Assembly (NCBI RefSeq): GCF_963676485.1
Contig: NZ_OY781114.1
Coordinates: 3,984,501-4,048,500, forward strand
Length of the DNA: 64,000 bases
Source of the DNA: an uncultured Cohaesibacter sp.
GTDB lineage: Bacteria > Pseudomonadota > Alphaproteobacteria > Rhizobiales > Cohaesibacteraceae
Reading direction: 5' to 3'
Below are positions 1-64,000 of the stretch, piece by piece. The first letter of the stretch is position 1; each line of letters opens with the position of its first letter. The notes under the pieces are model-generated. The model ran no database searches, was not told where the DNA came from, and saw nothing but the letters and a program-made list of their open reading frames with translations. A program made the translations under genes and the position numbers.

Positions 1-408
1 CCCTATTTCAGAAAGCCTGCTCCGAAGTCACTGGATCGGAATGCGTTTGATATTTCTCCGATTGCAGCAATGTCGCTGGAAGACGGAGCCGCAACGCTAA
101 CCGCTTTTACCGTCGAAACGCTCTGTCTTGGACTAGAGCATATGGAGATCCAGGAAGGGGAGCCCGCTAAGATGGTTGTTGTTTGTGGCGGCGGGCAGCA
201 TAATGGCTATATGATGGATCAGTTGGGCGAGGCGCTGGATAGCCCAGTCATGCTCGCTGATGATCTAGGCTGGAATGGCGATGTGCTGGAGGCAGAAGCC
301 TTCGGATATCTCGCTGTCCGGTCCTTGCGGCAGCTTCCACTTACATTCCCCGGCACCACCGGGGTCAAGCAGCCGCAAACTGGTGGCGTGCTGTCACCAC
401 CGGTTTGA
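1..408 (+). CDS. anmK: Anhydro-N-acetylmuramic acid kinase, C-terminal part (5' end outside window)
   Basis: The last 135 residues of AnmK are present; the gene begins before the window. AnmK hydrates and phosphorylates 1,6-anhydro-MurNAc to MurNAc-6-phosphate in the cytoplasm, a peptidoglycan-recycling step. Family hallmarks visible are PKSLDRNAF close to the window edge, the VVCGGGQHN nucleotide-binding segment, LEAEAFGYLAVR and the terminal PLTFPGTTGV. The stop lies 46 bases before a methyltransferase gene on the same strand, so the two may be cotranscribed. Identification rests on several conserved motifs in the expected order. Confidence 0.93.
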   Translation, partial: PYFRKPAPKSLDRNAFDISPIAAMSLEDGAATLTAFTVETLCLGLEHMEIQEGEPAKMVVVCGGGQHNGYMMDQLGEALDSPVMLADDLGWNGDVLEAEAFGYLAVRSLRQLPLTFPGTTGVKQPQTGGVLSPPV

Positions 409-454
409 ACGCTCAAGGTGAGCTGTAAACACGACAGGAAACAGGGGGAATTTC

Positions 455-1060
455 ATGGTCAGTGTTCCAAGCAATAGAGGGTATGAAGTCACGGCGGCGA
501 GTTTAGCCAAGCGCTATGATGGGTATGAGATTGAAGATTCGCACGGCTGGTTTCTCAATATGCTGCCGCCGGCACCATTGAGTGTGCTGGATATTGGCGC
601 CGGTTCCGGGCGCGACGGGCTTCACTATGCCGAGAAGGGATATCAGGTAACGGCGATAGAGCCGACAGACGCTTTCAGGAAAATCGCGCAGGCCAAGGAA
701 GGTGCCGAGGCCATAGAGTGGTTGGAAGATACTTTGCCTGAACTGGAAGCATTGGGGCAGCGTACATTTGACATCATCACTCTTATTGCCGTTTGGATGC
801 ATCTGGATGTGGAAGAGCGTGAAGAGGGCATGGTGCGTCTCAACAATCTGTTGCGGCCGGGCGGATTTCTGGCCATGACCGTGCGGCACGGCGAGCCACC
901 TGAAGGCCGCTTGATGTTTGAGGTTTCTGATGAAGAAGTGATCGAAGCGGCCAGAGGCCTGGGGCTTTCGCTTGTCAGTCATGCCAATGTTGAGTCGTCT
1001 CAACCTCTCAACAAGGCAAAGGGGATCACATGGAGCCGCTTTGCTTTTAGGAAGGGCTAA
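455..1060 (+). CDS. Class I SAM-dependent methyltransferase
   Basis: A 201-residue protein with the Rossmann-type SAM-binding motif I (VLDIGAGSGRDGLHYA, about residues 44-59) followed by the acidic AIEP of motif II and a motif-IV-like DIITLIAVWMHL. This pattern is that of the small Methyltransf_11/TehB-like enzymes; the methyl acceptor cannot be told from sequence. The ATG follows a strong purine-rich ribosome site (GGGGGAA, 444-450). It follows anmK closely and is separated from the convergent hydrolase gene by a bidirectional terminator. A tellurite- or metabolite-methylating role would be guesswork. Confidence 0.85.
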   Translation: MVSVPSNRGYEVTAASLAKRYDGYEIEDSHGWFLNMLPPAPLSVLDIGAGSGRDGLHYAEKGYQVTAIEPTDAFRKIAQAKEGAEAIEWLEDTLPELEALGQRTFDIITLIAVWMHLDVEEREEGMVRLNNLLRPGGFLAMTVRHGEPPEGRLMFEVSDEEVIEAARGLGLSLVSHANVESSQPLNKAKGITWSRFAFRKG

Positions 1061-1093
1061 CATGTTGGGGGGTGAGCAACGATCCCTGAACAT

Positions 1094-1124
1094 AAAAAAA
1101 AGGCCGCTCTTGAAGCGGCCTTTT
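1094..1124. terminator. Bidirectional intrinsic terminator
   Basis: Perfect 11-bp arms at 1098-1108 and 1114-1124 around a 5-base loop, with an A tract on the left and T residues on the right. It lies between the convergent methyltransferase and hydrolase genes and can end transcripts from both sides. Confidence 0.85.
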
Positions 1125-1142
1125 GAATTTCTGAGAGCTCTT

Positions 1143-1847
1143 TTAGGGCTGGACTGTCGGAGCGGTAATGTCGTCTGTTTCCGTAATTTCCACCAACTGG
1201 GACGGATCAAAGCCGATGCGCTTGTCCAGATAATTGGCGCATACATTGATCAGCTGATCGGTCTCTTCCTTGAAGAAGTGGTTTGCACCGGGAATGATTT
1301 CCTGATCGATGACAATGCCCTTCTGGGTTTTGAGCTTGTCGACGAGTGCCTGCACATCCTTGTGCGGGACAACCTTGTCCATGCCGCCATGGGTGATAAG
1401 GCCTGAGGACGGGCAGGGCGCAAGGAACGAGAAATCATACAGATTGGCCGGAGGCGCAATGGAGATGAAACCTTCCACTTCCGGGCGACGCATCAGCAAT
1501 TGCATGCCGATCCAAGCGCCGAAGGAAAAGCCCGCAATCCATACGCCAGGGGCTTCGGAATGGAATGTCTGGACCCAGTCCAGAGCGGCCGCTGCATCAG
1601 ACAACTCGCCCACACCATGGTCAAATGTGCCTTGAGATCTGCCGACGCCGCGGAAGTTGAAGCGAAGAACTGTGAAGCCGCGACGCGCAAACATGTAATA
1701 GAGATGGTAGATAATCTCGTTGTTCATGGTGCCGCCGAAGCGGGGATGCGGATGAAGAATCAGTGCGATGGGGGCCTTGCGGTTTTTGGAAGGGTGCAGC
1801 CGTCCTTCCAAGCGTCCGGCAGGGCCGTTAAAGATCACCTCTGGCAT
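1143..1847 (-). CDS. Alpha/beta hydrolase
   Basis: A 234-residue serine hydrolase of the alpha/beta fold. The nucleophile elbow GFSFG places Ser108, with likely acid Asp157 (HGGMDKVVP) and base His190 (GANHFF). HPHPRFGGTMNN near residue 33 and RFNFRGVGRSQG near residue 62 are typical of the short cytoplasmic hydrolases often annotated as dienelactone-hydrolase-like. There is no signal peptide or membrane segment. It is divergent from the SUF operon across about 370 bases; this neighbourhood is common in Rhizobiales but no role in Fe-S assembly is established. Substrate unknown. Confidence 0.88.
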   Translation of the reverse strand: MPEVIFNGPAGRLEGRLHPSKNRKAPIALILHPHPRFGGTMNNEIIYHLYYMFARRGFTVLRFNFRGVGRSQGTFDHGVGELSDAAAALDWVQTFHSEAPGVWIAGFSFGAWIGMQLLMRRPEVEGFISIAPPANLYDFSFLAPCPSSGLITHGGMDKVVPHKDVQALVDKLKTQKGIVIDQEIIPGANHFFKEETDQLINVCANYLDKRIGFDPSQLVEITETDDITAPTVQP

Positions 1848-1968
1848 AGGGTGCCCGGTCCTCTTTTAAATTGGTTCATTATGGGGATCCCACAGCTTTG
1901 GCCCGAGCCTGTTTCACTTATATGTGTACATTCAGACATTCAGCGAACATCCAAACAAAGGATGGGGC

Positions 1969-2003
1969 TATAAAACTTGACTGAATGGCACAAGTTTTAT
2001 AAA
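1969..2003 (+). promoter_or_regulatory. Putative SUF operon promoter overlapping an 11-bp inverted repeat
   Basis: Perfect 11-bp arms occur at 1969-1979 and 1991-2001 with an 11-base spacer. The repeat encloses a TTGACT -35-like hexamer (1977-1982) and runs into TATAAA (1998-2003), a -10-like hexamer with a short 15-base spacer. The symmetry over a promoter suggests an operator. It lies in the 373-base gap (1848-2220) between the divergent hydrolase and the first cysteine desulfurase. The promoter call is by eye only. Confidence 0.4.
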
Positions 2004-2008
2004 GCTGT

Positions 2009-2025
2009 TTTAGAATGATTCAAAA
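2009..2025 (+). promoter_or_regulatory. Irr-type iron control element (ICE) candidate
   Basis: TTTAGAA-TGA-TTCAAAA matches the rhizobial ICE/Irr box pattern TTTAGAA-N3-TTCTAAA at 13 of 14 defined positions. It sits just downstream of the putative -10 element, where Irr binding would block transcription. Irr is the haem-responsive Fur-family regulator of Rhizobiales, and SUF genes are reported Irr targets in that order. The regulator gene itself is not in the window. Confidence 0.6.
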
Positions 2026-2220
2026 CTAGAAGCGGAGCCAAAGTTGATGCGATCCATTTGATTGTCCTTCTTAACACAAATGGATGGTTGAATTTCAAGT
2101 CTTTTCGAAGCGGATAGACGAATTATCTGAGCGGACTGCCTCAAAATTTGCGTCAGGCCATGATAAATATTCAAGAAAAGCTTCGGGACGGTTCCGAGGG
2201 GCAAGTTACAGGAAAGAAAT

Positions 2221-3408
2221 ATGCAGCGCGCCTATCTTGATCACAATGCGACCTCTCCTTTGCGCCCGCCTGTCAAGGCAGCCATGATCGAGGCGTGGGA
2301 GGTTGCCGGCAACCCGTCCTCGGTTCACAAGGAGGGGCGAGAGGCGCGCGCGCTGGTGGAGAAGGCACGCCAGCAGGTAGCTGATCTGGTTGGTGGCGTT
2401 GCACGACAGGTGATTTTCACATCCGGAGCCAGCGAAGCGAATATGCTCGCGCTGACGCCGCATATGAAAGTCGAGTATCAGCCTGATCCTGCATCCTTTT
2501 TGTTTATGAGCGCTGTGGAGCATCCTTCGGTTTTGTCCGGAGGGCGCTTTGACGCCAAGGTGCGTCGCGAAATTTCTGTGTTGCCAAGCGGGGCGGTGGA
2601 TTTATCGGTCTTGCGCCAGATGCTCGCTGCACATGATATGCAAACAGGGCGTCCGATGATTGCCGTGATGGCGGTTAATAGCGAGACGGGTGTCATCCAG
2701 CCGGTTGCCGAGATCGCCGCTCTGGCGCAAGAATTCAATGCCTATTTTCATCTTGATGCCGTGCAGGCGGCAGGGCGCATTCCGCTTGATATGGCGGAGC
2801 TTGGCTGCACCAGCCTGTCTCTTTCTGCGCACAAACTCGGTGGCCCCAAAGGGGGTGGAGCCCTGATCATGGCACATGAGGGAACCGAGCCTGAGCCCCT
2901 GATAACGGGCGGACCGCAAGAGAATCGCCTCCGTGCCGGTACAGAGAATGTGGCCGGAATTGTCGGGTTTGGCGTTGCCTGTGAAGCGGCTGGAGAGGAT
3001 TTGCGAAAGCCCGATGGCTTTGGGCGCCTTGCGGTGCTGCGCGATCACTTTGAAGAAAGACTGCGCGCGCTGGGCCCTGATGTGGTGATCTTTGGCGCCG
3101 ATGCTGAAAGGGTCGGGAATACAAGCCAGTTTGCAATTCCGGGAATAAAAGGCGAGATGGCGTTGATCCGTCTTGATCTTGCTGGTGTCGCCGTCAGTTC
3201 CGGATCGGCTTGTTCTTCGGGCAAGGTCTCGGCTTCGCATGTGCTGCTGGCGATGGGATATGAGCCTGTGATCGCGGGATCTGCGATCCGCATGAGCCTT
3301 GGCTGGAGCAGCAAAGAGCCTGAAATCGATGCTCTTATAGAAGCTCTTGAACAAATATGCGTCAAAAACTCAAAAAATAGTTTAAGAGGCATTGAGAAGG
3401 GGCTGTGA
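2221..3408 (+). CDS. Cysteine desulfurase, NifS/IscS type (first gene of SUF operon)
   Basis: A 395-residue class-V aminotransferase-fold enzyme that takes sulfur from cysteine for Fe-S cluster assembly. It has the PLP lysine in SAHKLGGPKG (Lys205), the N-terminal YLDHNATSP, and the catalytic loop SSGSACSSGKV with Cys331, as in the IscS/NifS group rather than the SufS group. The ATG at 2221 follows an AGGAAA ribosome site. It precedes sufB by 255 bases, and a second, SufS-type desulfurase lies later in the same operon (7408). No IscR-type regulator gene accompanies it. The C-terminal tail (VKNSKNSLRGIEKGL) is lysine-rich and variable in the family. Confidence 0.92.
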   Translation: MQRAYLDHNATSPLRPPVKAAMIEAWEVAGNPSSVHKEGREARALVEKARQQVADLVGGVARQVIFTSGASEANMLALTPHMKVEYQPDPASFLFMSAVEHPSVLSGGRFDAKVRREISVLPSGAVDLSVLRQMLAAHDMQTGRPMIAVMAVNSETGVIQPVAEIAALAQEFNAYFHLDAVQAAGRIPLDMAELGCTSLSLSAHKLGGPKGGGALIMAHEGTEPEPLITGGPQENRLRAGTENVAGIVGFGVACEAAGEDLRKPDGFGRLAVLRDHFEERLRALGPDVVIFGADAERVGNTSQFAIPGIKGEMALIRLDLAGVAVSSGSACSSGKVSASHVLLAMGYEPVIAGSAIRMSLGWSSKEPEIDALIEALEQICVKNSKNSLRGIEKGL

Positions 3409-3663
3409 GCACGCTTATATAGAGATCATGGAATTGGTCTCTTTGCGCGATAGAGACGCGCATGGATGTCAAAATGGATGTGCTGCCGGTTCGGGACTGG
3501 CGGCATCTAAGCAAAAATGAGATGAGTTAAAATCTGCGATCGGGCATCTCTGTCACTTTTTGCTTTGCCAACAGTCCAGTGTTGGATCCACGATAATGCA
3601 GGAAACTGGGCGAGCAGCCCTATGACCGGCGGTCTTTGAAACCGCTCAGGAATGGAGTAGCAA

Positions 3664-5148
3664 ATGGCTGCTGTTAAGGAGACGGTCGATCAAGTCAAGC
3701 AGATCGACGTTGACCAGTATAAATATGGCTTTGTGACGGACATCGAGTCCGACAAGGCACCGATTGGGTTGAATGAGGATGTCATCCGCTTCATCTCCGC
3801 AAAGAAAGATGAACCGGAATGGATGCTTGAATGGCGTCTTGAGGCTTATCAGCGTTGGCTGACCATGGAAGAACCCACATGGGCCAAGCTCGAATATCCC
3901 AAACCCAAATTCAACGAAATCTATTATTATTCCGCACCGAAAGTTGCCGAGGGCCCCAGAAGCCTTGATGAAGTGGACCCTGAACTTCTCAGAACCTATG
4001 AGAAGCTTGGTATTCCGCTGCAGGAGCAAGAAATTCTGGCCGGTGTTACCGAAGAAAATCGGCAATATTCCAAGGTGGCTGTCGATGCCGTGTTTGACTC
4101 GGTATCCGTTGCGACCACCTTCAAGGAAGAACTCAGGAAGGCCGGTGTGATCTTCTGTTCTATCTCGGAAGCTATTCGTGAGCATCCTGAGCTGGTCAAG
4201 AAGTATCTTGCCTCAGTGGTGCCGGTATCGGACAACTTTTACGCAACGCTGAACAGCGCGGTATTTACCGATGGTTCGTTTGTGTATGTGCCCGAAGGCG
4301 TGCGCTGCCCGATGGAGCTTTCCACCTATTTCCGCATCAACGAGCAGAATACGGGGCAGTTCGAGCGCACACTGATCATTGCTGACAAGGGCTCTTACGT
4401 TTCCTATCTGGAAGGTTGCACCGCGCCTCAGCGCGACGAAAATCAGCTGCATGCGGCTGTGGTAGAGCTGATTGCGCTGGAAGATGCCGAGATCAAATAT
4501 TCGACCGTCCAGAACTGGTATCCGGGCGACAGCGAAGGCAAGGGCGGTATCTATAACTTCGTGACCAAGCGAGGCGATTGCCGCGAGAAAAACTCCAAGA
4601 TTTCCTGGACGCAGGTCGAAACCGGCTCTGCGATCACCTGGAAATATCCTAGCTGTATTCTCCGTGGCGAAAACTCTACCGGCGAATTCTACTCGATTGC
4701 CATTTCCAACGGCTATCAGCAGATCGACAGTGGTACCAAGATGGTGCATCTGGGCAAGAACACCTCTTCGCGCATTATCTCCAAGGGTATTTCGGCAGGG
4801 CGATCCAACAACACCTACCGTGGTTTGGTGTCTGCGCACAAGAAAGCCTCTGGCGCACGCAACTTCACACAGTGTGACAGTCTGCTGATCGGTGATCAAT
4901 GTGGCGCACACACGGTTCCTTATGTGGAGAGCAAGAATGCTTCTGCCATCTTCGAACATGAGGCGACGACTTCGAAAATTTCCGATGACCAGATGTTCTA
5001 TTGTCAGGCACGCGGTATCGGCGAAGAAGAGGCGGTGGCGCTCATTGTCAACGGCTTCGTGAAGGATGTGATTCAGCAGCTACCGATGGAATTTGCTGTC
5101 GAAGCGCAGAAGCTGATCAATATCTCTCTTGAAGGATCCGTTGGCTAA
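3664..5148 (+). CDS. sufB: Fe-S cluster assembly protein SufB
   Basis: A 494-residue SufB, part of the cytoplasmic SufBCD scaffold that builds Fe-S clusters on sulfur delivered by a cysteine desulfurase. The beta-helix core includes [16 protein letters not shown], the [18 protein letters not shown] segment and the conserved C-terminal block [21 protein letters not shown]. Length is normal for the long SufB form (about 480-495). The start has a strong ribosome site (GGAATGGAG). Downstream are sufC and sufD, the ATPase and the other scaffold subunit. Confidence 0.97.
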
Positions 5149-5151
5149 GCG

Positions 5152-5172
5152 CGTTTCATCTTTCGTGAAACG
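5152..5172 (+). repeat. 7-bp hairpin directly after sufB
   Basis: CGTTTCA (5152-5158) pairs perfectly with TGAAACG (5166-5172) around a 7-base loop, beginning three bases after the sufB stop. No T tract follows, so it is more likely an RNA-stabilising or processing hairpin than a terminator. A second short stem lies at about 5193-5207. Confidence 0.5.
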
Positions 5173-5273
5173 ACAAGCATCAACCATATGCGGCCCATCG
5201 TGTGGGCTAAGGACACTTATTGATTACTGGGATGGCGAAGCTTGAGAGGCGACGCCCCAAAGGAAACAAAACG

Positions 5274-6026
5274 ATGTTGGAAATCAAAAATCTTCACGCC
5301 GAAGTGGAAGGCAACAAAATTCTCCGCGGGATTGATCTGACCATCAATGCAGGCGAAATTCATGCGATCATGGGCCCGAACGGCTCTGGTAAATCCACGC
5401 TTTCCTATGTTCTGGCAGGCAAGGATGACTATGACATCACCGAAGGGGAGATCCTCTTCAATGGTGAGAATGTGCTGGAAATGGAACCCCATGAGCGCGC
5501 TGCCGCGGGGCTGTTCCTGGCCATGCAATACCCGATTGAAATTCCCGGTGTTGCCAACATGACATTCCTGAAAACCGCGCTGAATGCCCAGCGAGTGGCG
5601 CGCGGCGAGGGGGAATTGAAAACCCCTGACTTCATGAAAAAAGTCAAGGAGCTTTCTGCCAAGCTCAATGTTTCGCAGGAAATGCTGCGCCGTCCGCTTA
5701 ATGTGGGATTCTCCGGTGGTGAGAAGAAGCGCAACGAAATTTTGCAGATGGCTTTGCTTGAGCCGAAACTCTGCATCCTTGATGAGACCGATTCCGGGCT
5801 TGATATCGATGCGCTGCGGATTGTCTCTGATGGTGTGAATGCGCTGAAGTCGGCAGAGCGGTCCATGCTGGTCATTACCCACTATCAGCGTCTGCTCAAC
5901 TATATCGTTCCAGACGTTGTGCATGTGATGTATCAGGGCAGGATCGTCAAATCCGGCGATAAAGATCTGGCTCTGCAGCTGGAAGAAAAAGGCTATGCAG
6001 AGTTCACCGGCGAAGCTGCGGCTTGA
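5274..6026 (+). CDS. sufC: Fe-S cluster assembly ATPase SufC
   Basis: A 250-residue ABC-type ATPase of the SufBCD scaffold. Walker A is GPNGSGKST, the signature region is NVGFSGGEKKRNEI, and Walker B (CILDETDSGLD) contains the SufC-specific DSGLDIDAL. The ATG at 5274 was preferred over an in-frame TTG at 5220 because it follows AAAGGAA at 5259-5265, gives the usual SufC length and starts with the family-typical MLEIKNLH. The stop is 14 bases before sufD. Confidence 0.97.
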   Translation: MLEIKNLHAEVEGNKILRGIDLTINAGEIHAIMGPNGSGKSTLSYVLAGKDDYDITEGEILFNGENVLEMEPHERAAAGLFLAMQYPIEIPGVANMTFLKTALNAQRVARGEGELKTPDFMKKVKELSAKLNVSQEMLRRPLNVGFSGGEKKRNEILQMALLEPKLCILDETDSGLDIDALRIVSDGVNALKSAERSMLVITHYQRLLNYIVPDVVHVMYQGRIVKSGDKDLALQLEEKGYAEFTGEAAA

Positions 6027-6040
6027 TTGGGAGGAAACTT

Positions 6041-7348
6041 ATGACGAGACCTACAATCAAAACGGCTGCTGATGAGGCTCTGGAGAGCCTTTTGAAAGCA
6101 GCGCAGGAAAACCTGCCGGGCAATTCAGACTTTTCGTCTCTGCGCTCGGCTGCGGTTTCTGCCTTTGAAGAAAATGGTTTGCCGACCCGTCGGGTCGAGG
6201 ATTGGAAATATTCCGACCTCAAACGGGTGATGCCATCCGATCTGGCGCTTGCTGAACCGGTCGATGCGGCCACGGCAAAAGATCGTCTGTCCGGCTCGGG
6301 TATCCTGAAGTCTGTCGAAAAGAGCCAGCTTGTGTTGGTCAATGGCTGCTTCAGTGCCGAGCTGTCCGATCTGTCGGCACTCGGAGACGCCATCACTGTT
6401 CGCTCTGTATCAGATGCGTTGCAGGCTGGTGATTTCGTTCTGGATGATCCTGAGATTGCCAAAGGCGATATCGCACTCTCACTCAACACTGCGCTGTTGC
6501 AGGATGGGGTGATCGTGGAGATCGCAGAAGGGGCCGAACTGGCCAAGCCGCTGGAAATTCGGCATGTGATGTTGGGTGGCGGCCTTGCTACCTTGCGCAA
6601 CCGTGTCGTGATCGGCAAGGGCGCCAAGGTCGGTATCATCGAAACCTTTGTTGGCGATGAGGCTGCCTATCAGCTCAACAGCGTGATTGACTATCGCATT
6701 GCAGATGACGTCAAGCTGAATGTCTTGCGCATAATCAACGAGGGCGATCAGGCGATCCATCTTGGTTCCACAACGGCGACTGTTGGGGGCAACGTGCATT
6801 TTGAGCATTTCACCCTTTCTGCCAGTGGCCAGTTTGTGCGCAGCCAGTCGTTCGTTGCCATGCTTGGGGAATATAGCGATGCTGATCTGTTCGGGGCCTC
6901 TTTGGTCGACGGCAAGCGGCATAGCGATATCACTCTGAAAATGGATCATGCGGTGCCAAACTGCAATTCCAAGGAACAATATCGTACGGTGCTTGATGAC
7001 AAGGCCGAGGGTGTGTTCCAGGGACAGATCATCGTCCGCCAATATGCGCAGAAGACCGATGCCAAGATGATGAGCCAGGCCTTGTTGCTTTCGGAGGATG
7101 CCTCCTTCAACAACAAGCCCGAGCTGGAAATCTATGCCGATGATGTTATTTGCGGGCATGGAGCGACGTGTGGTGACCTGGATGAAGATCTTCTCTTCTA
7201 TCTCGGCTCGCGCGGCATCCCCAAGGATTTGGCCAAGAAAATGCTTGTCATGGCTTTCCTCGCAGAAGCGATTGAGAATGTCTCCAACGAGCAGTTCGTC
7301 GAAGCTCTGGAAAGCTATATTCTGGACCGTCTTGGTCTTTCCGAGTGA
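6041..7348 (+). CDS. sufD: Fe-S cluster assembly protein SufD
   Basis: A 435-residue SufD, the SufB paralogue that completes the scaffold. The N-terminal helical region contains GLPTRRVEDWKYSDL, followed by the right-handed beta helix, with the conserved block KPELEIYADDVICGHGATCG near the C terminus. The ATG at 6041 follows GGGAGGA and is preferred over the in-frame TTG at 6023, which overlaps the sufC stop. It lies between sufC and sufS in the standard SUF order. Confidence 0.96.
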   Translation: MTRPTIKTAADEALESLLKAAQENLPGNSDFSSLRSAAVSAFEENGLPTRRVEDWKYSDLKRVMPSDLALAEPVDAATAKDRLSGSGILKSVEKSQLVLVNGCFSAELSDLSALGDAITVRSVSDALQAGDFVLDDPEIAKGDIALSLNTALLQDGVIVEIAEGAELAKPLEIRHVMLGGGLATLRNRVVIGKGAKVGIIETFVGDEAAYQLNSVIDYRIADDVKLNVLRIINEGDQAIHLGSTTATVGGNVHFEHFTLSASGQFVRSQSFVAMLGEYSDADLFGASLVDGKRHSDITLKMDHAVPNCNSKEQYRTVLDDKAEGVFQGQIIVRQYAQKTDAKMMSQALLLSEDASFNNKPELEIYADDVICGHGATCGDLDEDLLFYLGSRGIPKDLAKKMLVMAFLAEAIENVSNEQFVEALESYILDRLGLSE

Positions 7349-7407
7349 CGCGTAAATGATATCAGGAAGGCACTCTGTCACGGGTGCCTAGGATTGGATA
7401 TAGGACC

Positions 7408-8658
7408 ATGATGCATTCCCCTCAAATGGCCGCCAGCAATGGTTATGATGTTGAGGCCATTCGCGCAGACTTCCCGATTCTTTCAAGGGAGGTTTACGGC
7501 AAGCCATTGGTTTATTTTGACAATGGCGCTTCGGCACAGAAGCCGCAGGTGGTGATTGATGCCATAGCGCAGGCTTATTCGAACGAATATGCCAATGTGC
7601 ACCGGGGCTTGCATTTCCTTTCCAATCTGGCGACAGATAAATTTGAAGCTGCGCGCGAAACTGTGCGCCGCTTCCTCAATGCGCCTTCGGTAGACAATGT
7701 CATCTTCACCCGCTCTTCAACTGAAGCGCTCAATCTTGTCGCCCATTCTTATGGTGGCATGGTTCTGGAAGAGGGCGATGAAGTCATCATCTCCATTCTG
7801 GAGCATCATTCCAATATCGTGCCGTGGCACTTCCTGCGCGAACAGCGCGGCGTCGTGATCAAATGGGCACCGGTGGATGAAGAGGGCAATTTCCTGATGG
7901 AAGAGTTCGAGAAACTCCTGACGGACAAGACCAAGATCGTTGCCATCACGCAAATGTCGAATGCCATCGGTACGATCGTGCCTGTCAAGGATGTGATCAA
8001 GAAAGCGCATGCAGCCGGAGCCAAGGTCTTGGTGGATGCCAGCCAGAGCGCCGTGCATATGCCGATCGATGTGCAGGATCTCGATGTCGATTTTCTCGCC
8101 ATTACCGGTCATAAGCTCTATGGCCCGTCTGGCATTGGTGCACTTTATGGCAAGGCAGAATTGCTTGATGCGATGCCTCCTTACATGGGTGGCGGCGAGA
8201 TGATCAAGGATGTGACGCTCGATGGTGTGACCTATGGTGAAGCGCCCCATAAATTCGAAGCCGGGACACCGCCAATTGTTCAGGCTATTGGATTGGGCGT
8301 TGCGCTTGACTATATGGATACTATAGGGCGCGATAAAATCGCAGCTCATGAAGAGACTTTGCGCGCCTATGCGCATGAAAGGCTGGGCGCCATAAATGCG
8401 TTGCGCATTTTCGGAAAAGCCAAAGACAAGGGGGCGATCATCTCCTTTGAGCTTGAAGGCATCCATGCGCATGATGTGTCAATGGTTATTGACCGCGCGG
8501 GCGTTGCAGTGCGTGCTGGCACCCATTGTGCCCAGCCGCTGATGACGCGATATGGCGTGACATCGACTTGCCGCGCATCGTTCGGCCTTTACAACACCAA
8601 GGCAGAAATTGACATTCTGGCAGAGGCACTGGGCAAGGCGCGGGCATTCTTCTCGTAA
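7408..8658 (+). CDS. sufS: Cysteine desulfurase SufS
   Basis: A 416-residue class-V PLP enzyme of the SufS/CsdA group that feeds sulfur to SufBCD. Visible are YFDNGASAQKP near the N terminus, the PLP lysine in TGHKLYGPSG (Lys236) and the active-site cysteine in RAGTHCAQPL (Cys374). The start is taken as ATG 7408; ATG 7411 and an upstream in-frame GTG at 7384 are alternatives. No SufE gene accompanies it in the window, so a partner sulfur acceptor must be elsewhere. This is the second desulfurase of the operon. Confidence 0.95.
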   Translation: MMHSPQMAASNGYDVEAIRADFPILSREVYGKPLVYFDNGASAQKPQVVIDAIAQAYSNEYANVHRGLHFLSNLATDKFEAARETVRRFLNAPSVDNVIFTRSSTEALNLVAHSYGGMVLEEGDEVIISILEHHSNIVPWHFLREQRGVVIKWAPVDEEGNFLMEEFEKLLTDKTKIVAITQMSNAIGTIVPVKDVIKKAHAAGAKVLVDASQSAVHMPIDVQDLDVDFLAITGHKLYGPSGIGALYGKAELLDAMPPYMGGGEMIKDVTLDGVTYGEAPHKFEAGTPPIVQAIGLGVALDYMDTIGRDKIAAHEETLRAYAHERLGAINALRIFGKAKDKGAIISFELEGIHAHDVSMVIDRAGVAVRAGTHCAQPLMTRYGVTSTCRASFGLYNTKAEIDILAEALGKARAFFS

Positions 8659-8720
8659 GCTGGCCTCAAGCGTTGGCAGTCTTTGTCGGTGGTAAGGAAA
8701 AAATGTAGAGAAATGGGTTC

Positions 8721-9116
8721 ATGATGATGAGTGAAACAGTGAGCAACAGTGAGGCAGAAGAGCCGAATGCCCCGAATATGGCTCCCGCTTCGGGCATCCC
8801 TGCCGCTGAGCTGGAGCAGCTAAGTGCGGATATCGTAGAGGCGCTTAAAACCGTTTATGATCCGGAAATTCCGGCGGATATCTATGAGATCGGTTTGATC
8901 TATCGGGTGGATATTGATGATGACCGGAATGTCGAGATTGATATGACCTTGACCGCTCCGGGCTGCCCGGTTGCTGGCGAGATGCCTTCCTGGGTAGAGA
9001 ATGCAGTGAGCTCGGTTGCCGGTGTTGGTATCGTTAAGGTCAATATGGTGTTTGATCCACCCTGGACGCCGGACCGGATGAGCGAAGAAGCCAAGATTGC
9101 GATCAACTGGTATTAA
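8721..9116 (+). CDS. SUF-associated DUF59/MIP18-family protein (SufT-like)
   Basis: A 131-residue protein whose C-terminal 95 residues are a DUF59/MIP18 domain: TVYDPEIPADIYEIGLIYRV, then MTLTAPGCPVAGEMP with the conserved cysteine, and VFDPPWTPDRMSEEAK. The first 35 residues are acidic and low-complexity. DUF59 proteins of SUF operons help mature Fe-S proteins. The start is ATG 8721, with ATG 8724 and 8727 also in frame. It lies between sufS and sufA, followed by a 245-base gap that might hold a secondary promoter. Confidence 0.92.
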   Translation: MMMSETVSNSEAEEPNAPNMAPASGIPAAELEQLSADIVEALKTVYDPEIPADIYEIGLIYRVDIDDDRNVEIDMTLTAPGCPVAGEMPSWVENAVSSVAGVGIVKVNMVFDPPWTPDRMSEEAKIAINWY

Positions 9117-9361
9117 CGCAACGTATTGGCCAACAAAGCTTATTGAACACAAGGACTATGTCATTGATCTCGCCGAGAATAGGGTAAAGGCTTGTGCGCT
9201 TTGAGCGGTTGGCAAGGCGGTCTTTTTAAGGGCGTAATCGTCATCTTCCCAAAAGGGAGATGTCGCTTGTGGCCTGAAAGACATGTGTCCACGAGATGAA
9301 TGTCGTTGAGCTTTTGATGCCAACGGGATGTTGCGACAGAGATATGAAAGAAGGTGCCGCC

Positions 9362-9748
9362 ATGGCTGGCAAATTTCAGGTTCTGACCATTTCCGATGAA
9401 GCGGCGGATTTTATCCGCTCTGTTGTCGATGCATCCGAGGAACCGGTAAAGGGCATTCGCATCGGCGTGAAGAATGGTGGCTGCGCAGGCATGGAATATG
9501 TTTTGGACAAGGTAACGGACGTGAACCCGGCTGACGACCTTGTTGAAGACAAGGGGGTCTCGGTGTTTGTGGATCCAAAAGCTGTTCTGTTTCTGCTCGG
9601 CACGGAGCTGGGGTATGAACAGACCAAGTTTCGCTCGGGGCTAACTTTTAATAACCCAAATCAGACTTCGGCTTGTGGCTGCGGTGAATCTGTTGAATTG
9701 ACGCCAGTTGATCCATCTGCACTTGAAGCAATGAAAAGTCACGCTTAG
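9362..9748 (+). CDS. sufA: A-type Fe-S carrier SufA/IscA (HesB family)
   Basis: A 128-residue A-type carrier protein closing the SUF operon. The three ligand cysteines are visible in KNGGCAGMEY and in SACGCGES near the C terminus. The start is set at ATG 9362, which follows AAGAAGG (9347-9353) and begins with the family-like MAGKFQVLTISDEAADFI; in-frame starts at 9344 and 9296 would add an unrelated leader. A 21-bp inverted repeat terminator follows 45 bases after the stop. Confidence 0.93.
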   Translation: MAGKFQVLTISDEAADFIRSVVDASEEPVKGIRIGVKNGGCAGMEYVLDKVTDVNPADDLVEDKGVSVFVDPKAVLFLLGTELGYEQTKFRSGLTFNNPNQTSACGCGESVELTPVDPSALEAMKSHA

Positions 9749-9793
9749 CGTGTCTCTTGTCTTCGGCGGAAGTTGCTTTGAAGGACAGGAATA

Positions 9794-9836
9794 GTGACAA
9801 ACAAAAAGCGGCCTCAGGCCGCTTTTTGTTTGTCAC
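9794..9836. terminator. 21-bp perfect inverted repeat, bidirectional terminator
   Basis: Arms 9794-9814 and 9816-9836 are perfect reverse complements around one central base. The GC core (AGCGGCCT) is flanked by AAAAA and TTTTT inside the stem, so the RNA of either strand has a terminator shape. It lies between sufA and the convergent diguanylate cyclase gene. The outer GTGACAAAC arms extend the symmetry well beyond what termination needs. Confidence 0.85.
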
Positions 9837-9852
9837 ATATTTATTTGTGTGT

Positions 9853-10941
9853 TCAAGCTGCGCCGCTTTCATCAAGCAGCAAACTCACATCTGGATCTGT
9901 TTCGCACTTGACGAGATTTCGTCCGCCTCGTTTGGCTGCATAAAGAGATTGGTCTGCACGTTCGATCAGATCTTGCATCGTATCGCCCTTGGAAAGGGTG
10001 GAACAGCCAATGGAAATCGTTATGCGCCCAAGATTTTCTCCGGTGGATCGCTTGATAAGTTCTTTGGCCATTACGGCTTTGCGAATGCTTTCAGCGACGG
10101 CAACGGCTTGACGCAAATTGGTGTTCGGCAGCACAATCGCAAATTCTTCTCCACCATAACGGCAAGGAACATCACGCCCTTTGACATTCTGCTTCACAGC
10201 AACCGCAACGAGGCGCAGCACCTGATCACCAGTTTGATGCCCGTAGGTGTCGTTGAATTTCTTGAAATGATCGATGTCAGTCATTAGCAATGACAGCGGC
10301 TCATCATTCTCGACCGTTTCTTGCATGGCCTGTTCGAGTGAGCGATCAAAATGCTTGCGATTGGCAAGCGTTGTCAGATCGTCAGTCAGGGATTCATAAC
10401 GGATCGTATCAAGAGACTCTCTTAGCTGTTGAACTTGAGCCTGAGAGGCTGCAAGCTGCTCGCTCAAGGTTCGGTTCTGCTCTTCAGCTTGTTTCGTTGA
10501 ATAAATCAGCTGTGATACGATTTCGCGAATGACCGTCCGGTCTTCTGTTTTGGAAAGATTGTGTGAAGCGCCCATCAGGGCGTCGCCATATTGGCTGGTT
10601 GCTGAGATATATCCCTCAACTTCGCGTACGATTGAACGGATCTCGCTCGAAATCTTCCCACCAACTTCGTCAACGCGATCGCCCAGACGGCTCGGAGCCA
10701 AGTGTTCGCTATAGATCGCGTCGAGCTGCGACAGCGTAATGGATCCGTTAGTCCGCAAAATGTCGTTGATTGCTTTGTTCAATCCACGATTGAAACCGGC
10801 AGCATATGTGTACCAGATTTCATAGTTGCGAGGGTAAGCCGGCATCTGATTTTTTTTCAGATTTCCCAGCGCAGACTCACCATAAATATATGTGCGTTTG
10901 AAATCACTATTGTCCATTGCATTTGCTGCGTGGTTGGTCAC
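9853..10941 (-). CDS. Diguanylate cyclase (GGDEF domain) with novel N-terminal region
   Basis: A 362-residue soluble protein. The C-terminal GGDEF domain (about residues 180-345) carries the active motif GGEEF at 263-267 and the metal-binding TDIDHFKKFND, so cyclic-di-GMP synthesis is expected. The product-inhibition site normally RxxD reads KGRD (254-257), a conservative change. Residues 1-120 hold a helical region with MPAYPRNYEIWYTYAAGF, and 140-180 look like a coiled coil leading into the cyclase. No membrane segment or recognised sensor domain is visible. The gene converges on sufA and shares its terminator. Confidence 0.92.
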   Translation of the reverse strand: MTNHAANAMDNSDFKRTYIYGESALGNLKKNQMPAYPRNYEIWYTYAAGFNRGLNKAINDILRTNGSITLSQLDAIYSEHLAPSRLGDRVDEVGGKISSEIRSIVREVEGYISATSQYGDALMGASHNLSKTEDRTVIREIVSQLIYSTKQAEEQNRTLSEQLAASQAQVQQLRESLDTIRYESLTDDLTTLANRKHFDRSLEQAMQETVENDEPLSLLMTDIDHFKKFNDTYGHQTGDQVLRLVAVAVKQNVKGRDVPCRYGGEEFAIVLPNTNLRQAVAVAESIRKAVMAKELIKRSTGENLGRITISIGCSTLSKGDTMQDLIERADQSLYAAKRGGRNLVKCETDPDVSLLLDESGAA

Positions 10942-11120
10942 GCAATCCCCTCGGTTCGCCCCAAATTTTGCCCAATAATAGTCAGTGAAGGCTTAAAACG
11001 ACGTTAAATATGAAAGCCATTCGCTTCGTATAAGATCAAAAACGCTGCTTTGATTCTACTCGAACACTTTGTGTTTACAGTTTTAGAGCAAATGTAAAAG
11101 AGGTTTTTCTTACGCAGCAT

Positions 11121-11148
11121 AAAGAAAAACCCCGGTTGTCCGGGGTTT
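11121..11148 (-). terminator. Intrinsic terminator of the DEAD-box helicase gene
   Basis: Arms AAACCCCGG (11127-11135) and CCGGGGTTT (11140-11148) with a 4-base loop; read on the minus strand the stem is followed by a T-rich run. It lies about 90 bases after the helicase stop. The rest of the gap 10942-11235 shows no gene. Confidence 0.85.
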
Positions 11149-11235
11149 AAGGTAGTTATAGTTAACTAATCTCATAACAACTGGTGATGTTGTTGTCGGA
11201 TCGACATCGTTCAATGCCGAATCGAGAGCAAAGCA

Positions 11236-12729
11236 TCAATCGGTCGTGCCGTTTTTCTGAGATTTGCTCTTTGGCGGACGGATCGGTTGAAGCAGGAATG
11301 CAGGCACGTGATCGCCCATTCCGATGACTTGGCGATCGCCGCGATCCTTCGAACGGCCTCTGTTGTTGCGCGCATTGTTGTCTGAGCGCTCAGGGCGTGC
11401 GTTGCCGGACCTGCGTCCACTATTCTGTTGAACTGGTGGTGTTTCATCCTTGTCGGCGGCTTGCGCAGCCTGTGGCTTTTCGGCCTTTTCTTTCGGCTGC
11501 TCGTCTTGGTTGCTGGCCTCTGCCTTGGGCTTGCCGCGACCACGGCGTGGTTTGCGAGACTTAGCTTGTTCCTGTTCGTCATTTTCTGAAGAATGGGAGG
11601 AGAAATCGACATCCCCGATCCACTCCACATTATCGCCGGTCAGGGCCTTGATGGCGTCAACATATTTTTTGTCAGCCTTGGTCGCAATAGAGATCGCGAC
11701 CCCTTCACGCCCGGCGCGGCCTGTACGGCCGATACGATGCACATAATCTTCTGCATGCGTCGGGAGATCGAAGTTGAAGACATGACTGACGCTAGGAATA
11801 TCCAAGCCACGGGCAGCAACATCACTTGCGACAAGCAAGGTGATTTCGTTGTTCTTGAAGCCATCCAGTGTGGCCATGCGCGACGTCTGGTCCATGTCGC
11901 CATGAAGTGCACCAACACTAAAGCCGTGTTTGCTCAGCGAACGGCAGACCGTTGCCACATCGCGCTTCCGGTTACAGAAGATGATCGCGTTTGTCAGGTC
12001 TTTAGCGTCATTGATGAGAGAACGAAGCACCGCGCGCTTGTCCCATGGCTTGGGGCCAGAGGAGATGAGGCGCTGGGTGATCGTCTTGGCGGTTGAGGCT
12101 GCCGGAGCAACTTCCACCTTCACCGGATTATGCAGAAACTGGTCAGCCAAGCGCTGGATTTCTTTGGGCATGGTCGCGGAGAAAAAGACGGTCTGACGGG
12201 TGAAAGGCAGCAGTTTGCAAATGCGCTCAATGTCTGGAATGAAGCCCATATCCAGCATGCGGTCGGCTTCGTCGACAACAAAGGTGTCAACGCCGGTCAG
12301 CAGCAGTTTGCCCCGTTCAAAATGGTCAAGAAGGCGGCCCGGGGTCGCGATCAGAACGTCCGCGCCACGATCCAGCTTCTTCAGCTGCTCGGTGAAGGAT
12401 ACGCCACCAATCAGAAGGGATACTGTCAGTTTATGGTTCTGACCATAGGAAGAAAAGCTCTGCTCTACTTGAGCCGCCAATTCTCTGGTGGGTTCCAAAA
12501 TGAGAGTGCGTGGCATGCGCGCTCTTGCGCGGCCGCTCTCCAGCAAGGAAAGCATTGGAAGCGTGAAAGAGGCTGTTTTGCCAGTGCCGGTTTGGGCGAC
12601 ACCCAGAACATCCTTGCGGGCAAGGACATGAGGAATTGCCTGCTCTTGAATTGGGGTTGGCTTTTCATACCCAGCAGACTTAACTGCTGCGAGCACTTTT
12701 TCACTCAGACCTAGATCCGAAAAATTCAT
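11236..12729 (-). CDS. DEAD-box ATP-dependent RNA helicase (RhlE-like)
   Basis: A 497-residue RNA helicase. Motifs appear in order: Q motif (KPTPIQEQAIP), Walker A AQTGTGKTAS, PTRELAAQ, DEAD in VVDEADRMLDMG, SAT in FFSATMPKE, and HRIGRTGRAGREG. From about residue 375 the tail is low-complexity and basic (KPRRGRGKPK, NNARNNRGRSKDRGD), as in RhlE-type helicases that act on structured RNA, ribosomes or the degradosome. It stands alone, with its own terminator and a 230-base upstream gap (12730-12959) in which a cold-responsive leader is possible but not demonstrable. Confidence 0.95.
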   Translation of the reverse strand: MNFSDLGLSEKVLAAVKSAGYEKPTPIQEQAIPHVLARKDVLGVAQTGTGKTASFTLPMLSLLESGRARARMPRTLILEPTRELAAQVEQSFSSYGQNHKLTVSLLIGGVSFTEQLKKLDRGADVLIATPGRLLDHFERGKLLLTGVDTFVVDEADRMLDMGFIPDIERICKLLPFTRQTVFFSATMPKEIQRLADQFLHNPVKVEVAPAASTAKTITQRLISSGPKPWDKRAVLRSLINDAKDLTNAIIFCNRKRDVATVCRSLSKHGFSVGALHGDMDQTSRMATLDGFKNNEITLLVASDVAARGLDIPSVSHVFNFDLPTHAEDYVHRIGRTGRAGREGVAISIATKADKKYVDAIKALTGDNVEWIGDVDFSSHSSENDEQEQAKSRKPRRGRGKPKAEASNQDEQPKEKAEKPQAAQAADKDETPPVQQNSGRRSGNARPERSDNNARNNRGRSKDRGDRQVIGMGDHVPAFLLQPIRPPKSKSQKNGTTD

Positions 12730-12959
12730 CAGATGATGGAACCAATTGTTGCGCTGCGTTTTCGGTATTTCTCATAATTAAGCAAAACTGAAAACGTGCA
12801 TAGGTTTTAGAAGTTGGCGGAACCATACGATTTTGAGCGAATTTGTCAATGCAATGCGGCAAATACGGTTTATTTGAGATGCTAAAATTGGAATTTGGAC
12901 AATTTTCCCCAAATTTCAAATGGGTTCAGTAAAACCTACTGTTGTAAAAAGTGATTATT

Positions 12960-13436
12960 TCATTTGCGCGATTGCTGGGAGGCCTGAAAGGCATCAAAGC
13001 AACTTGCCCAGGAGGACTCTTCTGCCGGGGTATCCGGATCCAGTTTCGTCTTGATCTTGCTTTCGACATGATCAAACAGGTCATCAAGAGTCTGGCCGGA
13101 ATGATCCGGTGCATCCTTGTCTTCTTCTTCGAAAAGATTGATCCAGCGATCCGTTGCACGGCCAAGAAGCATCAAGCGATCCAGTGCCCAGGAAGGATCG
13201 CTTGGGCGCAGAAGGCCAAGCAAAGCGGCCACGATCGCAATCGGGCTTAGCATCAGGTCACGAAGATTGTCGGCGGCAAGCCTGAGCTGGAAAAAGAAGG
13301 TGCGACGAACAACATCGCCATAACTCTGGGATTTATGGAGTTTGAGGCGGAGCTTCTTGCGCTTGACCTGTTCATGGCGATCGGACTGAAGAGGTGCCAA
13401 TACCCGCCTGCTTCCTGGTTTCCTTGACCGTCTCAT
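12960..13436 (-). CDS. Hypothetical protein, possibly conserved in Rhizobiales
   Basis: A 158-residue protein I cannot assign. The first 40 residues are strongly basic (Arg/Lys-rich), a hydrophobic stretch LSPIAIVAALLGLL lies near residue 65, and the C-terminal half is acidic (LFEEEDKDAPD, LDDLFDHVESKIKTKLD). This could be a peripheral or single-pass membrane protein with a charged tail. The ATG follows a GGGAA-like ribosome site. It has good codon structure and no competing frame. The neighbours are the helicase gene and a secreted-protein gene on the same strand. Confidence 0.7.
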   Translation of the reverse strand: MRRSRKPGSRRVLAPLQSDRHEQVKRKKLRLKLHKSQSYGDVVRRTFFFQLRLAADNLRDLMLSPIAIVAALLGLLRPSDPSWALDRLMLLGRATDRWINLFEEEDKDAPDHSGQTLDDLFDHVESKIKTKLDPDTPAEESSWASCFDAFQASQQSRK

Positions 13437-13568
13437 GCGGTGTTCCCGTGTCTAAGAAAATGCATTCGATTTGAATTTGATGATATTGGCGGGTGCAAGT
13501 TCTAATATGGCAAGAATAGCGCTTATTTCAAGAGCGGGAAAGACGCAATTTATCGATATATGTGCTGT

Positions 13569-14300
13569 TTATTGCTCTTTAAAGAAATATTGCCAAACCC
13601 CATCGGGGCTAATGCCCAGTATGAAATAGGAATATTGCCCAGATTGCATGGTTTGTTGGAAGATTTCCGGCGGCAGAAGCTGACGCAATTCTTCCCTTTG
13701 TTCTGAATTCAGAGAAGAAATCGGATAGTAAGCAAAATAGGGCCAGACAAAGGCTTCATAAGGGGTGTTTTGGCCCACATGCACAAAGCCACTGGTGAGG
13801 GTGTCGAAAAGCGCGTTGAGTATCTCTTCGTCTTCACCGCTCGGGGAAAGGCTGCGTAATTGTTCAACAGGGTCAGCCGTATCGATCGCTGTGGCGCCGA
13901 AGCTTGGTGGCATCTCATTCATTTCGATTGGCATGCGCAAGGCTTCAAGACTGTCTGACTGACTGGCTTCGAAAATGGCTTTTGCCATGCGCCAGACAGG
14001 TGGGGGCAGGGCGCCAAGATCTCGCAGGATGACCGGCCCTTGCACCGGTGAGCTGGAATAGGTCTTCCCACCCATTTCCTTTAGGGAACGCCCGTTCACG
14101 GTCGCTCGTGACCTGACGGGGCCTTTCGAATAAGGATGCCCTTGGCTGGAGGATGAATAGTCGGGCAGGGGAACGACGCCATTGATGGTCACGCCGCTGG
14201 CCGCAAGGGTTGGGCTTTGCGGTAGGAGCAGTCCGATGACCATCGTCACGGCCAAAAGGGCCAAGCTGAAGGGCGTTGTGATGAATTGCTGTGGCTTCAT
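13569..14300 (-). CDS. Secreted/periplasmic protein of unknown function
   Basis: A 243-residue protein with a clear Sec-type signal peptide (hydrophobic FSLALLAVTMVIGLLL, probable cleavage after LAA near residue 34). The mature part has a Pro/Gly/Ser-rich stretch to about residue 95 and then a folded-looking region with VWPYFAYYPISSLNSEQREE and a terminal GISPDGVWQYFF. I recognise the latter pattern from uncharacterised alphaproteobacterial proteins but know no function. The start has an AGTAGG ribosome site. It lies in a run of small minus-strand genes upstream of parE. Confidence 0.78.
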   Translation of the reverse strand: MKPQQFITTPFSLALLAVTMVIGLLLPQSPTLAASGVTINGVVPLPDYSSSSQGHPYSKGPVRSRATVNGRSLKEMGGKTYSSSPVQGPVILRDLGALPPPVWRMAKAIFEASQSDSLEALRMPIEMNEMPPSFGATAIDTADPVEQLRSLSPSGEDEEILNALFDTLTSGFVHVGQNTPYEAFVWPYFAYYPISSLNSEQREELRQLLPPEIFQQTMQSGQYSYFILGISPDGVWQYFFKEQ

Positions 14301-14479
14301 GCCAGACCTACTCGCTTCTGTCGCCCTCTTCTATGCAGAAGGCTCGGGAACTTTGCCTCAGAGCCCAAGGCTTGGGCCGGTCTGATGATTGTTAGCCGGT
14401 CTTTGTATCTTTGCAAGCACGAACTCCTTGCTTTTGGAGCAAGGAAGGAGGCGAAAGGGTGTTGCGCTTGCAAGCCTCT

Positions 14480-14758
14480 TTACTGAATGCGTCGATCCAG
14501 TGTGTAGTCGCCGCAAAGGATACGGTCCGGCAAATCCGTGCAGAATTCAGCGACGGTTTCTTCGCCATAAGCCAGAACGAGGCTGCTGAGTGCTTGAAAC
14601 AGGGCGGCATGGGCCAGACAATCGATATTCATGCCATCATCAGAGGCCTGATCCCACAAATCGCCAAGAATACAAAGCGCTTGCTGCTTCTGCTTGTCGA
14701 TGTCGCGCATATCTTTTTCCGGGGCTGAACCTTGATTCAGAATTGTTTGATCGGCCAT
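14480..14758 (-). CDS. Small hypothetical protein (92 aa)
   Basis: A 92-residue soluble, slightly acidic protein starting with a strong GAGGAG ribosome site ten bases before the ATG. It contains ALFQALSSLVLAYGEETVAEF in the middle, predicted helical, and three cysteines. No family is recognised. It is on the same strand as the secreted-protein gene and the TIGR02301-type gene, with about 180-210 bases on either side. Confidence 0.65.
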   Translation of the reverse strand: MADQTILNQGSAPEKDMRDIDKQKQQALCILGDLWDQASDDGMNIDCLAHAALFQALSSLVLAYGEETVAEFCTDLPDRILCGDYTLDRRIQ

Positions 14759-14968
14759 GAATGCGCGTCTCCTCGGAACGAGTGTTTGTCTTTATATGGG
14801 AGACTTGCCTCTGGTGGCCTGTTTGTTAAAGGCTCACACATGGTTCTGCGGCTGGAATCCCAAGATGTTGATTCTGTTATCAATATCCAAGGGATAGCAG
14901 ATTTTGCGGAGTTGCGTGCGATTCGTTACCGAAAGGTTAAGGTTTTCCTGATGATTTAACCCATATAG

Positions 14969-15403
14969 TTAACGCGCGTGCTTGAGCTTCAGCGTTGCGA
15001 GCAGGCTTTGCCCTTCGGCATGATAAAGGCGCGTCACCTTTTGGGCTTGCTCATTGCAGCTTCTGTATGTTTTTGAATAGGTTAGGTAGCTTTTGTTGAA
15101 ATGATCCTTGAGCTGTCTAGCGCGTGCATCATCAGCATTCTCTGCTTCGAGCAAAGCCGCCATTTGGAAATACCAGTCCTTGGGATCGCTGCCGTTGCAC
15201 AAAGGATCAAGATACATCAAAGCGCCAACGATTGAACTTAAGCGTCTCAGATTCTGCTCATAAGGGGGCAGATTGTTATCGGCGGCTTTTACCTGCATGG
15301 GAGAAAGACAAAATGCAGCTGTCATGATCAGCAGAAAGGCCGAGGCCTTTGCATTAAATGTCAAGATCGGTCGCAAATTCGGCATTTTCCTGAATGAATT
15401 CAA
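14969..15403 (-). CDS. TIGR02301-family secreted protein
   Basis: A 144-residue protein with an N-terminal signal peptide (AFLLIMTAAFCL, cleavage probably after VKAA) and a mature region starting LPPYEQNLRRLSSIVGALMYL, followed by a Cys-containing LCNGSDPKDWY. This is the pattern of the alphaproteobacterial TIGR02301 family, of unknown function and commonly found next to parE. The reading frame overlaps the 3' end of parE by up to 50 bases; ATG 15403, ATG 15385 and a TTG at about 15364 are all possible starts. Translational coupling to parE is likely. Confidence 0.8.
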   Translation of the reverse strand: MNSFRKMPNLRPILTFNAKASAFLLIMTAAFCLSPMQVKAADNNLPPYEQNLRRLSSIVGALMYLDPLCNGSDPKDWYFQMAALLEAENADDARARQLKDHFNKSYLTYSKTYRSCNEQAQKVTRLYHAEGQSLLATLKLKHAR

Positions 15404-17426
15404 AGCGGGCTTCCGGTTTGTTCCCCATCAGCCGGGTTACGACATCCTTCGTTTGTCCCGGAATCATATCAACGATCTGCACTTTCAGCAATGTCCGGTT
15501 CTTGGGATCCATGGTCGTGTCCTTGAGCTGGTCAGACCGCATTTCACCCAGACCTTTAAAGCGCCCGATTTCGATTTTTCCCTTGCCCTTGAATTCCTTG
15601 TCGAGCAGTTCGTCCTTATGCATGTCATCTCTGGCATAAAGCGTCTTGCCACCCTGACTGATGCGATAGAGCGGCGGAATGGCCAAAAACAGATGCCCGT
15701 TTTGGATCAGCTGTGGCATTTCCCGCTGGAAATAGGTCAGTAACAGAGAGGCAATGTGCGCGCCGTCCACGTCAGCATCTGTCATGATGATGATGCGATC
15801 ATAACGCAGCTCTTCATCATTGTAGTTTTTGCGCGTGCCACAACCCAAGGCCTGCACCAGATCAGCCAGAAGCTGGTTGGCGTGGAGCTTGTCGCTGGAT
15901 GCGCTGGCAACGTTCAGGATCTTGCCGCGCAGAGGCAATACGGCTTGCGTGGTGCGGTTGCGTGCCTGTTTGGCGGAGCCTCCAGCGGAATCGCCCTCCA
16001 CGATGAAGAGTTCGGTGTCGCCCTTGGCATTTTGCGAACAGTCGGCCAGCTTGCCCGGCAAGCGCAGTTTGCGCACGGCGGATTTACGGCTGACATCCTT
16101 CTCCTTACGGCGGCGCAGACGTTCATCGGCGCGGTCAATGACCCATTCCAGAAGGCGGTTGGCCTGCTGGGGGGCATTGGTCAGCCAGTGGTCAAACTGG
16201 TCACGCACCGCCTGTTCTACAATGCGCGTGGCGGCCGTGGTGGCGAGGCGATCCTTGGTCTGGCCAACAAATTCCGGCTCGCGAATGAAGACTGAGAGCA
16301 GGGCGCCTGCGCTGGTCATCACGTCATCAGCGGTGATCAGAGAACCCTTCTTGTTGCTGGTCAGCTCGGCATAGTTCTTAAGGCCGCGCAGCAAGGCTGT
16401 GCGCAGGCCGCTTTCATGGGTGCCGCCTTCGGGAGTTGGCACGGTGTTACAATAGGAATTGAAAAAGCCATCGCCACCAAACCAGCATACAGCCCATTCC
16501 ACAGCGCCGTGGCCTGCTGACTTTTCGGTGCGTCCGGCAAAGATTTCCTGCGTGACGAGGTTCGTCTTGCCAAGGGTCGCTGCCAGATAGTCCTTGAGGC
16601 CTTCAGGGAAATGGAATGTCGCCTTTTGCGGCACTTCCGGGCTGTGCTCCAGCAGCTCGGGCGCACAGGACCAGCGGATTTCGACACCGCCGAAAAGATA
16701 GGCCTTGGAGCGTGCCATATTGAGCAGCTGCTCGGGCTTGAAGCGGATTTTCTTGCCGAAGATCTCGTGGTCGGGCTTGAAAGTCACCTTGGTGCCGCGC
16801 CTGTTATGCACGTCGCCAAGCAGCTCCAGTGCGCCGGTAGGGATGCCGCGGGAGAAACTCTGGCGGTACAGCTTCTTGTTGGACGCAACTTCCACCACCA
16901 TGCTTTCGGAAAGGGCGTTGACCACAGATGCGCCCACGCCATGCAGGCCGCCGGATGTTTCATAAACGGCCGAATCGAATTTGCCACCCGCATGCAAGGT
17001 CGTCAGAATAACTTCCAGCGCAGATTTGTTGGGAAATTTTGGATGCGGATCGACAGGAATGCCGCGGCCGTTATCGGTCACGGTGATGACATTGTCCGGT
17101 AAGAGCTCGACCTCGATCCATGAAGCATAGCCGGCGACGGCCTCGTCCATGGAGTTGTCAATGATCTCGGCAAACAGGTGATGCAGCGCCTTTTCGTCAG
17201 TACCGCCGATATACATGCCGGGCCTGCGGCGCACGGGCTCCAGACCTTCGAGAACTTCAATGTCTGCTGCCGTATAGTCAGCCTTTACCCCCGGAACAGA
17301 TGGCGCAGCACTGTTTCCGGATTTCGGTTTTGGGGTGGCCGGAGCCGCAGATGCGGCTTTGGGGGCGGGGGTGCGGCCGCCCTTGGGTGTTGGCACAGAG
17401 GCAAAAAGATCGTCAGACGCAGACAT
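15354..17426 (-). CDS. parE: DNA topoisomerase IV subunit B
   Basis: A 690-residue type II topoisomerase ATPase subunit that with ParC unlinks replicated chromosomes. The GHKL ATPase domain contains EIIDNSMDEAVAG, VTDNGRGIPVD and GGLHGVGASVVNALS. The TOPRIM domain contains LFIVEGDSAGGSAKQARNR and IMTDADVDGAHI. An extra N-terminal Ala/Pro/Lys-rich stretch (about residues 1-50) precedes the conserved core, as in many alphaproteobacterial ParE proteins. ParE rather than GyrB is suggested by the short length and the TIGR02301 neighbour. Confidence 0.95.
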   Translation of the reverse strand: MSASDDLFASVPTPKGGRTPAPKAASAAPATPKPKSGNSAAPSVPGVKADYTAADIEVLEGLEPVRRRPGMYIGGTDEKALHHLFAEIIDNSMDEAVAGYASWIEVELLPDNVITVTDNGRGIPVDPHPKFPNKSALEVILTTLHAGGKFDSAVYETSGGLHGVGASVVNALSESMVVEVASNKKLYRQSFSRGIPTGALELLGDVHNRRGTKVTFKPDHEIFGKKIRFKPEQLLNMARSKAYLFGGVEIRWSCAPELLEHSPEVPQKATFHFPEGLKDYLAATLGKTNLVTQEIFAGRTEKSAGHGAVEWAVCWFGGDGFFNSYCNTVPTPEGGTHESGLRTALLRGLKNYAELTSNKKGSLITADDVMTSAGALLSVFIREPEFVGQTKDRLATTAATRIVEQAVRDQFDHWLTNAPQQANRLLEWVIDRADERLRRRKEKDVSRKSAVRKLRLPGKLADCSQNAKGDTELFIVEGDSAGGSAKQARNRTTQAVLPLRGKILNVASASSDKLHANQLLADLVQALGCGTRKNYNDEELRYDRIIIMTDADVDGAHIASLLLTYFQREMPQLIQNGHLFLAIPPLYRISQGGKTLYARDDMHKDELLDKEFKGKGKIEIGRFKGLGEMRSDQLKDTTMDPKNRTLLKVQIVDMIPGQTKDVVTRLMGNKPEARFEFIQENAEFATDLDI

Positions 17427-17842
17427 AGACTACTCTTAGGTTCCGACAGGACAGTTGTGGTCTCGGTAACGAGAAAGGTGAACGCTACCGAGCCTTTTCG
17501 TTCGGTCTTAACAGTTTTCGGGCTGTTCGCAAGTGCGAATGATGCGCGATAAACGGCGCGAATCAGGCTCTTGTTCGTTCTCACAATGTCTTTTGCTAAT
17601 GCGCACGGGTCAAGTGTCCGCTGCAAGGAAATGTGAATCCGCGCGGAATTCTGGCCTCCAGAGGCCCGAAAGACCGATTGAGGGCCTTTGGAATGACTTG
17701 TCTGGAACATATTGTACAAACCTATTCATCCGCAGATACTTTCTGCTCTAGCCGAGGGAAAAGTTTCAAATCATGGTTAATCTTTGTTAACTATTTGCCC
17801 CGTAGATTTGGAACCTATGGGGACAAAACAAACGGATATTTC
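17427..17842. other. Intergenic region between parE and a small membrane-protein gene
   Basis: No convincing gene. It must hold the divergent promoters of parE and the gene at 17843. Two TTAA boxes at 17777-17780 and 17787-17790 are six bases apart; CtrA sites have seven, so this is only a near miss. Nothing else is supported. Confidence 0.4.
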
Positions 17843-18016
17843 ATGGAACAGGTTGAGGCTGAAATTGACAATCTGCGAACCTCGGTGTTTGAGCTGAAAT
17901 CAAGCCTTTACAGGGCCGATAGAGCGCGGATGCAATATCAGGATGTTTCAGGCATGCCGCCATGGCTTAATGCTACGGCGACATGTTTGCTTGCCCTGTT
18001 CTTCCTCTTGATCTAG
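17843..18016 (+). CDS. Small single-pass membrane protein (57 aa), hypothetical
   Basis: A 57-codon frame: residues 1-35 are hydrophilic and look like a short coiled coil (EQVEAEIDNLRTSVFELKSS), residues 40-57 form one membrane segment (WLNATATCLLALFFLLI) ending at the C terminus. This tail-anchored layout is believable for a small envelope protein, but there is no strong ribosome site and no family match. The frame is open upstream to 17633 but that part has no protein-like composition. It precedes the phosphatase-like gene by 54 bases. Confidence 0.45.
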   Translation: MEQVEAEIDNLRTSVFELKSSLYRADRARMQYQDVSGMPPWLNATATCLLALFFLLI

Positions 18017-18070
18017 GGCCGCGCTGTTTTGCCTGTCTGATGTGCAGCCCCGACCGGTTGGGCATTCCTC

Positions 18071-18658
18071 ATGTTGGTTCGATATCTGATCCACCCTCAG
18101 GTTTTGCAAGATTCGTCTTCTCCTTCGAGCGCTTGGCAGCTTGACGACACGGGGCATGCTTATGCCGAAGCGTTCGCCGCGAGCGGTTTGCTTGAGGGGA
18201 CGGCCTATATTTTCTCCAGTTCTCAGAGCATGGCCCGCCAAACCGCATCCATAATCGGGGAGCGCCTCTCTGTTCAGCCCGTTGCCGATGCGGAAATGGA
18301 CGAGAGCGATAACTGGGTGACTGGAATTTTGCCCAAGACGGGGCTGTTGGCGCGCTTCAAACAGATTTTTTGCAAGCCACAGGATCTTGCCGCTGAAGGT
18401 GGAGAGGCGGCAATGGATGCGCAGGATCGTATCGCCGCAGCCTATCTTTCAGCCATGGAACGGGTGCTGACAAGCGGTATGCATGGGGATGTGCTGATGG
18501 TCGGCCATGGGCGCGTTGGGGCGCTGCTCTTCTGTTACTTGGCTGGTCAGGGAATCGGACAGGAATTCACCCCGCCACCGGCTGGCTATTATTTTACCTA
18601 TGATTGGGGCGCTCGCAAAATGCTCCATGGCTGGCAGGCAATGGAAGAGGCAAATTAA
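18071..18658 (+). CDS. Histidine phosphatase family protein with degenerate RHG motif
   Basis: A 195-residue protein of the phosphoglycerate-mutase/histidine-phosphatase superfamily. The phospho-acceptor position is kept (His8 in RYLIHPQ) but the usual RHG is replaced by IHP. Arg56 in SSSQSMARQTASII matches the SxxxRxxQTA motif, Glu77 may be the proton donor and His146 in MVGHGRVG is the second catalytic histidine. A phosphatase is likely but the altered first motif makes activity uncertain. It is convergent with glnA. Confidence 0.82.
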   Translation: MLVRYLIHPQVLQDSSSPSSAWQLDDTGHAYAEAFAASGLLEGTAYIFSSSQSMARQTASIIGERLSVQPVADAEMDESDNWVTGILPKTGLLARFKQIFCKPQDLAAEGGEAAMDAQDRIAAAYLSAMERVLTSGMHGDVLMVGHGRVGALLFCYLAGQGIGQEFTPPPAGYYFTYDWGARKMLHGWQAMEEAN

Positions 18659-18730
18659 TGGAACCTGGCTTGTCGCTGAACGCGGGCAAGGTTTGATTCC
18701 TGGCTAGCCTATGCAATTGAGTTCAATAAA

Positions 18731-18754
18731 AAGGGCCGGTAAAAACCGGCCCTT
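18731..18754 (-). terminator. Intrinsic terminator of glnA
   Basis: Perfect 10-bp arms (18731-18740 and 18745-18754) with an AAAA loop; on the minus strand a T run follows the stem. It lies about 45 bases after the glnA stop and between convergent genes. Confidence 0.88.
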
Positions 18755-18799
18755 CATATATTTTGCTTCCAGTGTGTTTGGCGGTGCCAGGCACTGGGA

Positions 18800-20209
18800 T
18801 TAGCAGCTGTAGTACATTGCGAATTCAACCGGATGTGGGGTGTGTTCGAACAGCTGGATTTCTTCTTCCTTCAGTTCGATGTAACCGTCGATCTGGTCTT
18901 TGGTGAAGACATCGCCAGCCAGCAGGAAGTCATGATCAGCCTTGAGGCATTCGATGGCTTCACGCAGGGAACCGCAAACGGTCGGGATCCCTTCGAGCTC
19001 TTCTGCAGGCAGATCATACAGGTTCTTGTCCATTGCATCGCCCGGATGGATCTTGTTCTTGATGCCGTCAAGGCCAGCCATCAGCAGTGCGGAGAAGCAG
19101 AGATACGGGTTGGCAGACGGATCCGGGAAGCGAGCCTCAACGCGTTTTGCCTTTGGAGATTCGGTCCAAGGAATACGGATGCAGCCAGAACGGTTACGTG
19201 CGGAATAGGCACGCAGAACCGGAGCTTCAAAGCCCGGGATCAGACGCTTGTAGGAGTTGGTCGATGGGTTGGTGAAAGCATTCAGGGTTTTTGCATGCTT
19301 CAGGATACCACCGATGAAATACAGGGCTTCGTCGGACAGATCGGCATATTTGTCGCCAGCAAAGAGCGGCTTGCCGTCTTTCCAGATGGACATGTTGCAG
19401 TGCATGCCGGTGCCGTTGTCGCCATAGATTGGCTTGGGCATGAAGGTGGCGGATTTGCCATATGCCTGTGCAACGTTATGGATGACATATTTGTATTTCT
19501 GCAGCTCGTCAGCCTGCTTGGTGAGGCTATCGAAAATCAGGCCCAGTTCGTGCTGGCAAGAGGCCACTTCGTGGTGATGCTTGTCAACCTTCATGCCGAG
19601 AGATTTCATGGTGGAAAGCATCTCGGAGCGGATGTCCTGAGCATAGTCGGTCGGGTTTACAGGGAAGTAGCCGCCTTTAACGCCCGGACGATGACCGGTG
19701 TTGCCGGTTTCATATTCGGAATCGGTGTTCCAGGAAGCGTCGATTGCGTCCACTTCGTAGGACACCTTGTTCATGCTGTTGGCAAAACGGACATCGTCAA
19801 ACAGGAAGAATTCAGCTTCCGGTCCCCAGTAAGATACGTCCCCGATGCCGGATGCTTTCAGATAAGCTTCGGCTTTTTCAGCGGTGCCGCGTGGGTCGCG
19901 TTCGTAAGGCGCGCCGGTATCAGGCTCAACAACAGAACAGTGGATGCAGAGGGTTTTTTCTGCATAGAACGGATCGATGTAAGCGCTGTTGCAGTCTGGC
20001 ATCAGCTTCATGTCAGAAGCTTCAATGGATTTCCAGCCGGCGATAGAGGAGCCGTCAAACATGAAGCCTTCTTCGAGGAAGTCTTCATCGACCTGGTCTT
20101 CAATAACGGTTACGTGCTGCAATTTACCGCGCGGGTCGGTAAAGCGGATGTCAACATATTTGACGTCCTGATCTGAGATCAATTTGACGATTTCAGCTGG
20201 TGTGCTCAT
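18800..20209 (-). CDS. glnA: Glutamine synthetase, type I
   Basis: A 469-residue GSI that makes glutamine from glutamate, ammonia and ATP. Conserved blocks include [19 protein letters not shown], the catalytic-domain [10 protein letters not shown], the ATP-binding [16 protein letters not shown], and [29 protein letters not shown] near residue 398 contains the tyrosine adenylylated by GlnE, so PII-dependent covalent control is expected. It follows glnB on the same strand, 170 bases downstream, and probably shares its nitrogen-regulated promoter. A terminator follows. Confidence 0.97.
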
Positions 20210-20295
20210 TCCAGTATCCTTTACTGTCTGTAAATTGGGAAATGGCCAACGTCTTGCACTCCGTTCTTCCGATTTCCCGCTTGAGTCTGAACTGT

Positions 20296-20330
20296 TCCCT
20301 TGGAAGGTGATTTATTGTCCCTTGGAAGGT
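20296..20330. repeat. 13-bp direct repeat in the glnB-glnA spacer
   Basis: TCCCTTGGAAGGT occurs at 20296-20308 and again at 20318-20330, a period of 22 bases or about two helical turns. It lies about 90-120 bases upstream of the glnA start. It could be a pair of regulator sites or an RNA element; no known motif is recognised. Confidence 0.55.
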
Positions 20331-20379
20331 ATTTTTGTACGCCTCTGGCCGGGACAGCCAGTGGCGTTGTGTTCTTGAA

Positions 20380-20757
<378 letters not shown>

Positions 20758-20882
20758 CTATCAACCAAGGATCGATCTGCAACCGCTCAATCACACCCTG
20801 GTTAACTTTTGAGCCGGATTGCCTCAGTCATCCGAAGCCCTATGGGACATCTTCAGCCGCTTTCCGGTTTGTGAAAAATTAT

Positions 20883-20897
20883 GCATTCTACGTGCCA
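20883..20897 (-). promoter_or_regulatory. Sigma-54 (-24/-12) promoter of glnB
   Basis: Read on the minus strand the element is TGGCACG-TAGA-ATGC, matching TGGCACG-N4-TTGC at all defined positions but one, with the required ten bases between the GG at -24 and GC at -12. It points toward glnB, 165 bases away. Sigma-54/NtrC control of glnBA is standard in Rhizobiales. A possible NtrC half-site (TTGGTGTA) lies at 21002-21009 but lacks a good partner half. Confidence 0.75.
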
Positions 20898-21401
20898 ATT
20901 GTGTTGTTCGGAATAAAAGCAGGAAAACCCGGGCTTCACCAGTACCTAAGGGTCGAATTTTGAGGCATTTTGGGGAAATGAAATGATGTAAAAATAGGCA
21001 ATTGGTGTATTTTTGATCATTGAACGGTTCCGTTGCCTATCTGATTTGGAGACCTCAATGGTCACTTTTAGGTCATTTCCTCATGGGGTGCGCCCTTTTT
21101 GCATAATATCAAGGCACTGATTAGGTGTTTAAAAGCGGCTCTTTATGTGTCTGTTTGCCGTGTCGGGCCATCGCCTTTTGCACGATCCATTCGTTAACAT
21201 GCCGCTCGTTCTGGCCTGATTTTGCAATTTGAGGTCGCGTCCTTCGCATAAAGCAATAAATGCGGGGCAATTGTTGAATGCGCGATTGTTGTTTTTCTTT
21301 TCTGGCTATAGATTTCCAAAGAGAGTCAAATGCTTCGCAATGCGCGTTGTCAGGCCTTTTGCCAGATATCTGGCGGGGCGTCTTTTTGAGGAATATCTGG
21401 G
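20898..21401. other. Intergenic region between glnB promoter and nnrD
   Basis: About 500 AT-rich bases without a convincing gene. It should hold activator sites for the glnB promoter on one side and the nnrD promoter on the other. Apart from the weak NtrC-like half-site at 21002-21009, nothing can be supported. Confidence 0.4.
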
Positions 21402-23039
21402 ATGTCAGAGTTGAGTGAAACCGCTGTTGAAATTCTAACGCCAGCGCAAATGGGAGAGGCGGATCGCCTGACCATTGAAGGGGGCGTTGACGGGTATCAG
21501 TTGATGGAAAGCGCGGGGCAGGCCGTTGCGACCGCTGCTATTGATCTTCTGGAGCGGAAAACCGGCTCGGGCGCTTCCGGGATGGTCTGTATTCTCTGCG
21601 GACCGGGAAATAATGGTGGTGACGGATTCGTTGCGGCGCAGCTTCTGGAAGAAGAGGGCTGGAGTGTCATTATCGGCTGTTCCGTTGAGGTGGAGGACCT
21701 CAAGGGGGATGCCCGGCAGGCAGCTGAAGAATGGGGGGATGAGGTATATGCTCTCTCGGCCAGCCTCTGGGATGATTCCGACATCGTGATTGATGCCATG
21801 TTTGGCGCTGGCCTTGATCGTCCGGTTACGGGCGAAGTTGCCGAATTGATTGATGCCCTCAACATGAGTGGCTTGCCCGTTCTTTCTGTGGATTTGCCAA
21901 GCGGTGTCGAGGGAGCGAGTGGTCAGATTGGCGGGACTGCTGTGCGGGCCGATCAAACGGTCACCTTCTTTCGCAAGAAACCGGGACATCTGCTCTATCC
22001 GGGCAAGGCGGCCTGCGGGCGGATTCTGGTGGTCGATATTGGTATTGATGCGGACGTTCTGGAAGAAACCGGCTGCTGCGCTTTTGAAAACGGGCCTGCT
22101 CTCTGGTTGGGAAATTGGCCAGAGGCGCTCAAGCCGCTTGATATTATCCAGGCCGAACGATTGGCCGACCATAAATTTCACCGCGGCCATTGTGTTGTGT
22201 TGAGCGGAGGTGCCTTGCATAGCGGTGCTGCGCGGCTTGCGGCGCGCGCGGCGCTTAGGGCAGGGGCTGGGCTTGTTACTTTGGCACCACCACAAGACGC
22301 AGCTCAATTTGTTGCCCAACAGTTGACCTCCATCATGATTGAGCCGATGACGGTTACCGGATCTCTGGATGGGCTCTTTGATAAGCGGGATTGCGATATA
22401 TTGGTGGCCGGGCCTGCGCTCGGGACGGGAGGCGACCAGCAACGTTTGATCGAACAGGCGTTGGGGCTTGATATGGGGCTGCTATTCGATGCAGACGCGA
22501 TCACCTGTTTTGCCGAGGGTGTGGCGGCGGGCTCCATGTGCATGACCATGATGCATGATTCTCCGGCAGCGCAATCGGGGCGACTGATTCTCACCCCGCA
22601 TGAAGGGGAATTTGCGCGCCTGTTCCCGGATCTCTCCTATCGCATGAGAGAAGAGAAACGGCTCTCGAAGCTCGACTGCGCGGCGGCTGCGTCTCAGCGC
22701 TCCGGTGCGGTCATTATTCTTAAGGGTGCCGATACGGTGGTTGCCAGCCCGGATGGCTATGCTGTCATCCATTCTCAAGGTGTGCCTTATCTGGCAACCG
22801 CAGGGAGTGGTGATGTGCTGGCTGGTATTGTCGGAGGACTGATGGCGCAAGGGATGCCTGCGTTTGATGCAGCCTCTGCGGCTGTCTGGCTGCATAGTCA
22901 GGCGGGGTCTTCCCTTGGGCCGGGGCTGATTTCCGAAGACCTTATCGAGGTGTTGCCAAAAGTCTACGAAGCCTTGTTTGAGGACTATGATCCGGACGGC
23001 ACAGGCCCCGATCTGGATAGCTTTGGTGATGATGATTGA
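21402..23039 (+). CDS. nnrD: Bifunctional NAD(P)H-hydrate epimerase/dehydratase
   Basis: A 545-residue fusion of the two enzymes that repair hydrated NAD(P)H. The N-terminal YjeF_N epimerase (to about residue 225) has MESAGQAVATAA, CGPGNNGGDGFVAAQLL and DLPSGVEG. The C-terminal ADP-dependent dehydratase (about 245-520, ribokinase fold) has GHCVVLSGG, VAGPALGTGG, TPHEGEFARLFPDL and the nucleotide motif ATAGSGDVLAGIVGGLMAQG. Its position divergent from glnB-glnA is common in alphaproteobacteria. A terminator follows the stop. Confidence 0.95.
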   Translation: MSELSETAVEILTPAQMGEADRLTIEGGVDGYQLMESAGQAVATAAIDLLERKTGSGASGMVCILCGPGNNGGDGFVAAQLLEEEGWSVIIGCSVEVEDLKGDARQAAEEWGDEVYALSASLWDDSDIVIDAMFGAGLDRPVTGEVAELIDALNMSGLPVLSVDLPSGVEGASGQIGGTAVRADQTVTFFRKKPGHLLYPGKAACGRILVVDIGIDADVLEETGCCAFENGPALWLGNWPEALKPLDIIQAERLADHKFHRGHCVVLSGGALHSGAARLAARAALRAGAGLVTLAPPQDAAQFVAQQLTSIMIEPMTVTGSLDGLFDKRDCDILVAGPALGTGGDQQRLIEQALGLDMGLLFDADAITCFAEGVAAGSMCMTMMHDSPAAQSGRLILTPHEGEFARLFPDLSYRMREEKRLSKLDCAAAASQRSGAVIILKGADTVVASPDGYAVIHSQGVPYLATAGSGDVLAGIVGGLMAQGMPAFDAASAAVWLHSQAGSSLGPGLISEDLIEVLPKVYEALFEDYDPDGTGPDLDSFGDDD

Positions 23040-23048
23040 AGGCTTTGA

Positions 23049-23074
23049 AGGGGAGGGGTTTTCCTCTCCTTTTT
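23049..23074 (+). terminator. Intrinsic terminator of nnrD
   Basis: An 8-bp stem (23049-23056 with 23063-23070, one G-U pair), 6-base loop and TTTT tail, starting 10 bases after the nnrD stop. Confidence 0.75.
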
Positions 23075-23252
23075 CACCTTGCTCCAATCGTCCAATCCTT
23101 GTGCTCTCTCGGACAGGTTGCTTTGGTGGATAAAATGGGGCTGACAGCCGATCAGGCTGTGGACCGGTCGCTGAGAGTGGTGGTTTTTGTAGAAAATTTC
23201 ACTTGATACCCCCAACGCCGTGGGGAATTTTGCACTTTTTGTGAATTTTCCT

Positions 23253-23280
23253 TTGCGCTTTTCATATCGGGTGTTATAGA
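23253..23280 (+). promoter_or_regulatory. Probable tRNA-Leu promoter
   Basis: TTGCGC (23253-23258) and TATAGA (23275-23280) with a 16-base spacer, ending about 40 bases before the tRNA-Leu gene. A housekeeping-sigma promoter by eye. Confidence 0.5.
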
Positions 23281-23320
23281 GGCTCCGCTCGATTTGCTGG
23301 CGCAACAGGCGCCGCGCTGT

Positions 23321-23405
<85 letters not shown>

Positions 23406-23411
23406 TAGCTT

Positions 23412-23439
23412 CTCTTTTTCAGGTCACCTTGAAAAAGAG
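23412..23439. repeat. Inverted repeat just after tRNA-Leu
   Basis: Arms CTCTTTTTCA (23412-23421) and TGAAAAAGAG (23430-23439) are perfect, and the eight-base centre can pair further with one bulge. There is no T tract beyond the stem, so it may serve 3'-end processing or termination of the tRNA transcript rather than being a textbook terminator. Confidence 0.5.
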
Positions 23440-23637
23440 GGAGAGACATGTGTAGGCCGCAAGATGGAAGGCTCTTGGCCCCGTCGCGGCCTGTCTTTGT
23501 TGGTAATGGCAGGCGTGAGACTGTTTGACGACAGTAAATTGATACGAAATTGGACGCACCGAACCTGTTAGAATGTTCGACCTGTTTGGCGCGCCTCGAA
23601 CCAAACTGAATTTGACAAAGAACGAAAGCAGATTGAT

Positions 23638-24987
23638 ATGCAGGTTACTGAAACCCTGTCCGAAGGTCTGAAACGCGAACTGAACGTCGTGGTTCCTGCT
23701 TCTGATCTCGAAGCCAAGCTGGTCGCCAAAATTGATGAAATCAAGGGTCAGATCCGAATTAACGGCTTCCGCCCAGGCAAGGTGCCGGCATCTCATGTTC
23801 GTAAACTGCATGGTAAAGCCCTGATGGGTGAAATCATTCAGGAGCTGATCAACGAGACCACTCGGGCCACTCTGGAAGAGCGCAACGAAAAATCGGCCAT
23901 GCAGCCTCAGTATAAACTGACCGAAGATGAAGCCGAAGCGGCTAAAATCATGGATGGTCAGGCTGATCTGGACTTCACCATCATCTATGAAGTGCTGCCG
24001 ACCATCGAAGTTGCCGACGTTTCTGGCGTTGAAGTCGAGCGCCCGGTTGTGGATGTTGAGGAAAGCGAAGTCGAGGAACGTCTCGGCCAGATCGCTGAAA
24101 GCTCCCGTCCTTTCGAAACCAAAGAAGGCAAAGCTGAAGATGGCGATCGCGTTGTCATGTCCTATCTGGGCAAGATCGACGGTGAAGCCTTTGAAGGCGG
24201 TGCTGACGAAAATGGTCAGCTGGTTCTCGGCTCCGGTCAGTTCATTCCGGGCTTTGAAGAACAGCTCGTCGGCCTTGCTGCTGGCGATGAAACCGTTGTT
24301 AAAGTGAAATTCCCTGAAGAATATGGCGCTGAGCATCTTGCTGGCAAAGACGCTGAATTCGAAGTGAAGGTCAAAGAAGTTCAGGCTCCTGGCGAGCTGG
24401 AACTGGACGATGAATTTGCAACCAAGCTTGGTATCGAATCTCTTGAGAAGCTCAAAGAGCTGATCAAGGATCAGATCGTTTCCCAGTATGGTCAGATGAC
24501 CCGTCAGCGCGTTAAGCGTCAGCTGCTCGACAAAATGGACGAGCTGCACAAATTTGACGTTCCGCCGACCCTTCTGGAACAGGAATTCGAGAATATCTGG
24601 CGTCAGGTTACAGCTGAAATGAACGAAGCTGGCAAAACCTTCGAAGACGAAGATACCACCGAAGAAAAAGCCAAGGAAGAATACAAAACCATCGCAGAGC
24701 GTCGTGTTCGTCTTGGTCTGGTTCTTTCCGAAATTGGCGAGAAAAACGAAATCACTGTTTCTGACGAAGAAGTGCAGCGCGGCATCATGCAGCGTGCTCA
24801 GCAGTTCCCCGGTCAGGAACGTCAGGTGTTCGAATATTACACGAAGACCCCAGAAGCTCTGGCTTCCATTCGTGCGCCGATCTTCGAAGAAAAAGTTGTC
24901 GACTATCTGCTTGAGCTGGTGAAGGTTGAAGACAAGACCGTAACCAAGGAAGAGCTGGAGAAAATGGTCACTGAAGACGAAGAATAA
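23638..24987 (+). CDS. tig: Trigger factor (ribosome-associated chaperone and prolyl isomerase)
   Basis: A 449-residue trigger factor. The N-terminal ribosome-binding domain carries [13 protein letters not shown], the signature loop that docks at the exit tunnel. The FKBP-type domain (about 165-250) has [20 protein letters not shown] and [11 protein letters not shown]. The C-terminal helical chaperone domain follows, rich in Glu and Lys. The start at ATG 23638 gives the family N terminus [14 protein letters not shown]. It leads the tig-clpP-clpX-lon block conserved in proteobacteria and has its own terminator. Confidence 0.97.
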
Positions 24988-25017
24988 GGTCTGACCATTC
25001 CTTTGACAAAAGATCAA

Positions 25018-25049
25018 GACGCCTGCCGTTTTAGACGGTGGGCGTCTTT
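25018..25049 (+). terminator. Intrinsic terminator of tig
   Basis: Two-part stem: GACGCC (25018-25023) with GGCGTC (25041-25046) and CCGT with ACGG inside, followed by a short T-rich tail. It starts 31 bases after the tig stop. Confidence 0.75.
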
Positions 25050-25480
25050 GTTGTTTACAACATGTTGAATTTATCCCGCTTAACCATATCTATTCATTTT
25101 AGAAAGTGAATAGGCTGGTCATGCCCTGCTTTTACCAGATAGGGTTTTGGTGCGACATTATGATCAACTGATTCCCACTCTTTGAGTATTTGTCAGTAAA
25201 ATATTCATCCTCGCAGTGCTAATGGAATGAAAATGGTCCGTTCTCGTGATTCTCGATTGTTCCAGACTGCGCGTTTCATAAGGGTGGGAGACAAGCCGTG
25301 GCATGGGTGATCTGTGCCTGGCGTTGCCTTTGCGAAAGAATCGTTTTTTTGCTGGGCGTGATCGAAATTGGTGGCTCTTGTCACCAGATGGCCTTATTCA
25401 GCGTTAGTGTTTAAGGTTTGGCGTGCGGTGCAGAGGGTAGATGACGCCTGTGCCCAATTGGTGTTGATAAGGAAAGACGA
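25050..25480. other. Intergenic region upstream of clpP
   Basis: About 430 bases with no convincing gene. A small 7-bp inverted repeat (CTATTCA at 25090-25096, TGAATAG at 25107-25113) is present. A CTTG and CCTTATTC pair near 25378 resembles the alphaproteobacterial heat-shock promoter but the spacing of 11 is too short. A long clpP leader or a small RNA is possible. Confidence 0.4.
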
Positions 25481-26128
25481 ATGAAAGATCCTCTCGATCT
25501 CACTATGAATCTGGTTCCAATGGTGGTGGAACAGTCAAACCGCGGTGAACGCGCCTATGACATCTATTCACGCCTTTTGAAGGAACGCATCATCTTTATC
25601 ACGGGTCCGATTGAAGATCATATGGCCGCTCTTGTGTGCGCCCAGCTGCTTTTTCTTGAAGCGGATAACCCCAAGAAAGAAATTTCGCTTTACATCAACT
25701 CTCCGGGTGGCGTGGTCACTGCGGGCATGTCCATTTATGACACCATGCAGTTTATCAAGCCTCCTGTCGCAACGCTTTGCCTTGGGCAGGCAGCCTCCAT
25801 GGGCTCGCTGCTGTTGTGCGCTGGCGAAAAGGATATGCGCTTTGCGCTTCCGAACGCGCGCATCATGGTGCATCAGCCTTCTGGCGGTTTTCAGGGGCAG
25901 GCGTCTGATATCCAGCGCCATGCTGAAGACATTCTGAAAATGAAGCGTCGCCTGAACGAAGTTTATGTAAAACATTGCGGGCAGGATTATGAAACCGTCG
26001 ACAAGACACTGGATCGCGACCATTTCATGACCGCAACCGAGGCAAAAGACTGGGGGCTTGTCGACAAAGTTGTCGAGAATCGCAACTCGCTTGCGCCTGA
26101 AGAATCGAAAGACAAAGACAAGGATTAA
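25481..26128 (+). CDS. clpP: ATP-dependent Clp protease proteolytic subunit
   Basis: A 215-residue serine protease subunit that forms the double-heptamer chamber. The catalytic serine is in [14 protein letters not shown], the histidine in [15 protein letters not shown], and the aspartate in [11 protein letters not shown]. The N terminus ([27 protein letters not shown], with short propeptide) is typical. ATG 25481 follows AAGGAAAGA. It precedes its unfoldase gene clpX by about 270 bases. Substrates include regulators delivered by ClpX or ClpA. Confidence 0.97.
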
Positions 26129-26395
26129 GGTCCGCGTCGATCCGGCTAAGGTATTTGAACATACTCACTCTGGCCGGATTCAGGCATTCCGAAAAGACAC
26201 TGTTAAACCTATATTGATCTTTTCGGGTACATGCTTTCATAAATCTGGCGGCTGATAGCTGAATTTGGCTAATTTATGCTTCTGTCGTCAGGGAGTTTGG
26301 GTTTATTTTGCTTGCAGACGTTGCCGAGCAATTTAAACTAGAAGGTCGGTAATCTATGAGAGGCTGCCGACTGCAACGAAAAAAGAGGCACATAC

Positions 26396-27664
26396 ATGAG
26401 CAAGGCTGGTGGTGGTGATAGCAAAAATACGCTCTACTGCTCCTTCTGTGGCAAAAGCCAGCATGAAGTGCGCAAGCTGATTGCGGGTCCGACGGTTTTC
26501 ATTTGTGATGAATGCGTTGAACTGTGCATGGATATCATCCGCGAAGAAAACAAATCTTCGATGGTCAAATCCAAGGACGGGATTCCGACGCCGCAGGAAA
26601 TTTGCGATGTGCTTGACGATTATGTAATTGGGCAGGGTCGGGCGAAGAAGGTTCTTTCTGTCGCCGTTCACAACCATTACAAACGTCTTGCTCACGGCAA
26701 GAAAACGACTGATCTCGAGCTTGCCAAATCCAACATCATGTTGATTGGCCCGACGGGTTGCGGCAAGACATTCCTTGCCCAGACCATGGCGCGCATTCTG
26801 GATGTGCCTTTCACAATGGCCGATGCAACAACCCTGACCGAAGCTGGCTATGTTGGTGAAGACGTCGAGAATATCATTCTGAAACTGCTTCAGGCTGCTG
26901 ACTATAATGTCGAGCAGGCCCAGCGAGGCATTGTCTATATCGACGAGATCGACAAGATTTCGCGCAAGTCCGATAATCCTTCCATCACCCGTGATGTGTC
27001 GGGTGAGGGCGTGCAGCAGGCCTTGTTGAAGATCATGGAAGGCACCGTGGCGTCTGTTCCGCCGCAGGGTGGGCGCAAGCATCCGCAGCAGGAGTTCCTG
27101 CAGGTGGATACGTCCAATATCCTGTTTATCTGTGGTGGTGCTTTCGCAGGTCTGGACAAGATCATTTCTGCCCGTGGTGTTGAAAGTTCCATCGGCTTTG
27201 CAGCCAAGGTGGAAGACCCTGACGAGCGCGGCACCGGTGAGCTGTTCAAGGAACTGGAACCTGAGGATCTGCTCAAATTCGGTTTGATTCCTGAATTTGT
27301 CGGCCGTCTGCCTGTTCTGGCAACGCTTGAGGATCTGGATGAAGATGCTCTTGTCTCCATCCTGACAGCGCCGAAAAATGCGATCGTGAAGCAGTATCAG
27401 GCTCTGTTTGAAATGGAAGGCGTTCGCTTGTCATTCCACGAAGACGCCCTGCGCGGCGTGGCTCGCAAGGCTATCGAGCGTAAAACCGGCGCTCGTGGTT
27501 TGCGTTCGATTCTGGAAGGCATCCTGCTTGATACAATGTATGAGCTTCCAGGGCTTGAAGGTGTTGAAGAAGTGGTCATTTCTGGCGATGTGGTCAAAGG
27601 CGAGGCACGTCCGCTCTATATCTATGGTGATATGAAGAGCGAAGCCGAGCCGACATCTGCCTGA
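26396..27664 (+). CDS. clpX: ATP-dependent Clp protease ATP-binding subunit ClpX
   Basis: A 422-residue AAA+ unfoldase. The N-terminal zinc domain has [10 protein letters not shown] and CDECVELC; Walker A is [12 protein letters not shown]; Walker B is VYIDEIDKI; the pore loop GYVG lies in [14 protein letters not shown]-type sensor residues follow near the C terminus ([14 protein letters not shown]). It delivers substrates to ClpP from the gene just upstream. A terminator follows. Confidence 0.97.
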
Positions 27665-27695
27665 GTGGTCGTTCTTTTTCTCAAGGAAATCAAAG

Positions 27696-27718
27696 GGCGG
27701 CCTTGGGTCGCCTTTTTT
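27696..27718 (+). terminator. Intrinsic terminator of clpX
   Basis: A 7-bp stem (27696-27702 with 27706-27712, one G-U pair) with a 3-base loop and six T residues, 31 bases after the clpX stop. Confidence 0.8.
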
Positions 27719-27837
27719 GTCGGTTCGCAAGCGCATGTCTGGTGCTTTTCTTGCAATGCATAACCGACACTTCGCTGGCTGGAAAAGTCATTGTTGCACG
27801 TCTTTTTTCACAAAGTGGGGAAGGGTTTGTGAAGTGG

Positions 27838-27866
27838 CTTGAAAAGCTTGTAGCGAAGCCCCAACT
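27838..27866 (+). promoter_or_regulatory. Heat-shock (sigma-32) type promoter of lon
   Basis: CTTGAAA (27838-27844), a 14-base spacer and CCCCAACT (27859-27866) closely fit the sigma-32 pattern CTTGAAA-N(13-16)-CCCCATNT. It points at lon with a leader of about 180 bases, consistent with the known heat-shock control of lon. The rest of the 27719-28052 gap shows no gene. Confidence 0.65.
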
Positions 27867-28052
27867 AAATGGTACCGTGAGGCGGTTTTGTTTGTGTGTG
27901 AGTCTCACCCTGTTCATATGCCGATGACGTTTTTTGGTCCAGCGGCTCATTTTGAGCGTAGGACTATGTGTCGGCTTTATTGCGGGCCAAGGGCCGCAGA
28001 TGTACCCTGTCTCTGACGGGAAGGGTCAATGATCCAAGAAAGGTAGGAAAGC

Positions 28053-30479
28053 ATGACCGAAGGACCTGCGATTGGCGCAGCCAACCCAATGGCTTCGGAT
28101 ACTTATCCGGTCTTGCCACTGAGAGACATCGTTGTCTTTCCACATATGATTGTTCCGCTTTTTGTCGGACGCGAAAAATCCATTCGCGCTCTGGAAGAAG
28201 TGATGCAGTCTGACAAGATGATATTGCTGGCTACACAAATGAATGCCGGCGACGATGATCCTGCCCCCGAGGACATCTTTAAAATCGGTACGCTGGCAAC
28301 CGTGTTGCAGCTGCTCAAGCTGCCTGATGGCACTGTGAAGGTGCTTGTCGAAGGCGTGAACCGGGCCAAGCTTGGCGACTTTACCAAACGCGATGATCTT
28401 TATGAAGCAACGGCAACGGTGCTGCATGATGAAGACGGCGAACGGGTTGAAGTCGAAGCGCTGGCACGGTCCGTTGCGACCGAATTCGAGAATTATGTGA
28501 AACTGAACAAGAAGGTTTCACCTGAAGTGATCGGGGCTGTGTCCCAGATCGATGACTATTCCAAGCTGGCTGATACCGTGGCTTCCCATCTTGCAATCAA
28601 GATTCAGGAAAAGCAGGAAATTCTGGGTATTGTCAGCGTGATCGAACGTCTGGAACAGGTGCTTGGCCTGATGGAGAGTGAAATCTCCGTTCTACAGGTC
28701 GAAAAGCGCATTCGCAGTCGCGTCAAGCGCCAGATGGAGAAAACCCAGCGCGAATATTATCTGAATGAGCAGATGAAGGCCATTCAGAAGGAGCTGGGTG
28801 ATTCCGAGGAAGGCGCGGACGAGATTCGCGAGCTGGAACAGGCTATCGAGAAGACCAAGCTTTCTAAGGAAGCCAAGGAAAAGGCCGAGGCCGAGCTGAA
28901 GAAGCTCAAGCAGATGAGCCCGATGTCCGCTGAGGCGACTGTCGTGCGCAACTATCTTGACTGGCTGCTGGGTATTCCATGGAGCAAGAAATCCCGCGTT
29001 AAGGTGGACCTAGAGAAAGCCGAAGAGGTGCTGGATATCGATCACTATGGCCTTGAAAAGGTCAAGGAACGGATCATCGAGTATCTTGCGGTGCAAAAGC
29101 GTACCAACAAGCTGAAAGGTCCGATTCTGTGTCTGGTTGGCCCTCCGGGTGTTGGTAAAACCTCGCTTGGCAAGTCGATTGCCCGGGCGACCGGTCGCGA
29201 GTTTGTGCGTATGGCCCTTGGTGGTGTGCGTGATGAAGCGGAAATCCGCGGTCATCGCCGGACCTATATTGGCTCTATGCCGGGCAAGGTGATCCAGTCC
29301 ATGAAGAAGGCCAAGAAGGCCAACCCTCTGTTCCTTCTCGACGAGATCGACAAGATGGGCATGGACTTCCGTGGTGATCCGTCTTCTGCTCTGCTTGAAG
29401 TGCTTGATCCGGAACAGAACAGCACCTTCGTAGATCATTATTTGGAAGTGGAATATGACCTCTCCAACGTGATGTTCATTACGACGGCAAACACGCTCAA
29501 TATTCCAGCTCCCTTGATGGACCGTATGGAAGTCATTCGCATCGCAGGCTACACCGAAGATGAGAAGGTCGAAATTGCGCGGCGCCACCTGTTGCCAAAA
29601 GCCATGTCAGATCATGGCCTCAAGGAAGGTGAGTTCAGCCTGAGTGATGAGGCTCTGCGCCTGATTGTTCAGCGCTACACCCGCGAAGCCGGTGTGCGTA
29701 ACCTTGAGCGTGAGTTGATGAAGCTTGGGCGAAAGGTGACCAAGGATCTGATCATGAAGAAACTCGAAAAGATCGACGTTACTGTCGAGAATATCGAGGA
29801 TTATCTCGGTGTGCCACGGTTCCGCTTTGGTGAAATCGATGCCGAGGATCAGGTTGGTGTTGTCACCGGGCTTGCATGGACGGAAGTGGGCGGCGAATTG
29901 CTGACCATTGAAGGCGTCATGATGCCTGGTAAAGGCAAGATGACCGTAACGGGCAACCTGCGCGACGTGATGAAGGAATCGATTCAGGCCGCTGCCTCCT
30001 ATGTGCGTTCGCGTGCGGTGGACTTTGGTGTCGAGCCTCCATTGTTCGACAAGAAAGACATCCATGTTCACGTGCCGGAAGGGGCAACGCCGAAAGACGG
30101 TCCTTCTGCCGGTATCGCCATGGCAACCGCTATCGTGTCCCTGATGACCGGTATTCCGGTCCGCAAGGATATTGCGATGACGGGCGAGATCACCTTGCGT
30201 GGTCGCGTGCTGCCGATCGGTGGTTTGAAAGAAAAACTGCTTGCTGCGCTGCGCGGCGGCATCAAGACGGTTCTTATCCCTGAGGAAAATGCCAAAGACC
30301 TTGTCGATATTCCGGACAATGTCAAAAACGGCATGGAGATCATTCCGGTCAACAATGTTGGTCAGGTTCTCGAAAAGGCGCTGGTTGGAAAGCTGGAGCC
30401 GATCGAGTGGGACGAAAGCCAGATGCCAGATCCTAGTGTTAAGTCCGAAAGTGAGGAAAACGCTTCGGTTGCGCACTAA
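28053..30479 (+). CDS. lon: ATP-dependent protease Lon
   Basis: An 808-residue Lon of normal length. The N-terminal substrate-binding domain starts at [16 protein letters not shown]; the AAA+ module has Walker [14 protein letters not shown] and Walker [13 protein letters not shown]; the protease domain has the Ser in [12 protein letters not shown] and the Lys in [13 protein letters not shown], the Ser-Lys dyad. Lon degrades misfolded and short-lived regulatory proteins and is cytoplasmic. It follows clpX in the same order as in E. coli and is followed by hupB. Confidence 0.98.
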
Positions 30480-30549
30480 AATCGGCAGAATCGGTCGGGT
30501 TTTCCCGCTCGCTTTGGCGCCCACGGTTTGTAACAAATAAGAAAAATTG

Positions 30550-30580
30550 AGGCCCTTCCTGTGTAGGAAGGGCCTTTTTT
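30550..30580 (+). terminator. Intrinsic terminator of lon
   Basis: Perfect 11-bp stem (30550-30560 with 30565-30575), GTGT loop and a T tract. It lies 70 bases after the lon stop and separates lon from hupB. Confidence 0.92.
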
Positions 30581-30774
30581 CGTTTTGTATCTGTTAATTC
30601 CTGTTTAAACCCACAGAAATGGCTGATTTCTGCGAAATTCCCTCTTGATTTCTGACCCAATTCGCCAGATTGTCGCATTCCGCGTCTGGTATTTCCCAAG
30701 GTGTGTTGATTCTTAGTGGTGAAGCATTGCGAAGGACCATGAGCTTTTGCGATTGAACCGAAAAGGAAGATAAT

Positions 30775-31053
30775 ATGAACAAGAACGAACTGATCTCTGC
30801 TGTTGCGGAAAAAGCAGATCTCACCAAAGCTCAGGCTGGCGAAGCGGTTGATGCGCTGTTTGACATCGTGTCTGATACACTGAAAAGTGGCGACGAAGTC
30901 CGTATCATCGGCTTTGGCAACTTTTCCGTAACCGAACGTGCTGCGACTGAAGGTCGTAACCCTCGCACCGGTGACACCATTCAGATCCCTGCTTCCAAAA
31001 CGCCTAAATTCAAGGCTGGCAAAGGTCTGAAGGACGCTGTTAACAGCAAATAA
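30775..31053 (+). CDS. hupB: DNA-binding protein HU
   Basis: A 92-residue HU-family nucleoid protein. It starts MNKNELISAVAEKADLTKAQ and has the family core VRIIGFGNFSVTERAATEGRNPRTG followed by IQIPASKTPKFKAGKGLKDAV. It bends and compacts DNA as a dimer. The start has a GGAAGAT ribosome site. Its position after lon, before tRNA-Val and nuoA, is conserved in Rhizobiales. Confidence 0.97.
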   Translation: MNKNELISAVAEKADLTKAQAGEAVDALFDIVSDTLKSGDEVRIIGFGNFSVTERAATEGRNPRTGDTIQIPASKTPKFKAGKGLKDAVNSK

Positions 31054-31086
31054 GCGCGGTATATTTTACACTGCATCAAGAATTTG

Positions 31087-31117
31087 ACCCCCGGTTCGAA
31101 CAGGACTGGGGGTTTTT
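31087..31117 (+). terminator. Intrinsic terminator of hupB
   Basis: ACCCCC (31087 on) pairs with GGGGGT before a TTTTT tail, with additional inner pairs. It lies 34 bases after the hupB stop. Confidence 0.82.
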
Positions 31118-31270
31118 ACGTTTAAGGAATGCTGTATAAGCGGCATCTGAACCATGGCGGCGTTCTCCTGACCAGCAGGCGCCGCAAAGGACCGATATAC
31201 TCCTGTGGCATCTTTTGCCTTAGGTCTTCCTTATTGGCGAGACGCACAGGAAGAAACCGAAAGGTGGACC

Positions 31271-31780
31271 ATGACCGAAACGTTGCTGAAGCCCGACTGC
31301 GAGACTTGTGCTGCGCTTTGTTGCATCTGTCTGGCGTTTGACAAATCGGATGATTTTCCGATCAACAAGCCAAACGGAGAGCCTTGCCCGCAATTGTCTG
31401 ATTGCCAGACTTGCAAGATCTACGAAGAGCGCGAGCAGCAGGGCTATCGGGGTTGTATGCATTTTGATTGCCTGGGAGCCGGGCAACGGGTGACACAAGA
31501 GGTTTTTGGCGGTCGCAATTGGCGCGATGATCCCAAGCTTGTTGACCCCATGACTCGGGCTTTCGTAATCATGCTGAAGGTGCACGAGTTGCTGGGGCTG
31601 CTTGATGCCGCTTCAAGGTTGCCGCTCACCTATGAGGAAATGGATCGCTATGATGCACTCATGAGTGATCTGGAGCCGCCTGAGGGCTGGACTGAGGAGC
31701 TTTTGGAGGGCTTTGAGGGGCAGGGCACGGAAAAAGCTGTTCATGCCTTCCTGAAGTCGCTGCGCCATCATGTGGCCTGA
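31271..31780 (+). CDS. Cysteine-rich protein, probable metal-binding, function unknown
   Basis: A 169-residue protein with ten cysteines in the first 67 residues: 10, 13, 17, 18, 20, 39, 45, 48, 62 and 67. The spacing (CxxCxxxCCxC ... CxxC ... FDCLGAGQRVTQ) resembles the cysteine-cluster N-terminal module found in some pentapeptide-repeat proteins; pentapeptide repeats are absent here. Zinc or Fe-S binding is plausible. The C-terminal half is helical and acidic. ATG 31271 follows AAGGTGG and was chosen over an upstream in-frame start at 31205. It is convergent with the orphan gene at 31877. Confidence 0.78.
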   Translation: MTETLLKPDCETCAALCCICLAFDKSDDFPINKPNGEPCPQLSDCQTCKIYEEREQQGYRGCMHFDCLGAGQRVTQEVFGGRNWRDDPKLVDPMTRAFVIMLKVHELLGLLDAASRLPLTYEEMDRYDALMSDLEPPEGWTEELLEGFEGQGTEKAVHAFLKSLRHHVA

Positions 31781-31814
31781 TGCGCTCAGGTGTTGACTTC
31801 TCAGAATTCGGCTG

Positions 31815-31853
31815 GCGGCTCTCTCTTTCCCTGCGCGTGGAATTGAGAGCCGC
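31815..31853. repeat. Inverted repeat between convergent genes
   Basis: Perfect 9-bp arms GCGGCTCTC (31815-31823) and GAGAGCCGC (31845-31853) with a 21-base loop. It sits in the gap between two convergent genes and could end transcription, although no T tract follows. Confidence 0.45.
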
Positions 31854-31876
31854 TCAGCATGGGCTTTCCAATAGAA

Positions 31877-32770
31877 TCAGGCGTAACCGTGTTCTTTCAG
31901 GCGCTGAAGGATGAGATCGGATTGGGCGGATCGCCCATTCTGGTGCGCCAGTGATTTGGCGATCGCATCGCTTGCAAAATCATGGTTTTTATACTGGCCA
32001 TCATCTGGCGTCAGCATGATGTATCCCTTGTCCTGATGGCTGTAGATCAGTTTGACGTCATCGCCATATTTGGCCTGCAGTTCTTTTTCTGCATTTATGA
32101 TATCCACCAGTTCATCCACGCCTTTGTTCACATAGTCCCGCATATGCTCGGGGTCTGTGGTCCATTCAAGGCCGCGGGTACCATCGGTGTGAAAGAGATC
32201 AATGTCTGCATAGATGGAGACGGCGTCCGTGGGTAACGCCTCTGCTGGCGTGGTTGATTCCACTGTTATTGTATAGTCACGATTCGCTGTTTCTGCCGCG
32301 ACGTTGAAGGCGTCCATATCCCAGTCTGAACTGTCAATTGTTTCAAAGAAGGAAATGCCTTCTCTGGCGTCAAGGCTATGCCCCGACGTAATGACGTTTA
32401 GGCCATTGGCTTTTTCTACGGTGGGTGTCGTGCCTGTGTTTACACCAGAAGCAGCACCGTGCGCTGAGGTTGCATTTTTATTCCCTGCAATATTTTCCGT
32501 GTAGGCAGATTTGGTCTTGGCAATAGTGTCAGTGCCGGATTTTTGGGTGGAGGTGTCTACCGGGGTTGCTGCCTGCAGCATTTCGAGCAAGACTTGGGCT
32601 GTGGCAGCTGAGAGCGCTGATTGAGGCTTGTTCTTTTGAGAAGCGCCACTTTCTGCGGAAGTCTGTTCGCCTTGTGATATCAGACTGAATGGAGAAGAGG
32701 GGGCTTTATGGGGGTGAGACTGGGGCGGGCGAGTGGAGCCTGTGGCTGTACTCTCAACTGACATACTCAT
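31877..32770 (-). CDS. Orphan hypothetical protein (297 aa)
   Basis: A 297-residue protein of unknown family. Residues 1-125 are low-complexity (Ser/Thr/Ala/Gln) and look disordered. Residues about 130-297 look folded, with EGISFFETIDSSDWDMDAF, DAVSIYADIDLFHTDG, a helical DELVDIINAEKELQAKYGDD and a terminal SDLILQRLKEHGYA. There is no signal peptide. The ATG follows CAGGA; ATG 32764 is an alternative. The disordered head and the position beside tRNA genes give it an accessory look, but codon structure is regular. Confidence 0.68.
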   Translation of the reverse strand: MSMSVESTATGSTRPPQSHPHKAPSSPFSLISQGEQTSAESGASQKNKPQSALSAATAQVLLEMLQAATPVDTSTQKSGTDTIAKTKSAYTENIAGNKNATSAHGAASGVNTGTTPTVEKANGLNVITSGHSLDAREGISFFETIDSSDWDMDAFNVAAETANRDYTITVESTTPAEALPTDAVSIYADIDLFHTDGTRGLEWTTDPEHMRDYVNKGVDELVDIINAEKELQAKYGDDVKLIYSHQDKGYIMLTPDDGQYKNHDFASDAIAKSLAHQNGRSAQSDLILQRLKEHGYA

Positions 32771-33017
32771 GGGAACGTCCTGTTAGCCTTTTGACAATTC
32801 ATTGAAACATGAGCGTCGTAGCAAACGGCGTGCCAGCTGAAGGTCTCTCAGAATCTTTAAGGGGCAGGACACGGCAAAGGACGTCGATCCTCTCATTCGT
32901 CAATGGGGGGCTTTATTTTTCAAGGCCTGTGGTGAGTTCGAGCAAGAATGCCGCTTGTTTGTCAAACGCAAGAGCAGCCTATATCAAAAGGCACTTGAGA
33001 AGGGGACGGTTGGCAAA

Positions 33018-33094
33018 TGGTGGGTGATGAGAGATTCGAACTCCCGACCCTCTCGGTGTAAACGAGATGCTCTAACCAGCTGAGCTAATCACCC
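33018..33094 (-). tRNA. tRNA-Val(UAC), copy 1
   Basis: A 77-base tRNA with encoded CCA. Acceptor GGGTGAT pairs with ATCACCC, D arm TAGCTCAGCTGGTTAGAGC, anticodon loop TTTACAC (TAC), T loop GTTCGAATC. Identical to the copy at 33236-33312. Confidence 0.97.
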
Positions 33095-33235
33095 ACAAAT
33101 CAATTCACTACGATCACTTATCTATAGTGAGCGGCGTTCTTTTGGGAGCGCCTAATGCACATTGTATCACGACCATATCTTTGCCAACCCATCAGGATGG
33201 CTCCGAACGCTTTCAGCATATGAAAGCTTGGAAGA

Positions 33236-33312
33236 TGGTGGGTGATGAGAGATTCGAACTCCCGACCCTCTCGGTGTAAACGAGATGCTCTAACCAGCTG
33301 AGCTAATCACCC
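33236..33312 (-). tRNA. tRNA-Val(UAC), copy 2
   Basis: Same 77-base sequence as copy 1, with anticodon TAC and encoded CCA, 141 bases upstream on the same strand. The spacer is unrelated to the flanks of copy 1, so only the gene is duplicated. Both could be on one transcript. Confidence 0.97.
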
Positions 33313-33334
33313 GTACGCCAATGTGCGTGAGCTG

Positions 33335-33363
33335 CTTTTAGAGGCTGCGTGCCAAGCATGCAA
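33335..33363 (-). promoter_or_regulatory. Possible tRNA-Val promoter
   Basis: Read on the minus strand: TTGCAT (33358-33363), 17 bases, TAAAAG (33335-33340), about 23 bases before the tRNA-Val gene at 33312. Reasonable spacing, weak -10. Confidence 0.4.
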
Positions 33364-33637
33364 CAAAAAAATGACAGTTGAAATCTTTCTCTGGGGAAAT
33401 CGAGGTGTAAGATTGATGCCTCCAGATTTTCCGTGTGGGAATCTCTGACTTCATGTCATCGGAAAGAGTGTTGTTTCTGATCTTGTTGGATAATTTTACC
33501 ATTGGTGCCTTTCTTTTTTGCTCTGCTCCGGGATCGTGCCTTTGGATAAAATCAGGTTTCCAACAAGGGAAACCGCAGGAATAGGCCGGTTCTGCAAAAG
33601 GGCTGTGAAGTTTTCACAAAAAGAATTTCCAATGCGC
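33364..33637. other. Spacer between divergent tRNA gene pairs
   Basis: About 270 bases between the tRNA-Val and tRNA-Asp promoters. No gene, repeat or integrase fragment is visible. Confidence 0.5.
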
Positions 33638-33666
33638 TTGACTTACCATCGCTCGCGTCGTATTTC
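33638..33666 (+). promoter_or_regulatory. tRNA-Asp promoter
   Basis: TTGACT (33638-33643), a 17-base spacer and TATTTC (33661-33666), ending about 60 bases before the first tRNA-Asp gene. A good housekeeping-sigma match. Confidence 0.6.
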
Positions 33667-33724
33667 AGCGCCACTCCACACGGAACAGTCGCTTCGGCGG
33701 CGCCCAAGTGTGGTTCGGGTAAAT

Positions 33725-33801
<77 letters not shown>

Positions 33802-33848
33802 TCCCGAAACCGCGCTGATGATCAGATTTGATTGTTGGCATGAAATGT

Positions 33849-33925
<77 letters not shown>

Positions 33926-33967
33926 TTTTCTCATGACATATATAGTTGACAATGTTGTGACATGGTG

Positions 33968-33989
33968 GCCGCGAGAGCGGCTTTTTTTT
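33968..33989 (+). terminator. Intrinsic terminator of the tRNA-Asp pair
   Basis: GCCGC (33968-33972) pairs with GCGGC (33977-33981) around GAGA, followed by eight T residues. Confidence 0.85.
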
Positions 33990-34150
33990 ATTTTTCCCTC
34001 TTCGTTTTTTCTTGGTGTTTCAGTCGTGTGCCTCTTTGCGCCCTCGGCCTTCTATAGATGCCTATTTTAGCACATGGATGGGCTGTGGCTTGAGAGCGCC
34101 TCTGAAGGGGGCTTTCCTGTTTCAAGCTCCCTTCTTATGCAGACGGGTAC

Positions 34151-34187
34151 AAAAAAGGCCACAGCGAGCTGCGGCGGCCTTTTTTTG
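34151..34187. terminator. Bidirectional terminator after the PfkB kinase gene
   Basis: AAAAAAGGCC (34151-34160) pairs with GGCCTTTTTT (34176-34185), with a small CAGC/GCTG stem inside. It serves the minus-strand kinase gene and may also stop readthrough from the tRNA-Asp side. Confidence 0.8.
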
Positions 34188-34208
34188 AATGCTTTCGGTG
34201 TGGGGGAC

Positions 34209-35312
34209 TTAGTCCTGCCAGGCCCAGAAAGAAACAGGCAGATCCTTTTTGTCATTTTCCCAGCGTTTTTCTGCTTCTTCGATGGTCAGCAGGCCGCTCT
34301 GGGTATCAACATATTCACAAACAGAGGAAGAGTTGATGGTTGCGATTTGCAGGGCTTTTTCAGGTGTTGAACCTGCGCCAAGGATCGCGCCGAATGTGGA
34401 GGTGAATGCGTCACCTGCGCCAGCTGTACCACGCACGTTGGTTTTCTTGATCGGGCAATGATAAATGCCTTCCTCGCTGCCCAGATAAGCGCCGCCGGTA
34501 CCATCTGTGATGAGGATGAATTTAGGGCCGATGGACATCAGAAGAGACATGAAGCCGGACAGAGAGCAGTGGACGTGATCCATGATCAGGCCGCGGGTCA
34601 TCAGGCTCTTGGTTGCGCTCTGGTCCATCTGGACGGTGCGCATGTTGGAATGCTTGGAATAGTCCAGAAGGGCAGGCATCATCAACTCGGCTTCGGCGCG
34701 GTTGATGTTGATCAGGTCAATATTCTTTGCCGTGTCGAGAAATTCCTTACCGCGACGGTTGATCTGACGTTCGCCCGGGTTGGCAACAACAAAGGCGCCG
34801 GCTTCTTTGCCGCGCTGGCAGATCATCGGGAAGGCTTCGGCCGACTCGTTGGACATCGGTGCAATATGCAGCAATTCTGCCCCGTCAAAGATCCCCTCAT
34901 GGATATCATCATCGGTAACCCGGCAGTTGGCGCCGCGTGCGGTGAAGATCGATGCGTTGCGATCGTGGGAGGCGATCATCACGGAACAACCGGTGATGGC
35001 CTTGTCTGTGGTCATGAGCCCTTTATCGGAAAGGCTTTCGCGCTCAAGAAGCTGACGAACCATTTCTGCTTCAATGTCTTCGCCGATTTTGACATTTGGT
35101 GTTACTTCATTGCCGAGACGCGACAAGGAAACCGCAGCATTAATGGCACCACCGCCGACATGGGTGGAGATGTTCAGCGCATCAATTTTGCGACCTTGCT
35201 CGAGCATCAAAAATGAATTGTGCGCATTGGTCATGGAAATGCGCTCAATGTCATTGTCGGCAACAATGGTAATGATGTCGATCATTGCGGAGCCGATTGT
35301 TGCTGTTTTCAT
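34209..35312 (-). CDS. PfkB-family carbohydrate kinase, substrate unknown
   Basis: A 367-residue ribokinase-fold sugar kinase. The N-terminal PfkB motif region reads STHVGGGAINAAVSLSRLGN (about residues 49-68) and the C-terminal catalytic signature is RGTAGAGDAFTSTFGAILG with the base aspartate in GAGDAF. It is longer than ribokinase (about 310) with extra sequence near residues 215-260 (SKHSNMRTVQMDQSATKS). The start is ATG 35312, with GAGG eight bases upstream; an in-frame start at 35363 lacks support. It stands alone, with no transporter or sugar-metabolism gene beside it, so the substrate cannot be inferred. Confidence 0.9.
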   Translation of the reverse strand: MKTATIGSAMIDIITIVADNDIERISMTNAHNSFLMLEQGRKIDALNISTHVGGGAINAAVSLSRLGNEVTPNVKIGEDIEAEMVRQLLERESLSDKGLMTTDKAITGCSVMIASHDRNASIFTARGANCRVTDDDIHEGIFDGAELLHIAPMSNESAEAFPMICQRGKEAGAFVVANPGERQINRRGKEFLDTAKNIDLININRAEAELMMPALLDYSKHSNMRTVQMDQSATKSLMTRGLIMDHVHCSLSGFMSLLMSIGPKFILITDGTGGAYLGSEEGIYHCPIKKTNVRGTAGAGDAFTSTFGAILGAGSTPEKALQIATINSSSVCEYVDTQSGLLTIEEAEKRWENDKKDLPVSFWAWQD

Positions 35313-35904
35313 CAGACTAGCCTCATTTTTGGTTGATCGTCGTAAAAGACTGAGAGCGAGCATCCAGTCGCCCTATGAAAATTCCGTGCAGCGACTCTTA
35401 AATAGTTTTTTTCTTCTCGCCTCGAAAAAAATCAAACTTGCCGTCCGACTTACAATAGAATCCATGATTTTCACAGACTTATTTTGGAGAAACTGCGACT
35501 ATAGTATAAAATCCGCGTGCTGGTGAGGCCCGGTGAACGAGAGGCTGTGCCTTGTGTTTGTGTCATATGAGTACAGGCTTGGATTGTGAATATGTCAAGG
35601 ACACTTGGTGTCGGTTTGTGGTTTGGAAGTGGTTTGACCTTCGTCGTACGTGTTGTTTCTGAGTTTGCGATTCGATCTGTGCATCAGTTCTGTTGTCATC
35701 TCCGCTGTTAGTCGCTATCTGCGACAAAATTGAATGATGACCCTTGCTTAAGTGTTTCTGCTGAGGTAAGCGTTCAAAGGTCGAGGTTGTACAAGGACCG
35801 CAACCTTTATCCTGTCTCAGTTTTTACTTGACATTTTGCTGCTCCTAGACCGACACCTATTGGCTACGTCAAGTGAAGGACCCTATTCGAGAGGACCGAC
35901 CATC
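35313..35904. other. Intergenic region between the kinase and nuoA
   Basis: About 590 bases with no convincing gene. TTGACA at 35828-35833 is a possible -35 box for the nuo operon but no good -10 lies at normal spacing. A 6-bp inverted repeat (AGGTTG, CAACCT) lies near 35785-35808. Divergent promoters for the kinase and nuoA must be here. Confidence 0.4.
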
Positions 35905-36270
35905 ATGGAAGAGCTGCTTTTAGACTATCTTCCCATCATTATATTTATTGGCATCTCTCTGATTATCGGTCTTGCCCTGCTTGTATCTCCCTTTATCGTG
36001 GCGTTCAAAAATCCCGATCCGGAAAAGCTTTCAGCCTATGAATGCGGCTTCAATGCCTTTGATGATGCGCGCATGCCATTTGATGTGCGCTTTTATCTGG
36101 TGGCGATTCTTTTCATAATTTTCGATCTGGAAGTGGCTTTTCTCTTTCCGTGGGCGGTGGCATTTGGCGATCTGGGACTGTTCGGTTTCGTATCTATGAT
36201 GATTTTTCTGGCAATTCTGACTGTCGGATTTGTTTATGAATGGAAGAAGGGGGCGCTTGAATGGGACTAG
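35905..36270 (+). CDS. nuoA: NADH-quinone oxidoreductase subunit A
   Basis: A 121-residue membrane subunit of complex I with three transmembrane segments and the conserved [20 protein letters not shown] loop between the first two. First gene of a complete nuo operon. ATG 35905 has GAGAGGA just upstream; an in-frame frame opening at 35836 adds a non-homologous leader. The last bases overlap nuoB by ten. Confidence 0.97.
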
Positions 36271-36842
36271 GCGAAGGAAATCAGACGCTGGTCGCCCAGC
36301 AACCCAAGGGCATTCTTGATCCCAAGACAGGCAAGCCGGTTGGTCATGATGATCCGTTTGTCTCGCAGATGCGCGCAGATCTTTCCGATAAGGGCTTTCT
36401 CGTTACCGCTGCCGATGATTTGATCACCTGGGCGCGGACCGGCTCTCTGATGTGGATGACATTCGGGCTGGCCTGCTGTGCGGTTGAAATGATGCAAATG
36501 TCTATGCCGCGCTATGACTGCGAGCGTTTCGGTTTTGCGCCGCGCGGTTCGCCCCGCCAGTCTGATGTGATGATTGTTGCGGGCACGCTGACCAACAAGA
36601 TGGCTCCGGCCCTGCGCAAGGTCTATGACCAGATGCCGGAACCCCGCTATGTGATATCCATGGGCTCCTGCGCCAATGGCGGGGGCTATTACCACTATTC
36701 CTACAGTGTTGTGAGGGGCTGCGACCGGGTCGTTCCGGTCGATATTTATGTGCCCGGTTGCCCGCCAACGGCAGAGGCTTTGCTGTATGGCGTATTGCTA
36801 TTGCAAAAGAAGATCAGGCGCACCGGATCGATCGAGCGCTGA
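36261..36842 (+). CDS. nuoB: NADH-quinone oxidoreductase subunit B
   Basis: A 193-residue peripheral-arm subunit that binds the terminal cluster N2. Its ligands are in [20 protein letters not shown] and [14 protein letters not shown]. The N-terminal 35 residues are variable and hydrophilic. The start overlaps the end of nuoA, which suggests translational coupling. Confidence 0.97.
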
Positions 36843-36932
36843 TGCCTGCACGAAAGAATTGCTGATCGGCGTCGTGACCAAGGCTGCCGATTCTGAGAAA
36901 AGAGCCGTTTAGGCTTCTATGAGGACGATATA

Positions 36933-37535
36933 ATGGACGAGACATTAAGAGATCTCGGTGACTATATTGAATTGGTATTGGATGGCAAAATCATTGATTG
37001 GAAGATTGCCTTTGGCGAACTGACCGTGAATGCCAAGCGTGCCGATATTACTGAGGTCATCCGGCTTCTGCGCGATGATCCTCGTCTCAAATTCGTCTCC
37101 TTCATAGATCTCACCGCCGTTGATTATCCTCAGAGGCAAGAGCGTTTCGATGTTGTTTATCATCTGCTGAGCCCCAAGCAGAATGCGCGTGTTCGCATCA
37201 AGATCACGACGGATGAAACAAGCTATGTGGATTCTATCTGTGGCGTCTTTCCCGGCGCCAACTGGTTTGAGCGCGAAGCCTATGACATGTATGGCATCCT
37301 GTTTTCCGGGCATCCGGATTTGCGCCGCCTGCTGACCGATTACGGCTTTGATGGGCACCCGCTGCGCAAGGATTTTCCGCTCACTGGATATTATGAAGTG
37401 CATTATGACGATGAGAAGAAACGCGTCGTCTATGAGCCGGTGAAACTTGCACAGGAGTTTCGCAATTTTGATTTTCTCAGTCCTTGGGAGGGCGTGGACT
37501 ATGTCCTTCCCGGAGACGAAAAGGCCGAAGGCTGA
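36933..37535 (+). CDS. nuoC: NADH-quinone oxidoreductase subunit C
   Basis: A 200-residue 30-kDa-type subunit with the signature [20 protein letters not shown] and [20 protein letters not shown], followed by [20 protein letters not shown]. It is separate from NuoD, unlike the fused NuoCD of enterobacteria. It is 90 bases after nuoB. Confidence 0.97.
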
Positions 37536-37564
37536 TATGGGGACTGAGAGGGGATAGACGCGCT

Positions 37565-38755
37565 ATGGCTGAAAAGCAGGTAAGAAATTTCAACATCAAC
37601 TTCGGGCCCCAGCATCCGGCTGCTCACGGCGTTTTGCGCATGGTTCTGGAGCTGAATGGCGAGATTGTCGAACGGGTCGACCCGCATGTGGGCTTGCTGC
37701 ATCGTGGCACCGAAAAGCTGATCGAGCACAAGATCTATTCTCAGGCGACGCCATATTTTGATCGGCTCGATTATGTTGCGCCGATGAATCAGGAACATGC
37801 TTTCTGTATGGCTGTAGAGCGCCTTTTGGAGCTGGAAGTTCCGCGACGTGCCCAGCTGATCCGTGTTCTTTATTGCGAGATCGGGCGCATTCTCAATCAT
37901 ATTCTCAATATCACCACGCAAGCGATGGATGTCGGTGCGCTTACTCCTATTCTTTGGGGCTTTGAAGAGCGCGAAAAGCTGATGGTCTTTTATGAGCGGG
38001 CCAGCGGGTCGCGCATGCATGCCAATTATTTTCGTGTTGGAGGGGTGCGGCAGGATCTGCCGGAGGATCTGATTGACGATATCGAAGCTTTTTGTGATCC
38101 CTTCCTGAAGGTGGTTGACGATATCGATACGATGCTGACCGACAACCGCATTTTCAAGCAGCGCAATGCTGATATCGGCGTTGTGGCGCTGGATGACGCC
38201 TGGGCATGGGGCTTTTCCGGCACCATGGTGCGCTCATGCGGGGTGCCTTGGGATTTGCGCAGAAGTCAGCCTTATGAATGCTACAGCGAAATGGAATTCG
38301 ATATTCCTGTTGGCAAGCATGGGGACAATTATGATCGCTATCTGATGCGCATGGAAGAAATGCGCCAGTCCGTGCGGATCATGCGCCAATGCATCACCAA
38401 GCTGCGCGAACCCGAGGGGCAGGGACCGATTTGCGCCGAGGATGACAAGATCGTGCCGCCAAGGCGCGATGAAATGAAGCGCTCCATGGAAGCGCTCATC
38501 AATCATTTCAAGCTGCATACGGAAGGCTTCCATGTTCCTGCCGGTGAGGTCTATGCCGCCGTTGAAGCGCCCAAGGGCGAGTTTGGCGTGTATCTCGTCT
38601 CTGATGGTACGAACAAGCCATATAAATGCAAGATTCGCGCGCCGGGCTTTGCGCATCTCTCCGCGATGGACTTCTTGTCTCGCGGTTACCAGCTTGCTGA
38701 CGTGTCTGCCATTCTCGGATCGCTTGATCTGGTGTTTGGCGAGGTTGACCGGTAG
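37565..38755 (+). CDS. nuoD: NADH-quinone oxidoreductase subunit D
   Basis: A 396-residue 49-kDa-type subunit that forms the quinone pocket with Nuo[21 protein letters not shown] at the N terminus, [14 protein letters not shown], and [17 protein letters not shown] are present, and the C terminus ends DLVFGEVDR as in the family. The ATG at 37565 was preferred over an in-frame opening at 37484 that would overlap nuoC and add unrelated residues. Confidence 0.97.
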
Positions 38756-38851
38756 GTCATTACAATTCGGGCCACAGTTAGGCCCCTGATTTTAACATCG
38801 GTCTTGCCTCCTGCGCGAGACGGGCCGAACCAGAAACGAGGAACGGCAGAC

Positions 38852-39910
38852 ATGAGTGTCCGTCGCCTGCATAGCGAACAGCCGGAGAGCTTTGAATTCT
38901 CAGCGGAGAATCTCGAATGGGCCCGGAATGTGATTGGTCGATATCCTGAAGGACGGCAGGCATCGGCGGTGATTCCGCTTTTGATGCGTGCGCAGGAGCA
39001 GGAAGGCTGGGTGACCCAGCCAGCGATCGAGTATGTGGCCGATATGCTGTCGATGCCTTATATCCGCGTGTTGGAAGTGGCTACTTTCTATACCCAGTTC
39101 CAGCTGCAACCGGTGGGCAAGAAAGCCCATATACAGGTGTGTGGCACGACGCCTTGCCGTCTGCGTGGTGCAGGGGAGCTGATCCGGGTTTGCAAGAACA
39201 AGATTGCCGCCAAGCCGTTTGCGCTTTCTCAGGATGGTGATTTTTCCTGGGAAGAAGTCGAATGCGCCGGGGCCTGTGTGAATGCCCCCATGATCCAGAT
39301 TTCCAAGGATACCTACGAGGATCTGACGCCTGAGATTTTTGAAGAGCTGATTGACAAGATCGCGACTGGCGAGGCCGTTACTCCGGGGAGCCAAATCGGG
39401 CGACAGGGCTCGGCTCCTGTAGATGGTCCTGTAACGCTTACCGATCCTTCGCTTTATGATGGCTCCCGTGTCAAATGGGGGCTTGGCGCGGAAATCGACG
39501 AGCCAGAAGAAGAAGCCGAAGAGGGTGCTAAGCAAGAAGCGGCGCCAAACAAGACAGGCGATGCCTCCAAGCCGGATAACGGAGCAGATAGCGGCCCAGA
39601 TCGCGGTATGCCGGTGCTTCTGCGTGAACCTCTGGATGGCAAGGCGGACAATCTGAAGGAAATCAGCGGTGTTGGCCCCAAGATCGAGCAAAAGCTCAAC
39701 GGGGTTGGCGTATTCCATTTTGCCCAGATAGCCCAATGGACCGACGAGAATATCGCTTTCATTGATAGTCAGCTTGCTTTCAGGGGGCGGATCGCACGCG
39801 AAAACTGGATAGAGCAGGCAAAGGTGTTGGCCTCCGGTGCTGAAACGGATTTTTCCAAGCGGGTGCAAGCCGGTGCAGTTTCATCCAGTAAGAGCGGAGG
39901 GGATGCATAA
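38852..39910 (+). CDS. nuoE: NADH-quinone oxidoreductase subunit E with C-terminal HhH extension
   Basis: A 352-residue 24-kDa-type subunit. Residues 1-190 are the thioredoxin-like domain with the N1a cluster ligands in [11 protein letters not shown] and [10 protein letters not shown]. Residues about 200-275 are an acidic, low-complexity linker, and about 280-340 form a helix-hairpin-helix-like module ([20 protein letters not shown]). E. coli NuoE is about 166 residues. Long NuoE tails of this kind are known in alphaproteobacteria, but their role is not. ATG 38852 follows GAGGAA. The stop overlaps the nuoF start by one base. Confidence 0.95.
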
Positions 39911-41223
39911 TGGCCGTAATGCTCGAGGATAAGGACCGGATTTTCACCAATATCTACGGCATCCATGATTGGGGGCTGGAAGGCGCTTTGAAGCGCGGCT
40001 CATGGGATGGCACCAAGGGCCTGCTGCAAAAGGGGCGCGAGTGGATCATCAACGAGATGAAGGCATCCGGCCTTCGTGGACGCGGGGGCGCGGGTTTTCC
40101 GACCGGGCTCAAATGGTCTTTCATGCCGCCTAAACAGGAAGGGCGTCCGCAGTATCTGGTTGTCAATGCCGATGAATCCGAACCGGGTACCTGCAAGGAC
40201 CGCGAAATTTTGCGCAATGATCCCCACCATCTGGTGGAGGGATGCTTGGTTGCCGGCTTTGCGATGAATGCGGATGCGGCTTTCATCTATGTGCGCGGCG
40301 AATTCATTCGCGAGCGCGAGCGGCTGCAGGCTGCTGTTGACGAGGCCTATGAGAAGAAGCTCATCGGCAAGAATAACATCCATGGCTATGATTTCGATAT
40401 CATCGTGCATCATGGCGCAGGCGCCTATATATGCGGCGAGGAAACCGCGCTTCTGGAATCGCTGGAAGGCAAGAAAGGGCAACCACGCCTCAAACCGCCA
40501 TTCCCGGCCAATGTGGGCCTTTATGGTTGCCCGACAACCGTCAACAATGTGGAATCCATCGCGGTCGCTCCAACGATCCTCAGGCGTGGTGCGAACTGGT
40601 TCAAGGGCTTTGGTGCCGAGAACAACCATGGCACCAAGCTGTTCTGCGTTTCCGGCCATGTGAACCAACCTGCAACCTTTGAAGAGGCCATGTCGATTCC
40701 CTTCAAGGAGTTGATCGACAAGCATTGCGGTGGCATTCGCGGCGGCTGGGACAATCTGCTGGCGGTGATCCCCGGGGGCTCTTCGGTGCCCTGCGTTCCC
40801 GCAGACCAGATCATGGATTGTCCGATGGATTTCGACAGTCTCAAGGGGCTTGGTTCCGGTTTGGGGACGGCTGCCGTCATCGTGATGGACAAGTCGACCG
40901 ATATCGTCGCTGCGATTGCCCGGATCTCCTATTTCTACAAGCATGAGAGCTGTGGCCAATGCACTCCATGCCGCGAGGGAACTGGCTGGATGTGGCGCGT
41001 GATGGAGCGCATGGCGCGCGGCGAGGCACAGAAGAAAGAAATCGATATGCTGTTTGAGGTTTCCAAGCAGGTGGAAGGTCATACGATCTGCGCTCTTGGG
41101 GATGCTGCAGCCTGGCCGGTACAGGGGCTTATCCGCCACTTCCGACCCGAGATTGAAAAGAGAATTGATCAGTATACGGCCAATCCGAAAGAGGATGCGG
41201 CCCCGCTGGAAGCGGCTGAATAG
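39910..41223 (+). CDS. nuoF: NADH-quinone oxidoreductase subunit F
   Basis: A 437-residue 51-kDa subunit that binds NADH, FMN and cluster N3. The FMN/NADH motif [13 protein letters not shown], the [15 protein letters not shown] segment and the N3 ligands [16 protein letters not shown] are clear. It takes electrons from NADH in the peripheral arm. The start codon shares one base with the nuoE stop. Confidence 0.97.
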
Positions 41224-41257
41224 GGCTACTGAGTTTAACGCAACGGAGACACGTTCG

Positions 41258-43342
41258 ATGGCAAAGCTGGTCGTTGACGGAATTGAGATAGACGTCCCGA
41301 AAGAATATAGCCTGCTGCAAGCTGCAGAGGAGGCCGGGGCCGAGATTCCGCGTTTTTGCTATCATGAGCGTTTGTCGATTGCGGGCAACTGCCGCATGTG
41401 TCTTGTCGAAGTGAAGGGCGGGCCGCCCAAACCCACAGCCTCCTGCGCCATGCGCGTGGGGGATCTGCGCCCCGGGCGCGACGGCGAGCCGCCGGAGATT
41501 TTCACCAAATCGCCGATGGTCAAGAAGGCGCGCGAAGGGGTGATGGAGTTTCTGCTCATCAACCATCCGCTTGATTGTCCGATTTGCGATCAGGGCGGCG
41601 AATGCGATCTGCAGGATCAGGCCATGGCGTTTGGCAAGGGTGGGTCGCGGTTTGACGAGAATAAACGTGCGGTCGAGAATAAATATATCGGGCCTTTGGT
41701 GAAGACCACCATGACCCGTTGCATTCATTGCACCCGCTGCGTGCGTTTCACCACCGAGGTATGTGGTATTCAAGAGCTAGGGCTGATCGGCCGTGGCGAA
41801 GATGCGGAAATCACAACCTATCTGGAAGCCGCGCTCACTTCTGAGCTGCAGGGCAACGTGATCGATCTTTGTCCTGTGGGGGCGCTGACCTCTCGGCCCT
41901 ATGCCTTTACGGCGCGCCCGTGGGAATTGACCAAAACCGAGACCATCGATGTGATGGATGCGGTTGGCAGCAATATCCGCGTTGATACCCGTGGCCGTGA
42001 AGTGATGCGCATCCAGCCGCGTGTCAATGACGCAATCAATGAGGAATGGATTTCCGACAAGACCCGTTTCATTTGGGATGGGCTCAAGGCGCAGCGTTTG
42101 GACAAGCCTTATGTGCGCAAGGATGGCAAGTTGACCCCGGCAAGCTGGGACGAGGCTTTCCGCGCCATCGCTGCCAAATTGAACGGCATGGCTGGTGACA
42201 GGATCGGCGCGATTGCCGGATCCATGGCCAGCGTAGAAGAAATGATGGCGCTCAAGGGCCTGATGACTGCCCTTGGTTCGGGCAACATGGATGCCCGTCA
42301 GGATGGCTCTGTTCTGACGTCTGCCATGGGACGTGCGTCCTATTTGTTCAACGCCACCATCGAGGGCATTGAAGAAGCGGACGCGATTCTGATCATTGGT
42401 TCCAATCCTCGGATGGAAGCTGCTGTGCTCAATGCCCGCATTCGCAAGACGTGGCTGGCCGGGAATACAAGGATTGCTGTAATCGGAGAGCAGGCCGACC
42501 TCAAATATGGCTATGACTATCTGGGCGCTGGCGCTGACATTCTGGCGGATCTTGCTGATGGCAAGGGGACTTTCTTTGACAGCTTGAAGAGCGCAGAAAA
42601 GCCGCTGATCCTCATCGGTCAGGGGGCGATCAATCATGACGATGGTGACGCTGTTCTCGCGCAGGCAGCAAAGCTGGCTGAGGCTTGCGGAGCCCTATCG
42701 GATGAATGGAACGGCTTTTCGGTATTGCACACCGATGCAAGCGCTGTTGGAGCGCTGGAACTGGGCTTTGAGCCACAGGCCGGGGGCAAGGATATTGCCG
42801 CTATGCAATCGGGCGGTGTCGATGCCCTGTTCCTGCTGGGGGCTGATGAGCTGGCTTTTGAGGCCTTTGGGGATGCCTTCAAGATTTATATCGGAAGCCA
42901 CGGGGATGCTGGCGCCCATGCGGCGGATGTCATTTTGCCTGCGGCGACCTATACCGAAAAGTCCGGGCTGTATGTCAATACCGAGGGACGGGTGCAACTG
43001 GCGTTGCGCGCCAATTTCCCTCCCGGAGATGCCAAGGAAGACTGGGCCATTCTGCGGGCGTTATCGGCTGTATTGGGCAGGGCATTGCCATATGACAGCC
43101 TTGATCAGCTGCGCATGCATCTGCTCGATGCCTATCCTCAATTCGAGGTAACAGATGAGTGTCTTGTCGGCGATCCTTCCAGCATCAAGGCGCTGGCAAA
43201 AAAGGCAAACCCGGTCAAAGGGCAGGCATTGATCTCGCCTGTTTCGGACTACTACCTAACCAACCCAATCGCGCGCGCATCGGCTGTCATGGCTGAATGC
43301 AGTGCCTTGGCCAAGAGCAACAAAGCGGAAGCTGCGGAGTGA
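41258..43342 (+). CDS. nuoG: NADH-quinone oxidoreductase subunit G
   Basis: A 694-residue 75-kDa subunit carrying clusters N1b, N4 and N5. Ligand regions are FCYHERLSIAGNCRMC, HPLDCPICDQGGECDLQDQ and CIHCTRCVRF, followed by a molybdopterin-oxidoreductase-like domain (DPx region PASWDEAFRAIAA onward). ATG 41258 follows GGAGA and gives the normal length; an open frame upstream inside nuoF is not homologous. It ends 12 bases before nuoH. Confidence 0.96.
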   Translation: MAKLVVDGIEIDVPKEYSLLQAAEEAGAEIPRFCYHERLSIAGNCRMCLVEVKGGPPKPTASCAMRVGDLRPGRDGEPPEIFTKSPMVKKAREGVMEFLLINHPLDCPICDQGGECDLQDQAMAFGKGGSRFDENKRAVENKYIGPLVKTTMTRCIHCTRCVRFTTEVCGIQELGLIGRGEDAEITTYLEAALTSELQGNVIDLCPVGALTSRPYAFTARPWELTKTETIDVMDAVGSNIRVDTRGREVMRIQPRVNDAINEEWISDKTRFIWDGLKAQRLDKPYVRKDGKLTPASWDEAFRAIAAKLNGMAGDRIGAIAGSMASVEEMMALKGLMTALGSGNMDARQDGSVLTSAMGRASYLFNATIEGIEEADAILIIGSNPRMEAAVLNARIRKTWLAGNTRIAVIGEQADLKYGYDYLGAGADILADLADGKGTFFDSLKSAEKPLILIGQGAINHDDGDAVLAQAAKLAEACGALSDEWNGFSVLHTDASAVGALELGFEPQAGGKDIAAMQSGGVDALFLLGADELAFEAFGDAFKIYIGSHGDAGAHAADVILPAATYTEKSGLYVNTEGRVQLALRANFPPGDAKEDWAILRALSAVLGRALPYDSLDQLRMHLLDAYPQFEVTDECLVGDPSSIKALAKKANPVKGQALISPVSDYYLTNPIARASAVMAECSALAKSNKAEAAE

Positions 43343-43354
43343 GAGGACTGCTAG

Positions 43355-44404
43355 ATGAATGAATTTGTCGCAAACTGGCTGATCCCCGGCGCCATCATGG
43401 TGGGGCAATCCCTTCTGCTATTGGTCGTGCTTCTGGTGGTGATTGCCTATGTTCTGCTTGCCGACCGCAAGATCTGGGCTGCGGTGCAGATGCGGCGCGG
43501 GCCGAATGTTGTCGGGCCTTTCGGTCTGTTGCAGTCGTTTGCTGACCTTTTGAAATTTGTCCTCAAGGAACCGGTTATTCCGTCCGGCTCCAACAAGGTG
43601 ATCTTCTTGCTCGGCCCGCTTGTTACGGTGACCGTGGCGTTGGCTGCGTGGGCTGTGGTGCCGGTGGCTGATGGCTGGGTGATCTCCAACATCAATGTCG
43701 GTATTCTTTATCTGCTGGCTGTTTCCTCGCTCGGTGTCTATGGCATCATCATGGGCGGATGGGCGTCCAACTCGAAATATCCGTTCCTTTCAGCCCTGCG
43801 TTCGGCAGCGCAGATGGTTTCCTACGAGGTTTCCATCGGCTTTGTCATCGTGACGGTGCTGCTGTGCGTTGGCTCGCTCAATCTCACAGACATTGTGATG
43901 GCGCAGCAGAGCGGCCTTGCGACCAAGCTGGGGATGCCTTCCATCAGCTTCCTCAATTGGTACTGGTTGCCCCTGTTCCCGATGTTCATCGTGTTTTTCA
44001 TTTCGGCTCTGGCCGAGACCAATCGCCCGCCGTTTGACCTGGCCGAGGCGGAATCCGAGCTGGTTGCCGGGTTTATGGTTGAATATGGCTCGACCCCTTA
44101 CATGATGTATATGCTGGGAGAATATGTCTCCATCGCGCTGATGTGTTCGATGACGACGATCCTGTTCATGGGGGGGTGGTTGCCGCCGCTTGATATTGTT
44201 CCCTTTACCTGGGTGCCCGGTGTTGTCTGGTTCATTCTCAAATCCAGTCTGGTCTTTTTCATGTTTGCCATGGTGAAGGCCTTTGTTCCCCGCTATCGCT
44301 ATGACCAGTTGATGCGTCTTGGCTGGAAGGTATTCCTGCCGATCTCTCTCTTCTATGTGGTGCTGGTGGCCGGTGTTTTGCAATTTGCCGGATGGGCACC
44401 TTGA
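43355..44404 (+). CDS. nuoH: NADH-quinone oxidoreductase subunit H
   Basis: A 349-residue, eight-helix membrane subunit that joins the peripheral and membrane arms and helps form the quinone channel. [21 protein letters not shown] and the acidic loop [27 protein letters not shown] are diagnostic. The next gene downstream is an unassigned small membrane protein rather than nuoI. Confidence 0.97.
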
Positions 44405-44431
44405 GGGTCGGGCGGGCAAAAAGGGGCAGGT

Positions 44432-44677
44432 ATGTTTGATTTGTCGTTGCCCGGCATGGTCGGGGCCCTGATTGGTGGGGTGATCGGCTGGGCCGATTTC
44501 AAGATGATTGGCGGTCTTGTTGGAGCCAAATGGATGAAGTCCCGTTCGGAAAGGGGTCTTGGCAACCATCCGAACACAAAAAGATATGGCGACTGGATTC
44601 AATTCGGAATCTGGTGTGGCACCCAGCTTCTGTTTCCCGTGATCGGCTATTGGGCCGGCGCGTCGCTGGCAGGATAA
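44432..44677 (+). CDS. Small membrane protein inside the nuo operon (81 aa), unassigned
   Basis: An 81-residue protein with two hydrophobic segments (about 8-30, Gly-rich [13 protein letters not shown]; about 56-78, [19 protein letters not shown]) joined by a basic loop with [19 protein letters not shown]. An AAGGGG ribosome site precedes the ATG. It begins 27 bases after nuoH, and its stop overlaps an ATG at 44677 of the next frame. It matches none of the 14 standard subunits or the accessory subunits I know. Unassigned reading frames inside nuo operons are recorded in Rhodobacter and Paracoccus. A complex I assembly or accessory factor is possible. Confidence 0.72.
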
Positions 44678-44694
44678 TGGTGATAGGAGAGCAA

Positions 44695-44955
44695 ATGGAA
44701 CAGGCAGGTTTGATTGCTGGCAGTCTTGGGGCCTTCGTCGGATTGGCGATTGCTCTGATGGCCAATATTTTCGTTTTGCCTGCTGTTCTCAAGGCACAGG
44801 AAGACGGCTTTATTCTGGGGCGCAAGACAGCTCTTGGCACCATGAGCCAGGAGAGCGTGGCCCGGTTTACCCGCTTCATGTATCGCGTTCCTATGCCGCT
44901 GATGTTTGCTTTTGTTGGCTTTTTGGCCGGTTTGAAGGCGTTTGGAGGTTATTGA
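44695..44955 (+). CDS. Second small membrane protein inside the nuo operon (86 aa), unassigned
   Basis: An 86-residue protein with one hydrophobic helix at about 5-31 ([24 protein letters not shown]), a hydrophilic middle ([22 protein letters not shown]) and a second helix at about 66-84. ATG 44695 has GGAGA five bases upstream; ATG 44677 would add six residues and overlap the preceding stop. Its own stop overlaps the nuoI start (TGATG), which shows tight coupling to complex I genes. No family is recognised; it looks like a partner of the preceding 81-residue protein. Confidence 0.72.
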
Positions 44956-45443
44956 TGGCACTAGAACAGGCTGCTAAATCGCTGATGCTGAAGGAGTTTG
45001 TTTCGGCCTTCTTTCTGTCGATGCGCTATTTCTTTGCGCCCAAATCGACAGTGAACTATCCGTTCGAGAAGGGGCCGGTCTCTCCGCGCTTTCGCGGTGA
45101 ACATGCCCTGCGGCGCTATCCAAACGGGGAAGAGCGCTGCATTGCTTGCAAATTGTGTGAAGCCATTTGCCCGGCGCAGGCGATCACCATCGAGGCGGGG
45201 CCGCGCGGCAATGACGGAACGCGCCGGACGACCCGCTATGACATCGACATGACCAAATGCATCTATTGCGGCTATTGTCAGGAGGCATGCCCGGTCGAGG
45301 CCATCGTCGAGGGACCGAATTTTGAATTTGCAGCCGAAACGCGCGAGGAGCTTTTCTATAACAAGGAGAAGCTGCTTGAGAATGGCGCGCGCTGGGAGCA
45401 GGAACTGGCTCAGAATATCGCATTGGATGCGCCCTACCGCTAA
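44955..45443 (+). CDS. nuoI: NADH-quinone oxidoreductase subunit I
   Basis: A 162-residue ferredoxin-type subunit with two 4Fe-4S motifs, [16 protein letters not shown] and [16 protein letters not shown], that carry clusters N6a and N6b to N2. The [17 protein letters not shown] segment precedes them. The ATG at 44955 overlaps the stop of the small membrane-protein gene before it. Confidence 0.97.
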
Positions 45444-45506
45444 GGCGGTATGGAAAGGATTTCAAGGAGAGATGCCTCCCGCAAGGGATGCAGGAAAGCA
45501 AAAGAC

Positions 45507-46121
45507 ATGATTCTTCAGAGCGTCTTCTTTTATCTGTTTTCAGCGGTGCTGCTGGTTTCGGCGCTGATGGTGATCGGTGCGCGCAATCCGGTGCATTCGG
45601 TGCTGTTTCTGATCCTGGCTTTTTTCAACGCTGCGGCGCTGTTTGTGCTGCTAGGGGCCGAGTTTCTGGCGATGCTGCTGGTGGTGGTCTATGTGGGTGC
45701 GGTCGCGGTGTTGTTCCTGTTTATCGTGATGATGCTTGATGTCGATTTTGTCGAGTTGCGGGCGGGTTTTCTGACCTATATGCCCATGGGGCTTGTCGTG
45801 GGTGTCGTGCTGTTGGCCGAGCTGCTGATTGCGCTGGGGGGCTGGGCTTTGAGCCCGGATCTGGTGGCGCATCTGGGTGAGCCTATGCCGGACTTGGCGC
45901 AGACTTCCAACATCGAAGCCATCGGAGCGTTGCTCTATACCAAATATGTTTTCTATTTCCAGACGGCGGCGCTGATCCTGTTTGTTGCGATGATCGGGGC
46001 TATCGTCTTGACTTTGCATCACCGTCGGGATGTGCAGCGCCAGAATATCGAGCGGCAGGTCGCGCGCAATGCCGAGAATTCAATCGAGATTGTTAAAGTG
46101 GAACCGGGCAGCGGCATCTAA
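45507..46121 (+). CDS. nuoJ: NADH-quinone oxidoreductase subunit J
   Basis: A 204-residue subunit with five hydrophobic helices, including [27 protein letters not shown] typical of NuoJ helix 3 with its pi-bulge region. The start is ATG 45507; a frame open from 45450 is rich in Arg/Lys and not homologous. It is part of the proton-translocating membrane arm. Confidence 0.95.
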
Positions 46122-46201
46122 CCGCGCCGACATGCAGACACCGCTTATATGAATTGCCCGCCACTCAATGCGGGCGGGACCAAGAAGGGACAGACAGAGA
46201 G

Positions 46202-46510
46202 ATGGAAATCGGGCTTAGCCATTATCTGACCGTTGCAGCGATCCTGTTCGTGATCGGGATGTTCGGTATTTTCATCAACCGGAAGAATGTCATCGTCATT
46301 CTTATGTCGATCGAGCTGATCCTCTTGGCGGTCAATATCAACTTTGTTGCCTTTTCCTCCTATCTGGGAGATCTGGCGGGGCAGATATTCGCACTGCTCA
46401 TTCTCACTGTCGCGGCCGCTGAGGCGGCAATAGGGTTGGCCATTCTGGTCGTATTTTATCGCAATCGCGGCTCCATCGCGGTTGAAGACATCAATATGAT
46501 GAAAGGCTGA
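46202..46510 (+). CDS. nuoK: NADH-quinone oxidoreductase subunit K
   Basis: A 102-residue, three-helix membrane subunit with the conserved glutamates in [14 protein letters not shown] and [17 protein letters not shown] 46202 follows a purine-rich stretch (AGGGACAGACAGAGAG). Normal length for the family. Confidence 0.97.
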
Positions 46511-46518
46511 GAGAGAAC

Positions 46519-48474
46519 ATGTATTCGGCCATTGTCTTCCTGCCGCTGATTGGCTTTTTGATTGCGGGTCTGTTTGGGCGTTCGCTCGGGCACAAGGCAT
46601 CGGAAATCATAACCAGCACCCTGTTGGTCATCGCTGCATTCCTATCCTGGGTAGCCTTTCTGTCCGTGGGGATCGGACATGGTGAAAGCCAGACAGTCAA
46701 TATCCTGACTTGGCTCAGCTCTGGCGATCTGGAGATCAACTGGTCCATCCGCGTGGATACATTGACCGTCGTGATGCTGGTGGTGGTCAATACGATTTCG
46801 GCGCTCGTGCATATCTATTCCATCGGCTACATGCATGCCGATCCGCATAGATCACGGTTTTTTGCCTATCTGTCGCTTTTCACCTTCGCGATGCTGTCGC
46901 TGGTTACTGCCGATAATTTGCTGCAAATGTTCTTTGGCTGGGAAGGTGTGGGACTGGCGTCCTATCTTCTGATCGGCTTCTGGTATCAGAAACCCTCTGC
47001 CAATGCTGCGGCGATGAAGGCCTTTATCGTCAACCGTGTGGGCGATTTCGGCTTCCTTCTGGGGCTATGCGGCATTTATGTGCTGTTTGACAGTGTAAGC
47101 TTTGACACCATATTCGCCAATGCTCCGGCGATGCAGGAGAAAACCATCCATTTCCTCGGGCAGGACTTCAATGCGCTGACGACGATTTGCCTACTGCTCT
47201 TCATGGGCGCCATGGGCAAGTCGGCGCAGTTCCTGTTGCATACATGGTTGCCAGACGCGATGGAGGGGCCCACGCCCGTTTCCGCCCTCATCCACGCCGC
47301 CACCATGGTCACGGCGGGCGTTTTCATGGTTGCCCGTCTGTCGCCGCTGTTCGAGCTTTCGCCAACCGCGCTTGAAGTGGTGACGTTTATCGGGGCCACA
47401 ACTGCCTTCTTTGCCGCGACCGTTGGTCTGGTGCAGAACGATATCAAACGGGTCATTGCCTATTCAACATGCTCGCAGCTTGGCTACATGTTCGTTGCGC
47501 TGGGGATTGGCGCTTATGGTGCTGCCATTTTCCATCTCTTTACCCATGCCTTCTTCAAGGCTCTGTTGTTCCTTGGGGCAGGGTCTGTGATCCATGCTGT
47601 TTCCGATGAACAGGATATGCGGCGGATGGGCGGTTTGCGCAAGCATATCAAGCTGACCTATCTGATGATGCTGGTCGGCACCTTCGCGCTGACGGGCGTG
47701 GGCATTCCTGGCACCATTCTCGGCTTTGCCGGTTTCAATTCCAAGGATGCCATCATCGAATCCGCCTATGCGGCGCAAAATGGCATGGCCAATTACGCCT
47801 TTGCGATGACGGTGATTGCTGCGCTCTTTACCAGCTTCTATAGCTGGCGGCTGATTTTCCTGACCTTCCATGGCAGGGAGCGCCTGAGCGCCGATGTGAA
47901 AGCGCATATTCATGAAAGCCCGCCCGTGATGATCATACCGCTCATGGTTCTGGCTCTCGGGGCCGTGCTGACAGGCATGGTGTTTGCCGGATATTTCTAT
48001 GGCCATCACTATGAAGAGTTCTGGAAGGGCGCTCTGTTCACGGGACCGGAAAATCATGTCATGCATGAGGCTCATGAGGTGCCAATGACAGTCAAGCTTG
48101 CTCCATTCGTCATGATGGTGGCCGGTTTTCTTGTCGCCTTTTTCTTCTATATTCTCTCGCCGAGCACACCCAAGAAGCTCGCCGAACAGCATAACTGGCT
48201 CTACAAATTCCTGCTCAACAAATGGTATTTCGACGAGCTCTATGACTTCCTCTTCATTCGGGGCGCCAAGGGGCTTGGCTCGCTGCTCTGGAAGGGCGTG
48301 GATGAAGGCGTGATTGATCGCTTCGGGCCGAATGGAATTGCTGCGCGGGTTCTTGCGCTAACCAGCCGGATCAATCGATTGCAGACCGGTTACGTCTATC
48401 ACTATGCCTTTGCCATGATGATTGGTGTGGCGATCCTGATTACCTATTCCATGCTAAGCGGGGGAGCGCACTGA
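46519..48474 (+). CDS. nuoL: NADH-quinone oxidoreductase subunit L
   Basis: A 651-residue antiporter-like subunit with about 16 helices and the long lateral helix at the C terminus. The antiporter-family motif [38 protein letters not shown] contains the helix-break lysine region, and [16 protein letters not shown] is family-typical. The stop overlaps the nuoM start. Confidence 0.97.
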
Positions 48475-49985
48475 TGAGCGATTGGCCATTACTTTCCACG
48501 GTCGTTTTCCTGCCACTGGTCGGGGCGATGATGATCCTGCTGGTTAAGGGTGATACGGCTATCGCCCGACGCAATATCACCAATGTTGCGCTTTGGACCA
48601 CAGTGGTGACATTCCTTATTTCACTGCTGATCCTGAGCCAGTTTGATGCCTCTGATGCCGGCTTCCAGATGCAGGAGACCGCCGATTGGCTCGGCGCCTC
48701 CATCTCCTATCGCATGGGGGTCGATGGCATCTCCATCCTGTTTGTGATTCTGACAACGGCGTTGATGCCTGCGGCCATTTATGCCAGCCGCAATTCTATC
48801 CAGAAGCGGGTGAAGGAATATATGATTGCCTTCCTTGTTCTGGAAACCATGATGATCGGCGTGTTTTGTGCGCTGGACTTGGTACTGTTCTATCTGTTCT
48901 TTGAAGCGGGCCTTATTCCGATGTTTCTCATCATCGGCATCTGGGGCGGGCAGAACAGGGTTTATGCCAGCTTCAAATTCTTCCTTTACACGTTGGCAGG
49001 CTCGGTTTTGATGCTGCTGGCGGTTATGGCCATGTATTGGGATGCGGGCACAACGGACATCGTGGCGCTGCTTGCCCATCCATTCTCGCCGCAGATGCAG
49101 ACGTGGCTTTGGCTGGCTTTCTTTGCGTCCTTTGCTGTCAAAATGCCCATGTGGCCGGTTCACACCTGGTTGCCGGATGCCCATGTTCAAGCGCCAACGG
49201 CCGGATCGGTCATTCTGGCCGGTGTGTTGTTGAAGATGGGGGGCTATGGGTTCCTGCGTTTCTCATTGCCCATGTTCCCGATCGCTTCGGATATGTTTGC
49301 GCCTCTGGTCTATACACTTTCGGTGATCGCGATCATCTACACCTCGCTGGTGGCGCTGGCCCAACAGGATATCAAGAAGCTGATCGCCTACTCGTCGGTT
49401 GCGCATATGGGCTATGTGACCATGGGTGTTTTCTCCATGACGCAGCAGGGCGTGCAGGGCGGTATCTTCCAGATGATCTCGCACGGTATCGTCTCCGGCG
49501 CATTGTTCCTGTGTGTTGGTGTTGTCTATGACCGGATGCATACCCGCGAAATTTCGGCTTATGGCGGTCTGGTCAACAGGATGCCGGTGTTTGCGACGTT
49601 GTTCATGATTTTCACCATGGCCAATGTCGGCTTGCCCGGAACATCCGGTTTCATTGGTGAATTCCTCACCATCATCGGCGTATTTCAGGTCAATACATGG
49701 GTTGCCCTGTTTGCAGCGACAGGGGTTATCCTGTCGGCCTCCTATGCTTTGTGGCTATATCGTCGGATCATTTTTGGCAAGCTGGAGAAGGAAAGCCTCA
49801 AGGGTATCCTTGATATGGATCTTCGCGAGAAAACCATATTGGTGCCGCTTGCCGTGTTGACCATCTTCTTCGGCTTTTATCCTGCACCCATTCAGAATGT
49901 GACGGCTGTGGCTGTCGAAAATCTGATCAACAATTATCAGGCAGCCCTCAGCGCTGCGGACAAGCTGGCGCTGCTTGCTCAATAG
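48474..49985 (+). CDS. nuoM: NADH-quinone oxidoreductase subunit M
   Basis: A 503-residue antiporter-like subunit. It has [38 protein letters not shown] with the conserved Lys/Trp/His-rich turn, and [17 protein letters not shown]. About 14 helices. Its first base is the last base of the nuoL stop. Confidence 0.97.
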
Positions 49986-50020
49986 AGCGCGGTGTGAGCG
50001 AAACATGAAGTGAGTGAAAG

Positions 50021-51466
50021 ATGACCACTGAGTTGGCTACGCTTCCCAATCTTATGCCCGCTTTGCCGGAGATCCTGCTGGCTGTCGGCGCCATGGTGTT
50101 GTTGATGCTTGGTGCGTTTGGCGGTTCGAAAACCTCTCAGGTGGTCAATGGCCTTGCTGTTGCCGTGCTGATTATCGCTGGTGCAATCTTGTTGTTAGCG
50201 TCGAGCGGAACTGTGAGCACTTTCAATGATGCCTTCATTCAGGATCCTTTTGCCCGCTTGATGAAACTTCTGGTGCTGATCGGATCTGGATTTTCGCTGG
50301 CTATGTCCGTGGGCTATACGCAGGCAGAGAAGTTTGACCGGTTTGAATATCCGGTACTTGTTCTGCTGGCGACAGTGGGCATGATGCTGATGCTCTCGGC
50401 CAATGACATGATCGCCGTCTATCTTGGGCTTGAGTTGCAGTCGCTGACCCTTTACGTGCTTTCTTCTTTCAAGCGCGATAGCGCCAAGGCAACGGAAGCG
50501 GGGCTTAAATATTTCGTTTTGGGCGCTTTGTCGTCGGGCATGCTGCTCTATGGCATGAGCCTTGTTTATGGCTTTACCGGCCAGACCTCTTTCGTCGGTA
50601 TTGCCGAAGCGGTTCATGTGGATGGCGCTGGCATCGGGGTCATCTTCGGTCTGGTCTTCATTCTGGCTGGTTTGACCTTCAAGATTTCTGCCGTGCCGTT
50701 CCATATGTGGACACCCGATGTCTATGAAGGCGCTCCCACGCCCGTAACCGCCTTTTTGGCGGCGGCACCGAAGGTTGCAGCCATGGGGCTCATCGTGCGC
50801 GTTGTCATGACGGCCTTTGATCCAATGGACCTGCAGTGGCAGCAGGTCATCACCTTTGTTTCCATCCTGTCCATGGTGCTGGGCGCGTTTGCCGCCATTG
50901 GCCAGCGCAATATCAAGCGGCTGATGGCTTATTCCTCGATCAGCCATATGGGCTATGCTCTGGTCGGGCTTGCTGCGGGCAGTTCGGCAGGTGTGGTGGG
51001 CGTTATCGTCTATCTGACCACCTATCTTGCCATGACGCTGGGTACTTTTGCTGCCATCATGTCCATGCGCCGCCGCGACGGTATGGTCGAACGTATCGAT
51101 GATCTGGCAGGGCTCTCGCGCAATGATCTGCCCATGGCTGTGCTGCTCGGGATCTTGATGTTCTCGCTGGCCGGTGTCCCCTGGATGGGGGGATTTATCG
51201 GGAAGTGGTTTGTCTTTTCTGCCGCAATCGAGGCGGGGCTTTATCCGCTTGCTATCATTGGGGTGTTGGCGTCTGTGGTGGGGGCGTTCTATTATTTGCG
51301 CATCGTCAAGATCATGTTTTTTGATGATCCGGCCCCGGTGTTCGAACGGCCATCCAACGAGTTGCGCATTGTGCTGGCAATAAGCGGACTTTTCATGGCA
51401 TCGATGGTGTTCTATGTCAGTCCGATCCGCTCCATCGCTGAATTTGCGGCAAACAGCTTCTTCTGA
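50021..51466 (+). CDS. nuoN: NADH-quinone oxidoreductase subunit N
   Basis: A 481-residue antiporter-like subunit that ends the operon. [20 protein letters not shown] and [20 protein letters not shown] are diagnostic, and [15 protein letters not shown] matches the family. A strong terminator follows 75 bases after the stop. Confidence 0.97.
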
Positions 51467-51541
51467 TCCGTGTGCTTTGCACCTGCTGAAACAAATGTGC
51501 GTCTTTTGCGAGACAGTGACAGACGGTTGTGATATGTAGAC

Positions 51542-51570
51542 ACTGCCCGGATCTTTTCGGGCAGTTTTTT
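51542..51570 (+). terminator. Intrinsic terminator at the end of the nuo operon
   Basis: Perfect 8-bp stem ACTGCCCG (51542-51549) with CGGGCAGT (51558-51565), then six T residues. It marks the end of the 15.5-kb nuo unit; birA starts only 69 bases later and therefore needs a promoter here or depends on readthrough. Confidence 0.88.
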
Positions 51571-51638
51571 GTTGGGCCATATCCGATCGAGGATAGATAT
51601 CAATTCAGCCCTTCGGTTTTGCAGATTGAGCAATCGCA

Positions 51639-52415
51639 TTGAATAAACTACCCGAACCCTTTCGCCTGATTTCTTTTGACACGATCGATTCCACCAATAA
51701 ATACGCTCTGGATGTTGCCAAGCAAGGCGAAGAGGGCGGATTGTGGATCTGTGCCGGTGAACAGACCGCAGGGCGCGGTCGGCGCGGGCGGCAGTGGAGT
51801 TCTGAAAAGGGAAACCTGGCTGCTACCCTGTTATTGCTTAGCCCGGCACCGCCCAATCTGGTCGGGCAATTGCCGCTGCTGACAGCGACTGCCGTTCACC
51901 GTGCGATTTGTGATCTCATTCCGCCGCATATGCAGGCCGCCTTGCGTATCAAATGGCCCAACGATTTGCTGTGGGGTGACCAGAAGATTTGCGGCATTCT
52001 TCTTGAGAGCACATTTCTGGTTGATGGTCGTCAGGCGGTTGCCGTGGGTATCGGCGTGAATTGCCGGACGCATCCGGACAAGACCGATGGTCTCAAGGCC
52101 GCCGATATCGCACAGACAGGTTATGATGTCTCTCCAGAGCAAATGCTTGAAAAGCTGATCTGGCAAATGGCTGATCGCCTTTCTGTCTGGCAGCGAGGGG
52201 CAAATTTTGCTGCAATCCGCGATGATTGGCTTGCCTGCGCAAGAGGGCTTGGCCAGCATGTGGTTGCGCGCTTGCCCAATGAAACCGTCGAGGGCACTTT
52301 CGAGATGCTCGATGAAGACGGGGCCTTGATCATGCGACTGGCAAACGGTCAGACGCGAACGATTTATGCGGGCGATGTCTTTTTGCCCGGAATGCATCCA
52401 GAAATGCAAAAATGA
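51639..52415 (+). CDS. birA: Biotin--[acetyl-CoA-carboxylase] ligase, catalytic-only form
   Basis: A 258-residue biotin-protein ligase lacking the N-terminal DNA-binding domain found in E. coli BirA, so it is an enzyme only, not a repressor. The ligase signature includes DTIDSTNKYA, GRGRRGRQWSS and IKWPNDLLWGDQKICGILLES. The probable start is TTG 51639, since no ATG fits. It attaches biotin to carboxylase carrier domains. It overlaps the reading frame leading to rnj in a small operon. Confidence 0.92.
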   Translation: MNKLPEPFRLISFDTIDSTNKYALDVAKQGEEGGLWICAGEQTAGRGRRGRQWSSEKGNLAATLLLLSPAPPNLVGQLPLLTATAVHRAICDLIPPHMQAALRIKWPNDLLWGDQKICGILLESTFLVDGRQAVAVGIGVNCRTHPDKTDGLKAADIAQTGYDVSPEQMLEKLIWQMADRLSVWQRGANFAAIRDDWLACARGLGQHVVARLPNETVEGTFEMLDEDGALIMRLANGQTRTIYAGDVFLPGMHPEMQK

Positions 52416-52447
52416 TGGCGCAGCGAAGCGCCACAATGAGAGAAAAT

Positions 52448-54112
52448 ATGACGTCTTCTGAACTGGTCTTTATGCCGCTTGGCGGCGTGGGCGAAATTGG
52501 CATGAACATGGCCCTTTATGGCGTTGGCCCAGAAGGGGACAAGCGCTGGTTGATTGTCGACTTCGGCGTGGCCTTTGCCAACGAAGCACATCCTGGCGCA
52601 GACCTGATTTTCGCTGACATCCGGTTCCTCGAGCAGGAAAGGGATCGTATCGATGGTATCGTTATCACCCATGGACATGAAGATCATTTTGGTGCGCTGT
52701 TTGCGCTTTGGCCGCGCTTGGAGATTCCGATCTATACGAGCGGATTTTTGGCTGATCTGATTGAAGCCAAGGCGGAAGCCGAGCCTGGCTCGCTTGAAAT
52801 TCCGGTGAATCAGGTGGAGCAGGGCAGTCATGTGCAGCTTGGCCCGTTCAATGTAGAATTCGTGCCGGTTTCCCATTCCATACCCGAAGCCAACGCATTG
52901 GCGATTCGCACCGAGCACGGGCTCGTGTTGCATACCGGGGACTGGAAGCTGGATGCCACCCCGGGCATTGGCAAGGGCACCGACACTGCACGCATGGCTG
53001 AGTTGGGGCAAGAAGGCGTGCTTGCTCTTGTTTGCGATTCGACCAATGCGCTGTCGGAAGGATCTTCCATTTCTGAAAAAGAGGTGGAAGAGGAACTAAC
53101 CAAACTGATCGCCAAGGCGCCGCATCGGGTGGCTGTTTCCACTTTTGCTTCCAATGTGGCCCGCGTGCAGGCTATTGCCAGAGCCGCAAAGGCCAACGAT
53201 CGGCAATGCGTTGTGGTTGGCAGGGCCTTGTGGCGCTTCATCGAAGTGGCTCAGGAGCAAGGCTATCTGACCGATGTTCCCGAGTTTATCTCTGACGATG
53301 ATTATGGCTATTTGCCCCGCGACAAGGTGGTTGCGATTCTGACCGGCTCGCAAGGGGAAAAGCGGGCAGCGCTGGCGCGGGTTGCCGCCAAGGAGCATCC
53401 TACGGTGCAACTTTCCAAGGGCGACCAGGTGATCTTCTCTTCGAAGGCGATTCCGGGCAATGAACGCGCGATCAACGAGGTGATCAATAATCTGGCGGCT
53501 CAGGATATTGATATCATCACCGAGAAGGATGCGCCGATCCATGTGTCTGGCCATCCGAAACGTGGCGATCTGCGCAAGCTTTACGAATGGATCCATCCGA
53601 AAATTGCGGTGCCGGTGCATGGTGAAGAGATGCATTTAAGGGCTCATGCCAAGCTGGCGCGCGAAATGGGCGTTGGAGAAGTCTTGTATGTGCGCAATGG
53701 CTGGATGGCTCGGCTTGCCGGAGGCATGGTCAAGAGTTGGGACGAGTATTTCGGCGGTCGTCTTTACAAGGACGGTTCGCTTGTTGGCACTTTCGAAGAA
53801 ATGGGGATACAGGAGCGGCGCAAGCTCTCCTATGTGGGGCATATTTCTGTGGCACTTACCGTGAGCCGCAAGGGGGAAATTCTGGGGCATCCACAAATGT
53901 CCCTTGCCGGCATTCCTGAGAGAGATGCAAATGATCAGTTGTTTGTTGAAATCGTGGAAGCCGGGATTTTTGGCGCCCTGAAGGGGATGCCAGCCAAGAA
54001 ACGCAAGGATGTGGAAGTACTGCGCGAGGCCGTTCGACGCTCTGTTCGCTCTGAGGTGAACCAAAAGTGGGCCAAAAAGCCAGTTGTCGCAGTGATGATC
54101 AACCTTGTATGA
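52448..54112 (+). CDS. rnj: Ribonuclease J
   Basis: A 554-residue metallo-beta-lactamase RNase with beta-CASP insert. The metal motif is THGHEDHFGALF, with further ligands in LHTGDWKLDATP and VHGEEMHLRAHA; VSGHPKRGDLRKLYEW belongs to the beta-CASP region. It acts as a 5'-to-3' exo- and endoribonuclease. The start is ATG 52448, with ATG 52436 and 52412 further upstream in frame. birA ends 33 bases upstream; mce follows. Rhizobial rnj, birA and mce are usually adjacent. Confidence 0.95.
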   Translation: MTSSELVFMPLGGVGEIGMNMALYGVGPEGDKRWLIVDFGVAFANEAHPGADLIFADIRFLEQERDRIDGIVITHGHEDHFGALFALWPRLEIPIYTSGFLADLIEAKAEAEPGSLEIPVNQVEQGSHVQLGPFNVEFVPVSHSIPEANALAIRTEHGLVLHTGDWKLDATPGIGKGTDTARMAELGQEGVLALVCDSTNALSEGSSISEKEVEEELTKLIAKAPHRVAVSTFASNVARVQAIARAAKANDRQCVVVGRALWRFIEVAQEQGYLTDVPEFISDDDYGYLPRDKVVAILTGSQGEKRAALARVAAKEHPTVQLSKGDQVIFSSKAIPGNERAINEVINNLAAQDIDIITEKDAPIHVSGHPKRGDLRKLYEWIHPKIAVPVHGEEMHLRAHAKLAREMGVGEVLYVRNGWMARLAGGMVKSWDEYFGGRLYKDGSLVGTFEEMGIQERRKLSYVGHISVALTVSRKGEILGHPQMSLAGIPERDANDQLFVEIVEAGIFGALKGMPAKKRKDVEVLREAVRRSVRSEVNQKWAKKPVVAVMINLV

Positions 54113-54204
54113 CAGTGAGGAATATGTTTCCGGTAAGACTAAAGGCGTGTCGCGTTGACAGGCCATGACCGGTAAACACAATAGTGAAAAAAGGATGCAT
54201 CGAA

Positions 54205-54609
54205 ATGATTGGTCGTTTGAACCATGTGGCGATTGCCGTACCAAGTCTTGAAAGCGGCGTAGCCACCTATGGCGGCACTCTGGGTGCCAAATGCTCTGAA
54301 CCACAGGAAGTCACCGAACATGGTGTGAAAGTGGTTTTTGTTGAACTGCCGAACACGAAAATCGAACTGCTTGAGCCAATTGGCGAGAACAGCCCTATCG
54401 CCAAGTTCCTTGAAAAGAACCCTGTTGGCGGTATTCACCATGTTTGCTACGAAGTTGACGATATCATCGCTGCTCGTGACAAACTGAAAGCCGAAGGCGC
54501 ACGCGTTCTTGGAGATGGTGAGCCGAAAATCGGTGCCCATGGCAAACCTGTTATCTTCCTGCATCCGAAAGATTTCTGCGGAACTCTGACCGAGCTGGAA
54601 CAGGTATAA
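54205..54609 (+). CDS. mce: Methylmalonyl-CoA epimerase
   Basis: A 134-residue vicinal-oxygen-chelate-fold enzyme that interconverts R- and S-methylmalonyl-CoA in propionate metabolism. The start is MIGRLNHVAIAVPSLE with a metal-ligand histidine at residue 7; GGIHHVCYEVDDI and the terminal TLTELEQV provide the other ligands. ATG 54205 follows AAAGGA; a GTG seven codons upstream is less likely. It lies between rnj and a DUF1467 gene, as in other Rhizobiales. Confidence 0.95.
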   Translation: MIGRLNHVAIAVPSLESGVATYGGTLGAKCSEPQEVTEHGVKVVFVELPNTKIELLEPIGENSPIAKFLEKNPVGGIHHVCYEVDDIIAARDKLKAEGARVLGDGEPKIGAHGKPVIFLHPKDFCGTLTELEQV

Positions 54610-54634
54610 GCCTTTCCTTTCAAAGGAAGACTTC

Positions 54635-54910
54635 ATGAGTTTAGTCAGCGGCCTTGCTGTTTATTTCATTATCTGGTGGCTTTCCCTTTTCATTGTGCTT
54701 CCCTTCGGCGTGCGAACGCAGGCGGAAGAGCAGGATCAGAGATTGGGAACCACAGCCAGCGCTCCGGCAAAGGCGATGATGATCCGCAAGGCCGTTGCTA
54801 CATCTATTCTGGCCACGGCGCTTTTCGCCGTTTTTTACTGGGCAGTCGTGATCAAGGGATATGGCTTTGATCTTCTCTCGTTCCTGCCCATGCCGGATAG
54901 CTTGAAATAG
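54635..54910 (+). CDS. DUF1467-family membrane protein
   Basis: A 91-residue protein with two hydrophobic helices (about 5-25, GLAVYFIIWWLSLFIVLPFGV; about 57-75, SILATALFAVFYWAVVI) and a short charged loop (RTQAEEQDQ). This is the DUF1467 pattern, a family seen next to mce and proS in alphaproteobacteria. Function unknown. It lies 25 bases after mce, so it is likely in one operon. Confidence 0.85.
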   Translation: MSLVSGLAVYFIIWWLSLFIVLPFGVRTQAEEQDQRLGTTASAPAKAMMIRKAVATSILATALFAVFYWAVVIKGYGFDLLSFLPMPDSLK

Positions 54911-55715
54911 TGTCCATGCGGATGAATGTTCCGCTATTCTTTCTTTTCCAATAGTTGCTTATAGACGGCTGGAGCTGTGCGCCCCTAGGCCTGATTTGCG
55001 TTTCTGTGCGTGAAACGGACATGGGCAACGGTGGGCTGGCGTGCGCCCTTGTGCTGGATATTGGCGTTTGACGTGGGGAAGATTAGAAGGGCAGTGACAC
55101 AAATTTAAGCAGTGATGAAAAATGTCACATGCCCGTCACTTGAAATCGATATCCATCGACACAACATATACCTCGGCGCATTGGAAAAAGAACAAAAAAA
55201 AACAAGGCCGCAAAGCCTTGCTTTTTAGTGATCGCGACGTGATCTCATTGCTCAGTTTGCATTTGTGGTTTTGCTAATACTGAGCGGCAGCAGCTAAAAA
55301 GCGCGCCAGAGATATGTATCCTCCCAAGACATTACTGCGCGAAGTGAGATAACGGTGGTGAGCGTATCTCTTATTATTATGGAGGGACATTAATCCCAAT
55401 CGCCCAATTTGTCATCAATATTCTTATGCAATTGCGTATTTTTTCGCTTTTTTTTGAGAGTGAAAATCAACTGCACGGTTAATGTGAGATTGTTCTCCGC
55501 CTTTCGAATAAGAGAAAGGTAAATATTACCTGAAAATGCGAAGCAACCTGTGCAAAAAGTCGATCTGCAGGTTTCATTTTCATTAATTGCTGTCTCAGAA
55601 TCTTTCTCGGTCTATAAAGGCCAGAAGTGATATGCGGTCAGTTTTCTAGGCTTTGAGTGGGCCTTTGACGCGCGTGCGTGTTCCGTTTTGAATTCTATTA
55701 GAAAGAGCCAGATCC
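54911..55715. other. 805-base non-coding region before proS
   Basis: No protein-like frame. It contains a stem-forming segment at about 55090-55145 (repeated GTGACA/TGTCAC boxes within a GGGCA/TGCCC frame) and the bidirectional terminator at 55194-55226. The part from 55230 to 55700 is AT-rich, and a minus-strand RNA ending at the terminator cannot be ruled out. The proS promoter is expected near its right end. Confidence 0.4.
55194..55226. terminator. Bidirectional intrinsic terminator
   Basis: CAAGGC (55203-55208) pairs with GCCTTG (55215-55220), with a 9-base A run on the left and TTTTT on the right. In the plus direction it could end the rnj-mce-DUF1467 transcript about 280 bases after its last gene; in the minus direction it would end an unknown RNA. 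Confidence 0.7.
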
Positions 55716-57038
55716 ATGCGTCTTTCCCGTTATTTTCTGCCAATCCTGAAGGAAACCCCCAAAGAGGCGGAAATTGTCTCCCATCGCTATATGCTCCGCG
55801 CTGGCATGATCCGGCAGCAGCAGGCCGGTATTTATAGCTGGTTGCCGCTCGGGCTGAAGGTATTGCGCAAGGTTGAGCAGATTGTGCGGGAAGAGCAGGA
55901 CCGTTCCGGCGCTGTTGAGCTTCTGATGCCAACCATGCAGCCCGCCGAACTCTGGAAAGAGAGTGGCCGCTATGATGATTATGGCAAGGAAATGCTGCGA
56001 ATCGTTGATCGCCATGAGCGCGATATGCTGTTTGGTCCGACCAACGAAGAGATGATCACGGATATTTTCCGCACCTTCGTCAAATCCTACAAGGATCTGC
56101 CGCTCAACCTTTATCATATCCAGTGGAAGTTCCGCGACGAGATCCGTCCACGCTTCGGTGTTATGCGTGGCCGTGAGTTTCTCATGAAAGACGCCTACAG
56201 CTTCGATATGGATGAAGCACGGGCGCGGGAAGCCTACTACCGCATGTTCGTTGCCTATTTGCGCACGTTCAAACGCCTTGGCATGACGGCAATCCCCATG
56301 AAGGCTGACACAGGCCCGATCGGTGGTGATTTGAGCCATGAGTTCATTATTCTGGCCGACACGGGCGAAAGTGAAGTCTTCTGCCACAGGAACTACCTTT
56401 CCAAGGAAGTGCCCGGTGATGACGTCGATTTCTCCGGCGACCTGTCTGGTTTCGTGGCCGATTGGACCAATGAATATGCTGCAACGGACGAAATGCATGA
56501 TGAAGCTGCCTTCAATGCCATCCCCGAAGCGGACAGAATCGCTGCGCGTGGCATCGAGGTTGGGCACATCTTCTATTTTGGCACCAAATATTCCGACAAG
56601 ATGGGGGCCAATGTGATGGCTGCCGATGGCAAGGACTATCCGGTCCATATGGGCTCCTATGGTGTTGGCGTTTCACGCCTGCTTGGCGGGATCATCGAGG
56701 CCAGCCACGATGAAAACGGCATTATCTGGCCCAAAGCCGTGGCTCCGTTTGATATCGGCCTGATCAATATGAAGGTTGAGAACGAAGAAACCTCAGCGGT
56801 CAGTGAGCAGCTTTATGAACGCCTTGGAAATGCCGGATTTGACGTTCTGTATGACGACCGCGCCGGTCAGGCTGGCGCCAAATTTGCCACGATGGATCTT
56901 ATCGGTCTGCCGACCCAGATCATTGTCGGTCCGCGCGGCCTGAAGACGAATGAAGTGGAAATCAAGGACCGTGCCACGGGTGCGCGTGAAATGGTTTCCC
57001 TCGATGGGGTTGTAGATCGTATCATCGCCGGTAAATGA
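55716..57038 (+). CDS. proS: Prolyl-tRNA synthetase, short (alphaproteobacterial/mitochondrial) type
   Basis: A 440-residue class II synthetase. Motif 1 region [21 protein letters not shown], the motif 2 arginine in [36 protein letters not shown], and motif 3 [17 protein letters not shown] are present. It lacks the long editing insert of E. coli ProRS (572 aa), as expected for alphaproteobacteria. It charges tRNA-Pro. lolC follows 71 bases downstream. Confidence 0.97.
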
Positions 57039-57109
57039 TTCGATAAAACAAGAATATGTCGCCTGCATCGGCTTGTCCGGTCAGGCGGCTGTTCTGTCTG
57101 GAGAATTGT

Positions 57110-58378
57110 ATGTCCGCGCCAAAGATCAAATCACCATTCGCTATGTTCGAGTGGATGATGGCGTTCCGTTATTTGCGTTCTCGTCGGCGGGATGCTTTCG
57201 TATCCGTAATTTCCTGGCTCTCGTTTTTTGGAATCATGCTGGGTGTGGCTACGCTCATCATCGTGATGGCCGTCATGAACGGATTTCGCTCGGAATTGCT
57301 CGACAAGATTCTCGGAATCAACGGCCACTTGGTGATCCAGCCTATGGATTCCGAGCTGACGGATTACAACGATATTATCAAACGCATTGAAGGCGTTGAC
57401 GGGGTGAGCTTTGCTGTGCCTTTTGTTGAGGGGCAGATTTTGGCCTCCGCGTCCGGAGGGTCTGCCGGTGCGCTCGTGCGTGGCATGAACAAGGACAGCA
57501 TCGACAAACTCCAGTTGGTCTCAAAGAATGTGCTGCAGGGCAGTTTTGACGATTTTGACAACTCCGATGGTGTGGCGCTTGGCTCCCGGCTTGCCCGCTC
57601 GCTTGGGGTCATTGCCGGAGATCGCGTAACTCTCATTTCACCCAAGGGAGCTGTGACGCCGATGGGTGTTGCTCCGCGCATCAAGTCCTATCCGGTGAAA
57701 GCCATTTTCGAGATCGGCATGAGCGAATATGACAGCACGTTCATATTTATGCCGCTAAAGGCTGCGCAAGCCTATTTCAATCAGGAAGGCAAGGTTTCGG
57801 CCATTGAGGTCTATCTGAATGATCCCGATAGAGTAGGCGAATTGCGCCCTGCGGTGGAAGACGCCGTCAATCGGCAGATCTTCATGACCGACTGGCGCTA
57901 CCGCAATGTGACCTTCTTCTCGGCGCTCGAAGTAGAGCGCAATCTGATGTTCATCATCCTGACGCTGATCATTCTGGTGGCCGCGCTGAATATCATTTCC
58001 GGCCTGATCATGCTGGTCAAAGACAAGGGCAGCGATATTGCCATTCTCAGGACCATGGGGGCAACGCGCTCGTCCATCATGCGGATCTTCATGATTACCG
58101 GGGCTGCGATTGGTGTTGTGGGGACGTTTGCTGGCTTTATTCTTGGGCTTATCGTGTGCCTCAATATCGAATCCATCCGGCAGTTCGTTTCCTGGGTTAC
58201 GCGTACGGAGCTGTTTTCGCCCGAGCTTTACTTCCTTTCGAAACTCCCCGCTGACATGAACCCGTCCGAGACGATTTCCGTTCTTATGATTGCCTTGGTG
58301 CTGTCATTCCTTGCCACGCTCTATCCTGCATGGCGTGCTGCCCGACTCGATCCGGTGGAGGCTCTTCGTTATGAGTAA
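57110..58378 (+). CDS. lolC: Lipoprotein-releasing ABC transporter permease (LolC/LolE family)
   Basis: A 422-residue inner-membrane permease with four helices: one near residues 25-50 ([26 protein letters not shown]), a periplasmic domain of about 220 residues, and three C-terminal helices ([20 protein letters not shown] and later). FtsX-type C-terminal domain. Start ATG 57110 follows GGAGA. Only one permease gene is present, suggesting a homodimeric LolF/C-type complex with the downstream ATPase; LolC or LolE cannot be decided. Confidence 0.93.
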
Positions 58379-59339
58379 GAAAAGCTTTTTCTGGCCGATC
58401 TTGAGCGACGAAGAACGCGCCAAGGCAGCTCGGCCCAAAGGTCAGGGCTATGAGCAAGAGAGCATGGCACCTTCGCAGGCTCCGCAACACTATGCCGAGC
58501 AAGATTTCTCTGGTGTCGAACAGATGGGCGCTATTCCTGCCATGCCGACGTCAACGGCTCCCGATGAGTTAGCCCTTGGCTCTCAGGATGTCGGGTCTGT
58601 ACCCGGTGCAGCATCTTACGCCACATCCGGGCAGGGCGGCGGCGTTCGCGATTCCTTAGCAGAAGAGCATCTTCTGGTTCTGGACAATATTCAGCAGTCC
58701 TATGAGCAAGCTGACGAAGATCTGGTCGTCTTGAGCGGTGCCAATCTTCGGGTGCGGGCTGGCGAAATGGTGGCGCTTGTTGCGCCTTCCGGCGCAGGCA
58801 AGTCTACCCTGTTGCATATCGCAGGGTTGCTGGAACGCCCTTCTGCGGGGGAAGTCTATATTGCCAATGTGGCGCAAAGCCAGGCTGCTGACCGCACCCG
58901 TACGTTGGTTCGTCGCAATGAGATCGGATTCGTCTATCAGTTCCATCATCTGCTCGCTGAATTCTCGGCCCTAGAGAATGTCATGCTACCGCAGCTCATT
59001 CGCGGTGAAGTCCGCAAGGAAGCCGAGATTCGCGCCAAGGAATTGTTGGCCTATATGAAAATTGATCACCGGTCCGATCATCGGCCCAGTGAGCTGTCCG
59101 GCGGTGAAAAACAGCGTGTGGCCATCGCGCGTGCCATGGCCAATGCTCCGCGCGTATTGTTGGCGGACGAACCGACCGGTAACCTTGACCCCAACACGTC
59201 TGAATATGTTTTCAAGGCGCTCAATGCGTTGGTCAAACAGTCCGGCATCGCAGCGCTGGTTGCTACGCATAACCTGTTTCTGGCAGAGCGCATGGACCGA
59301 CAGATTACGCTGGTTGATGGCAAGATCGTAGACCTTTAG
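58371..59339 (+). CDS. lolD: Lipoprotein-releasing ABC transporter ATPase LolD with N-terminal extension
   Basis: A 322-residue ABC ATPase. Residues about 99-322 match LolD: Walker [10 protein letters not shown] (138-146), signature [15 protein letters not shown], Walker [13 protein letters not shown]. The first 98 residues are extra (LolD is usually about 225-235 aa): a basic start [20 protein letters not shown], then a Gln/Ala/Pro/Gly-rich region. ATG 58371 overlaps lolC by 8 bases, which suggests coupling, but several internal ATG codons exist (for example residue 32 or 52) and the true start could be internal. The overlap favours the long form. Confidence 0.9.
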
Positions 59340-59365
59340 GTCTTTTCCCTTTTCTTAATCAAATT

Positions 59366-59404
59366 GAACCCGTCTTCTCTTTTCGAGGGGGCGGGTTCTT
59401 TTTT
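59366..59404 (+). terminator. Intrinsic terminator of lolCD
   Basis: GAACCCG (59366-59372) pairs with CGGGTTC (59392-59398), followed by a T tract, 27 bases after the lolD stop. The rest of the 59340-59758 gap holds no gene apart from the promoter listed at 59696. Confidence 0.78.
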
Positions 59405-59695
59405 GCTGTCTTGCGCTCTGAGTTTGTGCACATGTGCCTGTGAACAGGCTTTGGATAGGTGGGGATATCCTTTGCCCGTTTTGAGGGTGACTTGGATAGA
59501 ATGTGGAAAGCCTGTTTGTAAGCGGAGGAAAAAGCCTGCTCTTGATAAGAGGTTCACCACATAGCCTTTCACCTGTGGGTGCTTTAGGGGCTGGGCAGGG
59601 ATAGAATGGCGCTGTGTGAATAAAATTCTAACTGTTTCTTCTAACATTCTGAAAAATTGTAATAAAATCCAATTTTCATGATTAAGAGAATTCGC

Positions 59696-59724
59696 TTGCA
59701 ATGAGAACAAAACGTATACATAAT
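59696..59724 (+). promoter_or_regulatory. Candidate promoter before the 27-codon frame and dnaE
   Basis: TTGCAA (59696-59701), a 17-base spacer and CATAAT (59719-59724). The predicted start is near 59731, about 28 bases before the small open frame. By-eye match; a reasonable housekeeping promoter. Confidence 0.45.
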
Positions 59725-59758
59725 GAGGATATAACGCGAACAGTTTTGAGGTCTGGTA

Positions 59759-59842
59759 ATGATTATTCGTGATGTTCTTGCGCTCGGTTCCCTTATCACC
59801 TTCATGTCCATGATTGGCGTGTGGATGCAGGTGCTGGTTTGA
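59759..59842 (+). CDS. 27-residue hydrophobic peptide, candidate small membrane protein
   Basis: A 27-codon frame that starts MIIRDVLALGSLITF and ends VWMQVLV. One membrane-spanning segment makes up almost the whole peptide, with one Arg and one Asp near the N terminus. A GAGG ribosome site lies seven bases before the ATG and a candidate promoter 35 bases upstream. It lies 236 bases before dnaE. Codon use is regular, but so short a frame could be chance; conservation in related genomes would decide. Confidence 0.45.
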   Translation: MIIRDVLALGSLITFMSMIGVWMQVLV

Positions 59843-60078
59843 TTTTGCTTCTGAATAGTGGGGATAAGGTCGGATAACTATGGGGACGTTTCGATGTTCC
59901 TTGATACGGTTTCCAAAGGTCTTGCCTCTTGTTGTGGAGAGTGACGTTCTCCCGGGTAAAGGCTCTTATCAGACTTTGCCATGCTGCCCGTCATTTTCTA
60001 TTCTCGAAGTCTTGCGCGATCTGATTCTTGAGACCCATATCGGGCTCAGTCGTGATGATACGGGAAGGCTTTACTTCT

Positions 60079-63000
60079 ATGAATGGGCTGTCGGACGATC
60101 TTAAATTTATCCATTTGCATGTGCATTCGGCTTATTCTCTTCTTGAAGGGGCGTTGCCCGTCGCCAAGGTGATCAAGAAGACCAAGGCCATGGATATGCC
60201 CGCAGTATCCATCACCGATACGCGCAACATGTTTGGTGGGCTGGAATTTTCCGAAAAGTCTGTTGGTGAAGGGCTGCAGCCGATTATGGGCTGTCAGGTC
60301 GAGATCTATTTTAATGACGGGGACTATCAGGGCAGTGGTCATACCGAATTGCCCTCCATTGTTCTGCTTGCTGCAACGGATCAGGGCTGGGCGAACCTGA
60401 TGCTGCTTGTGTCCCGCTCTTATCTCGCGCCTGAAGACGATCAGGAGCCGCATGTTACGGTCGGGGATCTTGAAGAGCTTGGCGAAGGGATTATTTGCCT
60501 GACCGGTGGCGGCAATGGTCCTGTCGACCGGATGCTGGCGAGCAATCATGTGGCCAAAGGGCGCGAGCGTCTTGAAATATTGAAGCGCATTTTCGGGGAT
60601 AGGGTCTATGTCGAAATCATGCGCCACGGTATGCCCCATGAAGCGATTGTGGAGCCTCAGATTATTGATCTGGCCTATGAATTCGAATTGCCACTGGTTG
60701 CCACCAATGATGTATATTTCGGCGAACGTGAAGACTTTGAGGCCCATGATGCGCTGCTCGCGATTGCGGAGAGTAAGGTTCTTATCCAGAGTGATCGTCG
60801 GCAGCTGACGCGTGAGCATTATTTCAAAAGTCAGGAAGAGATGGCAGAGCTCTTTGCGGATCTGCCCGAAGCTCTTGAGAATACAATAGAAATTGCACAG
60901 CGCTGTTCGACGCGTGTGCGCACGGTCAAACCACTTTTGCCTCGGTTCGCCGGTGCGGATGCAGACCCGGAAGAAGCCGAACAGCATGAGGCCGCCGAGC
61001 TGCGCAAACAGGCCGAAGAGGGGCTGCGTCGCCGCCTTGATATTCATGGCCTGGCTCCGGGGCTGACAGAAGAAGACTACTGGGAGCGCCTGGAGTTCGA
61101 GCTGGGCATCATCGTTTCAATGAAATTCCCCGGTTACTTCCTCATCGTTGCCGACTTCATCAAATGGGCCAAGGAACATGGGATTCCGGTGGGGCCGGGG
61201 CGTGGGTCCGGTGCTGGTTCGCTTGTGGCATGGTCCTTGACGATTACCGACCTTGATCCTTTGCGCTTTGCCCTTCTGTTCGAACGCTTCCTGAACCCGG
61301 AACGTGTGTCGATGCCCGACTTCGATATCGACTTCTGTCAGGATCGTCGTGAAGAAGTGGTGCATTATGTGCAGCGTAAATATGGCTGGAGCAATGTGGG
61401 CCAGATCATCACCTACGGTACCTTGCAGGCCCGCATGGTGTTGCGCGATGTGGGGCGTGTGTTGCAGATGCCCTTTGGTCAGGTCGACAAGCTCTGCAAG
61501 CTGGTGCCCATGAAGGGGGCGGTATCGGTTTCTTTGCCCGAGGCCCTTGAGCAGGAGCCGCGTCTGGTTGATGCCCGTAAGGAAGAGGAGATCGTCGATC
61601 GCCTCATTTCCATCTCGCTGAAGCTGGAGGGGCTTTATCGCCACACCTCGACCCATGCTGCCGGCGTTGTGATCGGGGACCGCTCTCTGGACAAGCTCGT
61701 GCCCATGTATCGAGACCCGCGCTCGGACATGCCGGTTACCCAGTTCAACATGAAGTTTGTCGAGAAGACCGGCCTTGTCAAATTCGACTTTCTTGGTCTT
61801 AAGACACTGACGGTTTTACAGACGGCGGTGCGGTTCGTAGAGCAGCGCGGCATCAAGATCAATCTGTCGGAAATTCCGATCGACGACCCCAAATCCTATG
61901 AAATTCTCTGCCGCGGCGAGACGGTTGGCGTGTTCCAGCTTGAAAGTATGGGCATGCGCAAGGCCCTGCTCGACATGAAGCCCGACCAGTTCGAGGATAT
62001 CATCGCTATCGTGGCGCTCTATCGACCGGGGCCAATGGCCAACATTCCGGTTTATTGCGCGCGTAAACGTGGCGAGGAAAAACCGGACTATATGCATGAG
62101 TTGCTTGAACCGGTTCTGAAAGAGACCTACGGCATCATCATCTATCAGGAACAGGTGATGCAGATCGCGCAGATCCTTTCCGGCTATACCCTCGGCCAAG
62201 CTGATATGCTGCGCCGCGCCATGGGTAAGAAGATCCGTGAGGAGATGGAAAAGCAGCGGGTGTTCTTCTGCGATGGGGCTGAAGAGCGCGGCGTACCACG
62301 CGAGCAGGCCTCCGAGATTTATGACCTTGTTGCCAAGTTTGCGGACTATGGCTTCAACAAGTCGCACGCTGCTGCATATGCTCTGGTGGCCTACCAGACC
62401 GCCTATATGAAAGCCAACTATCCGGCGGAATTTCTTGCTGCCATCATGACGCTGGATATGAACAACACCGACAAGCTGTCGGAGTTCCGCCGTGATGCGA
62501 TCCGGCTGGGCATTGAGGTGCGCCCGCCATCCATTAATGAATCCGGCGTTGAGTTTCTCGTCAAAGATGGCGCCATTATCTATTCCATGGCTGCGATCAA
62601 GGGCGTCGGGCAGCCTGCCGCCGAGCATATCATGGAGGTGCGGGGGGATAAGCCGTTCAAAGATCTGGCTGATTTTGCCAAGCGTATCAGCCCGCGCGTG
62701 ATCAACAAGCGCACGATTGAAAATTTGGCTGCGGCAGGAACCTTCGATGTGCTCAATCCCAATCGGGCACAGGTTGTTGGTTCCATCGATATCATTATGG
62801 GCGAGGCAACCAGCCATTCGCGGGATGCATCATCGGGGCAGGGTGGCTTGTTTGGCGAAGAAGAAGCAGCGCCGCTGCCCTTGCCGGATGTAAGGCCATG
62901 GACGAGCCAGGAGAAGCTGCAGCGCGAATATAGCGCTATTGGCTTCTATCTTTCTGCTCATCCCCTTGATGAATATATCCCGCAGCTTGAAAAGATGCGC

Positions 63001-63525
63001 ATTCAGCTTTGGCAGCAGTTCGAGCTGGCGGTCAAGCAGGGCGCGAGCGCGGGGCGTCTGGCTGGCACGATTACCGCAAAGCAGGAACGCAAGACCAAAA
63101 CCGGCAACCGCATGGGGATCATCACCGTTTCCGACCCGACCGGACAATATGAGGCAGTGCTCTTTTCCGAAGCATTGGCACGGTTTCGTGATGCGCTGGA
63201 GCCGGGCAACACGGTGATTCTCGAGGTCGGAGCGGATGAAAGGCCTGAAGGGGTTTCTGTGCGCATCAATAATGTGCGGCCGCTTGTCAGTGATGGCATG
63301 CGGCAGGCCATGCGTGTGTTTGTCAATGATCCCAAACCTCTGGTATCTCTGCAAAAGCAGCTGGATGATCGAGGGGATGGCGAGGTGTCTGTCATCGTGA
63401 TGCTGGATGAGGGCGAGTGCGAAGTCGAGATGCGCCTCAAGGGCAAATATTATGTCTCGCCGGAAGTGGGGCGCGCGTTGAAAGCCATTCCGGGGATTGT
63501 CGATGTGGAAGTCGGCGTGGCATAG
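60079..63525 (+). CDS. dnaE: DNA polymerase III subunit alpha
   Basis: A 1148-residue replicative polymerase subunit. The PHP domain has IHLHVHSAYSLLEGALP at the start; the polymerase core has the catalytic aspartates in MPDFDIDFCQDRR with further conserved PGRGSGAGSLVAWSL and RGETVGVFQLES; FADYGFNKSHAAAYALVAYQTAYMKANYP and the C-terminal OB-fold (AGTITAKQERKTKTGNRMGI) follow. ATG 60079 follows GAAGG; earlier in-frame starts at 60028 add a non-homologous leader. Length is normal for the single-copy alpha subunit. Confidence 0.97.
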   Translation: MNGLSDDLKFIHLHVHSAYSLLEGALPVAKVIKKTKAMDMPAVSITDTRNMFGGLEFSEKSVGEGLQPIMGCQVEIYFNDGDYQGSGHTELPSIVLLAATDQGWANLMLLVSRSYLAPEDDQEPHVTVGDLEELGEGIICLTGGGNGPVDRMLASNHVAKGRERLEILKRIFGDRVYVEIMRHGMPHEAIVEPQIIDLAYEFELPLVATNDVYFGEREDFEAHDALLAIAESKVLIQSDRRQLTREHYFKSQEEMAELFADLPEALENTIEIAQRCSTRVRTVKPLLPRFAGADADPEEAEQHEAAELRKQAEEGLRRRLDIHGLAPGLTEEDYWERLEFELGIIVSMKFPGYFLIVADFIKWAKEHGIPVGPGRGSGAGSLVAWSLTITDLDPLRFALLFERFLNPERVSMPDFDIDFCQDRREEVVHYVQRKYGWSNVGQIITYGTLQARMVLRDVGRVLQMPFGQVDKLCKLVPMKGAVSVSLPEALEQEPRLVDARKEEEIVDRLISISLKLEGLYRHTSTHAAGVVIGDRSLDKLVPMYRDPRSDMPVTQFNMKFVEKTGLVKFDFLGLKTLTVLQTAVRFVEQRGIKINLSEIPIDDPKSYEILCRGETVGVFQLESMGMRKALLDMKPDQFEDIIAIVALYRPGPMANIPVYCARKRGEEKPDYMHELLEPVLKETYGIIIYQEQVMQIAQILSGYTLGQADMLRRAMGKKIREEMEKQRVFFCDGAEERGVPREQASEIYDLVAKFADYGFNKSHAAAYALVAYQTAYMKANYPAEFLAAIMTLDMNNTDKLSEFRRDAIRLGIEVRPPSINESGVEFLVKDGAIIYSMAAIKGVGQPAAEHIMEVRGDKPFKDLADFAKRISPRVINKRTIENLAAAGTFDVLNPNRAQVVGSIDIIMGEATSHSRDASSGQGGLFGEEEAAPLPLPDVRPWTSQEKLQREYSAIGFYLSAHPLDEYIPQLEKMRIQLWQQFELAVKQGASAGRLAGTITAKQERKTKTGNRMGIITVSDPTGQYEAVLFSEALARFRDALEPGNTVILEVGADERPEGVSVRINNVRPLVSDGMRQAMRVFVNDPKPLVSLQKQLDDRGDGEVSVIVMLDEGECEVEMRLKGKYYVSPEVGRALKAIPGIVDVEVGVA

Positions 63526-63805
63526 GCTGGTGCCGTTTGAGGTGGGATTGGCGATGCCTAAGGACTGTATCCTGCTGGGTGCGGATTCTCAGGTCGTTGG
63601 TTTCTATTTGTAAAGGGGCCTCTCTCTACAAGACCGTCAAATGCCGCCGCAATGGGCGGGTGCGCATCGCACTTGAAAGGCGGTTGGAGAATATGGGAAC
63701 TTTGTCAGCCTTTTGGAAAAGGAGCCGCGCATAGGCTTGAAGCCTTGTACGCGACTCCGGGTTCCGTTGGCTGCTGGTCGGAGCGTTGGGGCTAGGTTTT
63801 TTGCC
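63526..63805. other. Intergenic region between dnaE and the EamA-type gene
   Basis: About 280 bases between convergent genes. No gene is supported and no clear terminator was found; a short inverted repeat (AGGCTT, AAGCCT near 63733-63745) has too small a loop for a normal hairpin. Confidence 0.4.
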
Positions 63806-64000
63806 TTAGCTTGCCGTTGTGGCGGCTTTGTCGAGCTCGAGCTTGGGTGAGCTCGGAGGCGAACCATCATGCTTGGTCTTCTTTGGCGCAAACATGACGA
63901 TGTTGCCGGTCAGCGCCAGAACAAGCCCCAGTATGGAAGTCCAGTGCCACACATAGCCCTCGAACATGGTGGAGATGGCCAGCGCGATGATCGGAAACAG
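63806..64000 (-). CDS. EamA/DMT-family transporter, C-terminal part (5' end outside window)
   Basis: The last 64 residues of a membrane protein whose start lies beyond the window. LFPIIALAISTMFEGY followed by WHWTSILGLVLALTGNIVMF is the last-two-helix pattern of EamA (drug/metabolite transporter) proteins, and the basic tail PKKTKHDG is followed by about 20 hydrophilic residues. Substrate unknown. It converges with dnaE. Confidence 0.75.
   Translation of the reverse strand: MFPIIALAISTMFEGYVWHWTSILGLVLALTGNIVMFAPKKTKHDGSPPSSPKLELDKAATTAS

Follow-up and report, generated by a model that had tools for sequence, protein, structure and literature searches.

Two small genes, here called P1 and P2, lie between nuoH and nuoI in the nuo operon of the window (the whole stretch of 64,000 nucleotides that was analysed). 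Both are genuine genes under purifying selection. On profile comparison P2 is a divergent paralogue of P1, and the two belong to one family that is apparently undescribed, as far as Pfam, NCBIfam, the PDB and the open-access literature go. We propose that the two paralogues are accessory membrane subunits of complex I, specific to this lineage and placed where NuoH meets NuoI, an assignment from sequence and gene context to which we would give an even chance.

Gene layout and selection

The operon runs on the + strand from nuoA to nuoN (35908-51466), as delimited by NCBIfam and gene order. NCBIfam models match NuoA to NuoK and NuoN, nuoA at scores under the model cut-offs, and from their place we take nuoL to be 46519-48474 and nuoM to be 48474-49985. 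On the same strand, nuoH (43355-44404; 349 aa) is followed by P1 (44432-44677; 81 aa, ATG start, 28 bases from the nuoH stop), P2 (44695-44955; 86 aa, ATG start, 18 bases past the last base of P1) and nuoI (44955-45443), the 3' neighbour of P2. The sequence-only reading had described two ORFs at these positions, with good ribosome sites and with the second overlapping the nuoI start, and all of this holds. Purine-rich GGGGCAGG (44423-44430, + strand) stands just 5' of P1 and AGGAGAG (44685-44691, + strand) 5' of the P2 start at 44695; the P2 TGA (44953-44955) and the nuoI ATG at 44955 overlap by one base. An in-frame ATG for P2 also occurs at 44677, and 44695 was preferred because it aligns with the starts in relatives, themselves picked by us. 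In several loci the hairpin start and the nuoH stop overlap by four bases. The other intergenic gaps of the window's operon are below about 100 bases, sizes that depend on the start codons we chose, and promoter- and terminator-like patterns in the region show no excess over shuffled sequences (1 vs 1.3 and 5 vs 4.5).

Median dN/dS is 0.075 for P1 (18 genomes of the window's genus) and 0.209 for P2 (13 genomes), with nuoH at 0.056 and nuoI at 0.038 in the same genus, all from within-genus pairs with dS of 0.05-1.5. The same alignments shifted by one base, which served as frame+1 controls, give 1.76 for P1, 0.95 for P2, 1.63 for nuoH and 2.83 for nuoI, and chance ORFs are thereby ruled out. Within the genus the constraint on P1 nearly equals that on nuoH, and the P2 sequence changes fast.

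Neither protein matches Pfam or NCBIfam at the curated cut-offs; scans of Pfam, NCBIfam and the PDB return only noise below threshold, such as FtsX, which P1 matches at 13.3 bits where 25.5 are required. For 20 diverse members of the P1 family, Pfam gives unrelated models only (E from 0.0016 up), and Pfam and NCBIfam together give a best E of 0.0014, each unrelated model appearing in one to three of the 20. No PDB chain falls below E 0.7 in the profile searches. The NCBIfam equivalogs of the core subunits NuoA, NuoJ and NuoK match neither protein, and nuoA, nuoJ and nuoK are present at other places in the operon. The two proteins are thus as unassigned as they were first said to be, and at the sequence level Pfam, NCBIfam and the PDB offer no described accessory subunit as a homologue. 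Older papers on the Paracoccus and Rhodobacter nuo clusters are said to mention unidentified frames. Our searches of the open-access literature (PMC) turned up no description of a protein at the nuoH-nuoI place; a 2025 survey of accessory subunits, according to its available text, worked with models of mitochondrial subunits (PMC12361115).

A family of two-helix hairpins

Two membrane helices had been predicted for each protein from the sequence alone. They are clear in P2 (about residues 8-32 and 65-83; 19-residue hydropathy peaks of 2.42 and 1.70), which carries the motif VLPxVLxxQ ... TxFxYRxxMP. They are weaker in P1 (about residues 7-27 and 59-79, with a basic loop between; peaks of 1.54 and 1.09, the second weak), where they appear only under a milder definition of two 17-residue segments of at least 1.2. 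In an alignment of 15 sequences the invariant residues of P1 are G11, G15, D22, F68 and G72, and in a wider one of 20 sequences they are G11, G15 and G72 only.

The family consists of fast-evolving hairpins of about 63-95 aa. Sequence features were counted in 90 unique hairpins, many of them closely related, that come from 77 distinct carriers. A G-x3-G in the first helix is found in 69 of the 90 (shuffled mean 25), an acidic followed by an aromatic residue near the end of that helix in 49 (shuffled 6.7), an FP-type turn in the second half in 49 (shuffled 7.4) and a G-x-x-x-G/A type end in 86 (shuffled 32). Nine of the 90, including several P2-type copies, score below 10 bits with A3, our wider profile, when their starts are trimmed. 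The loop holds more K/R than both tails combined in 99/99 unique two-helix ORFs, a set that was taken without a homology screen and whose starts were trimmed by a script in a way that may favour this result. By the positive-inside rule, the loop would be cytoplasmic and both ends periplasmic.

The relationship between P1 and P2 emerges from profile comparison. With hhalign, P1 and P2 align over nearly their full length (89%, E 2.4e-6; one comparison), and the wider profile A3 gives 93% and E 3.2e-7 (one comparison). Because hydrophobic proteins give false scores, 500 shuffled versions of each sequence also served as controls, with residues permuted only inside a helix or a loop so that the segments were preserved. 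Against A3, all nine P2 sequences outscore all 500 shuffles of themselves. Single scores below about 25 bits were not relied on alone, since shuffled family members reached 21 bits with the P1 profile A1.

For some copies the link between P1 and P2 appears weak. A whole-genome search with A1 lists P2 in five of the 13 P2-bearing genomes (E 1.4e-4 to 0.14) and fails to list it in the other eight, the window's own among them; in the latter genome a 493-aa frame contains an unrelated site that scores E 0.09. With A1, one of the nine P2 copies is matched by 2/500 of its shuffles, L150 by 22/500 and L302B by 376/500; with A3, L150 is matched by 1/500 and L302B by 67/500. The P2 profile does identify both L150 and L302B, and with it 0/500 shuffles match them.

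A single-sequence search finds P2 in 13 of 61 genomes, all of the window's genus, which would make it an unrelated genus-specific gene. We rejected this reading on the strength of the hhalign comparisons, the shuffle controls and the P2-type ORFs that occur at the same place elsewhere (L150, L285, L286, L287 and L302/L303). In Mesorhizobium sp. Root102 a P2-type ORF (29% identity) stands alone in the spacer. In G207 (family f35) the order is reversed, P2-type then P1-type, as it is in G185 and G158 of the same family, where the P2-type member is recognised through the P2 profile only. The pair therefore exists in either gene order, and P1-type and P2-type members are also found singly. L286 and L287 (family f24) carry a 69-aa P2-type form; that of L286 beats all its shuffles with both the P1 and the P2 profile, and the form may be close to the ancestor that the P1 and P2 types share, or may be a reduced copy. 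The hairpins that were first taken for two independent proteins are, by hhalign and the shuffle controls, better described as paralogues of one family.

A different tandem was seen in L149 (Alphaproteobacteria MAG Vin_25), where hairpins at positions 1942-2475 of that locus resemble different branches of the family; this pairing is distinct from the P1-P2 type.

Distribution and history

The window's order is called Hyphomicrobiales here, the order to which the named carriers belong. A single-sequence search with P1 matches 24 of 61 near genomes: 18/18 of the genus, 1/2 of the other members of the family and 5/41 others of the order. In 24/24 of these loci nuoH and nuoI flank the match or its ORF. 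Across an even sample of 249 genomes of the order, profile A1 matches at least 72, a lower bound because at most 22 candidates were scored per genome. Sixty-eight of the 72 matches sit just upstream of nuoI (51 by coordinates, 5 + 12 in fetched loci), and nuoH is on the other side in all 50 loci inspected (30 + 20) out of these 68. The four remaining matches are weak (E 0.002-0.006). One of them, in G243, lies 558 bases before nuoI, a distance that would fit a GFA gene standing behind the hairpin there, as in its relative L120.

Genomes of the order without a profile match offered at least 95 nuoI places, of which 92 were extractable and 60 spacers were fetched. Most of the 60 are empty stretches of less than 60 bases; a short two-helix ORF occurs in nine, and three contain a GFA-type gene only. 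One two-helix ORF, the 98-aa frame of L117 (family f7), is unrelated to P1 and P2 by the shuffle test and was not counted as family, and L069 is borderline, 2/500 of its shuffles matching it with A3. The nuoH-nuoI spacer of L117 is 331 bases long, and its ORF is possibly an independent replacement at the same place. GFA-type genes lie between nuoH and nuoI in L083, L086 and L105 (family f18) and behind a P1-like hairpin in L113 and L120 (family f29); Pfam identifies them as GFA in L120 and L086, and in L083, L105 and L113 they are so called by similar sequence only.

Other orders of the Alphaproteobacteria yielded no two-helix ORF in 60 spacers fetched from among the matches listed (one per family, one family twice). 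Fifty-nine of these spacers measure 127 bases or less; the other spans 484 bases and contains a 163-aa ORF that is unrelated. Profile searches of 337 genomes of the class and 299 of the phylum, limited to 16 and 19 scored candidates per genome, gave 8 + 2 matches from outside the order, all of them weak (E 2e-4 to 0.009) and located in frames 151-733 aa long. Two further matches within the order from the phylum search, L310 and L311, are again between nuoH and nuoI.

Among named loci, the best 80 of 591 found with a NuoI query include 12 with a family member in the spacer and 68 with none. The 12 carriers are two Beijerinckiaceae MAGs (L140, L141), Chenggangzhangella methanolivorans, Ancylobacter moscoviensis, Labrenzia sp. 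OB1, Mesorhizobium sp. Root102, Fulvimarina pelagi, Aurantimonas marina, a Notoacmeibacter MAG, a Hyphomicrobiales MAG (L209), a Proteobacteria MAG (L166) and L149, an alphaproteobacterial MAG whose two copies differ. None of the named loci in the NuoH tree from Rhizobiaceae (0/8), Nitrobacteraceae (0/6), Methylobacteriaceae (0/4) or Bartonellaceae (0/2) carries a hairpin. The only Paracoccus locus among the best 80 of 591, that of P. marcusii, has an empty spacer of 9 bases. The sequence-only reading had held that this place is empty in most nuo operons, and the 60 spacers from outside the order and the 68 named loci bear it out. Of the profile matches, 68 of 72 fall at this one junction, and the distribution in the order is patchy. 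The family is spread over the order more widely than the same reading had supposed, and its presence changes often.

On a FastTree phylogeny of 245 distinct NuoH rows with 77 carriers, hairpin presence changes at least 27 times, and with 61 clear outsiders to the order removed there are 29 changes in 184 rows. Any locus whose spacer has a two-helix ORF counts as a carrier in this tree, with homology checked for only some of these ORFs; the tree is rough and the sample is enriched for carriers. Fifty-four loci were left out as duplicates or for having too little NuoH, among them loci with long spacers and no hairpin (L083, L086, L105 and L272). Across the 245 rows the nuoH-nuoI spacer measures 198-567 bases in carriers and has a median of 19 and a maximum of 282 bases in non-carriers. 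Frames of 422-432 aa had suggested a fusion of NuoH and P1, and this was rejected when their sequences showed nuoH and the hairpin as separate genes. No NuoH residue was found to track presence among 276 features in 12 independent pairs on supported branches, a comparison of low power in which the best feature differs one way in about 4.1 of the 12 pairs (net difference 3.8). The family would have originated near the ancestor of the order and then undergone losses, a history drawn from counts that do not separate gain from loss.

Possible roles at the NuoH/NuoI junction

A subunit, an assembly factor and a role connected with membrane potential were all suggested at the outset. For real, unassigned genes that lie in the nuo operon and hardly elsewhere, a role related to complex I is the best reading; the simplest is that the family acts with NuoH and NuoI, given how faithfully it keeps to a single junction. 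We favour a subunit over an assembly factor, two readings that the data do not separate, and association with the complex is a prediction. Each protein would cross the membrane twice as a helical hairpin, with its two termini outside and the short basic loop on the cytoplasmic side. The hairpins, whose translation falls between those of NuoH and NuoI, would lie against the face of NuoH that meets the lipid, at the "heel", where the basic loop would come near the membrane-lying N-terminal helix of NuoI, and would stabilise the junction of the quinone module and the membrane arm, a part also ascribed to the unrelated mitochondrial NDUFA1, NDUFA3 and NDUFA13.

Subunits at the heel are proposed because small membrane subunits of mitochondrial complex I occupy the same ND1/NDUFS8 junction, where, in the available part of the source, NDUFA3 and NDUFA13 sandwich the N-terminal helix of NDUFS8 (PMC8762328). 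Like NDUFA1, NDUFA3 and NDUFA13, P1 and P2 are small, belong to one lineage and are assigned to the ND1(NuoH)/NDUFS8(NuoI) junction, in their case from gene order only; unlike them, NDUFA1 is described as having one transmembrane helix (PMC8762328). Pfam and PDB scans give no sequence match of P1 or P2 to NDUFA1, NDUFA3 or NDUFA13. NDUFA3 and NDUFA13 have one transmembrane helix each.

The complex I of Paracoccus denitrificans is reported to have the extra subunits NDUFS4, NDUFS6, NDUFA12 and PIMT, which, as we propose for P1 and P2, belong to an alphaproteobacterial enzyme but, as the accessible account has it, bind the hydrophilic domain and the heel and are not two-helix membrane hairpins (PMC11522691). 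The P1/P2 family matches none of these four in Pfam or NCBIfam. The solved Paracoccus enzyme has no P1/P2-like subunit, which is no test of the proposal because the spacer of P. marcusii is empty.

Short membrane proteins in the operons of other respiratory enzymes are also close parallels. CydX, CydY and CydZ are likewise patchy and of more than one type; by the description consulted, CydX differs in having 37 aa and in tracking a feature of the catalytic subunit (the Q-loop) (PMC4325964), whereas the low-powered comparison here found no link to NuoH. As with CydX, we find a small membrane protein in the operon, under purifying selection and, in 68 of 72 matches, at one junction. The short COX4-type membrane proteins of bacterial COX operons are described as highly variable, placed among core genes and elusive to BLAST (PMC4013037); they belong to another enzyme, and no COX4 model matches in our Pfam scans. 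P1 and P2 would represent a new family within a known class, the small operon-encoded membrane proteins of respiratory enzymes, with a function read from context.

The frequent changes in presence imply that the enzyme works without the family, and they would also suit an assembly helper or a passenger. Dedicated factors for the assembly or insertion of NuoH and of a NuoH-NuoI subassembly, leaving before the complex matures, are the main rival explanation, possible but less likely. A gene order between nuoH and nuoI with closely spaced or overlapping frames fits such factors at least as well as it fits subunits, as do the fast change of P2 and the repeated changes in presence; the nearly nuoH-like constraint on P1 within the genus (0.075 vs 0.056) speaks against them, and the excess of G-x3-G first helices (69/90 vs 25) suggests a stable helix-helix contact, with a partner that the motif leaves unspecified. 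Still less probable is a small membrane protein that functions on its own, perhaps as a homo- or hetero-oligomer with an effect on membrane potential or lipids, and owes its place in the nuo operon to co-expression only. Glycine-rich hairpins can self-associate, and the GFA-family genes inserted here in some families mean that the site tolerates passengers, but such a protein would be expected elsewhere in some genomes and 68 of 72 matches sit at one junction. That the spacer was left by an operon rearrangement and holds chance open frames is a negligible prospect: many relatives without a gene there mark it as dispensable, but the selection test (0.075 and 0.209 against 1.76 and 0.95) refutes it, and in a sample of 36 families of the order, enriched for carriers, 19 have a two-helix ORF there.

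Bacterial complex I is usually taken to consist of 14 core subunits and a few soluble extras. If P1 and P2 are subunits, part of a well-studied order has membrane accessory subunits that are missing from curated family libraries, and their carriers sit beside close relatives without them, which makes the role testable by deletion and exchange. More tentatively, and with less confidence than in the subunit assignment itself, we suggest that the order independently added rapidly diversifying transmembrane accessory subunits at the heel of the quinone site, with repeated duplication into pairs of paralogues and repeated loss. If true, the mitochondrial gain of NDUFA1, NDUFA3 and NDUFA13 would have a living counterpart, not related by sequence, in bacteria whose every step could be deleted and measured. 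Surveys of the type of PMC12361115, described there as grouping nuo genes by a 250-bp gap, would probably split many carrier operons, given their spacers of 198-567 bases.

A separate observation concerns nuoE of the window (38852-39910), whose product extends about 180 residues beyond its thioredoxin-like domain (residues 25-170). An NCBIfam L21-type model aligns by its end to residues 222-329, scoring 88.7 bits against a cut-off of 281. A NuoE model of 400 residues partly covers the window's NuoE, so long forms are known.
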